45,189 nt of DNA from Clostridium thermobutyricum (lineage in GTDB: Bacteria > Bacillota > Clostridia > Ch29), in contig JAENYD010000018.1 of assembly GCA_016842005.1 (NCBI GenBank), positions 1 to 45,189 on the forward strand, read 5' to 3'. A program made the translations under genes and the position numbers. Under the pieces are notes generated by a model. That model searched no databases. It saw nothing but the letters and a program-made list of their open reading frames with translations, and had not been told where the DNA came from. Of the stretch, positions 1 through 45,189 are shown in pieces (positions within the stretch are counted from its first letter, which is position 1; each line of letters begins with the position of its first letter).

Positions 1-54
1 ATAATCTATAAAATTGATAACATTTTCGGGATAGCTTAGAGCTGTCCCTCTTTT

Positions 55-302
55 TTTATCCTATGGCTACCGCTGCTAATACTCCCGTCCTGTCAGAGGT
101 CAGGGGACACACCTGCTGAAGTCCCGGTATTCCTGTCAGAGGTCAGGGGACACACCTGCTGAAGTCCCGGTATTCCTCTGTGGACAGGAATGTCCCCATC
201 GGAATGTCCCCATCGGGATCTTTCCCACTAAAAGATAAGCGGCGGTGCGTACCTGAAAAACAGTTTCTAAGCTTCAGACGGGGTTAAAAATTCACCTGAA
301 GC
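55..302 (+). repeat. Dispersed palindromic repeat, copy A (about 250 bp)
   Basis: Non-coding element sharing long identical stretches with copy B near 37809. Bases 75-121 (47 nt) are identical to 37832-37878. It opens with a TTATCCTATGGC-type end, carries CTAATACTCCCGTCC, and closes with a small hairpin whose arms GCTTCAG (271-277) and CTGAAGC (296-302) are complementary. Two tandem duplications sit inside: a 43-bp unit at 89-131 and 132-174, and a 14-bp unit at 187-200 and 201-214. GGGGAC and GTCCCC blocks could pair, so a transcript would be strongly folded. No transposase is nearby. A non-autonomous mobile element or its remnant is the likeliest reading. Confidence 0.75.
89..174 (+). repeat. 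Tandem duplication, 43-bp unit, two copies
   Basis: The unit begins CCTGTCAGAGGTCAGGGGAC and occurs at 89-131 and again at 132-174 with no mismatch. Copy B of the same dispersed repeat (37809-37990) has this unit once, so copy A carries a local duplication. Confidence 0.9.
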
Positions 303-455
303 AAGAAGCCTGTTTATGCCATAAGGGTCATATCAGGCTATGGGAAAGGATGGACTGTTCACTATTGCTGGACTCGTTTCAGACAGAGCCATAAGAGAAA
401 CCATTGGAAGAAGGCGCTCAAGATAAATGAAGCTGATAGTACTCCTGTTAATTTA

Positions 456-484
456 GTGCCAGGCATACCGTAAAGTGATATAAT
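456..484 (+). promoter_or_regulatory. Possible sigma-A promoter for the Dph6-like gene
   Basis: TATAAT at 479-484 is preceded 17 nt upstream by GTGCCA (456-461), which matches four of six bases of TTGACA. It lies about 100 bp before the coding start. Bases 303-455 hold no other feature I can support; a 28-codon open frame at 340-426 has no ribosome site. Confidence 0.35.
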
Positions 485-584
485 ATTCTTAAAATATGAC
501 TGACTGATGTCTTATGGTTCAATGCTCTAAAGCGAAGATTAAAGATATGAGGTAGATACTGAGAATGGAAGGGTGCTGATTGTG

Positions 585-1241
585 ATGATAAAGGATAGTA
601 ATTTTTTTTGTTCCTGGAGCGGAGGCAAAGATTCCTGTCTTTCACTGTACCATGCTCTTCAAAAAGGGGGTCATGCCTGTTTTCTGCTCACCATGCTGAC
701 CGAGGAAGGCAGCAGGTCCCGGTCCCATGGTCTGCCAAAGGCTTTGATTGAGAAACAGGCCTTTTCTCTGAAAATACCTCTTATCACCCGTTCCGCAACA
801 TGGGACGATTATGAGAGAGAATTTATTTCCGCTTTGAAGGAACTGGAGAGAAAAGGTATCAAGGCAGGAGTTTTCGGAGATATAGACATTGATGACCACC
901 GCAGGTGGGTTGAAAGGGTGTGCGCCCATACCGCTGTAAAGCCCTGTCACCCTCTCTGGAAAAAGGGAAGAAAGGAACTGCTGGAACAGTTCATCAGGAA
1001 AGGGTTTAAAGCTACTGTTATATCTGTTAAGGGCGGGCTGATGGACAGGCAGTTCCTGGGGAAGGTGCTGGATGAGGATGTGGTGAGAGAAATTGAAAAA
1101 ACCGGCGTGGATGTCTCGGGGGAACAAGGGGAATTCCATACGGTGGTAACCGATGGGCCGGTATTTTCCTTTCCTCTGGAACTACGCCTGGGAGAGCAGT
1201 ATTTTCATGATGGTTACTGGTTCCAGGATGTTTCAGTATAA
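585..1241 (+). CDS. Dph6/DUF71-type PP-loop ATP pyrophosphatase (diphthine-ammonia ligase family)
   Basis: Member of the adenine-nucleotide alpha-hydrolase (PP-loop) superfamily. The N-terminal SWSGGKDS is the pyrophosphate loop, and the second conserved block, GDIDIDDHRRW followed by PCHPLW, is typical of the DUF71/Dph6 group. In eukaryotes and archaea Dph6 amidates diphthine on EF-2. Bacteria lack diphthamide, so the substrate here is unknown. The frame can be opened from GTG at 573, but GGAAGGG at 567-573 overlaps that codon, so GTG 582 or ATG 585 is the likelier start (218 residues from 585). Length fits the family. The crotonase gene follows after a 69-bp gap with its own ribosome site. 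Family assignment is firm; function is not. Confidence 0.85.
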   Translation: MIKDSNFFCSWSGGKDSCLSLYHALQKGGHACFLLTMLTEEGSRSRSHGLPKALIEKQAFSLKIPLITRSATWDDYEREFISALKELERKGIKAGVFGDIDIDDHRRWVERVCAHTAVKPCHPLWKKGRKELLEQFIRKGFKATVISVKGGLMDRQFLGKVLDEDVVREIEKTGVDVSGEQGEFHTVVTDGPVFSFPLELRLGEQYFHDGYWFQDVSV

Positions 1242-1310
1242 TTTTTTTCGTCCCTTTTCCCATCCAGTTGAAGGAAATATCACTTTATCAATAATAGAAG
1301 GAGGACAGGT

Positions 1311-2102
1311 ATGAAGTTAGAGAAAATAAGATATTCTGTTGAGAACGGTATCGCGTCTGTTGTGCTTAACAGCCCGGAGAACCTGAATGCCCTTGACGAG
1401 GCCATGACCAACGAGCTGATAGCCGTTCTGGATATGTGCTCCGAAAGCGGGGAGGTCAAGGTGATTGTAATCTCCGGAGAAGGGCGTTCTTTCAGCGCAG
1501 GAGGAGACATAAGGGCAATGTCGGAGGCCCTGGAGGGAGATGTAATGGACTTTTTCGGTCCCGTTATCTCCAATTTGGGATTGGTTGCCCTTAAAATTCG
1601 CGGTATTGGCAAACCGGTAATCGCTTCGGTTAAAGGAGCAGCCGCCGGGGCGGGGGCTAACCTGGCACTGCTGTGCGATTTCCGGGTTGCTGCCGAGGGG
1701 ACCAAGTTTATTCAAGCCTTTGTCAATATTGGTCTTATCCCGGATACAGGAGGTGCTTTCCTGCTGACCAGGATGCTGGGAACCGCCCGGGCGACCGAAC
1801 TGCTTATGCTGGGCAGGCCCGTATCCGCCCGGGAAGCTCTGTCTCTGGGTATGGTAAACAGGGTGGTGCCCCCGGAAGACCTGGAAAGGGAGACCATGCA
1901 GCTGGCGGAGAAACTCCGCTCGTTGCCTCCGTTAGCCCTGTCCAATATGAAAGACCTTATCAACAGGAGTATATTCCAGGGGTTTGAGGAAATACTGGAC
2001 AAGGAAGCAGAATATCAGGGACGGTGCGCCCTAACCGGAGACTTCAGGGAAGGTATCAGGGCCTTTATTGAAAAGAGAAAACCTGAGTTTGAAGGAAAAT
2101 AG
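1311..2102 (+). CDS. Enoyl-CoA hydratase/isomerase (crotonase), PaaG-like
   Basis: A 263-residue crotonase-fold protein with a strong ribosome site, AGGAGGAC, just before its ATG. The first oxyanion-hole segment GRSFSAGGDIRAM and the second, around VKGAAAGAGANLALLCDF, are both present. At the usual second catalytic position the sequence reads IGLIPDTGG, with Asp145 where true hydratases carry Glu. That arrangement is typical of PaaG-type isomerases acting on CoA esters, so isomerisation may be more likely than classical hydration. No other beta-oxidation genes are adjacent, so the pathway cannot be named. Cytosolic, no signal peptide. The gene ends before a terminator-like hairpin at 2202-2225. 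Confidence 0.9.
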   Translation: MKLEKIRYSVENGIASVVLNSPENLNALDEAMTNELIAVLDMCSESGEVKVIVISGEGRSFSAGGDIRAMSEALEGDVMDFFGPVISNLGLVALKIRGIGKPVIASVKGAAAGAGANLALLCDFRVAAEGTKFIQAFVNIGLIPDTGGAFLLTRMLGTARATELLMLGRPVSAREALSLGMVNRVVPPEDLERETMQLAEKLRSLPPLALSNMKDLINRSIFQGFEEILDKEAEYQGRCALTGDFREGIRAFIEKRKPEFEGK

Positions 2103-2201
2103 GGAACTTTCCCCTGTTTCTTCTGATTCATCCGTTGTATTTTTTACCATCAAATCATTATTTATATATGTTTGTTTGCAAGGTTCTCTTTAGAGAGGAG
2201 A

Positions 2202-2225
2202 CCGGTTTGCTACCGGCCTTTTTTT
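2202..2225 (+). terminator. Rho-independent terminator after the crotonase gene
   Basis: CCGGT and ACCGG arms (2202-2206, 2212-2216) around a five-base loop, then CC and a run of seven T. It lies about 100 bp past the crotonase stop. Confidence 0.65.
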
Positions 2226-2362
2226 ATTTGAACAGCGGGCTTTTGAATGAATTGGATGGCAAAAGAATATTCCAATTGGCAGTTTTACTCCTCAAATAAC
2301 CTGATATAATTAAGATTGAATGATACCAATTCTAATATATACTCTAAAGAAAGAGTGATCTG

Positions 2363-2797
2363 ATGCGCATCACAATTAACAGACATGTGAAGACACCTAT
2401 CTATATGCAGATAAAGAACCAGATACGTGACAGGATACTCTCCAGGGAGCTTCCTGAGGGATTTATTCTTCCTCCGGAACGAAGGCTGGCAGAGACCGAA
2501 GTACGGTGATTAAGGCTTACCAGGAGCTTAAGGCGGACGGCCTGGTTGATTCTCATGTGGGCAAGGGGACTATTGTACTTTCTCAGGTATTTGAGCAGCA
2601 GGCCAATGCAGGGTATATCAGTCCCCTTCCCTGGTATCAATTTTATAGTGAGAGCGTTACCGCCAGTACCGGGCATATTATCGGTGATATAATGGAAACT
2701 GCCATGGGCGGAGATGTTATTTCCTTCGCCGGCGGCATGCCTTCGCCTGATTTGTATCCCATAGAGCAGATGCAAGAAATCCAAAGGGAATTATTTA
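2363..2797 (+). pseudogene. MocR/GntR-type regulator with aminotransferase domain, frameshifted and truncated
   Basis: From ATG 2363 the reading begins as a GntR-type winged-helix domain (PIYMQIKNQIRDRI, then LPPERRLAET) and stops at a TGA at 2507-2509. The family pattern continues in another frame from STVIKAYQELKADGLVDSHV through to ISFAGGMPSPDLYP, the start of the class-I aminotransferase domain of MocR proteins. The residues normally between LAET and STV (about five) are missing. A deletion of about 13 bp would explain both the gap and the frame change. The remaining 300-plus residues of the aminotransferase domain are gone, replaced near 2790 by sequence of another gene. Not expected to be functional. 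Confidence 0.75.
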
Positions 2798-3061
2798 AAA
2801 GATGTGCCGGATGAAATAACCCGGAGTGTTGAAATGTGGGTGGGTTGTATTGCAGGGGCATTGAATCCGGAAGAATACAGGCAAATTCTCAGAAAGGTTG
2901 GCTTTAAAGATATTGAGATTACCCCGGCAATTGTTTATACAAAAGAGATTATTAAAAGTATGGCCGAACAGGAAAATCCGGTTGATGCCCATGGAGGGAT
3001 AGATACGGAGCTCCTTGACAGTGCTTTTGCCGGCACCCGCGTCAGGGCATATAAAGGTTGA
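2795..3061 (+). pseudogene. C-terminal remnant of an ArsM-type arsenite methyltransferase
   Basis: The open frame (GTG at 2804) encodes about 85 residues resembling only the C-terminal part of ArsM-like SAM methyltransferases: DVPDEI, then VGCIAGAL, then VGFKDIEI. The SAM-binding Rossmann half is absent and no ribosome site precedes the frame. The sequence begins where the MocR remnant breaks off, so one deletion probably joined the 5' part of one gene to the 3' part of the other. No ars genes lie nearby. The assignment rests on recalled family patterns. Confidence 0.6.
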
Positions 3062-3088
3062 TAGTATATCATTTGGGGAGTGTTTTTT

Positions 3089-3535
3089 ATGATTAAAGTC
3101 CAGATCAGAGAAGCGGCAGAGAGAGACCTGCCCTGTATAATTGCCCTGTATGACCAGCCCGATATGGACAGGGGGAGAGTGATACCACTGGAGAGGGCCC
3201 GGGAGATATTCAGCAGGATGGAGAGTTATCCGGATTACAGGGTTTATGTGGCTGTACTGGACGGAAAGATTGTGGGCACCTTTGAACTGCTTATTATGGA
3301 TAATCTGGCACATATGGGTGCTCCATCCGGTATTGTTGAGGATGTGGTGGTGGCCCGGGATTTTCAGGGAAAGGGTATAGGAAGACAGATGATGGAGTTT
3401 GCCATTGAGAGATGCAGGGAAAAAGGCTGCTACAAGGCCGTATTATCCAGTAATCTTAAAAGGGAATCCGCCCATAAATTTTACCGGTCTCTGGGTTTTG
3501 AAAAGCATGGGTACAGTTTCAGAACAGAATTGTAA
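3089..3535 (+). CDS. GNAT-family N-acetyltransferase
   Basis: A 148-residue GNAT protein. Motif A, which binds the acetyl-CoA pyrophosphate, reads VVVARDFQGKGIGRQMM (Q/RxxGxG/A pattern), followed by motif B around SAHKFYRSLGFEKHGYSF, the usual C-terminus. The frame is open from GTG 3080, but GGGGAG at 3075-3080 sits 8 nt before ATG 3089, so 3089 is the start. The acceptor substrate cannot be told from sequence. The gene lies directly downstream of the MocR/ArsM remnant and has its own ribosome site. It shows no sign of decay. Confidence 0.88.
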   Translation: MIKVQIREAAERDLPCIIALYDQPDMDRGRVIPLERAREIFSRMESYPDYRVYVAVLDGKIVGTFELLIMDNLAHMGAPSGIVEDVVVARDFQGKGIGRQMMEFAIERCREKGCYKAVLSSNLKRESAHKFYRSLGFEKHGYSFRTEL

Positions 3536-3751
3536 AGAGGCTGGACCAAGCGGCATCAATAGGGTTGATATAAGGGAATAATTTGCATATGGATATAACT
3601 TTTGACCTTAACCACCTTAATTTGGTATTCTATAGACAGGAATATTATTCATGGTGGTTTTTTGTTTGCTGTTTTTGAGGGAAAAGTGCCCTTCTATTAC
3701 GATAAGAGATAAGGAAGTTAAAATATTTAAGAAGCAGGGTGGTAGAGAACT

Positions 3752-6700
3752 ATGGGCCTGAGGTTGATATACGGCCGGGCAGGAAGCGGCAAGACCCATT
3801 ACTGTCTGAATGAAATAAAGGAAAGGCTGAACCGGGAGGGCGCTGCCCCGCTGATACTGGTGGTACCTGAACAGTTTACCCTGCAGGCCGAGAGGAACCT
3901 GGTCAGGACGGTAGGCACCGGAGGGATTATGAGGGCTGAGGTGCTCAGCTTCCGGCGTATGGCTTACAGGGTGTTCGGTGAAGTGGGAGGTGTTACCCGC
4001 AAGCACCTGAATTCTGCGGGTAAAAGCATGCTTATCTTCAGGATAATTGATGCCATGAAGGATGAAATGAATATTTTTGCCAGGGCCTCTTCGCAGCAGG
4101 GGTTTGTTAACGTGGTATCCCAGACTATCGCTGAACTGAAGAGGTACAATATTACCCCGGACAGCCTGTGGACAGTAAGAAGCAGTCTTGAAGACGGTAC
4201 CCTCCTTAAGGAAAAGTTGGGAGAAATATGCTCCATATACAGGAAGTTCGAAGAGACCCTTCACCAAAAATATCTGGATGCGGACGACGACCTCACAGTT
4301 CTGGCGGAAAAGCTTGAGCGGAGCACCCGGTTTGACGGATGCGAGATCTGGATAGACGGGTTTTCGGGATTTACCCCCCAGGAATACAGGGTAATAGGAA
4401 AGCTGCTGAAAAAGGCCGCCCGGGTTAATGTATGCCTCTGCACCGACTGTCTTGAGGAGGATTACATATTTGACGGCACTGACATTTTTTCTCCCGTTAA
4501 AAATGCTGCCGCCCGGCTGATGAAGACTGCCAGAGAAAACGGTATCGCTGTGGAGAAGCCTGTAATGCTGCCGGGCAGCCCCCCCTACAGGTTCAGGGAA
4601 AGCAAGGAACTGGTGCACCTTGAAGGGGAGTTTTTTTCATTCCCTTACAGGACATACGGGGGCAATACAAAAGACATAAGCATTTTTGCCGCTGCCAGCA
4701 TTTACTCAGAGGTGGAGAATACGGCGAAGGATATTGTGAGACTCTGCAGGGACAGGGGATTGAGGTACAGAGATATTGCCGTTGTTACCAGAAATCTGGA
4801 AGGGTATGAAAAACTCATTTCATCAATCTTTACCCAGTACGATATTCCCCACTTTATTGACCGGAAAAAGGAGATAGTCGGCCACCCTCTGGTACAGCTG
4901 ATACTTTCAGCACTGGAGATATTTATTAAAAGCTGGTCCTATGAGGCTGTGTTCAGATACCTGAAAACCGGACTGACCGGTATTGAAAGAAAGGATATAG
5001 ATATCCTGGAGAACTATGTACTGGCATGCGGCATAAGAGGCGGTATGTGGACCCGGGAAGAGGCATGGGACTTTCCCATGACCCCTGACTTTGACGGCAG
5101 GGAAGTGTCCGATTATGAAAGGGCTATTCTTGAAAGGGTCAATGATACCAGGGGCAGGATTACAGGGCCTCTGATCGCATTGCGCCGGAAGACCAGGGGC
5201 AGGAAAAGGGCAGAGGAAATCTGTACGGCTGTATTTGAATTCCTGTGTGAGATTGGGATTCCCGAAAGGATAGAAAATATTATAGATGACTTCAGGGATG
5301 AAGGAGAACTGGACCTTGCCAATGAGTACGGCCAGATATGGAACATTGTAATGGAAACCTTTGACCAGATTGTCGAAGTCATGGGCGATGAGAGGATAAG
5401 TATCGAAAAGTTTCACCAGATACTTTCCACAGGCCTTGGGGAGTGCAGGGTTGGCATTATCCCCCCTGCCCTTGACCAGGTGGCTGTAGGCAGTATTGAG
5501 CGGTCCAAAAACCATGAGATCAGCGCCCTTTATATCCTGGGAGTGAATGATGGAGTGTTTCCTTCTGTTTCCATGGATGAGGGCATTCTGTCGGACAGGG
5601 AGAGGGAAGTCCTGCGGGCAGCGGGAATCGAACTTGCCCAGGACACGAGGACTAGGACCTTTGAGGAGCAGTATCTGACCTACAGCGTACTTACTACTGC
5701 GGGAAAGTACCTGAGGATCAGTTATCCTGCAGCCGACTTTAACGGCTCGGCCATGAGGCCTTCGATTATTGTTTCACGGGTCAGGAAGGTTTTTCCCGGT
5801 ATAAGGGAATACACCGACATAGTAAGGAAAAATTCCGGGGAAGACAGGTTTGAGGATATTATCACCCCACAGGCTACATTCAATCACCTTATATCAGCGA
5901 TGAGAAGAAGGATGGAAGGACTGGAAACCGACCCGTTGTGGCTTGACGTGCACAGCTGGTATATGGAGAACGAAAACTGGAAAGAAAAATACCGGACTGT
6001 TCTGGAAGGGTTCAGATATTCAAACCAGGTGGACCGTATTGATGCGGAGAGGGCAGGGAAACTCTACGGGCGTCCCGTATATACAAGCATATCCAGGATG
6101 GAGAGGTATGCGTCATGTCCTTTTTCCTACTACATACAGTACGGTCTCAGGGCAAAAGAAAGAAAGGTTTTTCAACTGGCCCCTCCGGATGTGGGCACCT
6201 TTATGCACAGTGTTATAGACAGGTTCTCCAGAAGAATTGCCGAAAGGGACATTGGCTGGAGGAACCTGGACAGGGAACGGTGTGTAAAAGAGGTATCGGA
6301 TATTGTGGACGGGATGATGGAGAACATGTCGGGCTCCATCCTGAACAGGTCGCGGAGATACAGGTACCTCGTCGAAAGACTTAAAAGAGTTCTGGTCAGG
6401 GCTGTATGGCTGATTGCGGAACATATCAGGAGGGGTGGGTTTGACCCCGTGGGATATGAGATGGCCTTCGGGGAGGGAGAAAAGTTCCCGCCCATTGCCA
6501 TTGAACTGCCTTCGGGGGATAAGGTCTACCTTACAGGCAGGATTGACAGGGTGGATGCTGTGAAATCCGAAGGAGGCACATATCTGAGGATAGTTGATTA
6601 TAAATCGGGCAGCAGGGATTTCAGGCTGTCGGACATGTATTATGGTCTCCAGATACAGCTTATTACCTACCTGGATGCCCTGTGGGAGAATGGACGGGAG

Positions 6701-7219
6701 GAGTTCGGGGAAGAAATCATGCCCGGCGGTATCCTGCATTTCAGGGTTGACGATCCCATTATCCGGGACGGCAACGGGATGGAGGAAGAAGAGATTGAGA
6801 AGGCCATAATGAAACAGCTCAGGATGAAAGGTTTGCTCCTGGCCGATGTGAAGCTTATAAAGGAGATGGACAGGGATATGGACGGGGATTCTCTGATCAT
6901 ACCTGCAAGGATAAACAAAGGGGATGAACTGAGTACCAGCAGGTCATCGGCTGCCACAGCCGAGCAGTTCCAGCTGCTGAGAAGACACGTAAAAAAGCTT
7001 CTGACCCAGACTGCAGAAGAGATGCTCAAGGGTAATGTGACCATAAAACCCTATAAAAAGAATAAACTGACACCATGCAGGTTTTGCGGCTATTCATCTG
7101 TCTGCCAGTTTGACCCCAGGCTGAAGGACAATACTTACAGGACACTCAAGGACCTAAGGGATAATGAAGTGTGGAGAATTCTGGAAGAAGAAAGTAAAGG
7201 GAAAAAAGGTGAGGATTGA
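3752..7219 (+). CDS. addB: ATP-dependent helicase/nuclease subunit AddB
   Basis: AddB (1155 residues) is the second helicase-like/nuclease subunit of the AddAB enzyme, which resects double-strand breaks and loads RecA in Firmicutes. The N-terminus has a Walker A motif, GRAGSGKT. The C-terminal RecB-type nuclease domain shows GRIDRVDAV and then IVDYKSG. Four cysteines, Cys789 (in YASCPFSYY) and Cys1109, Cys1112 and Cys1118 (PCRFCGYSSVC), match the iron-sulfur staple of AddB. Length is normal for the family. Its stop lies only two bases before the ATG of addA, and both belong to an operon running into sbcD-sbcC. Confidence 0.97.
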   Translation: MGLRLIYGRAGSGKTHYCLNEIKERLNREGAAPLILVVPEQFTLQAERNLVRTVGTGGIMRAEVLSFRRMAYRVFGEVGGVTRKHLNSAGKSMLIFRIIDAMKDEMNIFARASSQQGFVNVVSQTIAELKRYNITPDSLWTVRSSLEDGTLLKEKLGEICSIYRKFEETLHQKYLDADDDLTVLAEKLERSTRFDGCEIWIDGFSGFTPQEYRVIGKLLKKAARVNVCLCTDCLEEDYIFDGTDIFSPVKNAAARLMKTARENGIAVEKPVMLPGSPPYRFRESKELVHLEGEFFSFPYRTYGGNTKDISIFAAASIYSEVENTAKDIVRLCRDRGLRYRDIAVVTRNLEGYEKLISSIFTQYDIPHFIDRKKEIVGHPLVQLILSALEIFIKSWSYEAVFRYLKTGLTGIERKDIDILENYVLACGIRGGMWTREEAWDFPMTPDFDGREVSDYERAILERVNDTRGRITGPLIALRRKTRGRKRAEEICTAVFEFLCEIGIPERIENIIDDFRDEGELDLANEYGQIWNIVMETFDQIVEVMGDERISIEKFHQILSTGLGECRVGIIPPALDQVAVGSIERSKNHEISALYILGVNDGVFPSVSMDEGILSDREREVLRAAGIELAQDTRTRTFEEQYLTYSVLTTAGKYLRISYPAADFNGSAMRPSIIVSRVRKVFPGIREYTDIVRKNSGEDRFEDIITPQATFNHLISAMRRRMEGLETDPLWLDVHSWYMENENWKEKYRTVLEGFRYSNQVDRIDAERAGKLYGRPVYTSISRMERYASCPFSYYIQYGLRAKERKVFQLAPPDVGTFMHSVIDRFSRRIAERDIGWRNLDRERCVKEVSDIVDGMMENMSGSILNRSRRYRYLVERLKRVLVRAVWLIAEHIRRGGFDPVGYEMAFGEGEKFPPIAIELPSGDKVYLTGRIDRVDAVKSEGGTYLRIVDYKSGSRDFRLSDMYYGLQIQLITYLDALWENGREEFGEEIMPGGILHFRVDDPIIRDGNGMEEEEIEKAIMKQLRMKGLLLADVKLIKEMDRDMDGDSLIIPARINKGDELSTSRSSAATAEQFQLLRRHVKKLLTQTAEEMLKGNVTIKPYKKNKLTPCRFCGYSSVCQFDPRLKDNTYRTLKDLRDNEVWRILEEESKGKKGED

Positions 7220-7221
7220 TT

Positions 7222-10200
7222 ATGGATACAAAATGGACCAGAGAACAGCTTCAGGCCATTAATGAAAGAGGGTGCAACCTCCTTGTGGCGGCTGCGGCGG
7301 GGGCCGGCAAAACTGCAGTGCTGGTGGAACGTATTATTACCAGGATAGCGGACAGCCGGGACCCTGTGGACATTGACAGGCTGCTGGTGGTTACATTCAC
7401 CAATGCCGCTGCTGCGGAGATGAGGGAGAGGATAGGGGATGCCATTGAAAAGGCCCTGGAGAGGCACCCTGGATCCAGGCAGCTTCAGCGCCAACTGACC
7501 CTGCTCAACAGGGCCAGCATAACAACCATACATTCCTTCTGTCTTGAGGTGATAAGGAACAATTTTCATTGTATTGATATTGACCCCAATTTCAGGATTG
7601 GAGATGAAACCGAAACAGCTCTGCTTAAAAATGAAGTGCTTGAAGAGCTGTTTGAGGATAAATATGAGGAGGAAGAGCTTCATCCGGATTTTGTCAGGCT
7701 TGTGGAATGTTACGGCGGCAGCAGGGATGACAGCATGCTGCAGGATATGGTTCTTACACTGTATAATTTTGTACAGAGCCATCCCTGGCCCCGGAAATGG
7801 CTGGAGGAAAACGTGGAAGCGTTCAATGGGCAGGATGACCTGGATTTTGGTACAACAAAATGGGGAAAGGTCTTAATGTCAGGTATCAGGATGGAGATTA
7901 CAGGGCTGCTGGATGCCATGAAAAGGGCTGTGGATTTGATAAAGGGTACCAGAGGACTGGAGGCATATCTTGAGTGCTTTAGTAATGATATACGGCAGAT
8001 GGAAGAGCTGCTGGCCGGCTGTGACCGGAGATGGGACCAGCTTTACAATGCCTTTGGCGCTCTGGAATTCGGCAGGCTTCCCAGGTGTGGCAGGGATGTG
8101 GATAAAAACGTTCAGGGACAGGTTAAGGATATAAGGGACGGGATGAAGACAGAGCTCAGGCGGATAAGGGATAAGGTTGTCAGATGGCCGTCTTCCGAGA
8201 TAACAAAGGATTTGAGAAGCCTGTATCCCATGGTCAAATACCTGGCAGAACTGGTGCTGGAGTTTGACCGCAGGTATACCGCCAGGAAAAAGGAAAAATC
8301 AATGCTGGATTTCAACGACCTGGAACACTACTGTCTGGAAATCCTTACTGATGAAAATGACAGGGGGGAAATAGTTCCTTCAAGAACGGCCCTGGATTAC
8401 AGGGAGAGGTTTGAGGAAATCCTGGTGGATGAATATCAGGACAGCAACCTGGTTCAGGAGGTCATAATAAATATTATTTCGAGAAAGGACAGTCAAAACC
8501 CCAATGTGTTCGTGGTGGGGGACGTGAAGCAGAGTATATACAGGTTCAGGCAGGCCAGGCCGGAACTGTTCCTTGAGAAATACGATTCCTATTCGGGGGA
8601 TGAAGGTTCCAGGAACAGGAAAATACAGCTCTACAAAAATTTCAGGAGCAGGGAGGAAATAATACACGCTGTTAATTTTATATTCAGCCAGATAATGTCC
8701 CGGAGCATCGGGGAACTGGACTATACCCGGGATGAGGCCCTGAACCATGGAGCAGTGTTCCAGCCTCTGGAAGATGGTAATGGAACTGCCGGCGGACCTC
8801 CGGAACTGCATATCATTGTCATGGATGACCACCTGCCCCTGGATGAGACCCGCGAAGAAGGCGAAGATGAGGGAATACTTTCTGATACCACCGGTGAGGG
8901 GGAGGAGGAACCGGGTACCATACAGTCGGAAGCAGCGGTGGTGGCCGGCAGGATAAGGGAACTGCTAACATCCCGGGACAGCGGCAGGGCTTTCAGGGTA
9001 TTCGACAGGAAGATTAACGGTTACAGGAAGGTGGAATACAGGGATATTGTAGTACTGCTGAGGACAACCAAAAACTGGGCTGAAATCTTTATGGAAGAAT
9101 TCGGCCTGCAGGGTATTCCAGCCTATGCAGATACAGGAACCGGGTATTTCCAGACCATAGAAGTACAGGTGATGATGGCCCTGTTACAGGTTATCGACAA
9201 TCCCCTGCAGGATATTCCCATGCTGGCGGTCCTCCGGTCACCCATAGCCTCCTTTAGCCCTGAAGAGCTTATTGACATCAGGTTGTGCAGCCGGGAGGTG
9301 TCCTTTTATGAGGCCATGGAGATATTTGCCCTTCAGGGGGAAGGAACTGCCAGAGAAAAGACCTGCAGGTTTCTGGAACGGCTCCGGGGATGGAGGAATA
9401 AGGCCCGGCACATGTCCACCGATGAGCTCATATGGTATCTGTACTGGGATACGGGATATTACAGCTATGCGGGGGCAATGCCCGGAGGTGTTCAGAGGCA
9501 GGCCAACCTGAGAATACTCTTTGAGAGGGCCAGGCAGTATGAAAAGACAAGCTTCAGGGGACTGTTCAATTTTATTAATTTTGTAAACAAGCTTAAGGAC
9601 AGCAGCAGGGACATGGGCAGCGCAAAGGTCTTGGGAGAGAATGAAAATGTGGTACGGATTATGAGCATCCACAAGAGCAAGGGATTGGAATTTCCCGTGG
9701 TAATAGTAGCCGGCTGCGGCAAGAGGATTAATTTCCAGGATATGTCCCGGAGCATCCTGCTTCACCAGGACCTGGGCTTTGGTCCGGAATATGTGGACCA
9801 CAGGCGTAGAATATCGTATTCCACCGTACCCAAGCAGGCACTGAAATACAGGATAAAGCTGGAAACCCTTTCGGAGGAAATGAGAATACTGTATGTCGCA
9901 TTTACGCGGGCCAGGGAAAAGCTGATAATCACCGGTTCGGTCAAAGATTTAGGCAAAACTGTGGATAAATGGATCAGGGGCAGTCATTCGCCTTCAGTCA
10001 AACTGCCGGAATTTCATATGATGTCGGCGAGAAGTTACCTGGACTGGATAGGACCCGCCCTTATGAGACACAGGGACAGCGGAGAACTGCGGGCTGCGGC
10101 AGACTGTGCAGGAGAGCCGGAACGGGATTTTCCGGAAGAGAAATCGTCCTGGCTGTTAAGGCTGTGGAGCAGGGAGGAGGTGCTCAACCGGAGAAATACT

Positions 10201-10986
10201 GCATTGCAGCAGGATGAAACTGTTCCGGAGATTGCCGAGATATATGAACATTCATGGGGGCCGGGAACCTACAGGGAAGAAATTGAAAAAAGATTGAACT
10301 GGATTTATCCCTACCGGATGTCTGCGAGACTGCCGGTAAAGGTTTCGGTTACAGAGCTCAAGAGGCGCATGGACATGGAATTTTCGGAAGAATATATGCC
10401 GGGGCGGATTTTTGCGACACCCCTGGTGAAGAAGCCTTTATTCATGGAAGGCATCAGGGGACTGGATGCTGCCGAAAGGGGAACCATACTGCACTTTGTG
10501 ATGCAGCACCTGGATCTGGAACGGGTTTCAGGTATCCCGGAGATAAAGGCACAGGTGGAAAAGATGGTTGACAGGGAGCTGCTGACCGGGCAGGAGGCCG
10601 GTGAAGTGGACATCAAAAGGATAGACCGGTTCTTCCGCTCACCTCTGGGTATCAGAATGCTGAAGGCCGGCATGGTAAAACGAGAGATACCCTTTAACCT
10701 GGAACTTAAGAGTACAGAAATATACGGGGATTTGCCAGGGGATATTTATGATGATGAGACCATACTTCTTCAGGGTGTAATCGATTGCTATTTTGAGGAG
10801 CAGGACGGCATTGTGCTGGTTGACTACAAGACTGACCATTTGCCCGGGGAGGGGTCGGGGGTTATCAGGGATAAGTACAGGACCCAAATTGAACACTATA
10901 CCAGAGCGCTGGAGAAAATAACCGGCAAAAGGGTGAAGGAAAGATATATTTACCTGTTCTCAAACGGTGAAACAATAGAGTACTGA
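7222..10986 (+). CDS. addA: ATP-dependent helicase/nuclease subunit AddA
   Basis: AddA (1254 residues from ATG 7222) is the UvrD/Rep-like superfamily 1A helicase plus RecB-type nuclease of AddAB. Walker A reads AAAAGAGKTAVLVERI near residues 23-38; the DEYQDSNLVQ motif II, VVGDVKQSIYRFRQA and LYVAFTRAREKLI motifs follow in the normal order. The C-terminal nuclease has GVIDCYF and VDYKTD (Asp1201, Lys1203). A TTG at 7216 could open the frame six bases earlier, but GGTGAGGA at 7208-7215 fits ATG 7222 better. All catalytic residues are intact, so this should be an active enzyme with AddB. Confidence 0.97.
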   Translation: MDTKWTREQLQAINERGCNLLVAAAAGAGKTAVLVERIITRIADSRDPVDIDRLLVVTFTNAAAAEMRERIGDAIEKALERHPGSRQLQRQLTLLNRASITTIHSFCLEVIRNNFHCIDIDPNFRIGDETETALLKNEVLEELFEDKYEEEELHPDFVRLVECYGGSRDDSMLQDMVLTLYNFVQSHPWPRKWLEENVEAFNGQDDLDFGTTKWGKVLMSGIRMEITGLLDAMKRAVDLIKGTRGLEAYLECFSNDIRQMEELLAGCDRRWDQLYNAFGALEFGRLPRCGRDVDKNVQGQVKDIRDGMKTELRRIRDKVVRWPSSEITKDLRSLYPMVKYLAELVLEFDRRYTARKKEKSMLDFNDLEHYCLEILTDENDRGEIVPSRTALDYRERFEEILVDEYQDSNLVQEVIINIISRKDSQNPNVFVVGDVKQSIYRFRQARPELFLEKYDSYSGDEGSRNRKIQLYKNFRSREEIIHAVNFIFSQIMSRSIGELDYTRDEALNHGAVFQPLEDGNGTAGGPPELHIIVMDDHLPLDETREEGEDEGILSDTTGEGEEEPGTIQSEAAVVAGRIRELLTSRDSGRAFRVFDRKINGYRKVEYRDIVVLLRTTKNWAEIFMEEFGLQGIPAYADTGTGYFQTIEVQVMMALLQVIDNPLQDIPMLAVLRSPIASFSPEELIDIRLCSREVSFYEAMEIFALQGEGTAREKTCRFLERLRGWRNKARHMSTDELIWYLYWDTGYYSYAGAMPGGVQRQANLRILFERARQYEKTSFRGLFNFINFVNKLKDSSRDMGSAKVLGENENVVRIMSIHKSKGLEFPVVIVAGCGKRINFQDMSRSILLHQDLGFGPEYVDHRRRISYSTVPKQALKYRIKLETLSEEMRILYVAFTRAREKLIITGSVKDLGKTVDKWIRGSHSPSVKLPEFHMMSARSYLDWIGPALMRHRDSGELRAAADCAGEPERDFPEEKSSWLLRLWSREEVLNRRNTALQQDETVPEIAEIYEHSWGPGTYREEIEKRLNWIYPYRMSARLPVKVSVTELKRRMDMEFSEEYMPGRIFATPLVKKPLFMEGIRGLDAAERGTILHFVMQHLDLERVSGIPEIKAQVEKMVDRELLTGQEAGEVDIKRIDRFFRSPLGIRMLKAGMVKREIPFNLELKSTEIYGDLPGDIYDDETILLQGVIDCYFEEQDGIVLVDYKTDHLPGEGSGVIRDKYRTQIEHYTRALEKITGKRVKERYIYLFSNGETIEY

Positions 10987-11017
10987 TACGTGCTTTTGCA
11001 AAGGAGGGGAAGGTCTG

Positions 11018-12271
11018 ATGCGGATATTGCATACATCTGACTGGCACCTGGGAAGAACCCTGGAGAATATAAACCGGATAGACGAGCAGAGGCAGTTCAT
11101 GGATGAGCTCTGCTATATAGTGGAGGAGGGAAAAATCGATCTGGTCCTGGTTGCCGGGGATATATACGATACCTACAATCCCTCTGCTGCTGCGGAAGAG
11201 CTTTTTTACGACGGGGTGGACAGGCTGAATGACAGGGGGAAAAGGGCTGTTGTTGTCATAGCCGGGAACCATGACAATCCTGAAAGGCTTTGCGCGGCAG
11301 GGTCCCTTGCGCGGAGAAACGGAATAATCCTTCTGGGATATCCTGCCAGCCATGCCGATGTTTATACAGGAAACAGAAGAGGCATCAGAGTACTGGATGC
11401 CCAGCCAGGTTGCCTTGAATTAAGCATACCGGGCTGCGGGCACAGTACAGTAATCATTACCCTGCCTTATCCATCCGAAGCCAGGCTGGAACAGGTGCTT
11501 TCCAGAGAAGCCGATGAAGCCAAGCTCCAGAGGGCTTATTCGGACAAAATAGGGAGCCTGTTTGCTATGCTGGCAGGGAAATACAGGGAGGATACTGTTA
11601 ATCTTGCAGTAAGTCATATGTTTATGAGGGGCGGGAAGACATCCGAGTCCGAAAGAACACTGCAGGTAGGGGGAGCACTGACAGTAGACCCCGCAGTCCT
11701 CCCGTCCAATGCCCATTTTGTGGCCCTGGGGCATCTGCACAGGCCTCAGATTGTCAGGGATGCCCCCTGTCCCGCATATTATTCGGGGTCACCCCTTGCG
11801 TACAGTTTTTCGGAGGCGAACTATACAAAGGCGCTGTACATAGTTGATGCAGAACCCGGCAGGGATGCCGGGGTGGAGACGGTGTGCCTGAGCTGCGGTA
11901 AGCCCCTTAGAAGGTGGGTGGCACGGGGAGGTATGGAGGAGGCCCTCCGGTGGTGCGAAGATGGAAAAGACAGAAATGCATGGATTGACCTGGAGGTTCA
12001 TACCGACAGGGTGCTGACCATGGAGGAGCAGAAAACCCTCAGGGGACTAAACCCGGGGATAATAAACATAAGACCGGTTATCAGGTCGGAGTTGCTGGAA
12101 GCGGGCGGCTGGGAGAACCGGGAGACCAGGAAGATAGATGAACTGTTCAGGGAATATTACAGACACAAGACAGGTACCGAAATATCCGATGAGCTGATGG
12201 GAATGTTTCTTGACGTAATAAACCGGGAAGAAAGTGACCATGAGGTACCGGGCGGAGGTGAGGGGGAATGA
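11018..12271 (+). CDS. sbcD: Nuclease SbcCD subunit D (Mre11-type exonuclease)
   Basis: SbcD (417 residues) is the metallophosphoesterase of the SbcCD complex, which cleaves hairpins and protein-blocked DNA ends. The phosphoesterase motifs are complete: HTSDWHLGRTL at the N-terminus, VLVAGDIYDTYNP, IAGNHDNPERL, and later AVSHMF and VALGHLHRPQ. The ribosome site AAAGGAGGGG precedes the ATG. The TGA overlaps the ATG of sbcC in an ATGA junction, which indicates translational coupling of the two subunits. It directly follows addA, so end resection and hairpin processing are made together. Confidence 0.96.
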   Translation: MRILHTSDWHLGRTLENINRIDEQRQFMDELCYIVEEGKIDLVLVAGDIYDTYNPSAAAEELFYDGVDRLNDRGKRAVVVIAGNHDNPERLCAAGSLARRNGIILLGYPASHADVYTGNRRGIRVLDAQPGCLELSIPGCGHSTVIITLPYPSEARLEQVLSREADEAKLQRAYSDKIGSLFAMLAGKYREDTVNLAVSHMFMRGGKTSESERTLQVGGALTVDPAVLPSNAHFVALGHLHRPQIVRDAPCPAYYSGSPLAYSFSEANYTKALYIVDAEPGRDAGVETVCLSCGKPLRRWVARGGMEEALRWCEDGKDRNAWIDLEVHTDRVLTMEEQKTLRGLNPGIINIRPVIRSELLEAGGWENRETRKIDELFREYYRHKTGTEISDELMGMFLDVINREESDHEVPGGGEGE

Positions 12272-15200
12272 GACCGAGATATCTTGAGATAGAAGGGCTC
12301 CAGAGTTTCAGGGAATGCCAGAAAATAAATTTTGACGTTCTGGGCGAAACAGGGCTTTTCGGTATATTCGGGCCCACAGGAAGCGGCAAGTCCACCGTCC
12401 TTGATGCCATAACCCTTGCGCTGTACGGCAGTGTGGAAAGGGCTGTCCACAATACGCAGGGTATTATTAACATTAATTCTGATGTAGTAAGGGTTTCCTT
12501 TACCTTTGACCTGCTGAAGGAACGCAGGAAGACATATGTGGTTGAAAGGGTGTACAGAAAGAAAAAGAATTCGGATACTTCGGTTGAAAATAAGATATCA
12601 AGGCTGATGGAGGTTGTGGGAAGAGATGATTGCCTGGTTATAGCCGACAGGCTGAGTGATGTGAACAGCAGGGTGGAAGAGCTGCTGGGGCTGAAGCTGG
12701 ACGATTTTAAGCGGTCTGTAGTACTCCCCCAGAATAAGTTCCAGGAATTCCTGAACATGAAGAAGAAAGATAAAACCGAAATGATGGAAAGGATTTTCTA
12801 CCTGGAGGAATATGGCAGTCTGCTCAGGGAAAAGGTGAGCAGAAGGCTGGGCGTTGTGAAGAATAAACTGGCCGGCATCCAGGGGGCGATGTCCGTACTC
12901 GGCAATGCATCCGGGGAGGCGTTGAAGGAAGCTGAGGACAGGATGAAGGCGGCCATGGAGCATAAAAACAAAGTGGAAAATGAGGTCAAACGGCTGGAGG
13001 AAAAATACAATTCCGCAAAAGAGGTATGGCAATTGCTGACCGACCTTGAAGATATCAGCAAACATGAAAAGAGGTACCTGGAAAATGAAGATACAATAAA
13101 CAGGAAGAGGGTGATGTACGATAAGGCGGTTAAGGCCATGGACCTGGCTGATACTATTATAAAGTTCCGGGAAGCGGATAAACACCTTGCCGATACCAAA
13201 GGAGAGAGGGAAGAGGTTGTACTGCGGCTGTCCAAAACCGGAGAGGACCTTCACAATGCCAGAAAGATGTATGATGCCCTGCACCAAAAGGCGGAAAGGG
13301 ACAAACCCCTGCTTATCGAACAGAAAGCCAGGCTGTCCGGAGCACTGGAAATAAAAAGGGAAATAGCCGGTATAGACGAGGAACTCAGAAAGCTGAGGGA
13401 TGAATATAATGACCTGAAAAAACGTATAGCCGAGAAGGATAACTGCATTGATCAAACCCGGGCTCAAATGGAAAGGGTTGAAAAAGATATCTTCAAGTGC
13501 CGTCAGGCGACGGACAGGATTAAAGTTGATGCGGAATACAGGAAGGAAATACAACGGGGTGTGAGACTGGAAGAAGAATTAAACAATGCATACAGGGAAA
13601 GGGAAACCCTGCAGGAAAGACACCGGGATTTGGAGAGTAAAGTGAGGAGACTGGAAGATGAACTTCTCCGGCTGACCGGTTTAAAACAAAAAGTAGCCAA
13701 AGATATTGACAGCCTCAAGACCGGCCTTGAGGAACTGGAAAGAGAAAAACCGGGGGACGGAAACCTGATTACGCAGGAGCTTACACATATTCATGACCTC
13801 AAGGCTATGGTCGGTATGCTGGATATGAAGAATTCGGATATTGAGACGCTGCTTAATAAACTGGAGGACAAAAAAACCGAAATACGGGGAATTGAAGAAC
13901 TGTATAAAAGGGAACTGGAAAGGGCGGAAGGGATTAAAGCCAGCCTGGAGAGGATAAGGGAAGAGGAAGGTATGTTGAAGAACCGTCTTGAAAGGAGTTC
14001 AGCGTATATCCTGGCAAAGACCCTGAAAGATGGTCACCCCTGTCCTGTTTGCGGGTCGGTTCATCATCCCGGGCCTGCTGTTTCCGGAGACGGTGAGAAC
14101 CCGGGGATTATTGAAGGTAAGCTGGAGGATATCCGGGTAAAACTCAGGAAAACCGAAGAAGAGCTCAGGACTGCCGACGGGAGGGGTATTGCCCTCAAAG
14201 AGCAGATCAAGGGGCTGAAAGAGCAGCTGGATCAGGTGCAGGAAGACCTGACGGTCAGGAGAAACGAGTACACCAGGCTTAGCGGGACACTGCCGGATGA
14301 AATAAAAAAATTGGACCTTCCGCAGATGAAAGAACGTTTGAAGGAGATGGTCCTGGAAAACCAGAACAGAAAAGAGGCCCTTGATGGATGGGAAAACAAA
14401 ATGGAGGCAGCCAGAAGAGATATACAGGCTAAAAACGAAATCCTATCCCGGTATTCAGTGGATGAAAAAGGCAAGATGGCAGAGCTTGAACTGAACAGGG
14501 ACAGCATGTTGCAGGCCGAAAAGGCTGTCGGTGAAATAAACCAGAAGATAAGAGACAGGGAGGACTGGTACAGGGATTTTATCAAAAGGCTGGGCATCAG
14601 GAGCGCCCTGGCGGAGCAGGAGCGTATAGAAGAATGGGACAGGGAAATGGATGGGCTCCGCCGGAAAGCCGAGGAGATGCAGGAAAGAAGCAAGGATATC
14701 AGGAATACCCTGGAGAGGTTGAGGGAAGAAAGGCAGGAAATAAGCAGCAGGCTGGCACAAGTGGAGATAAAAGGTAACAATCTGAAGGAAAACAAACTCA
14801 AACAGGAGCAAAAAATCCGTGATATAGCGGCAGATGGTGATGTTGACAAGGCCCTGGAGGCTATTGAGGATAAACTGAAGCTGCTGGAGCAGAAAGAAAA
14901 ACAGTTATTTGAGGAAGTAAAAAGGAAGGAAGAAGAGTATAATAGCCTGAAAGCCCGGCTGGATACCCTTGATAATCAGGAAAGAATATACAGGGAAAGT
15001 CTTGAAAAAGAAAAAAGCCAACTGGAGGCCGGGCTGACAGAGAAAGGTTTCAGGAATGTTGATGAAGCAGAGGGATATCTTCTGTCCCCCGACGAACGGG
15101 AAAGCCTGAAAGCCGGGATTGACAGGTTTGACAGGGAGCTCTCGGATATCAGGACGCAGAAAAATATTATAAACCGTAAACTGGGCAACAGACATATTAC

Positions 15201-15876
15201 TGCCGGAGCATGGAAGGATATCAGCGAGGCATTCAATAATAAACAGCGGGAAAAGGAGGAGTGCATTTCGCAGCTGGAAAGGACGAAAAGCGAGTATACC
15301 AGGCTCAAAGCCAGCTATGATGAATGGGTCAAGCTTGAAAAAGAGAACAGGGAGTACAGCAGGAAATACGATATGCTGGAACAGATGCAGAGACTGCTGC
15401 GGGGGAACGGGTTTATTGAATTCATATCGGAGGAGAGGCTCAGATATGTTGCCAGGGAGGCATCAGAGACCCTCGGAGTACTCACAAAATACCGCTATGT
15501 CCTTGAACTGGACCCAGAACAGGGATTTGTAATCAGGGACAATGCCAATGGCGGTGTATCAAGGGCAGTATCCTCCCTGTCAGGAGGGGAAACTTTTCTT
15601 GCATCCCTGTCCCTTGCCCTGGCATTATCAAAGCAGATACAGCTGAAAGGACAGAGCCCCCTTGAATTCTTTTTCCTGGACGAAGGCTTCGGTACCCTTG
15701 ACAGCGGTCTCCTGGATGTGGCCATTGATGCCCTCGAAAGGTTGAGCACAAGGGAAAGGGTAATAGGGCTTATCAGCCATGTACCGGAGTTGAGAGACCG
15801 CATAGGGAGACGGCTTATTGTAGAACCTCCCACTCCCGACGGCAGGGGCAGCCGGGTGCGGATTGAGAGGGCATAG
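12268..15876 (+). CDS. sbcC: Nuclease SbcCD subunit C (Rad50-type ATPase)
   Basis: SbcC (1202 residues) is the SMC-like ATPase partner of SbcD. Walker A is FGPTGSGKST near residues 34-43. Long heptad-rich coiled coils run from about 170 to 1040, interrupted by the zinc hook PCPVCG (Cys592, Cys595). The signature SSLSGGETFLASLSLALALS and Walker B with D-loop FFFLDEGFGTLD lie at the C-terminus, followed by the switch His in LISHVPEL. Size and order are normal. It is the last gene of the addBA-sbcDC operon. Confidence 0.96.
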   Translation: MRPRYLEIEGLQSFRECQKINFDVLGETGLFGIFGPTGSGKSTVLDAITLALYGSVERAVHNTQGIININSDVVRVSFTFDLLKERRKTYVVERVYRKKKNSDTSVENKISRLMEVVGRDDCLVIADRLSDVNSRVEELLGLKLDDFKRSVVLPQNKFQEFLNMKKKDKTEMMERIFYLEEYGSLLREKVSRRLGVVKNKLAGIQGAMSVLGNASGEALKEAEDRMKAAMEHKNKVENEVKRLEEKYNSAKEVWQLLTDLEDISKHEKRYLENEDTINRKRVMYDKAVKAMDLADTIIKFREADKHLADTKGEREEVVLRLSKTGEDLHNARKMYDALHQKAERDKPLLIEQKARLSGALEIKREIAGIDEELRKLRDEYNDLKKRIAEKDNCIDQTRAQMERVEKDIFKCRQATDRIKVDAEYRKEIQRGVRLEEELNNAYRERETLQERHRDLESKVRRLEDELLRLTGLKQKVAKDIDSLKTGLEELEREKPGDGNLITQELTHIHDLKAMVGMLDMKNSDIETLLNKLEDKKTEIRGIEELYKRELERAEGIKASLERIREEEGMLKNRLERSSAYILAKTLKDGHPCPVCGSVHHPGPAVSGDGENPGIIEGKLEDIRVKLRKTEEELRTADGRGIALKEQIKGLKEQLDQVQEDLTVRRNEYTRLSGTLPDEIKKLDLPQMKERLKEMVLENQNRKEALDGWENKMEAARRDIQAKNEILSRYSVDEKGKMAELELNRDSMLQAEKAVGEINQKIRDREDWYRDFIKRLGIRSALAEQERIEEWDREMDGLRRKAEEMQERSKDIRNTLERLREERQEISSRLAQVEIKGNNLKENKLKQEQKIRDIAADGDVDKALEAIEDKLKLLEQKEKQLFEEVKRKEEEYNSLKARLDTLDNQERIYRESLEKEKSQLEAGLTEKGFRNVDEAEGYLLSPDERESLKAGIDRFDRELSDIRTQKNIINRKLGNRHITAGAWKDISEAFNNKQREKEECISQLERTKSEYTRLKASYDEWVKLEKENREYSRKYDMLEQMQRLLRGNGFIEFISEERLRYVAREASETLGVLTKYRYVLELDPEQGFVIRDNANGGVSRAVSSLSGGETFLASLSLALALSKQIQLKGQSPLEFFFLDEGFGTLDSGLLDVAIDALERLSTRERVIGLISHVPELRDRIGRRLIVEPPTPDGRGSRVRIERA

Positions 15877-15976
15877 AATATGCGTATCTACAGGAGAGTA
15901 TCCTACGGCTCTCAGGCTGCCGGAGATTAAAAGTATTAACCTGACTGCATTAAAATAGGGGAAAAGGTGAAAAAGA

Positions 15977-16000
15977 AAGACCGGATTGAGTGCCGGTCTT
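15977..16000 (-). terminator. Terminator hairpin between sbcC and the 56-residue gene
   Basis: AAGACCGG (15977-15984) and CCGGTCTT (15993-16000) form a perfect 8-bp stem with an 8-base loop. On the minus strand it is followed by a T-rich tract (TTTCTTTTTC), so it mainly serves the minus-strand gene at 16038. On the plus strand the tail is not T-rich. Confidence 0.65.
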
Positions 16001-16037
16001 CCGGATTAATATGATAAAATTATGAATGTTTTTGATG

Positions 16038-16208
16038 TTATCTCCTGTGCTGTACAAGGTCAATAGCTCCAAGAACCATGTGGGCCAGTCCAAACCCGAA
16101 GATGCTGTTTGAAATCATGGAGTTTACTCTTTTTCTTTTCATATAGGACCCGGCAGCCGTTACGGCTGTACCAAGGATGGTTGGTATAAGTCCTTCACGG
16201 ATTCTCAT
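16038..16208 (-). CDS. Small conserved glycine-rich hydrophobic protein, 56 aa
   Basis: Encodes 56 residues starting MRIREGLIPTILGTAVTAAG, then a basic patch (KRKR) and a second apolar segment around SIFGFGLAHMVLGAIDL, ending HRR. Two short hydrophobic stretches separated by a basic loop suggest a small membrane-associated protein. The frame is open seven codons further upstream, but GGAGGT lies inside that extension, 9 nt before ATG 16208, so 16208 is the start. A minus-strand terminator follows. I do not know a function. Confidence 0.7.
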   Translation of the reverse strand: MRIREGLIPTILGTAVTAAGSYMKRKRVNSMISNSIFGFGLAHMVLGAIDLVQHRR

Positions 16209-16383
16209 AAAATTAATACCTCCATTCATCTTGAAGCCTGAATCTATTATGCTAAGTTTTTAAACCCATTATTCTTTGCAAATATGGGCAAGAATATATA
16301 AATTCGTATGTCCTGGTCTGAATGAAAAGAGCAGGATAATATATAGAGTGAAGGAAAAAATATTTTTATCCGACCGAATGAAG

Positions 16384-16440
16384 TTTCACTTTGTCCGATG
16401 ACCACCGCCGCTAATATTCCCGTTCTTTCAGGCGGGAGAT
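16384..16440 (+). repeat. Dispersed repeat end, copy D (partial)
   Basis: The stretch TTGTCCGATG, ACCACCGCCGCTAATATTCCCGT matches the conserved end of copies A, B and C. A second TTTATCCGAC block sits just upstream at 16365-16374. CCCGTTCTTTCAGGCGGG can fold into a short hairpin. Only this end is present. It abuts the ATG of a 58-codon frame. Confidence 0.6.
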
Positions 16441-16615
16441 GATAGAGGCAACGGCAGCCTTTGAACTACTGCAGGACATAATGGATGACCTGCAGCAAAT
16501 AGGTTCCATGCTTAGAAAGAGCATAAAAAAAGAAGCCCATTTCGACATAGACAAAATTGAAAGACGGATTGAAGAAATACTTAAGCACGAAATAGAGTTT
16601 GACACAAAGCATTGA
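16439..16615 (+). CDS. Possible small amphipathic protein, 58 aa, with displaced 5' region
   Basis: The frame encodes 58 residues with strong helical, charged character (FELLQDIMDDLQQIG, later IERRIEEILKHEIEF). Codon choice resembles the neighbours, which argues for real coding history. The only in-frame ATG at the front (16439) touches the end of repeat copy D, and its GGGAG is directly adjacent, too close for normal initiation. ATG 16481 has only a weak AGGA. It may be a gene that lost its original upstream sequence to the repeat, or a remnant. No family recognised. Confidence 0.4.
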   Translation: MIEATAAFELLQDIMDDLQQIGSMLRKSIKKEAHFDIDKIERRIEEILKHEIEFDTKH

Positions 16616-16656
16616 CCTGCCGGACGGTGGTACAAAGGATGGGAAAAAGCAAGCAG

Positions 16657-16701
16657 GGGAAGCACTCGGGTTCATATGCCAGCCAGATGCTTCCCTTTTT
16701 T
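16657..16701 (+). terminator. Terminator-like hairpin
   Basis: GGGAAGCA (16657-16664) and TGCTTCCC (16688-16695) form an 8-bp stem followed by six T. It lies 42 bp after the 58-codon frame and supports that frame having been transcribed. A second short hairpin (ACCGC/GCGGT, 16745-16759, then TTTTTT at 16764) follows. From 16770 to 17059 I see no gene and no clear promoter. Confidence 0.55.
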
Positions 16702-17059
16702 GTATTATCAAAACTTCAGATGGGTGTTTCCATCCAGTGAAAGTACCGCCTCCAGCGGTGGCCTTTTTTCCACAAGGGTCGGAGAACCTGTAAAAGAATG
16801 GATTGAAGTGCAAAATTGTCACCACCTTTCTTCATATTTTCACTATAATATATGCAGAAGAAAAAAAGTGGTCATAGAAAGCGGGGGACCTTATGCAGTA
16901 ATACTAAAGAAAGGGAATGGAGAAAACCCTGCTGATAGAAGTATCACTTTATGATAATATGGGGTTATGATAGTATTTATTCTATTAGTATACGTATAAG
17001 TGTATGGCGGTTCTGAAAAGGACTAAATATTGTATCGCTGTTAGGAAAGGCAGGTTAAA

Positions 17060-17731
17060 ATGGATAGAAAGTACATTATTGTCGGGTCTGCGGCAGTATG
17101 TGTTCTCCTATACATCATTGAGCAGGTGGCAGGGGTGAACTATATAGTTAAAACCATTGCCAAGGTGCTGATGTTTACTTCCGTGCCGTACCTGTTCGGC
17201 TTGATTAACAAGATCAGTATAAAACAGGTCCTGAACTTCAAAGATATGAACCGGAGAAATTTAAGGGTGGGAATATTTTTCGGTGTGGTTTCATTTTTTA
17301 TTGTACTGGGTGCCTATTATGTATTGCAGGAATTCATAGACCTCCCGGGGATTGCTGCAGAACTGAGAGATAGATCCGGCATTACACCAGCAAATTTCAT
17401 TTTGACAGGGCTGTACATAACCATGGGCAATTCTTTTCTGGAGGAGTTTTTTTTCAGGGGATTTATCTTTTTGAATCTTTATAAGCTGGAAAACAAGAGA
17501 CTGGCGTATATATATTCTGCCCTGGCTTTCGGCTTGTATCACATAGCCATATTCAGGACCTGGTTCAGTTTGTGGGTAATGGGACTGGCACTGACAGGAC
17601 TGGTGGCAGTGGGTTTCGTGTTCAACTGGCTGGATGCCGGGACAGGAAGTATCATGAACTCCTGGCTGGTCCATATTTTTGCGGACAGCGCCATTGTTCT
17701 AATTGGTCTTAGTATGTTCGGAATTATTTAA
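17060..17731 (+). CDS. CPBP/CAAX-family intramembrane metalloprotease
   Basis: A 223-residue integral membrane protein with about six or seven hydrophobic segments. The CPBP (Abi, CAAX prenyl endopeptidase-like) signature is present: motif 1 FLEEFFFRGF supplies Glu-Glu and Arg, and the downstream ALAFGLYHIAIF supplies the metal-binding His. In Gram-positives such proteins act in peptide maturation, bacteriocin self-protection or surface protein handling; the substrate here is unknown. It is monocistronic, with the shared terminator at 17743-17763 beyond its stop, facing the coat genes. Confidence 0.88.
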   Translation: MDRKYIIVGSAAVCVLLYIIEQVAGVNYIVKTIAKVLMFTSVPYLFGLINKISIKQVLNFKDMNRRNLRVGIFFGVVSFFIVLGAYYVLQEFIDLPGIAAELRDRSGITPANFILTGLYITMGNSFLEEFFFRGFIFLNLYKLENKRLAYIYSALAFGLYHIAIFRTWFSLWVMGLALTGLVAVGFVFNWLDAGTGSIMNSWLVHIFADSAIVLIGLSMFGII

Positions 17732-17742
17732 ACGCAAGTAAA

Positions 17743-17763
17743 TGCCCGCTGTATAAGCGGGCA
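17743..17763 (+). terminator. Bidirectional terminator
   Basis: TGCCCGCT and AGCGGGCA (17743-17750, 17756-17763) form a perfect 8-bp stem with a 5-base loop between convergent genes. Moderately T-rich tracts follow on both strands. Confidence 0.75.
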
Positions 17764-17772
17764 AGGCCTTTC

Positions 17773-18054
17773 TTACATATGTGTCCTGATGTTGATGCCG
17801 CCGGCACCTCCGGGAGATACCTGGGACCTGACTGTTTGAACCTGCTGGTCGGTGGCTTTTTCGGCCGGCTGATAGTAATTCTTCTGCTCGGCCAGTTTGG
17901 CCATTTGCCACTGGTACTGTTCACAGTCGTTCCTTATCTGTTGTATGGTACGTCTCAGGTTTTCATCATCGCATTCCGAAATAACTCTGCCGTAGTTGGC
18001 AATGCTGGATTTGAGACCTGTCAGCACATCATTCATCATTTCTTTTTCCTGCAT
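17773..18054 (-). CDS. CotF-family spore coat protein
   Basis: A 93-residue protein matching the CotF coat family: MMNDVLTGLKSSIANYG, VISECDDENLR, then QIRNDCEQYQWQMAKLAEQK and NYYQPAE, a pattern typical of the short clostridial CotF-like proteins. Predicted as a helical, ferritin-like fold assembled into the spore coat. The C-terminus is a Gly/Pro-rich tail. A strong AGGAGG site precedes its ATG. It is the second gene of a two-gene minus-strand unit, 12 bp after the 61-residue partner. This is one of the clear signs of an endospore former. Confidence 0.88.
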   Translation of the reverse strand: MQEKEMMNDVLTGLKSSIANYGRVISECDDENLRRTIQQIRNDCEQYQWQMAKLAEQKNYYQPAEKATDQQVQTVRSQVSPGGAGGINIRTHM

Positions 18055-18066
18055 ATCAATACCTCC

Positions 18067-18252
18067 TTATCTTAAGAATGATATTAGTTTTTGAGCAGTA
18101 TTATCTGCGGCATTTGCCCCTTGTTCAAAAATTCCCTTTACATGGGAATCAGTGCTTTGCTGGGCATAGGTCCTCAGTTTGGAGCTTACGTTCTGGTGGG
18201 CTGAGATCAGTTCTCTCAAATTTTGAAGTTCAATCTGTGTAAGATGTGCCAT
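18067..18252 (-). CDS. Small coat-associated protein, 61 aa
   Basis: Encodes 61 residues, MAHLTQIELQNLRELISAHQ onward, with KLRTYAQQSTDSHVKGIFEQ. The pattern of a helix with YAQQ and D-x-x-x-K-x-x-F resembles the N-terminal helices of CotF-type coat proteins. Gene order (short partner, then CotF-like protein) recurs in clostridia. A longer frame is open upstream to 18306, but AAAGGAGAG lies 6-8 nt before ATG 18252, fixing the start. Likely co-expressed in the mother cell, though I cannot identify a sporulation promoter with certainty. Confidence 0.7.
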   Translation of the reverse strand: MAHLTQIELQNLRELISAHQNVSSKLRTYAQQSTDSHVKGIFEQGANAADNTAQKLISFLR

Positions 18253-18341
18253 AAACAACTCTCCTTTCTTCATATTATCCTGTGTGCCGGTATTATTTTC
18301 TCTCAATAAAAAGAAAATATGCTTATTGATTGCATTTATCT

Positions 18342-18683
18342 TTATCTGCCTTCAACTTTTTCAAGGCTTATGCCCCTGTCGGCAACAAATTCCAGATATG
18401 TGCTGCCACATTGTTTGCACCTGTTATTAAAATAAAACACTTCGAAAATATTGCCGCAGTACCTGCACCTTGCAAGGGCTTTACTTTTTTTAACCACTAA
18501 AGAAGCATCTTTAATCAAGGGATTATCCCTAACCTCATTAAAGGTTCTGACCAGGTCTTTTTCCCTTATGTTTTCCTGGGCGCCGAGACGCACATATATT
18601 CCGGTAATCTCTGAGTAGCTGTTTCTCAATGCTTCTTCCCTTACCAGGTCAACCAGTCTTTTTATTACATAACGGGTATTCAA
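18342..18683 (-). CDS. HypA-like zinc-ribbon protein lacking the nickel-site N-terminus
   Basis: A 113-residue protein with the fold pattern of HypA/HybF, the nickel chaperone for hydrogenase and urease: an N-terminal helix (IKRLVDLVREEALR), a strand ITGIYVRLG, and a C-terminal zinc ribbon with Cys73, Cys76, Cys89 and Cys92 (CRYCG, CKQCG). True HypA begins Met-His-Glu and binds nickel through that His2. Here the start is Met-Asn-Thr, so nickel delivery is doubtful. The start is TTG (18683) after a GGGGGG ribosome site; no ATG alternative exists. No hydrogenase or hyp genes are in the window. It may be a zinc-binding paralogue with a different role. Confidence 0.65.
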   Translation of the reverse strand: MNTRYVIKRLVDLVREEALRNSYSEITGIYVRLGAQENIREKDLVRTFNEVRDNPLIKDASLVVKKSKALARCRYCGNIFEVFYFNNRCKQCGSTYLEFVADRGISLEKVEGR

Positions 18684-18879
18684 TGCAATCCCCCCAGTTC
18701 GTTAGAATAAAAAGGGATACTAATGTTAAATATTATTATGCTTTTTAAATCCGGTATATTCTACATAAATGCCATCCCGGGTCTACCTGCAGACCTCACG
18801 GAGTGTATGCTTGCGGTTAATGAAAAGGCTGCCTGATGCCGAAATAATATTTAAGCAATATTCAGAAGGAAGGGTTAAA

Positions 18880-19470
18880 ATGACAAGGGATTTAAATTTA
18901 AGCGGCAGGAGAAAATCTCTTTTGATAGAAGACCAGGAATGGATGCATCTTTTTGACCAGAGGGCAAATTTCAAAATCAAACACTTTTCCGCAAAACTGA
19001 AAAAGATGGTGGAAGAAAGGGATAACATAGAGAAACAGATTGATGACCTGAAGAGGAACAAGAAAAAAGATATGCAGATGATTATTGTGATGTCCCAGAA
19101 GGCAAATGAGGAGGGTGACGAAGCTGCCCTTCAGAAAATGACAGAGATGCAGAATGCCATAAATCATTCAAACCGGCAGCTTGAGCAACTGGAAGGGCAA
19201 CAGCAGAATCTCCTTGAAAAAATTGAAGACACAAACCGGAAGCTTCTCGAAATAACAGTGGATTTTGCCTATAAAGAGATTAAGAAGATGGAGGAAGATC
19301 TGCAAAAGGCCCAGGAAGAAATGGATTACCTGAAAAACAGACTCAACGACACCATAAATAAAAAGTACAGCCTGGAAGAAGATAAAAGCCGGATGTACAA
19401 GTGGGTGCACAGCTTTCTGGGAAGCGACGAAACGGACAAATTGGATAAGGATTACCTGGAGGAAGAGTAG
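18880..19470 (+). CDS. Coiled-coil protein of unknown function, 196 aa
   Basis: Almost the whole protein (residues about 30-185) is heptad-rich coiled coil, rich in Glu, Lys, Gln and Met, with no signal peptide or membrane segment. The N-terminus MTRDLNLSGRRKSLLIEDQE and the C-terminus (FLGSDETDK, acidic tail) are distinct short segments. The frame is open upstream to 18769, but GGAAGGG 6 nt before ATG 18880 marks the start. A clear terminator follows. No family recognised; a structural or scaffold role is possible but not shown. Confidence 0.7.
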   Translation: MTRDLNLSGRRKSLLIEDQEWMHLFDQRANFKIKHFSAKLKKMVEERDNIEKQIDDLKRNKKKDMQMIIVMSQKANEEGDEAALQKMTEMQNAINHSNRQLEQLEGQQQNLLEKIEDTNRKLLEITVDFAYKEIKKMEEDLQKAQEEMDYLKNRLNDTINKKYSLEEDKSRMYKWVHSFLGSDETDKLDKDYLEEE

Positions 19471-19471
19471 T

Positions 19472-19493
19472 GCGGCAAAGGCCGCTTTTTTTT
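19472..19493 (+). terminator. Rho-independent terminator
   Basis: GCGGC (19472-19476) and GCCGC (19481-19485) around a 4-base loop, followed by eight T, immediately after the coiled-coil gene. Confidence 0.85.
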
Positions 19494-19618
19494 ATAAAGG
19501 AATTTAATACTTATCATAGAAAATAATATATTGTGAGGCAGGTTTTGAATTGAAAACAATGCAAAAGCCCTGCCCTGGCAGGTATTAGTATATTTCAAGG
19601 TCAGAAATGGGGGATTAT

Positions 19619-20038
19619 ATGATAATAGGAACGGGCATTGACATTGTAGAGATAGGCAGGATCAAGAATATATTTGACAGGCATCCGGGTTTTATTGAAA
19701 GGGTATTTTCTATTGAAGAGGTCAGGTATTTTGAAAACAGGAAAATGAACCCTGCTACCATTGCCGGTGGGTTTGCGGCAAAGGAAGCGGCAGCAAAGGC
19801 TTTGGGAACGGGCATAAGGCAGTTTGGGTGGAAAGATATTATTGTTGTCAGGGATAATTTCGGAAAACCGGTTATCAAGCTGAAGGGAAATGCCGGGCTG
19901 AAAGCCCGGGAGGCAGGAATAAAGGGGCTTATGGCATCCATTTCCCACAGCCGCCGATATGCGGTTGCCAGTGTATTAGCCCTGGGAGGTGAAGAAGATG
20001 TGGATTACCACTGCGGATCAAATGAGACTGATAGATAG
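19619..20038 (+). CDS. acpS: Holo-[acyl-carrier-protein] synthase AcpS
   Basis: AcpS transfers 4'-phosphopantetheine from CoA to apo-ACP for fatty-acid synthesis. The start MIIGTGIDIVEIGRI carries the metal-binding Asp, and FAAKEAAAKALGTG carries the second metal ligand Glu and the CoA-binding lysines. ASISHSRRYAVASVL is the usual C-terminal strand. ATG 19619 sits 5 nt after GGGGG and gives the standard N-terminus; ATG 19607 is an alternative. At 139 residues it is a little long, because the last 14 or so codons run into nnr, overlapping it by 41 bp. First gene of the unit that ends with alr. Confidence 0.95.
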   Translation: MIIGTGIDIVEIGRIKNIFDRHPGFIERVFSIEEVRYFENRKMNPATIAGGFAAKEAAAKALGTGIRQFGWKDIIVVRDNFGKPVIKLKGNAGLKAREAGIKGLMASISHSRRYAVASVLALGGEEDVDYHCGSNETDR

Positions 20039-21554
20039 GATTGCCATGGAACAGTACAGTATTCCGGGAGTGGTGCTCATGGAAAACGCCGGAAGAAAGG
20101 TGGCGGAAGAGGTGAGCCGCCTGCCGGGGGAAGAAGTGACCAGGGTTGTATTGTTTGCAGGGAAGGGGAATAACGGGGGGGATGTCATGGTAGCCGCCCG
20201 CCATCTTTATAACAGGGGGATGGAAGCAAGGGTATTCCTGCTGGCTGAAGAAAACGCCGTGGAAGGTGATGCCAGGACAAATATGGTTATTGCGAGGAAA
20301 ATGGGCATTCCCGTATACTCCCTGAGGAACACCGGGGACCTTGATAAAGTCCGGGAGATGCTGTGCTGGTCCCATGCGGTGGTAGACGGTATCTTCGGTA
20401 CGGGACTGAAAGGAGATGTAAGAGGCATTGCCCTGGAGGTAATCGATATGATTAACAGCAGTGACCGCCCTGTAGTGGCTGTGGATATACCTTCAGGAGT
20501 TAACGGTGATACAGGGCAGATATGCGGCAAGTGTGTAAAGGCAGTTCTCACGGTGACCTTCGGATATCCCAAAGCGGGTCTCCTGCAATATCCAGGAGCT
20601 GCATATGCGGGCAGGGTTGTGGTAGAAGATATTTCCATTCCACGGGAGGCGGCAGATATGGCAGGGCTCAACATGCAACTGATTACCGACGGTCTTGTCA
20701 GGGACATCATACCTGACAGGTATCCGGATACCCACAAAGGCACATACGGTAGGGCATTGATAATAGGAGGCTCCGAAGGCATGACCGGTGCCGTGGTTCT
20801 GGCTTCTACCGGATGTTTATATTCCGGAGCCGGCCTGATAAAGGCGGTTGTTCCTGCTGCCTTGCATCCGGTGCTGGAGAACAAGCTCACCGAAGTCATG
20901 ACAGTACCCCTCGGGAAAAGGGATAGTGTGAAACTTGATAATCACTCCCTGGACCAGTTGAAGCATCTGGCGGAAATGGCTGACGGAATAGCCCTGGGAC
21001 CCGGCATGGGTGTGGATGATGATAGAATGCAGGTGGTGGAATATATGATCAATAGCAGCAGAGTGCCGCTGGTGCTGGATGCGGACGCACTGAACTGCCT
21101 GGCGCTGAATGTACATATTCTTGACAATACCGGCGCACCGGTCATTATAACGCCTCATCCGGGAGAAATGGCACGGCTGATGGGATGTAGCACAAGTGAA
21201 ATACAGAATGACAGGATAGACGCTGCCAGAAGTTTTTCGGACAGGTGGGGAGTAATTACAGTACTTAAAGGAGCCAATAGTGTAATAGCGGACCCGGCAG
21301 GGAATATATATATTAATACAACCGGTAATCCCGGCATGGCCTCGGGAGGGATGGGAGACCTGCTGACTGGTGTGATTACCTCCTTTGTATGCCAGGGCAT
21401 GAAGCCTGTTGAAGCTGCCTGTGCCGGAGTATATATACACGGACTGGCAGGGGACCTGATGGCGGAAGAGAAAGGACAACATGGGTTGGCGGCAGCAGAA
21501 GCGGGGATGTATATACCCGGGGCTATTAAAAAAACAAAAGAAGGGAGAGGATGA
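19998..21554 (+). CDS. nnr: Bifunctional NAD(P)H-hydrate epimerase / ADP-dependent NAD(P)H-hydrate dehydratase
   Basis: Repairs hydrated NAD(P)H. Residues 1-210 form the YjeF_N epimerase domain (TADQMRLIDRIAME, FAGKGNNGGDVMVAARHL, VDGIFGTGLKG). Residues about 225-515 form the ribokinase-like dehydratase domain (YGRALIIGGSEGMTGAVVLA, LVLDADALN, ITPHPGEMARL, and GMASGGMGDLLTG with the catalytic Asp). The two-domain fusion is common in Firmicutes. GTG 19989 is possible, but GGGAGG at 19984-19989 points to ATG 19998. It overlaps the end of acpS, implying coupling. The CBS gene follows one base after its stop. Confidence 0.95.
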   Translation: MWITTADQMRLIDRIAMEQYSIPGVVLMENAGRKVAEEVSRLPGEEVTRVVLFAGKGNNGGDVMVAARHLYNRGMEARVFLLAEENAVEGDARTNMVIARKMGIPVYSLRNTGDLDKVREMLCWSHAVVDGIFGTGLKGDVRGIALEVIDMINSSDRPVVAVDIPSGVNGDTGQICGKCVKAVLTVTFGYPKAGLLQYPGAAYAGRVVVEDISIPREAADMAGLNMQLITDGLVRDIIPDRYPDTHKGTYGRALIIGGSEGMTGAVVLASTGCLYSGAGLIKAVVPAALHPVLENKLTEVMTVPLGKRDSVKLDNHSLDQLKHLAEMADGIALGPGMGVDDDRMQVVEYMINSSRVPLVLDADALNCLALNVHILDNTGAPVIITPHPGEMARLMGCSTSEIQNDRIDAARSFSDRWGVITVLKGANSVIADPAGNIYINTTGNPGMASGGMGDLLTGVITSFVCQGMKPVEAACAGVYIHGLAGDLMAEEKGQHGLAAAEAGMYIPGAIKKTKEGRG

Positions 21555-21555
21555 G

Positions 21556-22002
21556 ATGCTTGTCAAGGATATTATGACAAAGGAAGTTATAACTGTGAAA
21601 GAAGAAGCTACCGTTTCAGAGGTTGTAAGGATACTGCTGGGAAACAGGATTAGCGGGGTACCGGTTGTAGACGACAAAGATGAATTGTCGGGAATAGTTT
21701 CGGAAGCTGACCTCATATACAGGGAAAGAAATATTCATCTACCCACATTTATAACCATAATGGATGGCGTAATATTTCTTGAAAGCATGAAAAAAGTGGA
21801 AGATCAGCTCAGGAAAATGACCGGATATGTTGTTAAGGATATAATGACAAAACCGGTTATTACCGTGACAGAGGATACTTCTGTGGAAGAAGCGGCACGG
21901 ATAATGATGGACAAAAATGTTAACAGGGTTCCCGTAGTAAGGGACAAAAAGATAGTGGGTATAGTTACAAGGGCTGATATATTGAAGGCAATAGCAGATT
22001 GA
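21556..22002 (+). CDS. CBS-domain pair protein
   Basis: A 148-residue protein made of two CBS domains, each opening with the same motif (VKDIMTKEVITV near residue 3, VKDIMTKPVITV near residue 94) and containing RISGVPVVDD and NVNRVPVVRD. A linker of about 30 residues with an apolar stretch (TFITIMDGVIFLESM) joins them. CBS pairs bind adenosyl nucleotides and act as energy or nucleotide sensors; the partner is unknown. ATG 21556 has GGGAGAGG just upstream and starts one base after the nnr stop. A much longer frame upstream overlaps nnr and is not real. Confidence 0.9.
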   Translation: MLVKDIMTKEVITVKEEATVSEVVRILLGNRISGVPVVDDKDELSGIVSEADLIYRERNIHLPTFITIMDGVIFLESMKKVEDQLRKMTGYVVKDIMTKPVITVTEDTSVEEAARIMMDKNVNRVPVVRDKKIVGIVTRADILKAIAD

Positions 22003-22020
22003 TAATATGGAGGTATGGTC

Positions 22021-23052
22021 TTGCGGGTAAAGGGGCGGTTATGGTTGTCATTACTGTGTATGGTATTGTTAAGCGGATGTATGCCTACCAGCGATGAAAG
22101 GGTTTTTCAAAAAATACACCAGAAGTTGACCAGCCTGGAAAGCTACAGCTGTATAGCCCAGGTATATGTTAAAGGCAACAAAGAACCCGGAGAGTTCAAA
22201 GTCAAGCAGTGGTTCAGTGTACCCGGCAAGTATCGTATTGAAGTGATTGACCCCGGCGACATGGAAAATAAAACCACCGTATCGGATGGAGAAAGGATCT
22301 GGATGTACTACCCCTATATTGACCAGATTTTCCTGATGGAAAATGCAGCCGAAGCAGAGGAAGAGCATCTGTTTGTAGGTTTTTTTCTGAGAGATTTACT
22401 GGAAAGCGAAGAGATAAAGTTCTGCACTGTGAATAGGGAAGGGGAAGAAATGCTGGCAGTTGAACTGCCGGTACCAGGAGGCAACAAATACTGTTATATG
22501 CAGAAGCTGTTCTTTGACAGGCGGGATATTGTACCCGTTTTACTAGAGATATATGATATTAACGGTAATGTGACCACCAGGGTCCGGTACTCTGAATTTG
22601 TATACAACTGCAATCCTGACCCCGACCTTTTCCGCAAGGTTAATGTTACGGAATGCATGCTTTATGAAGAGAAGGATATTGCCCGGCTTTTCCCGGTCTC
22701 CCTGGAAGAAGCAAGGCAGGTTCTTGATTTTTCGCCCTTAAGACTTGTGAGCATCCCCGACGGATTTGAACAGGAATATGTTCAGGTGGTGGACAGTGAC
22801 AGCGGGAAGGCACTGCTTATAAACTACAAAGGCAGGGACGGTAGCTTTGCAATACTTCAGAGGTTGGTTTCAGGAGAAAAAGGAAATTATTATTATCAGG
22901 GAGAAATAATAGAACTGGGGGATAGGGAAGCAGTATATTCTGAAGACCGGCATACAAGAAAAATATGCTGGAGCGAAGGGAATATGGAAATCCGGGTTCT
23001 GGGTACTGTCTCCCGAAAAACCCTTTTGGAAATAGCGGCACACATAAGATAA
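22021..23052 (+). CDS. LolA-like lipoprotein (YdcC type) with C-terminal DUF4367-like domain
   Basis: The N-terminus is a lipoprotein signal: RVKGRLWLSLLCMVLLSGC, with lipobox LLSGC. The next 190 residues resemble the LolA/LppX-like fold (LESYSCIAQVYVKG, WFSVPGKYRIEVIDPG, DGERIWMYYPYIDQ), and the final 110 residues a DUF4367-type domain (LRLVSIPDGFEQEY). In Bacillus subtilis the gene between acpS and alr, ydcC, encodes a sporulation-linked lipoprotein of this kind, and position and architecture agree here. GGAGGT at 22009-22014 is six bases before TTG 22021; the ATG at 22015 touches it and is less likely. 343 residues. Confidence 0.85.
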   Translation: MRVKGRLWLSLLCMVLLSGCMPTSDERVFQKIHQKLTSLESYSCIAQVYVKGNKEPGEFKVKQWFSVPGKYRIEVIDPGDMENKTTVSDGERIWMYYPYIDQIFLMENAAEAEEEHLFVGFFLRDLLESEEIKFCTVNREGEEMLAVELPVPGGNKYCYMQKLFFDRRDIVPVLLEIYDINGNVTTRVRYSEFVYNCNPDPDLFRKVNVTECMLYEEKDIARLFPVSLEEARQVLDFSPLRLVSIPDGFEQEYVQVVDSDSGKALLINYKGRDGSFAILQRLVSGEKGNYYYQGEIIELGDREAVYSEDRHTRKICWSEGNMEIRVLGTVSRKTLLEIAAHIR

Positions 23053-23071
23053 TAGGAAGGAGAGACCAGAG

Positions 23072-24241
23072 ATGAACAGCAATATAAGGCCTGTGTGGAT
23101 GGAAGTGGACCTGGACAGCCTGGTGCACAATTTGAGGGAAGTAAAAAAGAATCTCAAACCGCCCGCTTCGGTTATAGGTGTGGTAAAAGCAGACGGATAT
23201 GGTCATGGGGCTGTTGAAGTGGCCCGGGTATTGTTGGAAGAAGGAGTGGACAGACTGGCTGTTGCAGTCCTTGACGAAGGCATGGAACTGCGTAATGCCG
23301 GTATAGAGGTACCCATACTAAATCTGGGATATACTCCGCCCTATCATTATGACCTGCTGTGTCAGTATGATGTCACTCCCACAATTTACAATTATGACGA
23401 TGCAGTCAGTTTGTCCCGTAAGGCTGCTGAAAAGAAAAGAAGGATCAAGATACACATCAAACTGGATACGGGGATGGGACGAATTGGATTCATTCCCGGG
23501 AAGGATTCACTGGAGGCGGTATCGAAGATTTATAATTTAGACGGTATAATTATCGAAGGGATATTTACCCACTTTTCGGTTGCAGATATTGAAGATAAAA
23601 GCTATACATACATGCAGTACCGGAAGTATATTGACTTCTGCAATAAACTGGCGGACAGGGGTATAAACATACCCATAAAGCATGTATGCAATAGTGCGGC
23701 TATCATAGACCATCCGGACATGCACCTGGATATGGTAAGGCCGGGGATTATTCTGTACGGATATTTTTCCGACAGGGAGGTCAGGAAAGATCTGGCGTCC
23801 CCGCGGCCTGTAGCTTCTCTTAAAGCCAGGATTTCCCATGTAAAGACCATTCCTGCCGGTGCCAGTGTCGGATACGGCAGAAAATTCATAGCTTACAGAG
23901 AAACAGTGGTTGCCACTCTGCCTTTGGGGTACGCTGACGGTTACAGCAGAATACTCAGCGGTAAAGCAAATGTGCTGGTTAAAGGGCGGGAAGTTCCTGT
24001 TATAGGGAATATATGCATGGACCAGTGCATGATTGACGTAACAGAAATTGAAGGCGTTGAGGTGGGGGAGGAAGTCGTGTTAATGGGCAGCCAGGGAGGC
24101 AGATCCATAACAGCTCTGGACCTGGCCGGACTGATGGGAACAATTCAGCATGAAGTTTTATGCGGAATAAGCAAAAGGGTTCCCCGGGTCTATATAAAAG
24201 ACGGGAAAGCCGTTAAGGTCCGTTACGGTGCAGGCAGATAG
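23072..24241 (+). CDS. alr: Alanine racemase
   Basis: PLP-dependent interconversion of L- and D-alanine for peptidoglycan. The PLP lysine is Lys39 in GVVKADGYGHG. Other landmarks are KLDTGMGRIGF, CNSAAIID, VRPGIILYG, SVGYGRKF with the second catalytic region, LPLGYADGY, and GNICMDQCMIDVT. Length (389) is normal. GGAAGGAGAG precedes the ATG. It sits between the YdcC-like lipoprotein and the toxin-antitoxin pair, as in Bacillus, but is separated from the pair by a repeat and a promoter. Confidence 0.96.
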   Translation: MNSNIRPVWMEVDLDSLVHNLREVKKNLKPPASVIGVVKADGYGHGAVEVARVLLEEGVDRLAVAVLDEGMELRNAGIEVPILNLGYTPPYHYDLLCQYDVTPTIYNYDDAVSLSRKAAEKKRRIKIHIKLDTGMGRIGFIPGKDSLEAVSKIYNLDGIIIEGIFTHFSVADIEDKSYTYMQYRKYIDFCNKLADRGINIPIKHVCNSAAIIDHPDMHLDMVRPGIILYGYFSDREVRKDLASPRPVASLKARISHVKTIPAGASVGYGRKFIAYRETVVATLPLGYADGYSRILSGKANVLVKGREVPVIGNICMDQCMIDVTEIEGVEVGEEVVLMGSQGGRSITALDLAGLMGTIQHEVLCGISKRVPRVYIKDGKAVKVRYGAGR

Positions 24242-24244
24242 AGC

Positions 24245-24356
24245 CAAACCTGCTTCAGGGGAAATTTTCACCCGGAGTGAAATATAGCCCCACTTCCTCA
24301 TCCAATATCCTGTCCGGAGAAGCGGAAGGGTTAGTGGTGGTCGGCTATCGGATAAA
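24245..24356 (-). repeat. Dispersed repeat, copy E (reverse orientation, diverged)
   Basis: Read on the minus strand it opens with TTTATCCGATAGCCGACCACC, the conserved end of the family less one base class, and closes with GGGTGAAAATTTCCCCTGAAGC, matching the closing segment of copy A (293-302). The middle is short and unlike copies A and B. It fills most of the gap between alr and the ndoAI promoter. Confidence 0.5.
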
Positions 24357-24369
24357 TGTATAATATTTT

Positions 24370-24433
24370 AGTCATATTGACACACTTATATTGAATAATA
24401 TATAATGATGTATATATTTGTGTCAATATGACT
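24370..24433. promoter_or_regulatory. 15-bp perfect inverted repeat enclosing the ndoAI promoter
   Basis: Left arm AGTCATATTGACACA (24370-24384) and right arm TGTGTCAATATGACT (24419-24433) are exact reverse complements with a 34-bp AT-rich spacer. The left arm contains TTGACA (24377-24382), and TATAAT lies at 24401-24406 with an 18-bp spacer, giving a near-consensus sigma-A promoter reading into ndoAI. By symmetry the right arm supplies TTGACA on the minus strand, with TATATT (24397-24402) as a possible -10. The arms are good candidate sites for an autoregulating antitoxin or another repressor. Confidence 0.7.
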
Positions 24434-24485
24434 CCCCTACATATGCCTGAAAATTCCAGGGCACAGTGATTTGGGAGGTGCGAAA

Positions 24486-24761
24486 GTGGCTGAGTCAAAG
24501 AGGATTATTGTAAGCTTGCCGGATAGCCTTTTAAAGGAAGTTGACTCGATTGTCAGCATGGAAAAGAAGAACAGGAGCCAGTTTATCCGGGAAGCGATGA
24601 AGCTCTACATCAGGGAAAGAAAAAAAATGGAGATAATCGAACAACTGAAAAAAGGCTATATTGAGATGGCAAATATTAATCTTACCCTTGCAGAGTATGG
24701 GCTTACCGAAGATATCCATGACTTTGGCAGTTACGGAGGCAAGCTGGCGGAGGGGGAGTAA
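24486..24761 (+). CDS. ndoAI: EndoAI-type ribbon-helix-helix antitoxin
   Basis: A 91-residue CopG/RHH-type protein: [19 protein letters not shown] gives the DNA-binding strand and first helix, and [19 protein letters not shown] the second. The acidic C-terminal half ([28 protein letters not shown]) is the toxin-neutralising tail. GGGAGG at 24473-24478 is 7 nt before GTG 24486, which is the start. Its stop lies one base before the toxin start, and it follows alr as in Bacillus subtilis, where the pair is ndoAI-ndoA. Confidence 0.9.
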
Positions 24762-24762
24762 T

Positions 24763-25113
24763 GTGCAGGTAAGAAGAGGCGATATCTTTTATGCTGATTT
24801 AAGTCCCGTAATCGGCTCGGAGCAGGGAGGAGTGCGTCCCGTGCTCGTACTGCAAAATGATATAGGCAATAAATACAGTCCCACAACCATTGTTTCTGCC
24901 ATTACATCTCAGATCAACAAAGCCAAGCTCCCAACTCATGTGGAGATAAATGCAACAGAATATGGCCTCAACAAAGATTCGGTGGTGCTGCTGGAACAGG
25001 TCAGAACTATTGATAAACGGAGATTCAGGGAGAAAATAGGTCATTTCAGCGATGAAATGATGGAAAAGGTCGATGAAGCCATAAAAATCAGCTTTGGATT
25101 AATAGACTTCTAA
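24763..25113 (+). CDS. ndoA: EndoA/MazF-type mRNA interferase toxin
   Basis: PemK/MazF-family ribonuclease of 116 residues, starting at GTG 24763 behind AGGGGGAG. Conserved blocks are [48 protein letters not shown], and [17 protein letters not shown]. This family cuts mRNA (UACAU in Bacillus EndoA) and is inactivated by the cognate antitoxin. All blocks are intact, so an active toxin is expected. A 7-bp hairpin with T-rich tail follows the gene. Confidence 0.94.
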
Positions 25114-25120
25114 AAAGGTT

Positions 25121-25146
25121 CAAGGATTTATCCTTGGCTTTTGCTT
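25121..25146 (+). terminator. Terminator-like hairpin after ndoA
   Basis: CAAGGAT (25121-25127) and ATCCTTG (25130-25136) form a 7-bp stem with a 2-base loop, followed by GCTTTTGCTTTTTG. The tail is interrupted, so strength is uncertain. Confidence 0.55.
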
Positions 25147-25187
25147 TTTGATGTCATTTAAAAATATAAGATGAAGGGAAATCCTTA

Positions 25188-25211
25188 CTGCATCTGTATT
25201 TTGAGATGCAG
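25188..25211 (+). other. Hairpin just upstream of the csoR ribosome site
   Basis: CTGCATCT (25188-25195) and AGATGCAG (25204-25211) form a perfect 8-bp stem with an 8-base loop, ending four bases before GGGAGGA (25216-25222). No T-run follows, so it is not a terminator. It may act as an RNA leader element or as an operator palindrome. Confidence 0.45.
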
Positions 25212-25234
25212 AACCGGGAGGATTAAACTATTCT

Positions 25235-25546
25235 GTGATGGGAGGTAGCTGCAGTCATTATCCTGCAGTGGCTGGTATGAGTGATGATATTATTAAGATG
25301 GAAGTGTTAAACCGATTAAAAACAATCAAAGGGCATTTAAGCGGTATAGAGAAAATGGTGGAAGACGGGAAAAGCTGTGAAGAAATTCTTCTGCAGATTG
25401 CCGCCGTAAGGTCTTCTGTCGAGAAAACCGGCTTAATGCTCCTTGAAGAGCACGCAGTCGAATGTCTTGTGGAGGATATAGCATCCAAAGAGTCTAAAGA
25501 AAAACTGGAAAGGATAATAAGTACCATAATTAAATTCATGAAATAA
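25235..25546 (+). CDS. CsoR/RcnR/CstR-family repressor (CsoR-like Cys-His-Cys site)
   Basis: A 103-residue all-helical repressor of the DUF156 family (NRLKTIKGHLSGIEKMVE, CEEILLQIAAVRSSV, LLEEHAVECLVEDI). Cys48, His73 and Cys77 have the same spacing as the copper ligands of CsoR (25 and 4). The persulfide sensor CstR normally has Asn in place of that His. The neighbour, however, is a sulfur-transfer fusion typical of CstR regulons, so the effector may be copper or reactive sulfur. The N-terminal extension carries an extra Cys and His (SCSHYP). GTG 25235 and ATG 25238 are both possible starts, with a long spacing from GGGAGGA. Confidence 0.88.
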   Translation: MMGGSCSHYPAVAGMSDDIIKMEVLNRLKTIKGHLSGIEKMVEDGKSCEEILLQIAAVRSSVEKTGLMLLEEHAVECLVEDIASKESKEKLERIISTIIKFMK

Positions 25547-25583
25547 TAACGTATGAAGTAATAATTCCGGTCTAAAAGCAGGG

Positions 25584-25612
25584 TTGATTTAATAATGGCC
25601 CTGTTATATAAT
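25584..25612 (+). promoter_or_regulatory. Promoter of the sulfur-transfer fusion gene
   Basis: TTGATT (25584-25589), 17-bp spacer, TATAAT (25607-25612). The predicted transcription start, about 25619, lies next to the operator-like GC palindrome. Confidence 0.65.
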
Positions 25613-25620
25613 TAACACAG

Positions 25621-25641
25621 ATACCCCCTCCCAGGGGGATA
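25621..25641. promoter_or_regulatory. CsoR/CstR-type operator
   Basis: ATACCCCCTCCCAGGGGGATA: arms CCCCCT (25624-25629) and AGGGGG (25633-25638) around CCC, flanked by AT-rich bases. CsoR-family operators are known as G/C-tract pseudo-palindromes with A/T edges. The site lies a few bases past the predicted start of transcription, where a bound repressor would block initiation. Confidence 0.65.
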
Positions 25642-25670
25642 GGGGATAATAAGGACGGAGGTGTATCAGA

Positions 25671-28133
25671 ATGAAAGTGGTAATAGTCGGTGGCGTCGCA
25701 GGCGGAGCCAGTGCGGCGGCAAGGCTGAGAAGGCTGGATGAAAACGCCGAGATAATTCTGTTCGAAAAAGGCGAATATATTTCTTTTGCCAACTGCGGTC
25801 TCCCGTACTATATAGGTGGTACCATAGAGGAAAGAGATGCCCTGCTTGTGCAGACCCCTGAAAACATGAGGGCTACCTTTAATATCGATGTAAGAGTTAA
25901 GAGTGAAGTGAGGGAAATAGACAGAAAAAACAAAGAGGTTGTGGTTAGGGAACTGGACAGCAGCAGAGAATACAGGGAGAGCTATGATAAGCTCATATTG
26001 TCTCCCGGGGCCCTTCCCCTTAAACCGCCCATACCGGGCATTGACGCAGGCAACATATTCACCCTGAGAAACATCCCCGATACTGACAGCATAAAGGAAT
26101 TTGTCAATGAAAATAAAACGGAGAAGGCTGTGGTGATAGGGGGAGGTTTCATAGGTCTGGAGATGGCGGAGAATCTATATGATATGGGTATGGATGTTAC
26201 CATAGTGGAAATGGCAGATCAGGTCATGACCCCCATTGATTATGAAATGGCTTCTATTGTACACAGCCATATTGTGTCAAAAGGGGTAAAACTGCATCTT
26301 AAAGACGGCGTTAAAGCCTTTGAACCAAAAGAAAAGGGGACCGATGTTATACTTCAAAGCGGAACGCGTATCGGGGCGGATATAGTAATCCTGTCCATCG
26401 GCGTAAAGCCTGATGTGAAACTGGCCGTGGCATCCGGCCTTGAGATTGGAGACAGGCGAGGCATTAAGGTGAACTCATACCTGCAGACGTCTGACCCTGA
26501 TATTTATGCAATAGGTGATGCTATCGAGGTAACAGATTATGTCAGCGGCGGCAGCACTTTAATACCGCTGGCCGGCCCTGCTAACAAACAGGGAAGAATT
26601 GCGGCGAATAATATCTGCGGGTACAGGGAGGAGTACAAAGGGACCCAGGGAACGGCCGTTGTCAAGATATTTGATCTGACTGTGGCTTCTACAGGAAACA
26701 GCGAGAAGGCTCTCAGGGGGATGGGTGCGGAGTATAGAAAGACCATAACCGATTCCAACTCCCATGCAGGTTATTATCCGGGGGCATTTCCAATGACAAT
26801 AAAGCTTCTGTATACTCCTGAAGGCAGGATTCTGGGTGCCCAGATAGTAGGCTATGACGGTGTGGACAAGAGGATAGACATACTGGCTTCGGCAATAAGA
26901 TACGGTAAAAGCGTCTACGACCTGGAAGAACTGGAACTGGCCTATGCGCCCCCTTATTCTTCTGCCAAGGACCCTGTAAACATTGCGGGATATACAGCCA
27001 GTAATTATCTGAAAGGAGACATGGATGTAATCCACTGGGATGAGATTGAAAGTATTGATAAAGACAGGACTTTTATACTGGATGTCCGTGATGAGGAAGA
27101 AAGGGAACTGGGGTATATTGAGGGTTCTGTAAACATTCCCCTCGGGCAGCTCAGGGACAGAATAAATGAGGTTCCCCGTGATAAAGGAATAGTAGTATAC
27201 TGCAAGATGGGGTTAAGGGCTTATATTGCCTGCAGGATGTTGGCGCAGAAAGGATACAGAAATATAAAGAACCTTTCGGGAGGATATAAAATATATAATG
27301 CGGTGAGGCAGGCTGAGAAGGACTTAAAGGAGCAGAAAGGAGAAGGAAAGAATATGGCGAGCCCAATTGCGCCGCAAGGGATTGGTACGGGCGCCAGGAC
27401 TGTTAAGATAAATGCCTGCGGACTTTCCTGCCCGGGGCCCATAATGCAGGTCTACAAGGCCATGAAAGATTTGACGGACGGGGATATCCTGGAGGTTTAT
27501 GCAACAGATCCGGGATTTGTCAATGATATCAGGCAGTGGTGCAACAGTACCGGCAATACTCTCCTGGATTGCGGCAAAGGTGAAACAAGTTTCTATGCCT
27601 ATATAAGGAAAGGCTGCTCCAATGCGGATATTCAGCAGGGAGCATGCAGTGTTCCGGAAGAAGCGGGTAATAAGACAATAATAGTATTCAGCGGCGACCT
27701 GGATAAAGCCATTGCTTCCTTTATCATAGCCAACGGTGCTGCTGCCATGGGCAGGAGGGTAACACTGTTCTTTACCTTCTGGGGGCTTAATATCCTTAGA
27801 AAGAACACATATGTCAATGTGAAGAAAGGTTTCATGGACAGGATGTTCGGTATGATGATGCCCAGGGGAAGCAGAAAGCTGGGCCTTTCCAGGATGAATA
27901 TGGCCGGTATGGGGCCCAGGCTTATAAGAAACGTCATGAAGAATAAGAACGTCAGTTCCCTGGAAGAGCTGATAGAGGAAGCCAGATCCAATGGGGTAAA
28001 ACTGATAGCCTGCAACATGTCCATGGATGTGATGGGTATCAAAAAAGAGGAATTGATAGACGGGGTGGACATCGGCGGGGTGGCCGCTTACCTGGGAGAA
28101 GCGGAGAAATCAAACCTGAATCTCTTCATATAA
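25671..28133 (+). CDS. Four-domain fusion: CoA-disulfide reductase, rhodanese, TusA, DsrE-like
   Basis: An 820-residue protein. Residues 1-445 are a FAD/NAD(P)H flavoprotein of the CoA-disulfide/persulfide reductase group (VIVGGVAGGASAAARLRR; redox Cys42 in FANCGLPYYIGG; VVIGGGFIGLEMAENL; IYAIGDAIEV). Residues about 450-545 are a rhodanese domain with Cys511 (VVYCKMGLRAY). Residues about 575-645 are a TusA domain (NACGLSCPGPIMQ; Cys583, Cys587). Residues about 660-820 are a DsrE/DsrF/DrsH-like domain (VFSGDLDKAIASFIIANGAA) with Cys781 in IACNMSMDVMG. All the expected cysteines are present, so one chain could take persulfide sulfur and relay it between carriers. Promoter and operator upstream tie it to the CsoR-type gene. 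Confidence 0.93.
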   Translation: MKVVIVGGVAGGASAAARLRRLDENAEIILFEKGEYISFANCGLPYYIGGTIEERDALLVQTPENMRATFNIDVRVKSEVREIDRKNKEVVVRELDSSREYRESYDKLILSPGALPLKPPIPGIDAGNIFTLRNIPDTDSIKEFVNENKTEKAVVIGGGFIGLEMAENLYDMGMDVTIVEMADQVMTPIDYEMASIVHSHIVSKGVKLHLKDGVKAFEPKEKGTDVILQSGTRIGADIVILSIGVKPDVKLAVASGLEIGDRRGIKVNSYLQTSDPDIYAIGDAIEVTDYVSGGSTLIPLAGPANKQGRIAANNICGYREEYKGTQGTAVVKIFDLTVASTGNSEKALRGMGAEYRKTITDSNSHAGYYPGAFPMTIKLLYTPEGRILGAQIVGYDGVDKRIDILASAIRYGKSVYDLEELELAYAPPYSSAKDPVNIAGYTASNYLKGDMDVIHWDEIESIDKDRTFILDVRDEEERELGYIEGSVNIPLGQLRDRINEVPRDKGIVVYCKMGLRAYIACRMLAQKGYRNIKNLSGGYKIYNAVRQAEKDLKEQKGEGKNMASPIAPQGIGTGARTVKINACGLSCPGPIMQVYKAMKDLTDGDILEVYATDPGFVNDIRQWCNSTGNTLLDCGKGETSFYAYIRKGCSNADIQQGACSVPEEAGNKTIIVFSGDLDKAIASFIIANGAAAMGRRVTLFFTFWGLNILRKNTYVNVKKGFMDRMFGMMMPRGSRKLGLSRMNMAGMGPRLIRNVMKNKNVSSLEELIEEARSNGVKLIACNMSMDVMGIKKEELIDGVDIGGVAAYLGEAEKSNLNLFI

Positions 28134-28139
28134 TGCTTG

Positions 28140-28289
28140 CGGATATAAACAGGTTTCTAAGCCTCAGGCGGGGTTGGTTTTAACTCCATATGAGCCCAGA
28201 AACCGTTATCCAGGGGTGTAGGGTGTAGTGCCGCTAATACTCCCGTTTAAGAGGACGGGATTATTAGCGGGGGTAGTTATCGGATAAAG
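28140..28289. repeat. Dispersed palindromic repeat, copy C
   Basis: Contains GTTTCTAAGCCTCAGGCGGGGTT as in copy A, an inverted partner near 28198-28222 (minus strand reads CCCCTGGATAACGGTTTCT, matching copy B), the hairpin CCGCTAATACTCCCGT / ACGGGATTATTAGCGG, and the end TTATCGGATAAAGG, which is the family end TTTATCCGATAA read on the minus strand. It lacks the long GGGGACACACC centre. It lies downstream of the sulfur fusion gene. Confidence 0.7.
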
Positions 28290-28398
28290 GAGTTTCAGGG
28301 CGGTTGGCCTCAGGGCTGACTGCTTTTTGTATTCCGCAACAAGTGCCGGAGATGATAATATAATACTAATATAGTATGGAATTTGGGGTGAAGTTGTC

Positions 28399-28530
28399 TT
28401 GGCATCACTGGATAATATCCAGCACGATATTCTGTTAATCATTACAACTGCATTGTTTATTTTTTTCACCACAGGTTTTACTGTTAAACCTACCACCGGA
28501 GATGAGGAGATAGTTATTCCATCATCCTAG
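28399..28530 (+). CDS. Small single-span membrane protein, 43 aa
   Basis: TTG-started frame, GGGGTG about 9 nt upstream, encoding a short polar N-terminus (ASLDNIQHD), one hydrophobic segment (ILLIITTALFIFFTTGFTV) and an acidic tail ending IPSS. The layout is that of a one-span membrane peptide. It is 28 bp before the next gene, and the two may be co-transcribed. No family recognised; the non-ATG start makes this less certain. Confidence 0.45.
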   Translation: MASLDNIQHDILLIITTALFIFFTTGFTVKPTTGDEEIVIPSS

Positions 28531-28558
28531 CCCGAGGGGCGGTCAAGGGGGAGCTTTC

Positions 28559-28876
28559 GTGTTTTCGTCCGATCAGTTCAATACGTTAATGAATGAAGTA
28601 ATGTCCCGCCTGAGTACAGGAAAGGAAGGGGACAATAAAGGCGGGAAAAACAAAGAGAAGAGCAGAATTAATTTGTCTCCCTCACAGGCCATTGTAATCC
28701 TTGGGATACTGGCCGGGGCCCTGGACGTAGATTCTGTCCTGGTGGACAGGAATCAGGAAGTGCAGGTTATCCTGTCCGGTTCGTTAAAGAGGAAGACTCA
28801 GCTGGAAAAGATAATGGACCAGGTTGGTACCATGCCCTTCGATGAAGTGATGAAGACGTTACTTGGAAGGTATTAG
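28559..28876 (+). CDS. Conserved clostridial protein of unknown function, 105 aa
   Basis: GTG start with GGGGGAG five bases upstream. The N-terminal third is charged and low in complexity (STGKEGDNKGGKNKEKS). The rest is more ordered: INLSPSQAIVILGILAGALD, then VDSVLVDRNQEVQVILSG and KRKTQLEKIMDQVGTMPFD. The alanine/isoleucine-rich stretch may be a buried helix or weak membrane segment. Convergent with cwlD. I recognise it only as a type seen in clostridia, with no known role. Confidence 0.7.
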   Translation: MFSSDQFNTLMNEVMSRLSTGKEGDNKGGKNKEKSRINLSPSQAIVILGILAGALDVDSVLVDRNQEVQVILSGSLKRKTQLEKIMDQVGTMPFDEVMKTLLGRY

Positions 28877-28970
28877 GGATACAGATTTTGCATCTGACAT
28901 CCCACATCCTGTATGGGAGGCGAGAGGTCAGGAATGAGAGGTTGGGTATCTGTATTATTGCTGGATAAAG

Positions 28971-29723
28971 TCACTGTATGCTGTTGAGATATTCAACCAG
29001 CCCGCAGCTTATAGCTTCGGCGATTTTTTCCCTGAAATTAATATCCAGAAGCAGTTTTTTATCCTCGGGATTTGTAATAAACCCCAATTCAATCAGCACC
29101 CCGGGTATGCGGGTTTCTCTCAGAATATAATAATCATTTACTCTTATTCTGGTTCTAAGGGACGCATCCCTGAGATATCTTTCATAAATCATGATATCAA
29201 TGGAATGCTTTATAAATTGGGCCAGTTTTTGGCCTTCCCTGGACTCTGGATAATAAAATACAATCATCCCCCTGGTTTGCGGATGACCGGGGTCAGAATC
29301 CACATGTATGCTTATAAAAATATCAGCCCGGGTTCTGTTTATAATATTTTTCCGGGCATTTAAATCCCTTCTGTGTCTTGAAGCCTTTAAACTGCTTTTG
29401 CTGTCAAGGGATATATCTTTGTCCCTTGTTAGTAGTGCTTTAACGTGTTTATTTTTAAGTATATTTGCTATTCGCAACGATACATCCAGGTTGATATCCT
29501 TTTCCAGTAATCCGGCTCTGTCGGTGGCACCACCATCTATCCCTCCATGCCCCGGGTCTACAACCACGGCATTGTAAGCCGTGCTGTTATCATTAAACAC
29601 TAAGAGAGTTTTTCTGACAGATGGAGGTATCACTGCCATAAGAGTAAATATGAGCGCAGCGGTTATGAGTATCAGCAGTTTTCGGTCGATTTTTATTGTA
29701 ACGATAAATATATTACCGGGCAT
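28971..29723 (-). CDS. cwlD: N-acetylmuramoyl-L-alanine amidase CwlD (spore cortex)
   Basis: A 250-residue zinc amidase of the Amidase_3 family. An N-terminal membrane anchor (LLILITAALIFTLMAVI) is followed by the catalytic domain with VVDPGHGGIDGG (His59), LLEKDINL (Glu74), ISIHVDSD (His140) and the late catalytic Glu in VLIELGFITN. CwlD works with PdaA to form muramic-delta-lactam in the spore cortex, the mark read by germination lytic enzymes. GGAGG lies seven bases before the ATG. Length and single-domain layout fit CwlD better than vegetative amidases, which carry extra wall-binding repeats. Confidence 0.9.
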   Translation of the reverse strand: MPGNIFIVTIKIDRKLLILITAALIFTLMAVIPPSVRKTLLVFNDNSTAYNAVVVDPGHGGIDGGATDRAGLLEKDINLDVSLRIANILKNKHVKALLTRDKDISLDSKSSLKASRHRRDLNARKNIINRTRADIFISIHVDSDPGHPQTRGMIVFYYPESREGQKLAQFIKHSIDIMIYERYLRDASLRTRIRVNDYYILRETRIPGVLIELGFITNPEDKKLLLDINFREKIAEAISCGLVEYLNSIQ

Positions 29724-30012
29724 TGTATGACCTCCGTACCCAATTCATGTATACGGTGAGATTGAGAAATACATATATACCATTGTTAGACTATTTATAT
29801 TAAAGGTCGTATGATATTATGTCAGTTTCTCAAGAAAAGGTTTTATATACATAAGATATGCACGGCATTGCTCTGTTTTTGTCAGGAAGCTTGTTTCCTA
29901 TCCTTTTCGACAATATTGCCCAGGGAATATTTACATGGCTGAATATTTTACAGGGTAAGACAGGATTTTTTAAGCAGCCATAGAATTGAATATATACAGG
30001 GGAGGGGATGGG

Positions 30013-30558
30013 ATGAAAGAAGTGATAGTACGGAACAGGCTATATTTACTGGGTCTTGTAGTGGCTGCAACAATGATTTTTGCCGGTCATATGGTGCAGG
30101 CGGGAGGCTATCAGCCGGGATCGGGTGATGACCCCCTGGTAACTCAGAGCTATGTGGAGCAACGGAATGAACAGCTTAAATATTATTTCGACCAGAAAAG
30201 CCAGGAACTGAGTTCCATTATCCAGCAGAACAGCGACAGGATCTCGGCGCTGGAAGAGAAATCAACTGAATTGCCTCAGAGCGGGGATAATGATGCGGGT
30301 CTGGAAGTTGTCACCCTTTCAGCAGGGCAGCATTTGACTGCATTTTCAGGGACCGAGCTTATATTGAGAAGCGGTCAGGCAACGGCTGTCCAGAGTGAAC
30401 TGGGTGGACTTTCAGATGTTACGGCAGGAAAGGATATCAAGCAGGGGGAGGGCATTCCTTCCAATCACCTGCTGCTGGTGCCCAGGTCTGACGGTAGAGG
30501 TGTAAATGCTGTAACAGATTGTATATTTATTGTCAGAGGCAAGTATACAATACAGTAA
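30013..30558 (+). CDS. Conserved exported protein of unknown function, 181 aa
   Basis: An N-terminal hydrophobic segment (LYLLGLVVAATMIFAGHMV) is an anchor or signal peptide. A short linker and helix (LVTQSYVEQRNEQLKYYFDQ) lead to a C-terminal domain of about 90 residues (LEVVTLSAGQHLTAFSGTEL, ILRSGQATAV, GLSDVTAGKDI, NHLLLVPRSDGRGV). I recall this domain as recurrent in clostridia, without a named function. GGGGAGGGG precedes ATG 30013, so upstream starts are unlikely. A terminator follows. Confidence 0.78.
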   Translation: MKEVIVRNRLYLLGLVVAATMIFAGHMVQAGGYQPGSGDDPLVTQSYVEQRNEQLKYYFDQKSQELSSIIQQNSDRISALEEKSTELPQSGDNDAGLEVVTLSAGQHLTAFSGTELILRSGQATAVQSELGGLSDVTAGKDIKQGEGIPSNHLLLVPRSDGRGVNAVTDCIFIVRGKYTIQ

Positions 30559-30613
30559 TAGAGTTATGGTAAACCGTAATGAGGAGGATGCAGCAACCGA
30601 TAATATCAAAACC

Positions 30614-30636
30614 AAAGCAGCGCTGCTGCTTTTTTT
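30614..30636 (+). terminator. Rho-independent terminator
   Basis: AAAGCAG (30614-30620) and CTGCTTT (30626-30632) pair around CGCTG, followed by four more T. It separates the exported protein from the wall-polymer cluster. Confidence 0.75.
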
Positions 30637-30719
30637 GTTGCACCCCTGTTATGCGTTTTAATACTCTGCTTATTGTGTTATAATATAGCAGAAAAAATCG
30701 ATTGTATGGGAGTGTTTCC

Positions 30720-32741
30720 ATGAAACTGGACAGAATACTGGTGTTGATATTGGTTTTATCTATTGCAGTATCCTTGTATACGGTATTTCAGAGATTGGAG
30801 GTAGAAAAACCTTATAATAGAGTGGAACTGGTGGCGGATTATGATAAATTCAAAGAACTGGCAGACGATATGGGAATAAGCATGAGGAAGATGCTGGAGG
30901 ACCTCAAGGCTTCAGGGGTTACTTCGGTAGCCCTGAAAGAAGAAACAGTGGAAAAAATGGAGCAGGATGGGCTTATTACAGCTGTTCCTTTATGGCAGTT
31001 GAATAGACAGGCTATCTTAGGCCAGCAGCCGAATGCGGTAATAAATCGAATTATTAATTCTTCCCTTGACCCTTCAGCTACCATGGTCATGTTTGCGGAA
31101 GACAAAGAGGTTTACAACAGATTGAATGCATCTCTCAAGGTTAGGGAGGTGGATTATATTGACTGGTCGGAGGATGGTACATATGCATTTACTGTACCAG
31201 GCCGGTATGAGCAACTGAAAGAAATGACCCTGGGCTTTGATTATGGCAAGTTTGAAATGGCCCGGGACCTGGGATTGAATATTTCCGCCCGTCCGAACAA
31301 TTTCAGGGCGGTGACGCCCGATTATATAGAAGAACTTTTTACCGTCTTTGAAAGATATGGTGTAACATCTATTATATTTGACGGACTGCAGGCCCTGGGT
31401 TATCCTGACAATATCGAGGCAACAGCCGGGATGGTTAAGAAAACCGGTATAGTGGTAGGGCCGATAGAGACATGGATGCAGCTCCAGCATATTGAACAGA
31501 AAGGATTGCCTCAACTTATAGAACTATCCGATTATAAGGCTGTAAGAGTTTTCAGTCTTAATGAAGCTGAAGCCAACAAAGTATCCCCCAAAGAGGTAAT
31601 GGACAGATGGTTCAGGGCTGTCGATGAAAGGAACCTACGGCTGGTATACCTGAAACCCAAAATAGAAGATTTTAAAAGTGCTGAAGAGAACTTTGAAACC
31701 AATAAATTTTACATTGAAGAATTCAGCTTCCTTATTTCCCGGAGAGGTTTTAGCCTGGCACCGGTGAGGCCCATGCCGGCTTACAATATCGGGAGCCTCA
31801 GGCTGATTATACTGGCAGCAGGAATAGTTGCCGGAGGGATATTACTCCTGATGAATTTATTCAATATAAATAAAAAGTACCTGTATGCCCTGTTTATTGT
31901 GGGAATTGCAGCATGTGCCGCCATTCAATACCTGATGCCATCGTGGGGGAGTAAAATATTTGCCCTTGGGGCAGCAGTGGTGTTTCCTTCTTTGGCCATG
32001 GTATATGCAGTATATTTCTGTAAAGGGGCTCTTCAGAACGGGATGGAAAGCAGGGTCGGACATATAATAGGCAAGAGCGTTTTAATGCTCCTTAAAGTCT
32101 CCGCCATTTCTTTGATAGGGGCATCCTATGTAGCCTCAATACTCAGTTCTACCAATTATCTTTTGGAAATGGACATTTTCAGGGGTGTTAAACTGGCCAA
32201 TACAGCTCCTCTGGGGCTGTTCGTCCTTGCATATTTTATCATCATCGGCTATCGCAGGGAAGAACATAAAAGTTTTGCAGATGAGGTCAAAGACCTGATA
32301 AATATCCCTGTTTCCCTGAAATATGTAATATTTTTCACAATACTTGGAATCGCGGGATATATGTATATTGCCAGAGCGGGACATACGGCAGGGGCCCCCA
32401 TATTCAGCCTGGAAGTACAGGTGAGGACCTTTATGGAACAGTATCTGGCCGCCCGGCCCAGGACCAAGGAATTCCTTATTGCGCATCCTGCAATGGTGAT
32501 AATGGTTGCAGGGGTACTCCGTAAGTATAAGAACGTGGTTCTGCCTTTGGGGCTGGCGGCTGCCGTAGGTCAGGCGTCCATGGTGAATAGTTTCAGCCAC
32601 CTCAGGACACCTCTGTACATGTCTTTTTACAGAACCGTATACGGATTGGGATTTGGAATTGTTTTGGGCATTATTGGGATAATAATTTTAGGGTCTGTTG
32701 TTTACCTGTATAAAATCCCAGGGAGGTCTGCTGATGCATAG
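30720..32741 (+). CDS. DUF5693-family multi-span membrane protein
   Basis: A 673-residue protein. One N-terminal span (LDRILVLILVLSIAVSLYTV) is followed by an extracytoplasmic domain of about 330 residues (LVADYDKFKELADDMGISM, DGLQALGYPDNIEAT). The C-terminal half has about eight or nine membrane segments. It matches the DUF5693 family, typically encoded just before csaB in clostridia, which suggests a role in export or modification of secondary wall polymer. GGGAG eight bases upstream selects ATG 30720 over a start at 30702. Its end overlaps csaB by 8 bp. Confidence 0.85.
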   Translation: MKLDRILVLILVLSIAVSLYTVFQRLEVEKPYNRVELVADYDKFKELADDMGISMRKMLEDLKASGVTSVALKEETVEKMEQDGLITAVPLWQLNRQAILGQQPNAVINRIINSSLDPSATMVMFAEDKEVYNRLNASLKVREVDYIDWSEDGTYAFTVPGRYEQLKEMTLGFDYGKFEMARDLGLNISARPNNFRAVTPDYIEELFTVFERYGVTSIIFDGLQALGYPDNIEATAGMVKKTGIVVGPIETWMQLQHIEQKGLPQLIELSDYKAVRVFSLNEAEANKVSPKEVMDRWFRAVDERNLRLVYLKPKIEDFKSAEENFETNKFYIEEFSFLISRRGFSLAPVRPMPAYNIGSLRLIILAAGIVAGGILLLMNLFNINKKYLYALFIVGIAACAAIQYLMPSWGSKIFALGAAVVFPSLAMVYAVYFCKGALQNGMESRVGHIIGKSVLMLLKVSAISLIGASYVASILSSTNYLLEMDIFRGVKLANTAPLGLFVLAYFIIIGYRREEHKSFADEVKDLINIPVSLKYVIFFTILGIAGYMYIARAGHTAGAPIFSLEVQVRTFMEQYLAARPRTKEFLIAHPAMVIMVAGVLRKYKNVVLPLGLAAAVGQASMVNSFSHLRTPLYMSFYRTVYGLGFGIVLGIIGIIILGSVVYLYKIPGRSADA

Positions 32742-33831
32742 GATACTCATATCCGGGTATTATGGTTTTGGGAATGTGGGAGATGAATCCATACTCACAT
32801 CCATTATTGACAGCGTCAGAGCATTGGAAAAGGATATAGAGATTACAGTCCTGTCGGCAAACCCATCCAGGACCGAGGCCCGGCATGGCATCAGGGCGGT
32901 GGACAGAAAAAACTTTTTCGAAATATACATGGCGATAAAACACTGCGACCTGTTCATCAGCGGCGGTGGAGGTCTGCTTCAGGATGTGACCAGTGAAAAG
33001 AGTATCAGATACTATCTGGGACTGGTAGTCATAGCCAAATATCTGAATAAAAAAGTAATGATTTACGGGCAGGGTATAGGTCCCATAAACAAGACCGCCA
33101 ACAGGAAGTTCACAGGGGCAATACTGAACAGGGTGGACGCCGTTACGGTCAGAGATGAAAAATCCCTTGACGATTTAAAGAAGATGGGTGTTACAAAGCC
33201 CCCTGTTTACCTTACGGCAGATCCGGTTGTTACACTGAAACCTTCCCGGGAAGGAAAGGGGAAGGAGGTCCTCAACGATCTTGGAATAGATATGGAAAAG
33301 CCGGTTGCAGGCTTTTCGGTAAGGTCATGGAAAACGGAAGACAGGTTTAACGGTATTATTGCAAAAACAGCTGATAGTCTTATTGAGGAACTGGGATTCC
33401 AGGTGGTCTTTATTCCCTTTCATTATGGAGAGGATATAGACTGTATAACAAAAATAAGTTCTATGATGTCAAATTCTTCCCATGTTATAAACCAAAGATA
33501 CCCTGTGAGAGAATTGCTGGATTTCATCGGTGAATTGGATTTAATGATCGGGGTCAGACTCCATTCCCTGATTTTTTCGGCCATTCAGGAGATACCTATG
33601 GTGGGAATTTCCTATGACCCGAAGATAGACGGTTTTTTATCCATGATGGGTATGGCAGCCGCTGGCAGGGTGGAAGATATCGAGCTCAGTGACCTGCTAT
33701 TCCAGATACAGGATGTATGGGCAAACAGGGACAAATGGAAAAGACAATTAAAGGATAAAATAACTCATTTAAAAAAGCAGGCTGATATTAATAATGCGGT
33801 AATGATGGAACTTTTGAAAAGTAATCGGTAA
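32734..33831 (+). CDS. csaB: Polysaccharide pyruvyl transferase CsaB
   Basis: CsaB adds ketal-pyruvate to secondary cell-wall polysaccharide, making the anchor for S-layer-homology domains. The 365-residue protein begins HRILISGYYGFGNVGDESIL, the family hallmark, and continues with ISGGGGLLQDVTS, YGQGIGPIN and VRLHSLIFSAIQEIPMVGISYDPKI. GGGAGG seven bases before ATG 32734 fixes the start, inside the end of the DUF5693 gene. Sequence is full length, without a signal peptide, as expected for a cytosolic enzyme. Confidence 0.94.
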   Translation: MHRILISGYYGFGNVGDESILTSIIDSVRALEKDIEITVLSANPSRTEARHGIRAVDRKNFFEIYMAIKHCDLFISGGGGLLQDVTSEKSIRYYLGLVVIAKYLNKKVMIYGQGIGPINKTANRKFTGAILNRVDAVTVRDEKSLDDLKKMGVTKPPVYLTADPVVTLKPSREGKGKEVLNDLGIDMEKPVAGFSVRSWKTEDRFNGIIAKTADSLIEELGFQVVFIPFHYGEDIDCITKISSMMSNSSHVINQRYPVRELLDFIGELDLMIGVRLHSLIFSAIQEIPMVGISYDPKIDGFLSMMGMAAAGRVEDIELSDLLFQIQDVWANRDKWKRQLKDKITHLKKQADINNAVMMELLKSNR

Positions 33832-33846
33832 CGGAGGTTATTCCCG

Positions 33847-34587
33847 GTGGATGACAGAAATACGGTGAACATTCTGGGTGTTCATGTGGATAAAGTTAAT
33901 ATGGCCGAAGCCCTGGAGAAAGTAAATGCTTTTCTGGGCTCAGACGGGTTAAAAACTGTTTTCACTCCCAATACTGAAATGGTTATGGCCAGTGTCACCG
34001 ACAGGGAATTTTCTGATATCCTGAATGGAAGTGACCTGGTGGTGCCTGACGGTATAGGTCTGGTATATGCGTCAAAGAGATACGGTGATCCTCTGCCCGA
34101 ACGGGTGGCAGGATTTGACCTGATGATTGAAATGCTGAATATGATATCCCGGGAAGGGAGAAGTGTCTTCCTTCTGGGAGGAAAACCGGGAACGGCCGAC
34201 AGGGCGGCTGACGAGATATCTGCCCGGTTTCCCGGTGTGACGATAAAGGGCTGTCACCACGGATATTTTGATGAGTCAGAAAGCGATGAAATAATCAAAC
34301 AAATAAATGCGCTCAAACCTGATGTCCTTTTTGTAGCCTTGGGATCCCCCAAACAGGAGAAATGGATAAGCAGGAATAAAAATATCCTTAATGCGAGGAT
34401 TGCAATGGGGGTTGGAGGAAGTTTTGATGTACTAGCCGGGAATATTAAAAGGGCTCCCGCAGTTTTCAGAAAGGTCGGAATGGAATGGTTCTATCGGTTG
34501 ATTACACAGCCCTGGCGGGCCAGGAGGATGCTGGTTCTGCCCGTATTTGCCGTAAAGGTGCTGATGGACAGAAAGAGAGTGAAATGA
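33847..34587 (+). CDS. tagA: WecG/TagA/CpsF-family glycosyltransferase
   Basis: Family GT26, 246 residues. It transfers N-acetylmannosamine (or a similar sugar) to lipid-linked GlcNAc in wall-polymer synthesis. Characteristic blocks: FTPNTEMVMAS, LVVPDGIGLVYASKRYGDPL, ERVAGFDLM, VFLLGGKPGTADRAADEI, VLFVALGSPKQEKWI, MGVGGSFDVLAGNIKRAP. GTG start with GGAGG nine bases upstream and 15 bp after csaB. The pairing with CsaB suggests one pyruvylated wall polymer whose linkage unit this enzyme starts. The symbol follows the family; the acceptor is not proven. Confidence 0.9.
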   Translation: MDDRNTVNILGVHVDKVNMAEALEKVNAFLGSDGLKTVFTPNTEMVMASVTDREFSDILNGSDLVVPDGIGLVYASKRYGDPLPERVAGFDLMIEMLNMISREGRSVFLLGGKPGTADRAADEISARFPGVTIKGCHHGYFDESESDEIIKQINALKPDVLFVALGSPKQEKWISRNKNILNARIAMGVGGSFDVLAGNIKRAPAVFRKVGMEWFYRLITQPWRARRMLVLPVFAVKVLMDRKRVK

Positions 34588-34588
34588 A

Positions 34589-35443
34589 ATGAGTATCCCG
34601 GTTTTTTTATGCAAAAATCTGAACAGGCTTTTCCCTTTGCCCCGGCATCCTTTTAATCTGCAAAATGAAGGGAAGCTGTCCTACGCGCAGTGGCAGTACC
34701 AGATGGGACGCAGGACCATTGAATTCTATCTGAAGGCAACCAGTGAAAAGAAAATGTTCGAGGGCAAGACAGTACTGGATGTAGGATGCGGAGCAGCAGG
34801 GAAGACCCTGTACTATGCCTCAAGAGGAGCACGGAAAGTTTGCGGCATTGATACTGTTGAGCATTATCGGGAAGAAGCCATGGAACTGGCCAGGGAAAAG
34901 AAACTGGAAGACAGATTTGAGTTTATAGTGGGAGATGCCTCAAAGATGCCCTTTGAGGACGATTTTTTCGATACCATTATTATGAATGATGCCATGGAAC
35001 ACGTGGCCAGGCCCGGGGATGTCCTGTCGGAGTGCCGGAGGGTGTTGAAACCGGGGGGGCGGTTGTATATAAATTTTCCACCCTATTACCACCCCTTTGG
35101 TGCTCACCTGTCGGATGCGGTAGGTATACCCTGGGTGCATGTGCTCTTCAGTGAAAAAACCCTTATTCAGGTTTACAGAGAACTGGTAAGAGACCTGCCT
35201 GACGGTGAAAAAAGGGTCTCCCTGAGAATAGGCAGGGACCAGGAGGGCAGGGAATATTTTGCCTACATAAATGGCATGACCATTGGCCGTTTTGAACAAC
35301 TTGTCAATCAGACACCCATGAATGTATGTTATTATCGTATTGTACCCCTCAGAAATGTCTTCGGACTGTTTTCCCGCAGCCGCATCCTGAGGGAGTATTT
35401 CACCAAGATGGTGGTATGCATAATGGAGAAAGGGGAGAACTGA
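34589..35443 (+). CDS. Class I SAM-dependent methyltransferase
   Basis: A 284-residue Rossmann methyltransferase. Motif I is VLDVGCGAAGKTLYYAS near residues 62-78; acidic post-I CGIDTVEHYREEA; motif II region FDTIIMNDAMEHVARPGD; motif III LKPGGRLYINFPP. It starts one base after the tagA stop and ends three bases before the transketolase gene, so it belongs to the same operon. The context suggests it modifies a sugar or lipid carrier of the wall polymer, but the substrate cannot be read from sequence. Confidence 0.88.
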   Translation: MSIPVFLCKNLNRLFPLPRHPFNLQNEGKLSYAQWQYQMGRRTIEFYLKATSEKKMFEGKTVLDVGCGAAGKTLYYASRGARKVCGIDTVEHYREEAMELAREKKLEDRFEFIVGDASKMPFEDDFFDTIIMNDAMEHVARPGDVLSECRRVLKPGGRLYINFPPYYHPFGAHLSDAVGIPWVHVLFSEKTLIQVYRELVRDLPDGEKRVSLRIGRDQEGREYFAYINGMTIGRFEQLVNQTPMNVCYYRIVPLRNVFGLFSRSRILREYFTKMVVCIMEKGEN

Positions 35444-35446
35444 TAT

Positions 35447-36280
35447 ATGGAGGATAGAGTAAAACAGCTGCAGCAAATTGCCAGGGGGGTAAGAAAACAT
35501 ATTATTGAGATGACCTGTGCTGCAAAATCGGGACATCCGGGGGGATCCCTTTCGGCAGTGGAAATACTGGTGTCCCTTTACTTTGAAATAATGAATGTGG
35601 ATCCGGCAAATCCCCGGTGGGAGGATAGGGACAGGTTTGTGATGTCAAAGGGGCACGGCAGCCCTGCATTATATGCGACCCTTGCTTCCAGGGGATTTTT
35701 CCATGAGAAAGAGCTGCTTAGGTTCAGGAAAATAAGCAGCATGCTGCAGGGTCATCCTGACATGAAAGGTATACCGGGTGTGGACATGTCGACCGGTTCC
35801 CTGGGGCAGGGACTGGCAGTTGCCAGTGGTATGGCCATGGCGGCCAAGCTTGACAAAAGGGACTACAGGGTATATGTACTGCTGGGAGACGGAGAGGTAC
35901 AGGAAGGGATGATATGGGAAGCTGCCATGGCATCTGCCCATTATAAGCTGGACAACCTTACGGCTTTTCTGGACCACAACCGATTGCAAATAGACGGCAC
36001 CAACGAGGAAATAATGAACGTAATGCCGCTGAAGGAGAAATGGGAAGCTTTTGGCTGGAGAACTGTGGAGATAGACGGGCACAGTTACAAAGAAATAATG
36101 GATGCTGTAAAAACGGCCAGGGCAACAACGGGGAAGCCTACCATGATTATTGCGGACACCGTTAAGGGCAGAGGAGTGTCTTTTATGGAGAATGCAGCCG
36201 ACTGGCATGGCAAGGCTCCAAGTGAAGAACAGGCCAGAAAGGCCCTGGAGGAACTGGAGGTGTTCTGTGATGGGAGATAA
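35447..36280 (+). CDS. Transketolase, N-terminal (TPP-binding) subunit
   Basis: A 277-residue half-transketolase holding the thiamine-diphosphate binding domain: CAAKSGHPGGSLSAVE, VMSKGHGSPALYATLAS, LGQGLAVASGMAMAAK, and the TPP motif GDGEVQEGMIWEAAMAS ending near LDNLTAFLDHNRLQIDG. It needs the C-terminal subunit encoded next. AGGGGAG lies before the ATG. It joins glycolytic and pentose-phosphate sugars. Split transketolases are common in anaerobes. It is cotranscribed with the wall-polymer genes, perhaps by chance of operon fusion. Confidence 0.94.
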   Translation: MEDRVKQLQQIARGVRKHIIEMTCAAKSGHPGGSLSAVEILVSLYFEIMNVDPANPRWEDRDRFVMSKGHGSPALYATLASRGFFHEKELLRFRKISSMLQGHPDMKGIPGVDMSTGSLGQGLAVASGMAMAAKLDKRDYRVYVLLGDGEVQEGMIWEAAMASAHYKLDNLTAFLDHNRLQIDGTNEEIMNVMPLKEKWEAFGWRTVEIDGHSYKEIMDAVKTARATTGKPTMIIADTVKGRGVSFMENAADWHGKAPSEEQARKALEELEVFCDGR

Positions 36281-37211
36281 GGTTGCAACCAGGGAGGCTT
36301 ACGGAAAAGTCCTCGTGGAACTGGGAAGGGAAATAGAAGATATTGTGGTTCTTGACGCAGATTTGTCAAAATCCACCAAAACCGCCGGTTTTGCCGGAGA
36401 ATTCCCGCACAGATTCTTCAATATGGGTATTGCAGAACAAAATCTTATAGGCACTGCGGCAGGTTTGGCTGCCTGCGGGAAAATTCCCTTTGCCAGCACT
36501 TTTGCCATGTTTGCTGCGGGCAGGGCCTTTGAGCCCATCAGGAACTCTGTGGCCTACCCCGGATTAAACGTAAAGGTGGCTGCTACTCATGCAGGATTAA
36601 CGGTGGGAGAAGACGGGGCCTCTCACCAGTGTATAGAGGACCTTTCACTAATGAGAACCATACCAAATATGACTGTCCTGTGTCCTGCCGATGCAGTGGA
36701 GACCGAGGCGGCTGTGAGGGCGGCGGCCCTGTTCAGAGGGCCGGTGTATATCCGGCTGGGACGCAGCAAAGTTCCCGTTATCTATGACAGAGACAGCTAT
36801 ACCTTTGAACTGGGTAAGGGTATAACAGTGCTGGAAGGCAATGATGCTGCAGTTATTGCCACCGGTATAATGGTATCCATGGCACTGGAGGCTGCCCGGG
36901 AACTTGAGAAGGACGGTGTTCATATAAGAGTTATTGATATTCATACCATTAAACCCATTGACCAGCAACTGATTGTAAAGGCTGCCCGGGAAACGGGGGC
37001 GGTAGTAACGGCAGAGGAGCACAATGTCATAGGAGGACTGGGCAGCGCCGTTGCGGAAGTAGTGTCCGAGAATTATCCCGTGCCGCTGAAGAGAATAGGG
37101 GTCATGGATACCTTTGGGGAATCCGGAACAGAAGACCAATTACTGCTTAAATACGGCCTCACCCCGCAGAGAATAACTGAGGCTGTGAAGCAGGTGATGG
37201 GAAGAAAATGA
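36270..37211 (+). CDS. Transketolase, C-terminal (pyrimidine-binding) subunit
   Basis: A 313-residue partner with the pyrimidine-binding domain (VVLDADLSKSTKTAGF, RFFNMGIAEQNLIGTAAGLA with the catalytic Glu, ATHAGLTVGEDGASHQ) and the C-terminal transketolase domain (VIDIHTIKPIDQQLI, TAEEHNVIGGLGSAVAEV). ATG 36270 lies nine bases after GGAGG, within the last codons of the N-subunit gene. The 11-bp overlap implies translational coupling for 1:1 assembly. Confidence 0.94.
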   Translation: MGDKVATREAYGKVLVELGREIEDIVVLDADLSKSTKTAGFAGEFPHRFFNMGIAEQNLIGTAAGLAACGKIPFASTFAMFAAGRAFEPIRNSVAYPGLNVKVAATHAGLTVGEDGASHQCIEDLSLMRTIPNMTVLCPADAVETEAAVRAAALFRGPVYIRLGRSKVPVIYDRDSYTFELGKGITVLEGNDAAVIATGIMVSMALEAARELEKDGVHIRVIDIHTIKPIDQQLIVKAARETGAVVTAEEHNVIGGLGSAVAEVVSENYPVPLKRIGVMDTFGESGTEDQLLLKYGLTPQRITEAVKQVMGRK

Positions 37212-37270
37212 AATAAACTAGTTATATACCCAATTATACAGTAATAACCTATAACAGGAGGTGGATGGAT

Positions 37271-37747
37271 ATGAAAAGAAAAAGTTTCATCTCCCTTCTG
37301 TTATTTTCTCTGTTAATAATTTCGGGATGCAATAGGATGTTGGAGGTGGTGGATGTGACTTTTAAAGCAGTTACCATTACCGAAGCTCCTGAGGAAATAC
37401 GGAAGGCCGTTAAAGAAAACCGGGACAAGGAAAAAGCGACGGTTTACACGGTTGACAGAGAGGTATATATTGTCATAACCCGGGGAGAGAAAACGACAGG
37501 GGGTTACAGTGTTGAGGTCAGTGATATAGACAAGTATATCCTGGGAGAAGACAAATTCGCCATTACCGTCAAGGTTGAATATAAAGATCCGGAGCCCGGG
37601 CAGCCTGTAACCCAGGCAATTACATATCCTTTTAGTATTGTGAAGGTGGATTTGAAAGATATCCCCATGGATACGCCTTTCAAATTCAGCATAGACGGAA
37701 CAGAAAAGACTGAGTATCCTGTGGAACTTCAGCGGGATGAAAGTTGA
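37271..37747 (+). CDS. PrcB-domain lipoprotein
   Basis: A 158-residue lipoprotein: signal KRKSFISLLLFSLLIISGC with lipobox IISGC. The mature part holds ITRGEKTTGGYSVEVSDI, which matches the PrcB/DUF4115-like protease-complex pattern (TGGYxVxI), followed by a beta-rich tail (ITVKVEYKDPEPGQPVTQ, YPFSIVKVDLKDIP). PrcB in Treponema stabilises a surface protease complex; here the role is unknown. AGGAGGT is two bases from ATG 37265 but eight from ATG 37271, so 37271 is preferred. A strong terminator follows. Confidence 0.78.
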   Translation: MKRKSFISLLLFSLLIISGCNRMLEVVDVTFKAVTITEAPEEIRKAVKENRDKEKATVYTVDREVYIVITRGEKTTGGYSVEVSDIDKYILGEDKFAITVKVEYKDPEPGQPVTQAITYPFSIVKVDLKDIPMDTPFKFSIDGTEKTEYPVELQRDES

Positions 37748-37788
37748 AGCAGATTTTATACGAATTTGTACAAATCTGCTGTTTTTTT
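37748..37788 (+). terminator. Rho-independent terminator
   Basis: AGCAGATTT (37748-37756) and AAATCTGCT (37772-37780) form a perfect 9-bp stem, followed by G and seven T. Confidence 0.85.
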
Positions 37789-37808
37789 ATACCCAAGAAT
37801 TCTGTCAC

Positions 37809-37990
37809 TTTATTATCCGATGGCTACTGGCGCTAATACTCCCGTCCTGTCAGAGGTCAGGGGACACACCTGCTGAAGCCTCGGTATTCCTCTGTGGACA
37901 GGAATGTCCCCATCGGAATGTCCCCAACTAACAGATAAGCGGTGCTACGCCCCTGGATAAGGGTTTCTAAGCTAAAATCCCACCTGAAGC
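37809..37990 (+). repeat. Dispersed palindromic repeat, copy B (about 180 bp)
   Basis: Same order as copy A: TTATCCGATGGCTAC, CTAATACTCCCGTCCTGTC, the GGGGACACACC segment once, two near-tandem GGAATGTCCCC units (37901-37926), AGATAAGCGG, GTTTCTAAGC, and the closing CACCTGAAGC at 37981-37990. The rest of the gap to 38193 carries no gene I can support; a weak AT-rich leader precedes the Lon-like gene. Confidence 0.75.
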
Positions 37991-38193
37991 CAGGAATTCT
38001 GTTTGCCCGATGGGCCGGAATTCTGGTTTTAAACTCATATTCAGGGGTATTATAAAAATCATAGCAGGGTATTGTCAAAGGATATAGAACTATTATTTTA
38101 CGGGCACAATAATTGGCATTCACAGGGAAGCAATATTATAACAGTATCAGATGCATATATGTTTAGTACAATTCTATTGCAAGGGGTGAAATA

Positions 38194-40617
38194 ATGGCAA
38201 ATTTTAACCAATTAACGGTTGAACAGCTGAAGCGGACATGCAACTATGAGGATTTTGGTTTTGAAACTACAGAAGAAGTTGAACCGCTGGAAGGTATCAT
38301 AGGACAGGAGAGGGCCAGCAGGGCAATGGAATTTGGCCTGAAAGTGGAAAAACAGGGATATAACATTTATGTGGCGGGGATGAACGGTACCGGGAGAAAT
38401 AGCTATACACGGTCCATAATAGGGCGGATTGCCGGTAAGAAGCCGGTTCCTGGTGACTGGTGTTATGTTTATAATTTTGAAGACCCGGACCAGCCCGTTG
38501 CCATTTCAATGCCTTCCGGAATAGGAACGCAGCTCAAAGAAGATATGGAAAGATTTATCGTACAGTTGAAGCATGATATACCTAAGACTTTTTCCGGAGA
38601 AGAATATAACAAAAAGAAGGCGAGGATTATTCAACAGTTCCAGGACAATTCTTCACGGCTGATGGATGACCTGAACGAAAAAGCCAAAGAATACGGGTTT
38701 ATATTTAAGAAAAGTGCCGGAGGGTTTGTGAGCATTCCACTGATTGATGGCAAACCAATAAGCGAGGAACAGTACAGGGAGCTGGATGAGAAGGCCCTGA
38801 AACGGATTGAGGAAAAAAATGAGCAACTGCAGATGATAACGGTTGAAGTATTTAACAGAATAAAGGAGCTGGAACATGAAACACAGGATATCCTGAAAGA
38901 GCTGGATGAAGATGTGGGGATGAAAGTGGTGGGATATCTTATTGAGCAACTGAAACAGAAATACCGACAGCACAACTGCGATGAAATACTCAAACATCTT
39001 GATAAGGTCCAGAAAGATATTATCGATAACATCGGAGATTTCAAGGAAGACCAGGATGACGGAGGCAGTGGAAGTATACCCTGGTTGGTAAAAACCAAGA
39101 AGACAGACCATACCTCCAAGTACAAGGTAAATCTGTTTGTCGACAGCAGCAGGCTGGAACATGCTCCCGTCATTATAGAAAACAACCCTACATATTACAA
39201 CCTGGTTGGTAAAGTAGAGTACGAGAATCAGCTGGGCGTGCTGACAACAAACTTTACCAAAATAAAACCCGGAGCCCTTCATAAGGCCAATGGAGGTTAT
39301 CTGATAATCCAGGCAAAAGATATACTTACAAGACCCTACGCCTGGGATGCCCTCAAGGGGGCGTTGAAAACCAGGCAGGTTGTAATAGAAAATATTGCCG
39401 AGGTTACCGGGTATGTAGCCACATCGTCCCTGAAGCCAAAGCCTATACCCCTCAACGTGAAAGTAATTATGATAGGGAATTATCACCTGCACCAACTGCT
39501 GTACAATCTTGACGAGGACTATAAGAAACTATTCAAGATAAAAGCCGATTTCGATACCGAGATGGATAAGAACAAGGAACATATCAACAGGGTGGCCAGT
39601 TTTATCTCAAAACACTGCAAAGAAGAAAATCTGAAACATTTTCACAAGTCCGCTGTGGCAAAAATAATAGAGTACAGCTCGAGGCTGGCGGAGCGGCAGA
39701 ACAAACTCAGCACAAGGTTTAATGAAATGGTAGAGATAATCGTGGAAGCGGATGCCTGGGCCGGTATGGATGAACCTTACGTTATGGGGGAACATGTTGA
39801 AAAGGCTATCAGAGAAAAGATATATCGTTCAGACAAGTATGAGAAAAAGATTCAGGAATACATAAAGGAAGGCACAATACTCATCGATACCGAGGGAGAG
39901 GCCGTAGGCCAGGTTAACGGTCTTTCGGTACTGGATATGGGGGAATACTCCTTCGGGAGACCCTCAAGAATTACTGCTGCAACCTATGCCGGCAGGAAGG
40001 GAATAATAAACATTGAAAGAGAAGCGAAGATGAGCGGAAACATACACGATAAAGGGGTTATGATACTCAGCGGATACCTGGGTAAAATGTTCGCCCAAAG
40101 AAATCCCCTTTCCCTTACCACCAGCATTGCTTTCGAACAGTCATACGGCGGGATAGACGGTGACAGCGCCTCCAGCACCGAATTGTATGCTATTCTTTCA
40201 AGTTTGTCCCGGATACCCATAAAACAAAATCTGGCCGTCACCGGTTCGGTGAATCAGAAGGGAGAGATACAGCCCATTGGCGGGGTGAATCAGAAGATAG
40301 AGGGATTTTTCAGGGTGTGTAAGGAGAAAGGCCTTACAGGCGACCAGGGTGTGCTGATACCGTACCAGAACGTAGACAATCTCATGCTGGATGACGAGGT
40401 TATTGAAGCGGTGAGGGAAGGCAAGTTTCACATTTACCCCGTGAGAACCATTGAAGAAGGTATAGAAATGCTGACCGGTGTCCCTGCAGGGATTCCCGAC
40501 CAGGAAGGAAATTACCCGGAGGGTACTGTCTACAGAAAGGTGCAGGAAAAACTCCAGGATTTCAGGAAGATTGTCGAAAAGTCTGACAATGGCAGGGAGG
40601 AAGATAAAAAAGAGTAG
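38194..40617 (+). CDS. Lon-like ATP-dependent protease (LonB/AAA-32 type)
   Basis: An 807-residue AAA+ protease. The P-loop reads VAGMNGTGRNSYTR, with Arg in place of the Walker Lys, as is usual for this Lon-like family. A coiled, Lys/Glu-rich insert spans about residues 150-290. The C-terminal Lon protease domain has the catalytic Ser658 (GDSASSTELYAI) and Lys701 (IGGVNQKIEGFF). No signal peptide or membrane span, so it is cytosolic, unlike archaeal LonB. It may degrade unfolded or regulatory proteins during stress or sporulation; the substrate is unknown. It is preceded by repeat copy B and converges on the cyclo-ligase gene. Confidence 0.92.
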   Translation: MANFNQLTVEQLKRTCNYEDFGFETTEEVEPLEGIIGQERASRAMEFGLKVEKQGYNIYVAGMNGTGRNSYTRSIIGRIAGKKPVPGDWCYVYNFEDPDQPVAISMPSGIGTQLKEDMERFIVQLKHDIPKTFSGEEYNKKKARIIQQFQDNSSRLMDDLNEKAKEYGFIFKKSAGGFVSIPLIDGKPISEEQYRELDEKALKRIEEKNEQLQMITVEVFNRIKELEHETQDILKELDEDVGMKVVGYLIEQLKQKYRQHNCDEILKHLDKVQKDIIDNIGDFKEDQDDGGSGSIPWLVKTKKTDHTSKYKVNLFVDSSRLEHAPVIIENNPTYYNLVGKVEYENQLGVLTTNFTKIKPGALHKANGGYLIIQAKDILTRPYAWDALKGALKTRQVVIENIAEVTGYVATSSLKPKPIPLNVKVIMIGNYHLHQLLYNLDEDYKKLFKIKADFDTEMDKNKEHINRVASFISKHCKEENLKHFHKSAVAKIIEYSSRLAERQNKLSTRFNEMVEIIVEADAWAGMDEPYVMGEHVEKAIREKIYRSDKYEKKIQEYIKEGTILIDTEGEAVGQVNGLSVLDMGEYSFGRPSRITAATYAGRKGIINIEREAKMSGNIHDKGVMILSGYLGKMFAQRNPLSLTTSIAFEQSYGGIDGDSASSTELYAILSSLSRIPIKQNLAVTGSVNQKGEIQPIGGVNQKIEGFFRVCKEKGLTGDQGVLIPYQNVDNLMLDDEVIEAVREGKFHIYPVRTIEEGIEMLTGVPAGIPDQEGNYPEGTVYRKVQEKLQDFRKIVEKSDNGREEDKKE

Positions 40618-40624
40618 AAAATAT

Positions 40625-41218
40625 TTAGAAAGACGGATGCATTCTTTCCCGGATGCAATCAATAATCCTGTCCTCTGTAACTATGCAGTCAACCGGTATG
40701 TCGGTGGGTTCGGACGGAATTCTCTCAATAATCTGCAGTTCAAAGGCCAGGCCCAGAAGAGGGACCTGTCCAGCCAGGCCGGACAGAAATCTGTCGTAAT
40801 ACCCGCCGCCGTATCCCAGACGGGAACCCCGGGGGTCAAAGGCCACGGCCGGTACAAGGATCAGATTTAGATTTTGAGGGGAGAAAGGCCTGATAAATTT
40901 TGGGGAGGGCTCCGGTATGCCGTAGGCACCCGGCTGTAATTCCACGGCCGGGTCCTTGAGTTCGGACAGGAGAAGCTGTTTTGTACTTTTAATGGTAATG
41001 GGCAGTATTACTTTTTTATCGTGATTCAGGCAGTAGTGGATTATGGGAAGAGTGCTGACTTCATTTCTGAAATCAATATAAGCCATTACATATTCAGCCT
41101 GCCGGAAAACATCCATAGCCAGAAGCCTGTGGAATATTCTCCGGCTTTTTTCTTCTATATCGGATTGTACAAGGGCTTTTCTGGTTTCCAGCACTTTTTT
41201 TCTGATATGACTTTTCAT
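40625..41218 (-). CDS. mthfS: 5-formyltetrahydrofolate cyclo-ligase
   Basis: ATP-dependent conversion of 5-formyl-THF to 5,10-methenyl-THF, 197 residues. Conserved blocks: N-terminal KSHIRKKVLETRKAL, AYIDFRNEVSTLPII, LSELKDPAVELQPGAYGIPE, and GSRLGYGGGYYDRFL, the phosphate-binding signature. ATG 41218 has GGGAG eight bases upstream; an ATG six codons earlier is a weaker choice. The gene converges on the Lon-like gene, with only seven bases between the stops. Folate repair is common next to unrelated genes, so the context adds little. Confidence 0.93.
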   Translation of the reverse strand: MKSHIRKKVLETRKALVQSDIEEKSRRIFHRLLAMDVFRQAEYVMAYIDFRNEVSTLPIIHYCLNHDKKVILPITIKSTKQLLLSELKDPAVELQPGAYGIPEPSPKFIRPFSPQNLNLILVPAVAFDPRGSRLGYGGGYYDRFLSGLAGQVPLLGLAFELQIIERIPSEPTDIPVDCIVTEDRIIDCIRERMHPSF

Positions 41219-41387
41219 GTTTTCTGCTCCCTGCATAAGAATTTAATTTATTAATGGATATTTTTTCACCTTTATAGACTGTCCAATTAATATTATACTT
41301 TATAATAGGAGTCTTATGTAAAGCAATATTTTTGAAGGATTTTACAACTGTATGTCGAAATTGTCACAGGAATAGGAGTGATAACAG

Positions 41388-42074
41388 GTGATTGCTTTCA
41401 GGAAGGTTTCCAAGATGTACTCCAACGGGGTAATTGCTCTCGAAAATATAAATGCACGGATACATAAAGGAGAGTTCGTGTTCTTTGTAGGGCCCAGCGG
41501 AGCAGGCAAATCAACGTTGATTAAACTTTTACTGTTGCAGGAGCGTCCCACAACAGGTTCCATATTTGTAGACGGTACAGAGATTACAACACTGAAAAGA
41601 AGGCATATACCTTATACCAGAAGAAAGATGGGAGTTGTATTCCAGGACTTCAGGCTTCTTCCCAACAAAACAGTTTTCGAGAATGTGGCCTTTGCCATGC
41701 AGGTGGTAGAGGCTTCAAAGAAGGACATACTGAAGCAGGTACCCAGAGTCCTTTCAGTGGTGGGGCTCAGGGGAAAGATGGACCAATACCCTGATCAGTT
41801 GTCCGGCGGCGAGCAGCAGAGGGTGTCGCTGGCAAGGGCCCTGGTAAATAATCCTCCTGTTCTGATAGCCGATGAACCTACCGGCAACCTGGACCCTGAC
41901 ACTGCATGGGGAATAATGGAGATATTGCAGGAAGTGAATCACAGGGGCACAACGGTAATTATGGCAACTCATGCCCGGGATATAGTCAACAACATGAAAA
42001 AAAGGGTTATTTCCATTGAGAAAGGCAGAGTTATAAGGGACCAGATGAGGGGAGGTTATGACTTTGAAATTTAG
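41388..42074 (+). CDS. ftsE: Cell-division ATP-binding protein FtsE
   Basis: The ATPase of the FtsEX complex, which controls peptidoglycan hydrolases at the septum (and in Firmicutes often PcsB/CwlO-like enzymes). Residues: Walker A FVGPSGAGKSTLIKLL, Q-loop VVFQDFRLLP, signature LSGGEQQRVSLARAL, Walker B PVLIADEPTGNLD, switch His in ATHARDI. 228 residues, standard. GTG start with GGAG nine bases upstream. It overlaps ftsX by 17 bp. Confidence 0.96.
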   Translation: MIAFRKVSKMYSNGVIALENINARIHKGEFVFFVGPSGAGKSTLIKLLLLQERPTTGSIFVDGTEITTLKRRHIPYTRRKMGVVFQDFRLLPNKTVFENVAFAMQVVEASKKDILKQVPRVLSVVGLRGKMDQYPDQLSGGEQQRVSLARALVNNPPVLIADEPTGNLDPDTAWGIMEILQEVNHRGTTVIMATHARDIVNNMKKRVISIEKGRVIRDQMRGGYDFEI

Positions 42075-42972
42075 AACTGTAAAAAGACAGTTTTATGAAG
42101 GAATAGTCGCGTTATGGAGAAACAGGGTCATGAGCCTGGCTTCAATAAGTTCTGTTACGGCTGTCCTCCTTGTACTGGGTTTGTTTCTGGTGATAACCCT
42201 CAATATGAACAGCATCATCCTGTCGGTAGAGGCTGACGTAGAGATTAAAGCCTTTCTTGAGGAAGGCCTGGCTCCAGCCCAGGTCAGCGGCATAAGAAAC
42301 AGGATCGAGAATATTAACGGGGTTAAGAGCGTGGCATTCGAGTCCAAGGAAGAGGCCCTCCAGAAATATAAGGAGCGGCTCGGAAATAACGCTGATTTGC
42401 TTGAAGGGCTTGAAGGACAGGATAATCCTTTTCCCAGTTCGTACATTGTCAGACTTGACGACCCCAATACCGTTGATATGGTAGCACAAGAAATCGGGAC
42501 CTATGACGGTGTGGAAGACGTTGAATATGGAAAAGACATCGTTGACAAGTTGTTGAAGGCTACAAATTTCATCAGAGTGGCAGGTACCGGATTGATATGT
42601 ATTTTTGCGCTGATATCCATATTCATAATCTCCAATACCATAAAGCTGACTGTGGCAGCCCGGAGGAAGGAAATAAGCATAATGAAGTATGTCGGGGCCA
42701 CTGACGGCTTCATAAGGCTGCCATTCATTATTGAAGGTATGATGCTGGGGGTACTGGGTTCCGCCTTTGCTTCCGGGATACTTCTGATTGCATACAACTA
42801 TTTTATCAGATTTGCCAACAACAATTTTGGGGGTATCTACGTATTGATGTCGGGGAGACTTGCCCCTTTCGAGGATACAATGATGCTTACGTCCCTGCTT
42901 TTACTGGCGGCGGGTATTGTTGTAGGAGTGATTGGTAGCAGGATTTCACTGAGGAAGTTTTTAAAGGTATAA
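42058..42972 (+). CDS. ftsX: Cell-division protein FtsX
   Basis: Integral membrane partner of FtsE, 304 residues: cytosolic N-terminus, first membrane span (SISSVTAVLLVLGLFLVITL), an extracytoplasmic domain (about residues 60-165; GVKSVAFESKEEALQKYKER), then three spans with the FtsX-type domain (TIKLTVAARRKEISIMKYVG, ATDGFIRLPFIIEGMMLGVL). GGGGAGG precedes its ATG, within the end of ftsE. A perfect terminator closes the operon. No pcsB-like hydrolase follows directly. Confidence 0.95.
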   Translation: MTLKFRTVKRQFYEGIVALWRNRVMSLASISSVTAVLLVLGLFLVITLNMNSIILSVEADVEIKAFLEEGLAPAQVSGIRNRIENINGVKSVAFESKEEALQKYKERLGNNADLLEGLEGQDNPFPSSYIVRLDDPNTVDMVAQEIGTYDGVEDVEYGKDIVDKLLKATNFIRVAGTGLICIFALISIFIISNTIKLTVAARRKEISIMKYVGATDGFIRLPFIIEGMMLGVLGSAFASGILLIAYNYFIRFANNNFGGIYVLMSGRLAPFEDTMMLTSLLLLAAGIVVGVIGSRISLRKFLKV

Positions 42973-42973
42973 A

Positions 42974-42997
42974 ACAGCCGGTTCCGGCTGTTTTTTT
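42974..42997 (+). terminator. Terminator of ftsEX
   Basis: ACAGCCGG and CCGGCTGT (42974-42981, 42984-42991) are self-complementary, followed by a T run from 42991 to 42997. The next 280 bp, to 43273, hold no supported gene; TATAAT occurs at 43083-43088 but without a well-spaced -35. Confidence 0.85.
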
Positions 42998-43273
42998 ACT
43001 TGTATCTATCATTCCTTACAGCAGTTGACCTATTCCGGTCGATTTCCACAAATATTTACAAATTACTGTTTATGTATTTTAGTATAATGTATTCCAAATA
43101 TGTGACGATATATATCATAGAACTAAAAATGCATAAAAAATTTCTGAAAAGGTTGATAAAGCCCATGCGATTTCCGTCTTATATATTAGAAGCATGGGAC
43201 AGGTATAAACCTTAAACCTCAGCAGGGGGGAGTAATGCGATAACAGGGGCATAAATCTAGGGAGTGGTGATTT

Positions 43274-43813
43274 ATGCGTCATCTAATCAAAGGCTTTCTG
43301 GATGAGAACCAGCTGAACAAAAAACTGTATATTGCAGGGATTATTAACAGAGACCCCGGGGCTTTAGGAGTTTTGAACAAACGGTTTAACGACTATGTAT
43401 TCAGGCTGTACCTGTGCAGCTACATCAAAAAGTCCATCTGCAACGCATCCAGGGATATAAAGAAAAAACAAAACATACAGGGTAAAAGGGAGAAATTGTG
43501 CCTGAACGTCATAGAGGTTGATTTTGAAGAAGAGAGAGTAAATACCATACCTGACCTTCAGGTGGATTTTCTTGATGAGATATTTAGCAATGGCGGTATC
43601 AATAACTGCAGCGAGATGGTTATCTCGGACAGAAGACTGTCGGCAGCTTTGAGCAGTCTGACCGAAAGGCAGAGGGAGATTATCTTCAAATGCATACTTC
43701 AGGAGAAGGAAGAGGGAGAAGTGGCTGAAGAACTGATGATAACCAGGCAGGCAGTGAATAAGACCAAAAACGTCGCTTTGGAAAAACTGAAGAAGCGATT
43801 GGAAGTGATTTGA
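43274..43813 (+). CDS. SigO-like sigma subunit (region 4 protein)
   Basis: A 179-residue sigma-70-family protein. The C-terminal part (about residues 118-178) is region 4: LSAALSSLTERQREIIFKCI, then EEGEVAEELMITRQAVNKTK, a helix-turn-helix that reads -35 DNA. The N-terminal 110 residues are basic and helical (CSYIKKSICNASRDIKKKQN) and lack a complete region 2 with core-binding and -10 motifs. In Bacillus subtilis SigO (YvrI) likewise works with a separate region-2 protein, RsoA, and YvrJ is encoded in the same locus. The same three-gene set is present here. GGAG lies nine bases before ATG 43274. Function by homology only. Confidence 0.75.
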   Translation: MRHLIKGFLDENQLNKKLYIAGIINRDPGALGVLNKRFNDYVFRLYLCSYIKKSICNASRDIKKKQNIQGKREKLCLNVIEVDFEEERVNTIPDLQVDFLDEIFSNGGINNCSEMVISDRRLSAALSSLTERQREIIFKCILQEKEEGEVAEELMITRQAVNKTKNVALEKLKKRLEVI

Positions 43814-43981
43814 ATGGGACCGATTTTTGAGCTGATTGGAAATGTAGGGTTTCCTATAGCGGTTGCAGTCTTTCTTCTGGTGAGGATAGAGAAAAAACTT
43901 GATGATGTCAACAAGACACTCATCAACATGCTGGAGAGAATTAACGTAATACTGAGTGGTGATAGATGTGGAAGACAATGA
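43814..43981 (+). CDS. YvrJ-family small membrane protein, 55 aa
   Basis: Starts at the ATG directly after the stop of the sigma gene (GGAAGTG seven bases upstream). The 55 residues begin MGPIFELIGNVGFPIAVAVF with one membrane span, then LLVRIEKKLDDVNKTLINML and a polar tail. IGNVGFPIAVAVFLLVRIE is the YvrJ family signature. In Bacillus the yvrJ gene lies beside oxdC in the SigO/RsoA locus. No function is known; it might modulate the sigma pair at the membrane. Too short for ordinary gene finding. Confidence 0.8.
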   Translation: MGPIFELIGNVGFPIAVAVFLLVRIEKKLDDVNKTLINMLERINVILSGDRCGRQ

Positions 43982-44201
43982 ATTGAGAGAACTGCTTGAA
44001 GCCGCACAAAATGGAGACGACACTGCCATGGGCCAACTATTGGAGGTATTCAAGCCTGTCATTCTCAAAAACTGCATGATAGACAACAGGTTTGATGAAG
44101 ACTGCTTTCAGGAGTTGAGTCTGAAGTTTATAAAGTGCATTAAGAATTTTAAATTTGATAAGGAGATAGACATATACTCATGTTTGAAAGAACAGATATA
44201 A
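43956..44201 (+). CDS. RsoA-like sigma region-2 protein
   Basis: A protein of 81 residues from GTG 43956 (77 from GTG 43968, which has GAGTGGTG ahead and may be the better start). The sequence NELRELLEAAQNGDDTAMGQ, then LLEVFKPVILKNC and DEDCFQELSLKFIKCIKNF, fits the short helix-turn-helix/region-2 family that includes Bacillus RsoA (YvrHa). RsoA supplies core-binding and -10 functions missing from SigO. It overlaps the YvrJ gene by 26 bp. With the 43274 gene it would make a two-subunit sigma factor. A clean terminator follows. Confidence 0.72.
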   Translation: MVIDVEDNELRELLEAAQNGDDTAMGQLLEVFKPVILKNCMIDNRFDEDCFQELSLKFIKCIKNFKFDKEIDIYSCLKEQI

Positions 44202-44236
44202 CTAAAAATTAATTTTAAACTAGCAATTGATAAAGA

Positions 44237-44257
44237 AGCGGCCAGGGCCGCTTTTTT
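44237..44257 (+). terminator. Terminator of the sigma operon
   Basis: AGCGGC (44237-44242) and GCCGCT (44247-44252) around CAGG, then a T run to 44257. It closes the three-gene unit and separates it from the lipoprotein gene. Confidence 0.85.
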
Positions 44258-44339
44258 ATTGTATAACGAAAACCACCTGCTAAGCTGAAAAGGGCATGAT
44301 TCCATCACAAATATTATGGTATAAATGTAAAATATATGA

Positions 44340-44401
44340 TATAATAAAATTGATAATTCACGGAATCGGACGGAGAGCTGCATACTTTTCTCGAAAGCTC
44401 T
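44340..44401 (+). promoter_or_regulatory. Possible promoter and leader hairpin of the lipoprotein gene
   Basis: TATAAT at 44340-44345 lacks a good -35 at normal spacing. Further on, AGAGCT (44374-44379) and AGCTCT (44396-44401) can pair, followed by GATAATTTT. This might be an alternative-sigma promoter region with a weak leader structure. Low certainty. Confidence 0.3.
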
Positions 44402-44442
44402 GATAATTTTAACTCTGAAAGATTAAAAGGAGTGTTTAAATT

Positions 44443-45189
44443 ATGAGATCTGGAGGCAGGACAGGAAAACAGTTGATGGGTGTTTTCATATTTATATTGC
44501 TGACCGGTTTAATTCTATCCGGTTGTTCTGTTCAGGACACACATACCGCAAACGAAGGAAACGGGTCCGAACAGCAGTCTTCAATTGCCGAAAGCCCTGA
44601 TAACGTTGAAGAAGGTACAGATAATGAAGAAGAAAATATTATACCTTCCTCTGAAGTGAAAGATCTTACCTGGAAATCGGAAGGAGTACCATATACAGAA
44701 CCTTTTAAACTGATTGACGCATCCCATCTGCCTTTCACCACTTATATACCGGAAGAGGATTGGACTGCAATTTCAATTGATAATGGTGTTGTTTTTAAGT
44801 TCAAGCACAATGGGCAAATCAAAGTCGTATTTTTAGATAAAGGCACAACTCAACAAGACGCTGAACAGTATTTTCAAAAGATTGTAAATCAGTATCCCGA
44901 GATTTATGAAGAGAAGGACGATACTCAATCATGGGTTATTTTGTCTTATCATATGTATGATAAGACAAAGGGAGATGTTGAATACTGGAAATATGCAGAT
45001 GCCATTTTAGGGGAACGAAACAACCAGTACCTTATTATTATCTGGGGTATGGATAATTTCGAATATGCAGAAGTGTTTTATCCTATGGTGAAGGTGGTTT
45101 TTAAACAGTGGCGTTGGAGAGATACAGATGAGTTATTAGGTATCTTAGTTCTAAAATCTTTCGCAAAATGGAAAGAAAAATTAACATGA
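44443..45189 (+). CDS. Lipoprotein of unknown function, 248 aa
   Basis: Signal QLMGVFIFILLTGLILSGC with lipobox ILSGC, then a Ser/Glu/Asn-rich linker (about residues 30-70) and a globular domain: LIDASHLPFTTYIPEEDW, VVFKFKHNGQIKVVFLDKG, TTQQDAEQYFQKIVNQYPEI, YLIIIWGMDNFEYAEVFYPM. The stop codon is the last three bases of the window, so the gene is complete. AAAGGAG precedes the ATG. AT content appears higher than in the genes upstream. I recognise no family with certainty. It follows the split-sigma operon and is the nearest candidate for control by it, which is inference from position only. Confidence 0.75.
   Translation: MRSGGRTGKQLMGVFIFILLTGLILSGCSVQDTHTANEGNGSEQQSSIAESPDNVEEGTDNEEENIIPSSEVKDLTWKSEGVPYTEPFKLIDASHLPFTTYIPEEDWTAISIDNGVVFKFKHNGQIKVVFLDKGTTQQDAEQYFQKIVNQYPEIYEEKDDTQSWVILSYHMYDKTKGDVEYWKYADAILGERNNQYLIIIWGMDNFEYAEVFYPMVKVVFKQWRWRDTDELLGILVLKSFAKWKEKLT

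Follow-up and report, generated by a model that had tools for sequence, protein, structure and literature searches.

A SigO–RsoA-type split sigma factor operon enclosing yvrJ in Clostridium thermobutyricum and its possible part in a release module

The two-subunit sigma factor SigO–RsoA is known from Bacillus subtilis and is associated there with acid stress and oxalate decarboxylase. In Clostridium thermobutyricum, a comparable pair of sigma halves encloses the membrane peptide gene yvrJ on the 45,189-nucleotide contig analysed here (the window), raising the question of what such a factor would control in this organism. No bicupin oxalate decarboxylase was found in the 2.62 Mb genome by a TIGR03404 profile search, in agreement with the earlier note on this DNA, which expected a target differing from that of B. 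subtilis; likewise, oxdC was not found beside yvrJ among the genomes searched for a B. subtilis-like locus. The likeness to B. subtilis consists in the separation of region 4 and region 2 on small proteins, the order sigO before rsoA and the linkage of yvrJ (PMC8103513), whereas the position of yvrJ inside the operon, between the halves, and the missing oxalate decarboxylase set the window apart.

The operon consists of three intact open reading frames arranged head to tail on the forward strand (Table 1), and the profile searches proposed beforehand matched Sigma70_r4, YvrJ and HTH_16 in that order, as the three-gene reading had it. In the first product, Sigma70_r4 covers residues 125-174 (6e-07) and TIGR02937 spans residues 39-176 (2e-12). 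The sigO stop adjoins the yvrJ start, and yvrJ and rsoA overlap by 26 nt when GTG 43956 is taken as the rsoA start, GTG 43968 being a possible alternative; from this overlap, co-transcription of the three genes would be expected. The upstream neighbour, FtsX, has its own terminator at 42971-42994, and the operon is followed by a GC-rich hairpin and T-run that was read by eye and is absent from the terminator-scanner list. In addition, a hairpin with a 9-bp stem holds the ribosome-binding site of sigO in its loop, suggesting a possible translational control of this gene. The contig ends about 1 kb downstream of the operon.

Table 1. Features of the split-sigma operon in the window, and riboswitches upstream of related loci
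Feature	Position	Strand	Basis or remark
Predicted SigO–RsoA-type promoter, GGTTGATAA-N17-TCTTATA	43151..43183	+	fits split-locus motif; about 90 nt upstream of sigO
Hairpin GCATAAATC/GATTTATGC, Shine-Dalgarno in 11-nt loop, start codon in stem	43249..43277	+	repeat search
sigO-like gene, 179 aa, sigma regions 2.3-2.4 and region 4	43274..43813	+	Pfam, TIGR02937, alignment, model
Part coding for sigma region 2.3-2.4 (SigO residues 46-66)	43409..43471	+	alignment; R23 profile match, residues 48-67
Part coding for sigma region 4 (-35 recognition)	43631..43804	+	Pfam and profile match
yvrJ, 55 aa, one membrane span, holin-like	43814..43981	+	PF12841 8e-16; phrog_4898 'holin' 4e-08
rsoA-like gene, 81 aa, sigma regions 2.1-2.2	43956..44201	+	PF12645 (HTH_16) 1e-16, alignment, model
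Probable intrinsic terminator of the operon	about 44236..44258	+	AAGCGGC-CAGG-GCCGCTT then T-run, by eye
Lipoprotein gene, 248 aa, lipobox ..LSGC, no family match	44443..45189	+	contig end here
c-di-GMP-I riboswitch	L031 1791-1882	-	same as L100 3726-3817 (+)
c-di-GMP-I riboswitches	L032 1938-2029; L033 5169-5260; L112 4330-4429		

The division of the sigma factor was read from an alignment with unsplit sigma factors of the same family and with split homologues. RsoA-type proteins align with the first ~75 residues of a one-piece sigma (regions 2.1-2.2, with ..DDL.QE..) and end where region 2.3 starts, while SigO-type proteins have a helical cap followed by regions 2.3-2.4, a linker and region 4. 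Thus, neither window protein holds a whole region 2, which is complete only when both are combined. The AlphaFold model of the RsoA-like protein (pLDDT 87) finds nearly always sigma region 2 among its best PDB matches, with weak E-values (0.09 at best) that are consistent in kind; the SigO-like model (pLDDT 82) has a disordered linker and is matched by region-4 structures at about 1 Å. Because the 43956 and 43274 products hold complementary pieces of region 2, as seen by alignment, Pfam and models, 43274-44201 almost certainly encodes a two-subunit sigma factor of the SigO–RsoA type. This is what the earlier note had proposed: its short third protein does align with regions 2.1-2.2 and its model resembles sigma region 2, and the first protein carries only regions 2.3-2.4 and 4.

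A broken full-length sigma gene, or chance reading frames, would be another origin for such pieces, and sigma-gene decay is indeed seen in two related MAGs (L032 and L033). However, the C-terminal half precedes the N-terminal half here, the three overlapping frames are intact, and the arrangement is kept in 42 loci; with this conservation the explanation was ruled out, its probability being negligible.

The YvrJ loci were gathered from clostridial relatives, 80 named genome contigs, and Paenibacillales and Bacilli genomes, and they are of two kinds, having either a split sigma and YvrJ or a one-piece sigma, two small proteins and YvrJ, the latter being frequent in Clostridia. Among the split loci, mostly from Paenibacillales, 39 of 42 have sigO, yvrJ and rsoA in that sequence, joined by junctions a few bases long (the table of loci has 43 rows, the window among them along with some near-identical or repeated loci; 39-40 of these rows show this order). 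The split loci are related by descent, hence the locus counts are not independent; still, the recurrence of the three-gene unit in 42 loci is far beyond chance. The position of yvrJ between the halves, which the earlier note set against the B. subtilis locus, is no peculiarity of the clostridial context; it is the commonest arrangement. Examples of the split sigma include Ureibacillus galli, Lysinibacillus halotolerans, Tepidibacillus decaturensis and Paenibacillus alkalitolerans. Closer to the window, in its own family, the order is sigO-rsoA-yvrJ in one MAG, and L032 and L033 retain yvrJ beside decayed sigma remnants.

The unsplit cassette, whose two small proteins we take to be DUF1659 and DUF2922, ties the same sigma family to YvrJ and often continues with an amidase lacking a signal peptide. 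It differs from the split loci by a one-piece sigma and two additional small proteins and by the lack of the GGTTG motif and the LexA box; in the window locus, neither a one-piece sigma nor a DUF1659 or DUF2922 protein was found. Tn916-type elements, too, encode a short HTH_16 protein that forms a region-2-like half by itself, with Orf7 as the partner of Orf8, and the HTH_16 census of the class is dominated by Tn916 Orf8-like proteins of 76-106 aa, so that the window pair might be taken for such a mobile-element regulator. The Tn916 pairs lie on conjugative elements and are devoid of YvrJ, whereas the window operon is flanked by ftsEX and a lipoprotein gene with no conjugation genes in view, includes yvrJ, and encodes proteins that align with the sigO-yvrJ-rsoA group, making this origin highly unlikely. 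The Orf8-like proteins (L041-L044 and others) thereby make up a second large group of region-2-like halves encoded separately, and with Orf7 they may form another split sigma.

A shared promoter motif, for which the earlier note had suggested a genome search, was found among the split loci. Six related Paenibacillus loci carry TGGTTGTAAA-N14-TCTCTTTATA both before sigO and before the next gene, encoding a phage-type lysozyme or other hydrolase. The broader form GGTTGWW-N19-21-YTTAWW, which is new here, is found ahead of sigO in 22 of the 41 split loci, for an expectation of 0.08 by Markov shuffling; the reverse strand has 3 occurrences. As an in-sample figure this is flattering, since the pattern was partly derived from the same loci. 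Counted over whole split loci, the motif has 49 sites and the reversed pattern 3, compared to 2 sites for each in loci with an unsplit sigma. In eight whole Paenibacillus genomes (5.5-7.8 Mb), the strict motif has 2-4 sites each, with none for the reversed control; the intergenic ones number two or three per genome, corresponding to sigO and one or two neighbouring genes, namely the hydrolase gene beside sigO and, in a single genome, one further gene close by. The strict motif is missing from about half of the split loci.

In the window, the predicted promoter, absent from the earlier account of this locus, is the only place in the 2.62 Mb genome that matches its form when as many as 2 mismatches are allowed, and the looser motif would occur by chance in the window's intergenic strand at about 7e-4. 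Genome-wide, the loose motif has 13 matches against 8 for the reversed control, the sigO site alone being convincing; no second convincing site was found in the assembly, as the relaxed window motif gave 1 match and its reversed control 6. The operon is thus probably autoactivated from 43151-43183, judging by its sequence. The B. subtilis sigma operon is itself a SigO–RsoA target (PMC8103513). An inverted repeat, CCCATGC/GCATGGG, surrounds the predicted -10 element at 43162-43198 and is a possible operator.

The genes preceded by the motif in relatives encode a phage lysozyme, a SleB-type hydrolase, an amidase, glucosaminidase-like, C39-like and YkuD-type proteins and several unknown proteins, nearly all without an N-terminal hydrophobic segment. 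The hydrolase counts alone are not taken as proof, because the first control for their enrichment, the unsplit YvrJ cassettes, was not neutral and carries amidases too. Lipoprotein genes are found beside 16 of 30 split loci and 1 of 29 unsplit loci, groups that differ taxonomically, and the window lipoprotein gene, which has no SigO motif of its own, fits this enrichment. A sigma for acid or wall stress, as in B. subtilis, that has lost its oxalate decarboxylase target or exchanged it for an unrelated metabolic gene would share the two-subunit design, the yvrJ link and the autoregulation (PMC8103513); however, with the bicupin enzyme missing from the genome and the motif sites of relatives pointing to wall hydrolases, we consider it improbable. 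In the literature cited here, the GGTTG motif and such hydrolase targets are undescribed for B. subtilis.

Regarding the triggers, GAACNNNNGTTC, the LexA/DinR box, precedes sigO in 24 of the 41 split loci, where 0.14 would be expected, and in none of 18 unsplit loci (20 listed, minus L104 and L114, which are actually split). c-di-GMP-I riboswitches, seen in P. alkalitolerans and in three members of the family to which the window belongs, stand directly before the split-sigma operon or before the yvrJ left after sigma-gene decay; as a general feature the riboswitch was discarded, being absent from all other split-sigma loci scanned. The best reading of these sequences is that the trigger varies by lineage, with LexA/SOS control predicted in most Bacilli examined and a c-di-GMP-I riboswitch in two lineages. 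The window has neither a LexA box, with up to 2 mismatches allowed, nor a c-di-GMP riboswitch.

The role of YvrJ can be seen as an output or an input of the system. All six YvrJ proteins tested, the window's included, match phrog_4898, whose 'holin' label is an annotation; YvrJ is not a member of the BhlA or TcdE holin families. Two prophage-like contigs (L034 and L035) have yvrJ among lysis-type genes with no sigma at all, and in relatives YvrJ is followed by a signal-peptide-less amidase or lies near other hydrolases. In unsplit cassettes, where the sigma served by YvrJ is another one with other promoters, a signal-peptide-less Amidase_2 or Amidase_3 directly follows it in 5 of 10 tested; in L072, L097, L108, L110 and L118 these downstream amidases were observed, some with SPOR domains. 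The anti-sigma known from B. subtilis is YvrL. The earlier note had favoured a membrane input through YvrJ, that is, an envelope sensor holding or releasing a sigma subunit as anti-sigma or anchor. Its co-translation between the halves in 39 of 42 loci would suit such stoichiometric control, as would the conserved single span with an R-x-E motif; against it stand the known role of YvrL, the sigma-free yvrJ of prophage lysis regions, its outlasting of decayed sigma genes in L032 and L033, and its transcription in B. subtilis by SigO–RsoA as a target within its own operon (PMC8103513). We therefore regard the input as rather unlikely and prefer an output, owing to this B. subtilis target, the phrog_4898 match and the amidase and hydrolase neighbours, although the chances of YvrJ being a holin-like output are evenly balanced.

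Known systems of this kind are those of the clostridial group V sigma factors, UviA-UviB-endolysin-Bcn5 and TcdR-TcdE, which combine a dedicated sigma, a small holin-like membrane protein, a signal-peptide-less amidase and an effector (PMC9527704, PMC4885068); as reviewed for holins, the sigma UviA, the one-span holin UviB, an amidase and a bacteriocin form a fixed set, and YvrJ is unmentioned in that review (PMC9527704). The present family resembles them in its dedicated sigma with region-2 and region-4 parts. It may further resemble the Type 10-like release module of the UviA-UviB kind, as YvrJ is a putative holin-like peptide and signal-peptide-less muralytic enzymes are present in relatives. 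The differences are that the sigma is divided over two proteins, that the membrane peptide is YvrJ rather than BhlA or TcdE and that no effector was seen in the window.

By analogy, the RsoA-like protein would give regions 2.1-2.2 for core-polymerase binding, and the SigO-like protein regions 2.3-2.4 for the -10 and region 4 for the -35 element, both halves being required for one working sigma, as anatomy and the B. subtilis precedent suggest. The holoenzyme would then initiate at GGTTG...YTTAWW promoters (known as a motif), its own included, and, in relatives, at one or two adjoining signal-peptide-less genes, many for peptidoglycan hydrolases, while YvrJ, translated between the halves, would be the holin-like membrane peptide giving these effectors access to the wall, the whole acting as a sigma-holin-endolysin/bacteriocin release module.

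We lean slightly towards a split sigma that activates itself and drives a release module of the holin/endolysin kind, with YvrJ as output; effector release itself falls just short of an even chance. Against this reading, B. subtilis SigO–RsoA governs oxdC and no hydrolase, and the window lacks an adjacent hydrolase, a second motif site, a LexA box and a riboswitch. No effector was seen within the window, and no sigma-driven muralytic enzyme was found there or, by motif, in its genome, so a functional effector target of the window operon is somewhat doubtful; it may lie past the contig end, its promoter may have diverged, or it may have been lost as sister genomes lost their sigma genes. More tentatively, SigO-YvrJ-RsoA may form the regulatory centre of a release system widespread among Firmicutes and so far undescribed, gated by LexA or c-di-GMP, with the window as a clostridial member having its own trigger, the sigma switching on only itself, YvrJ and one or two signal-peptide-less wall enzymes or bacteriocins, and the nearby lipoprotein perhaps giving immunity.

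As a lone locus, the operon is a new member of a known design; the common promoter, the control by DNA damage and the hydrolase targets set the family apart. With them, the SigO–RsoA design gains a large family, a readable promoter motif and a tiny regulon, which in most Bacilli examined is also associated with a DNA-damage switch through LexA boxes, and the data hint at what the orphan YvrJ peptide may do. As for why a sigma would be split, the three overlapping genes could couple YvrJ and both halves into one all-or-none burst.

Further genes were observed in passing. An Amidase_3 gene at 28971-29723 (-) of the window lies 14 kb from the operon, has no SigO motif and is probably unrelated. 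Small signal-peptide-less proteins with a hydrophobic middle are encoded in L227 (8944 onward), L128 (37 onward) and L239 (3907-4362), two of them behind the SigO motif, and are possible bacteriocins without a known family. Finally, proteins of 340-390 aa and unknown type are found beside the split-sigma operons of L224 (7145-8188), L236 (6770-7927) and L235 (7947-8960); the two that were scanned had no Pfam match, and all three share GGG(Y/F)..YS(D/N)NPE.
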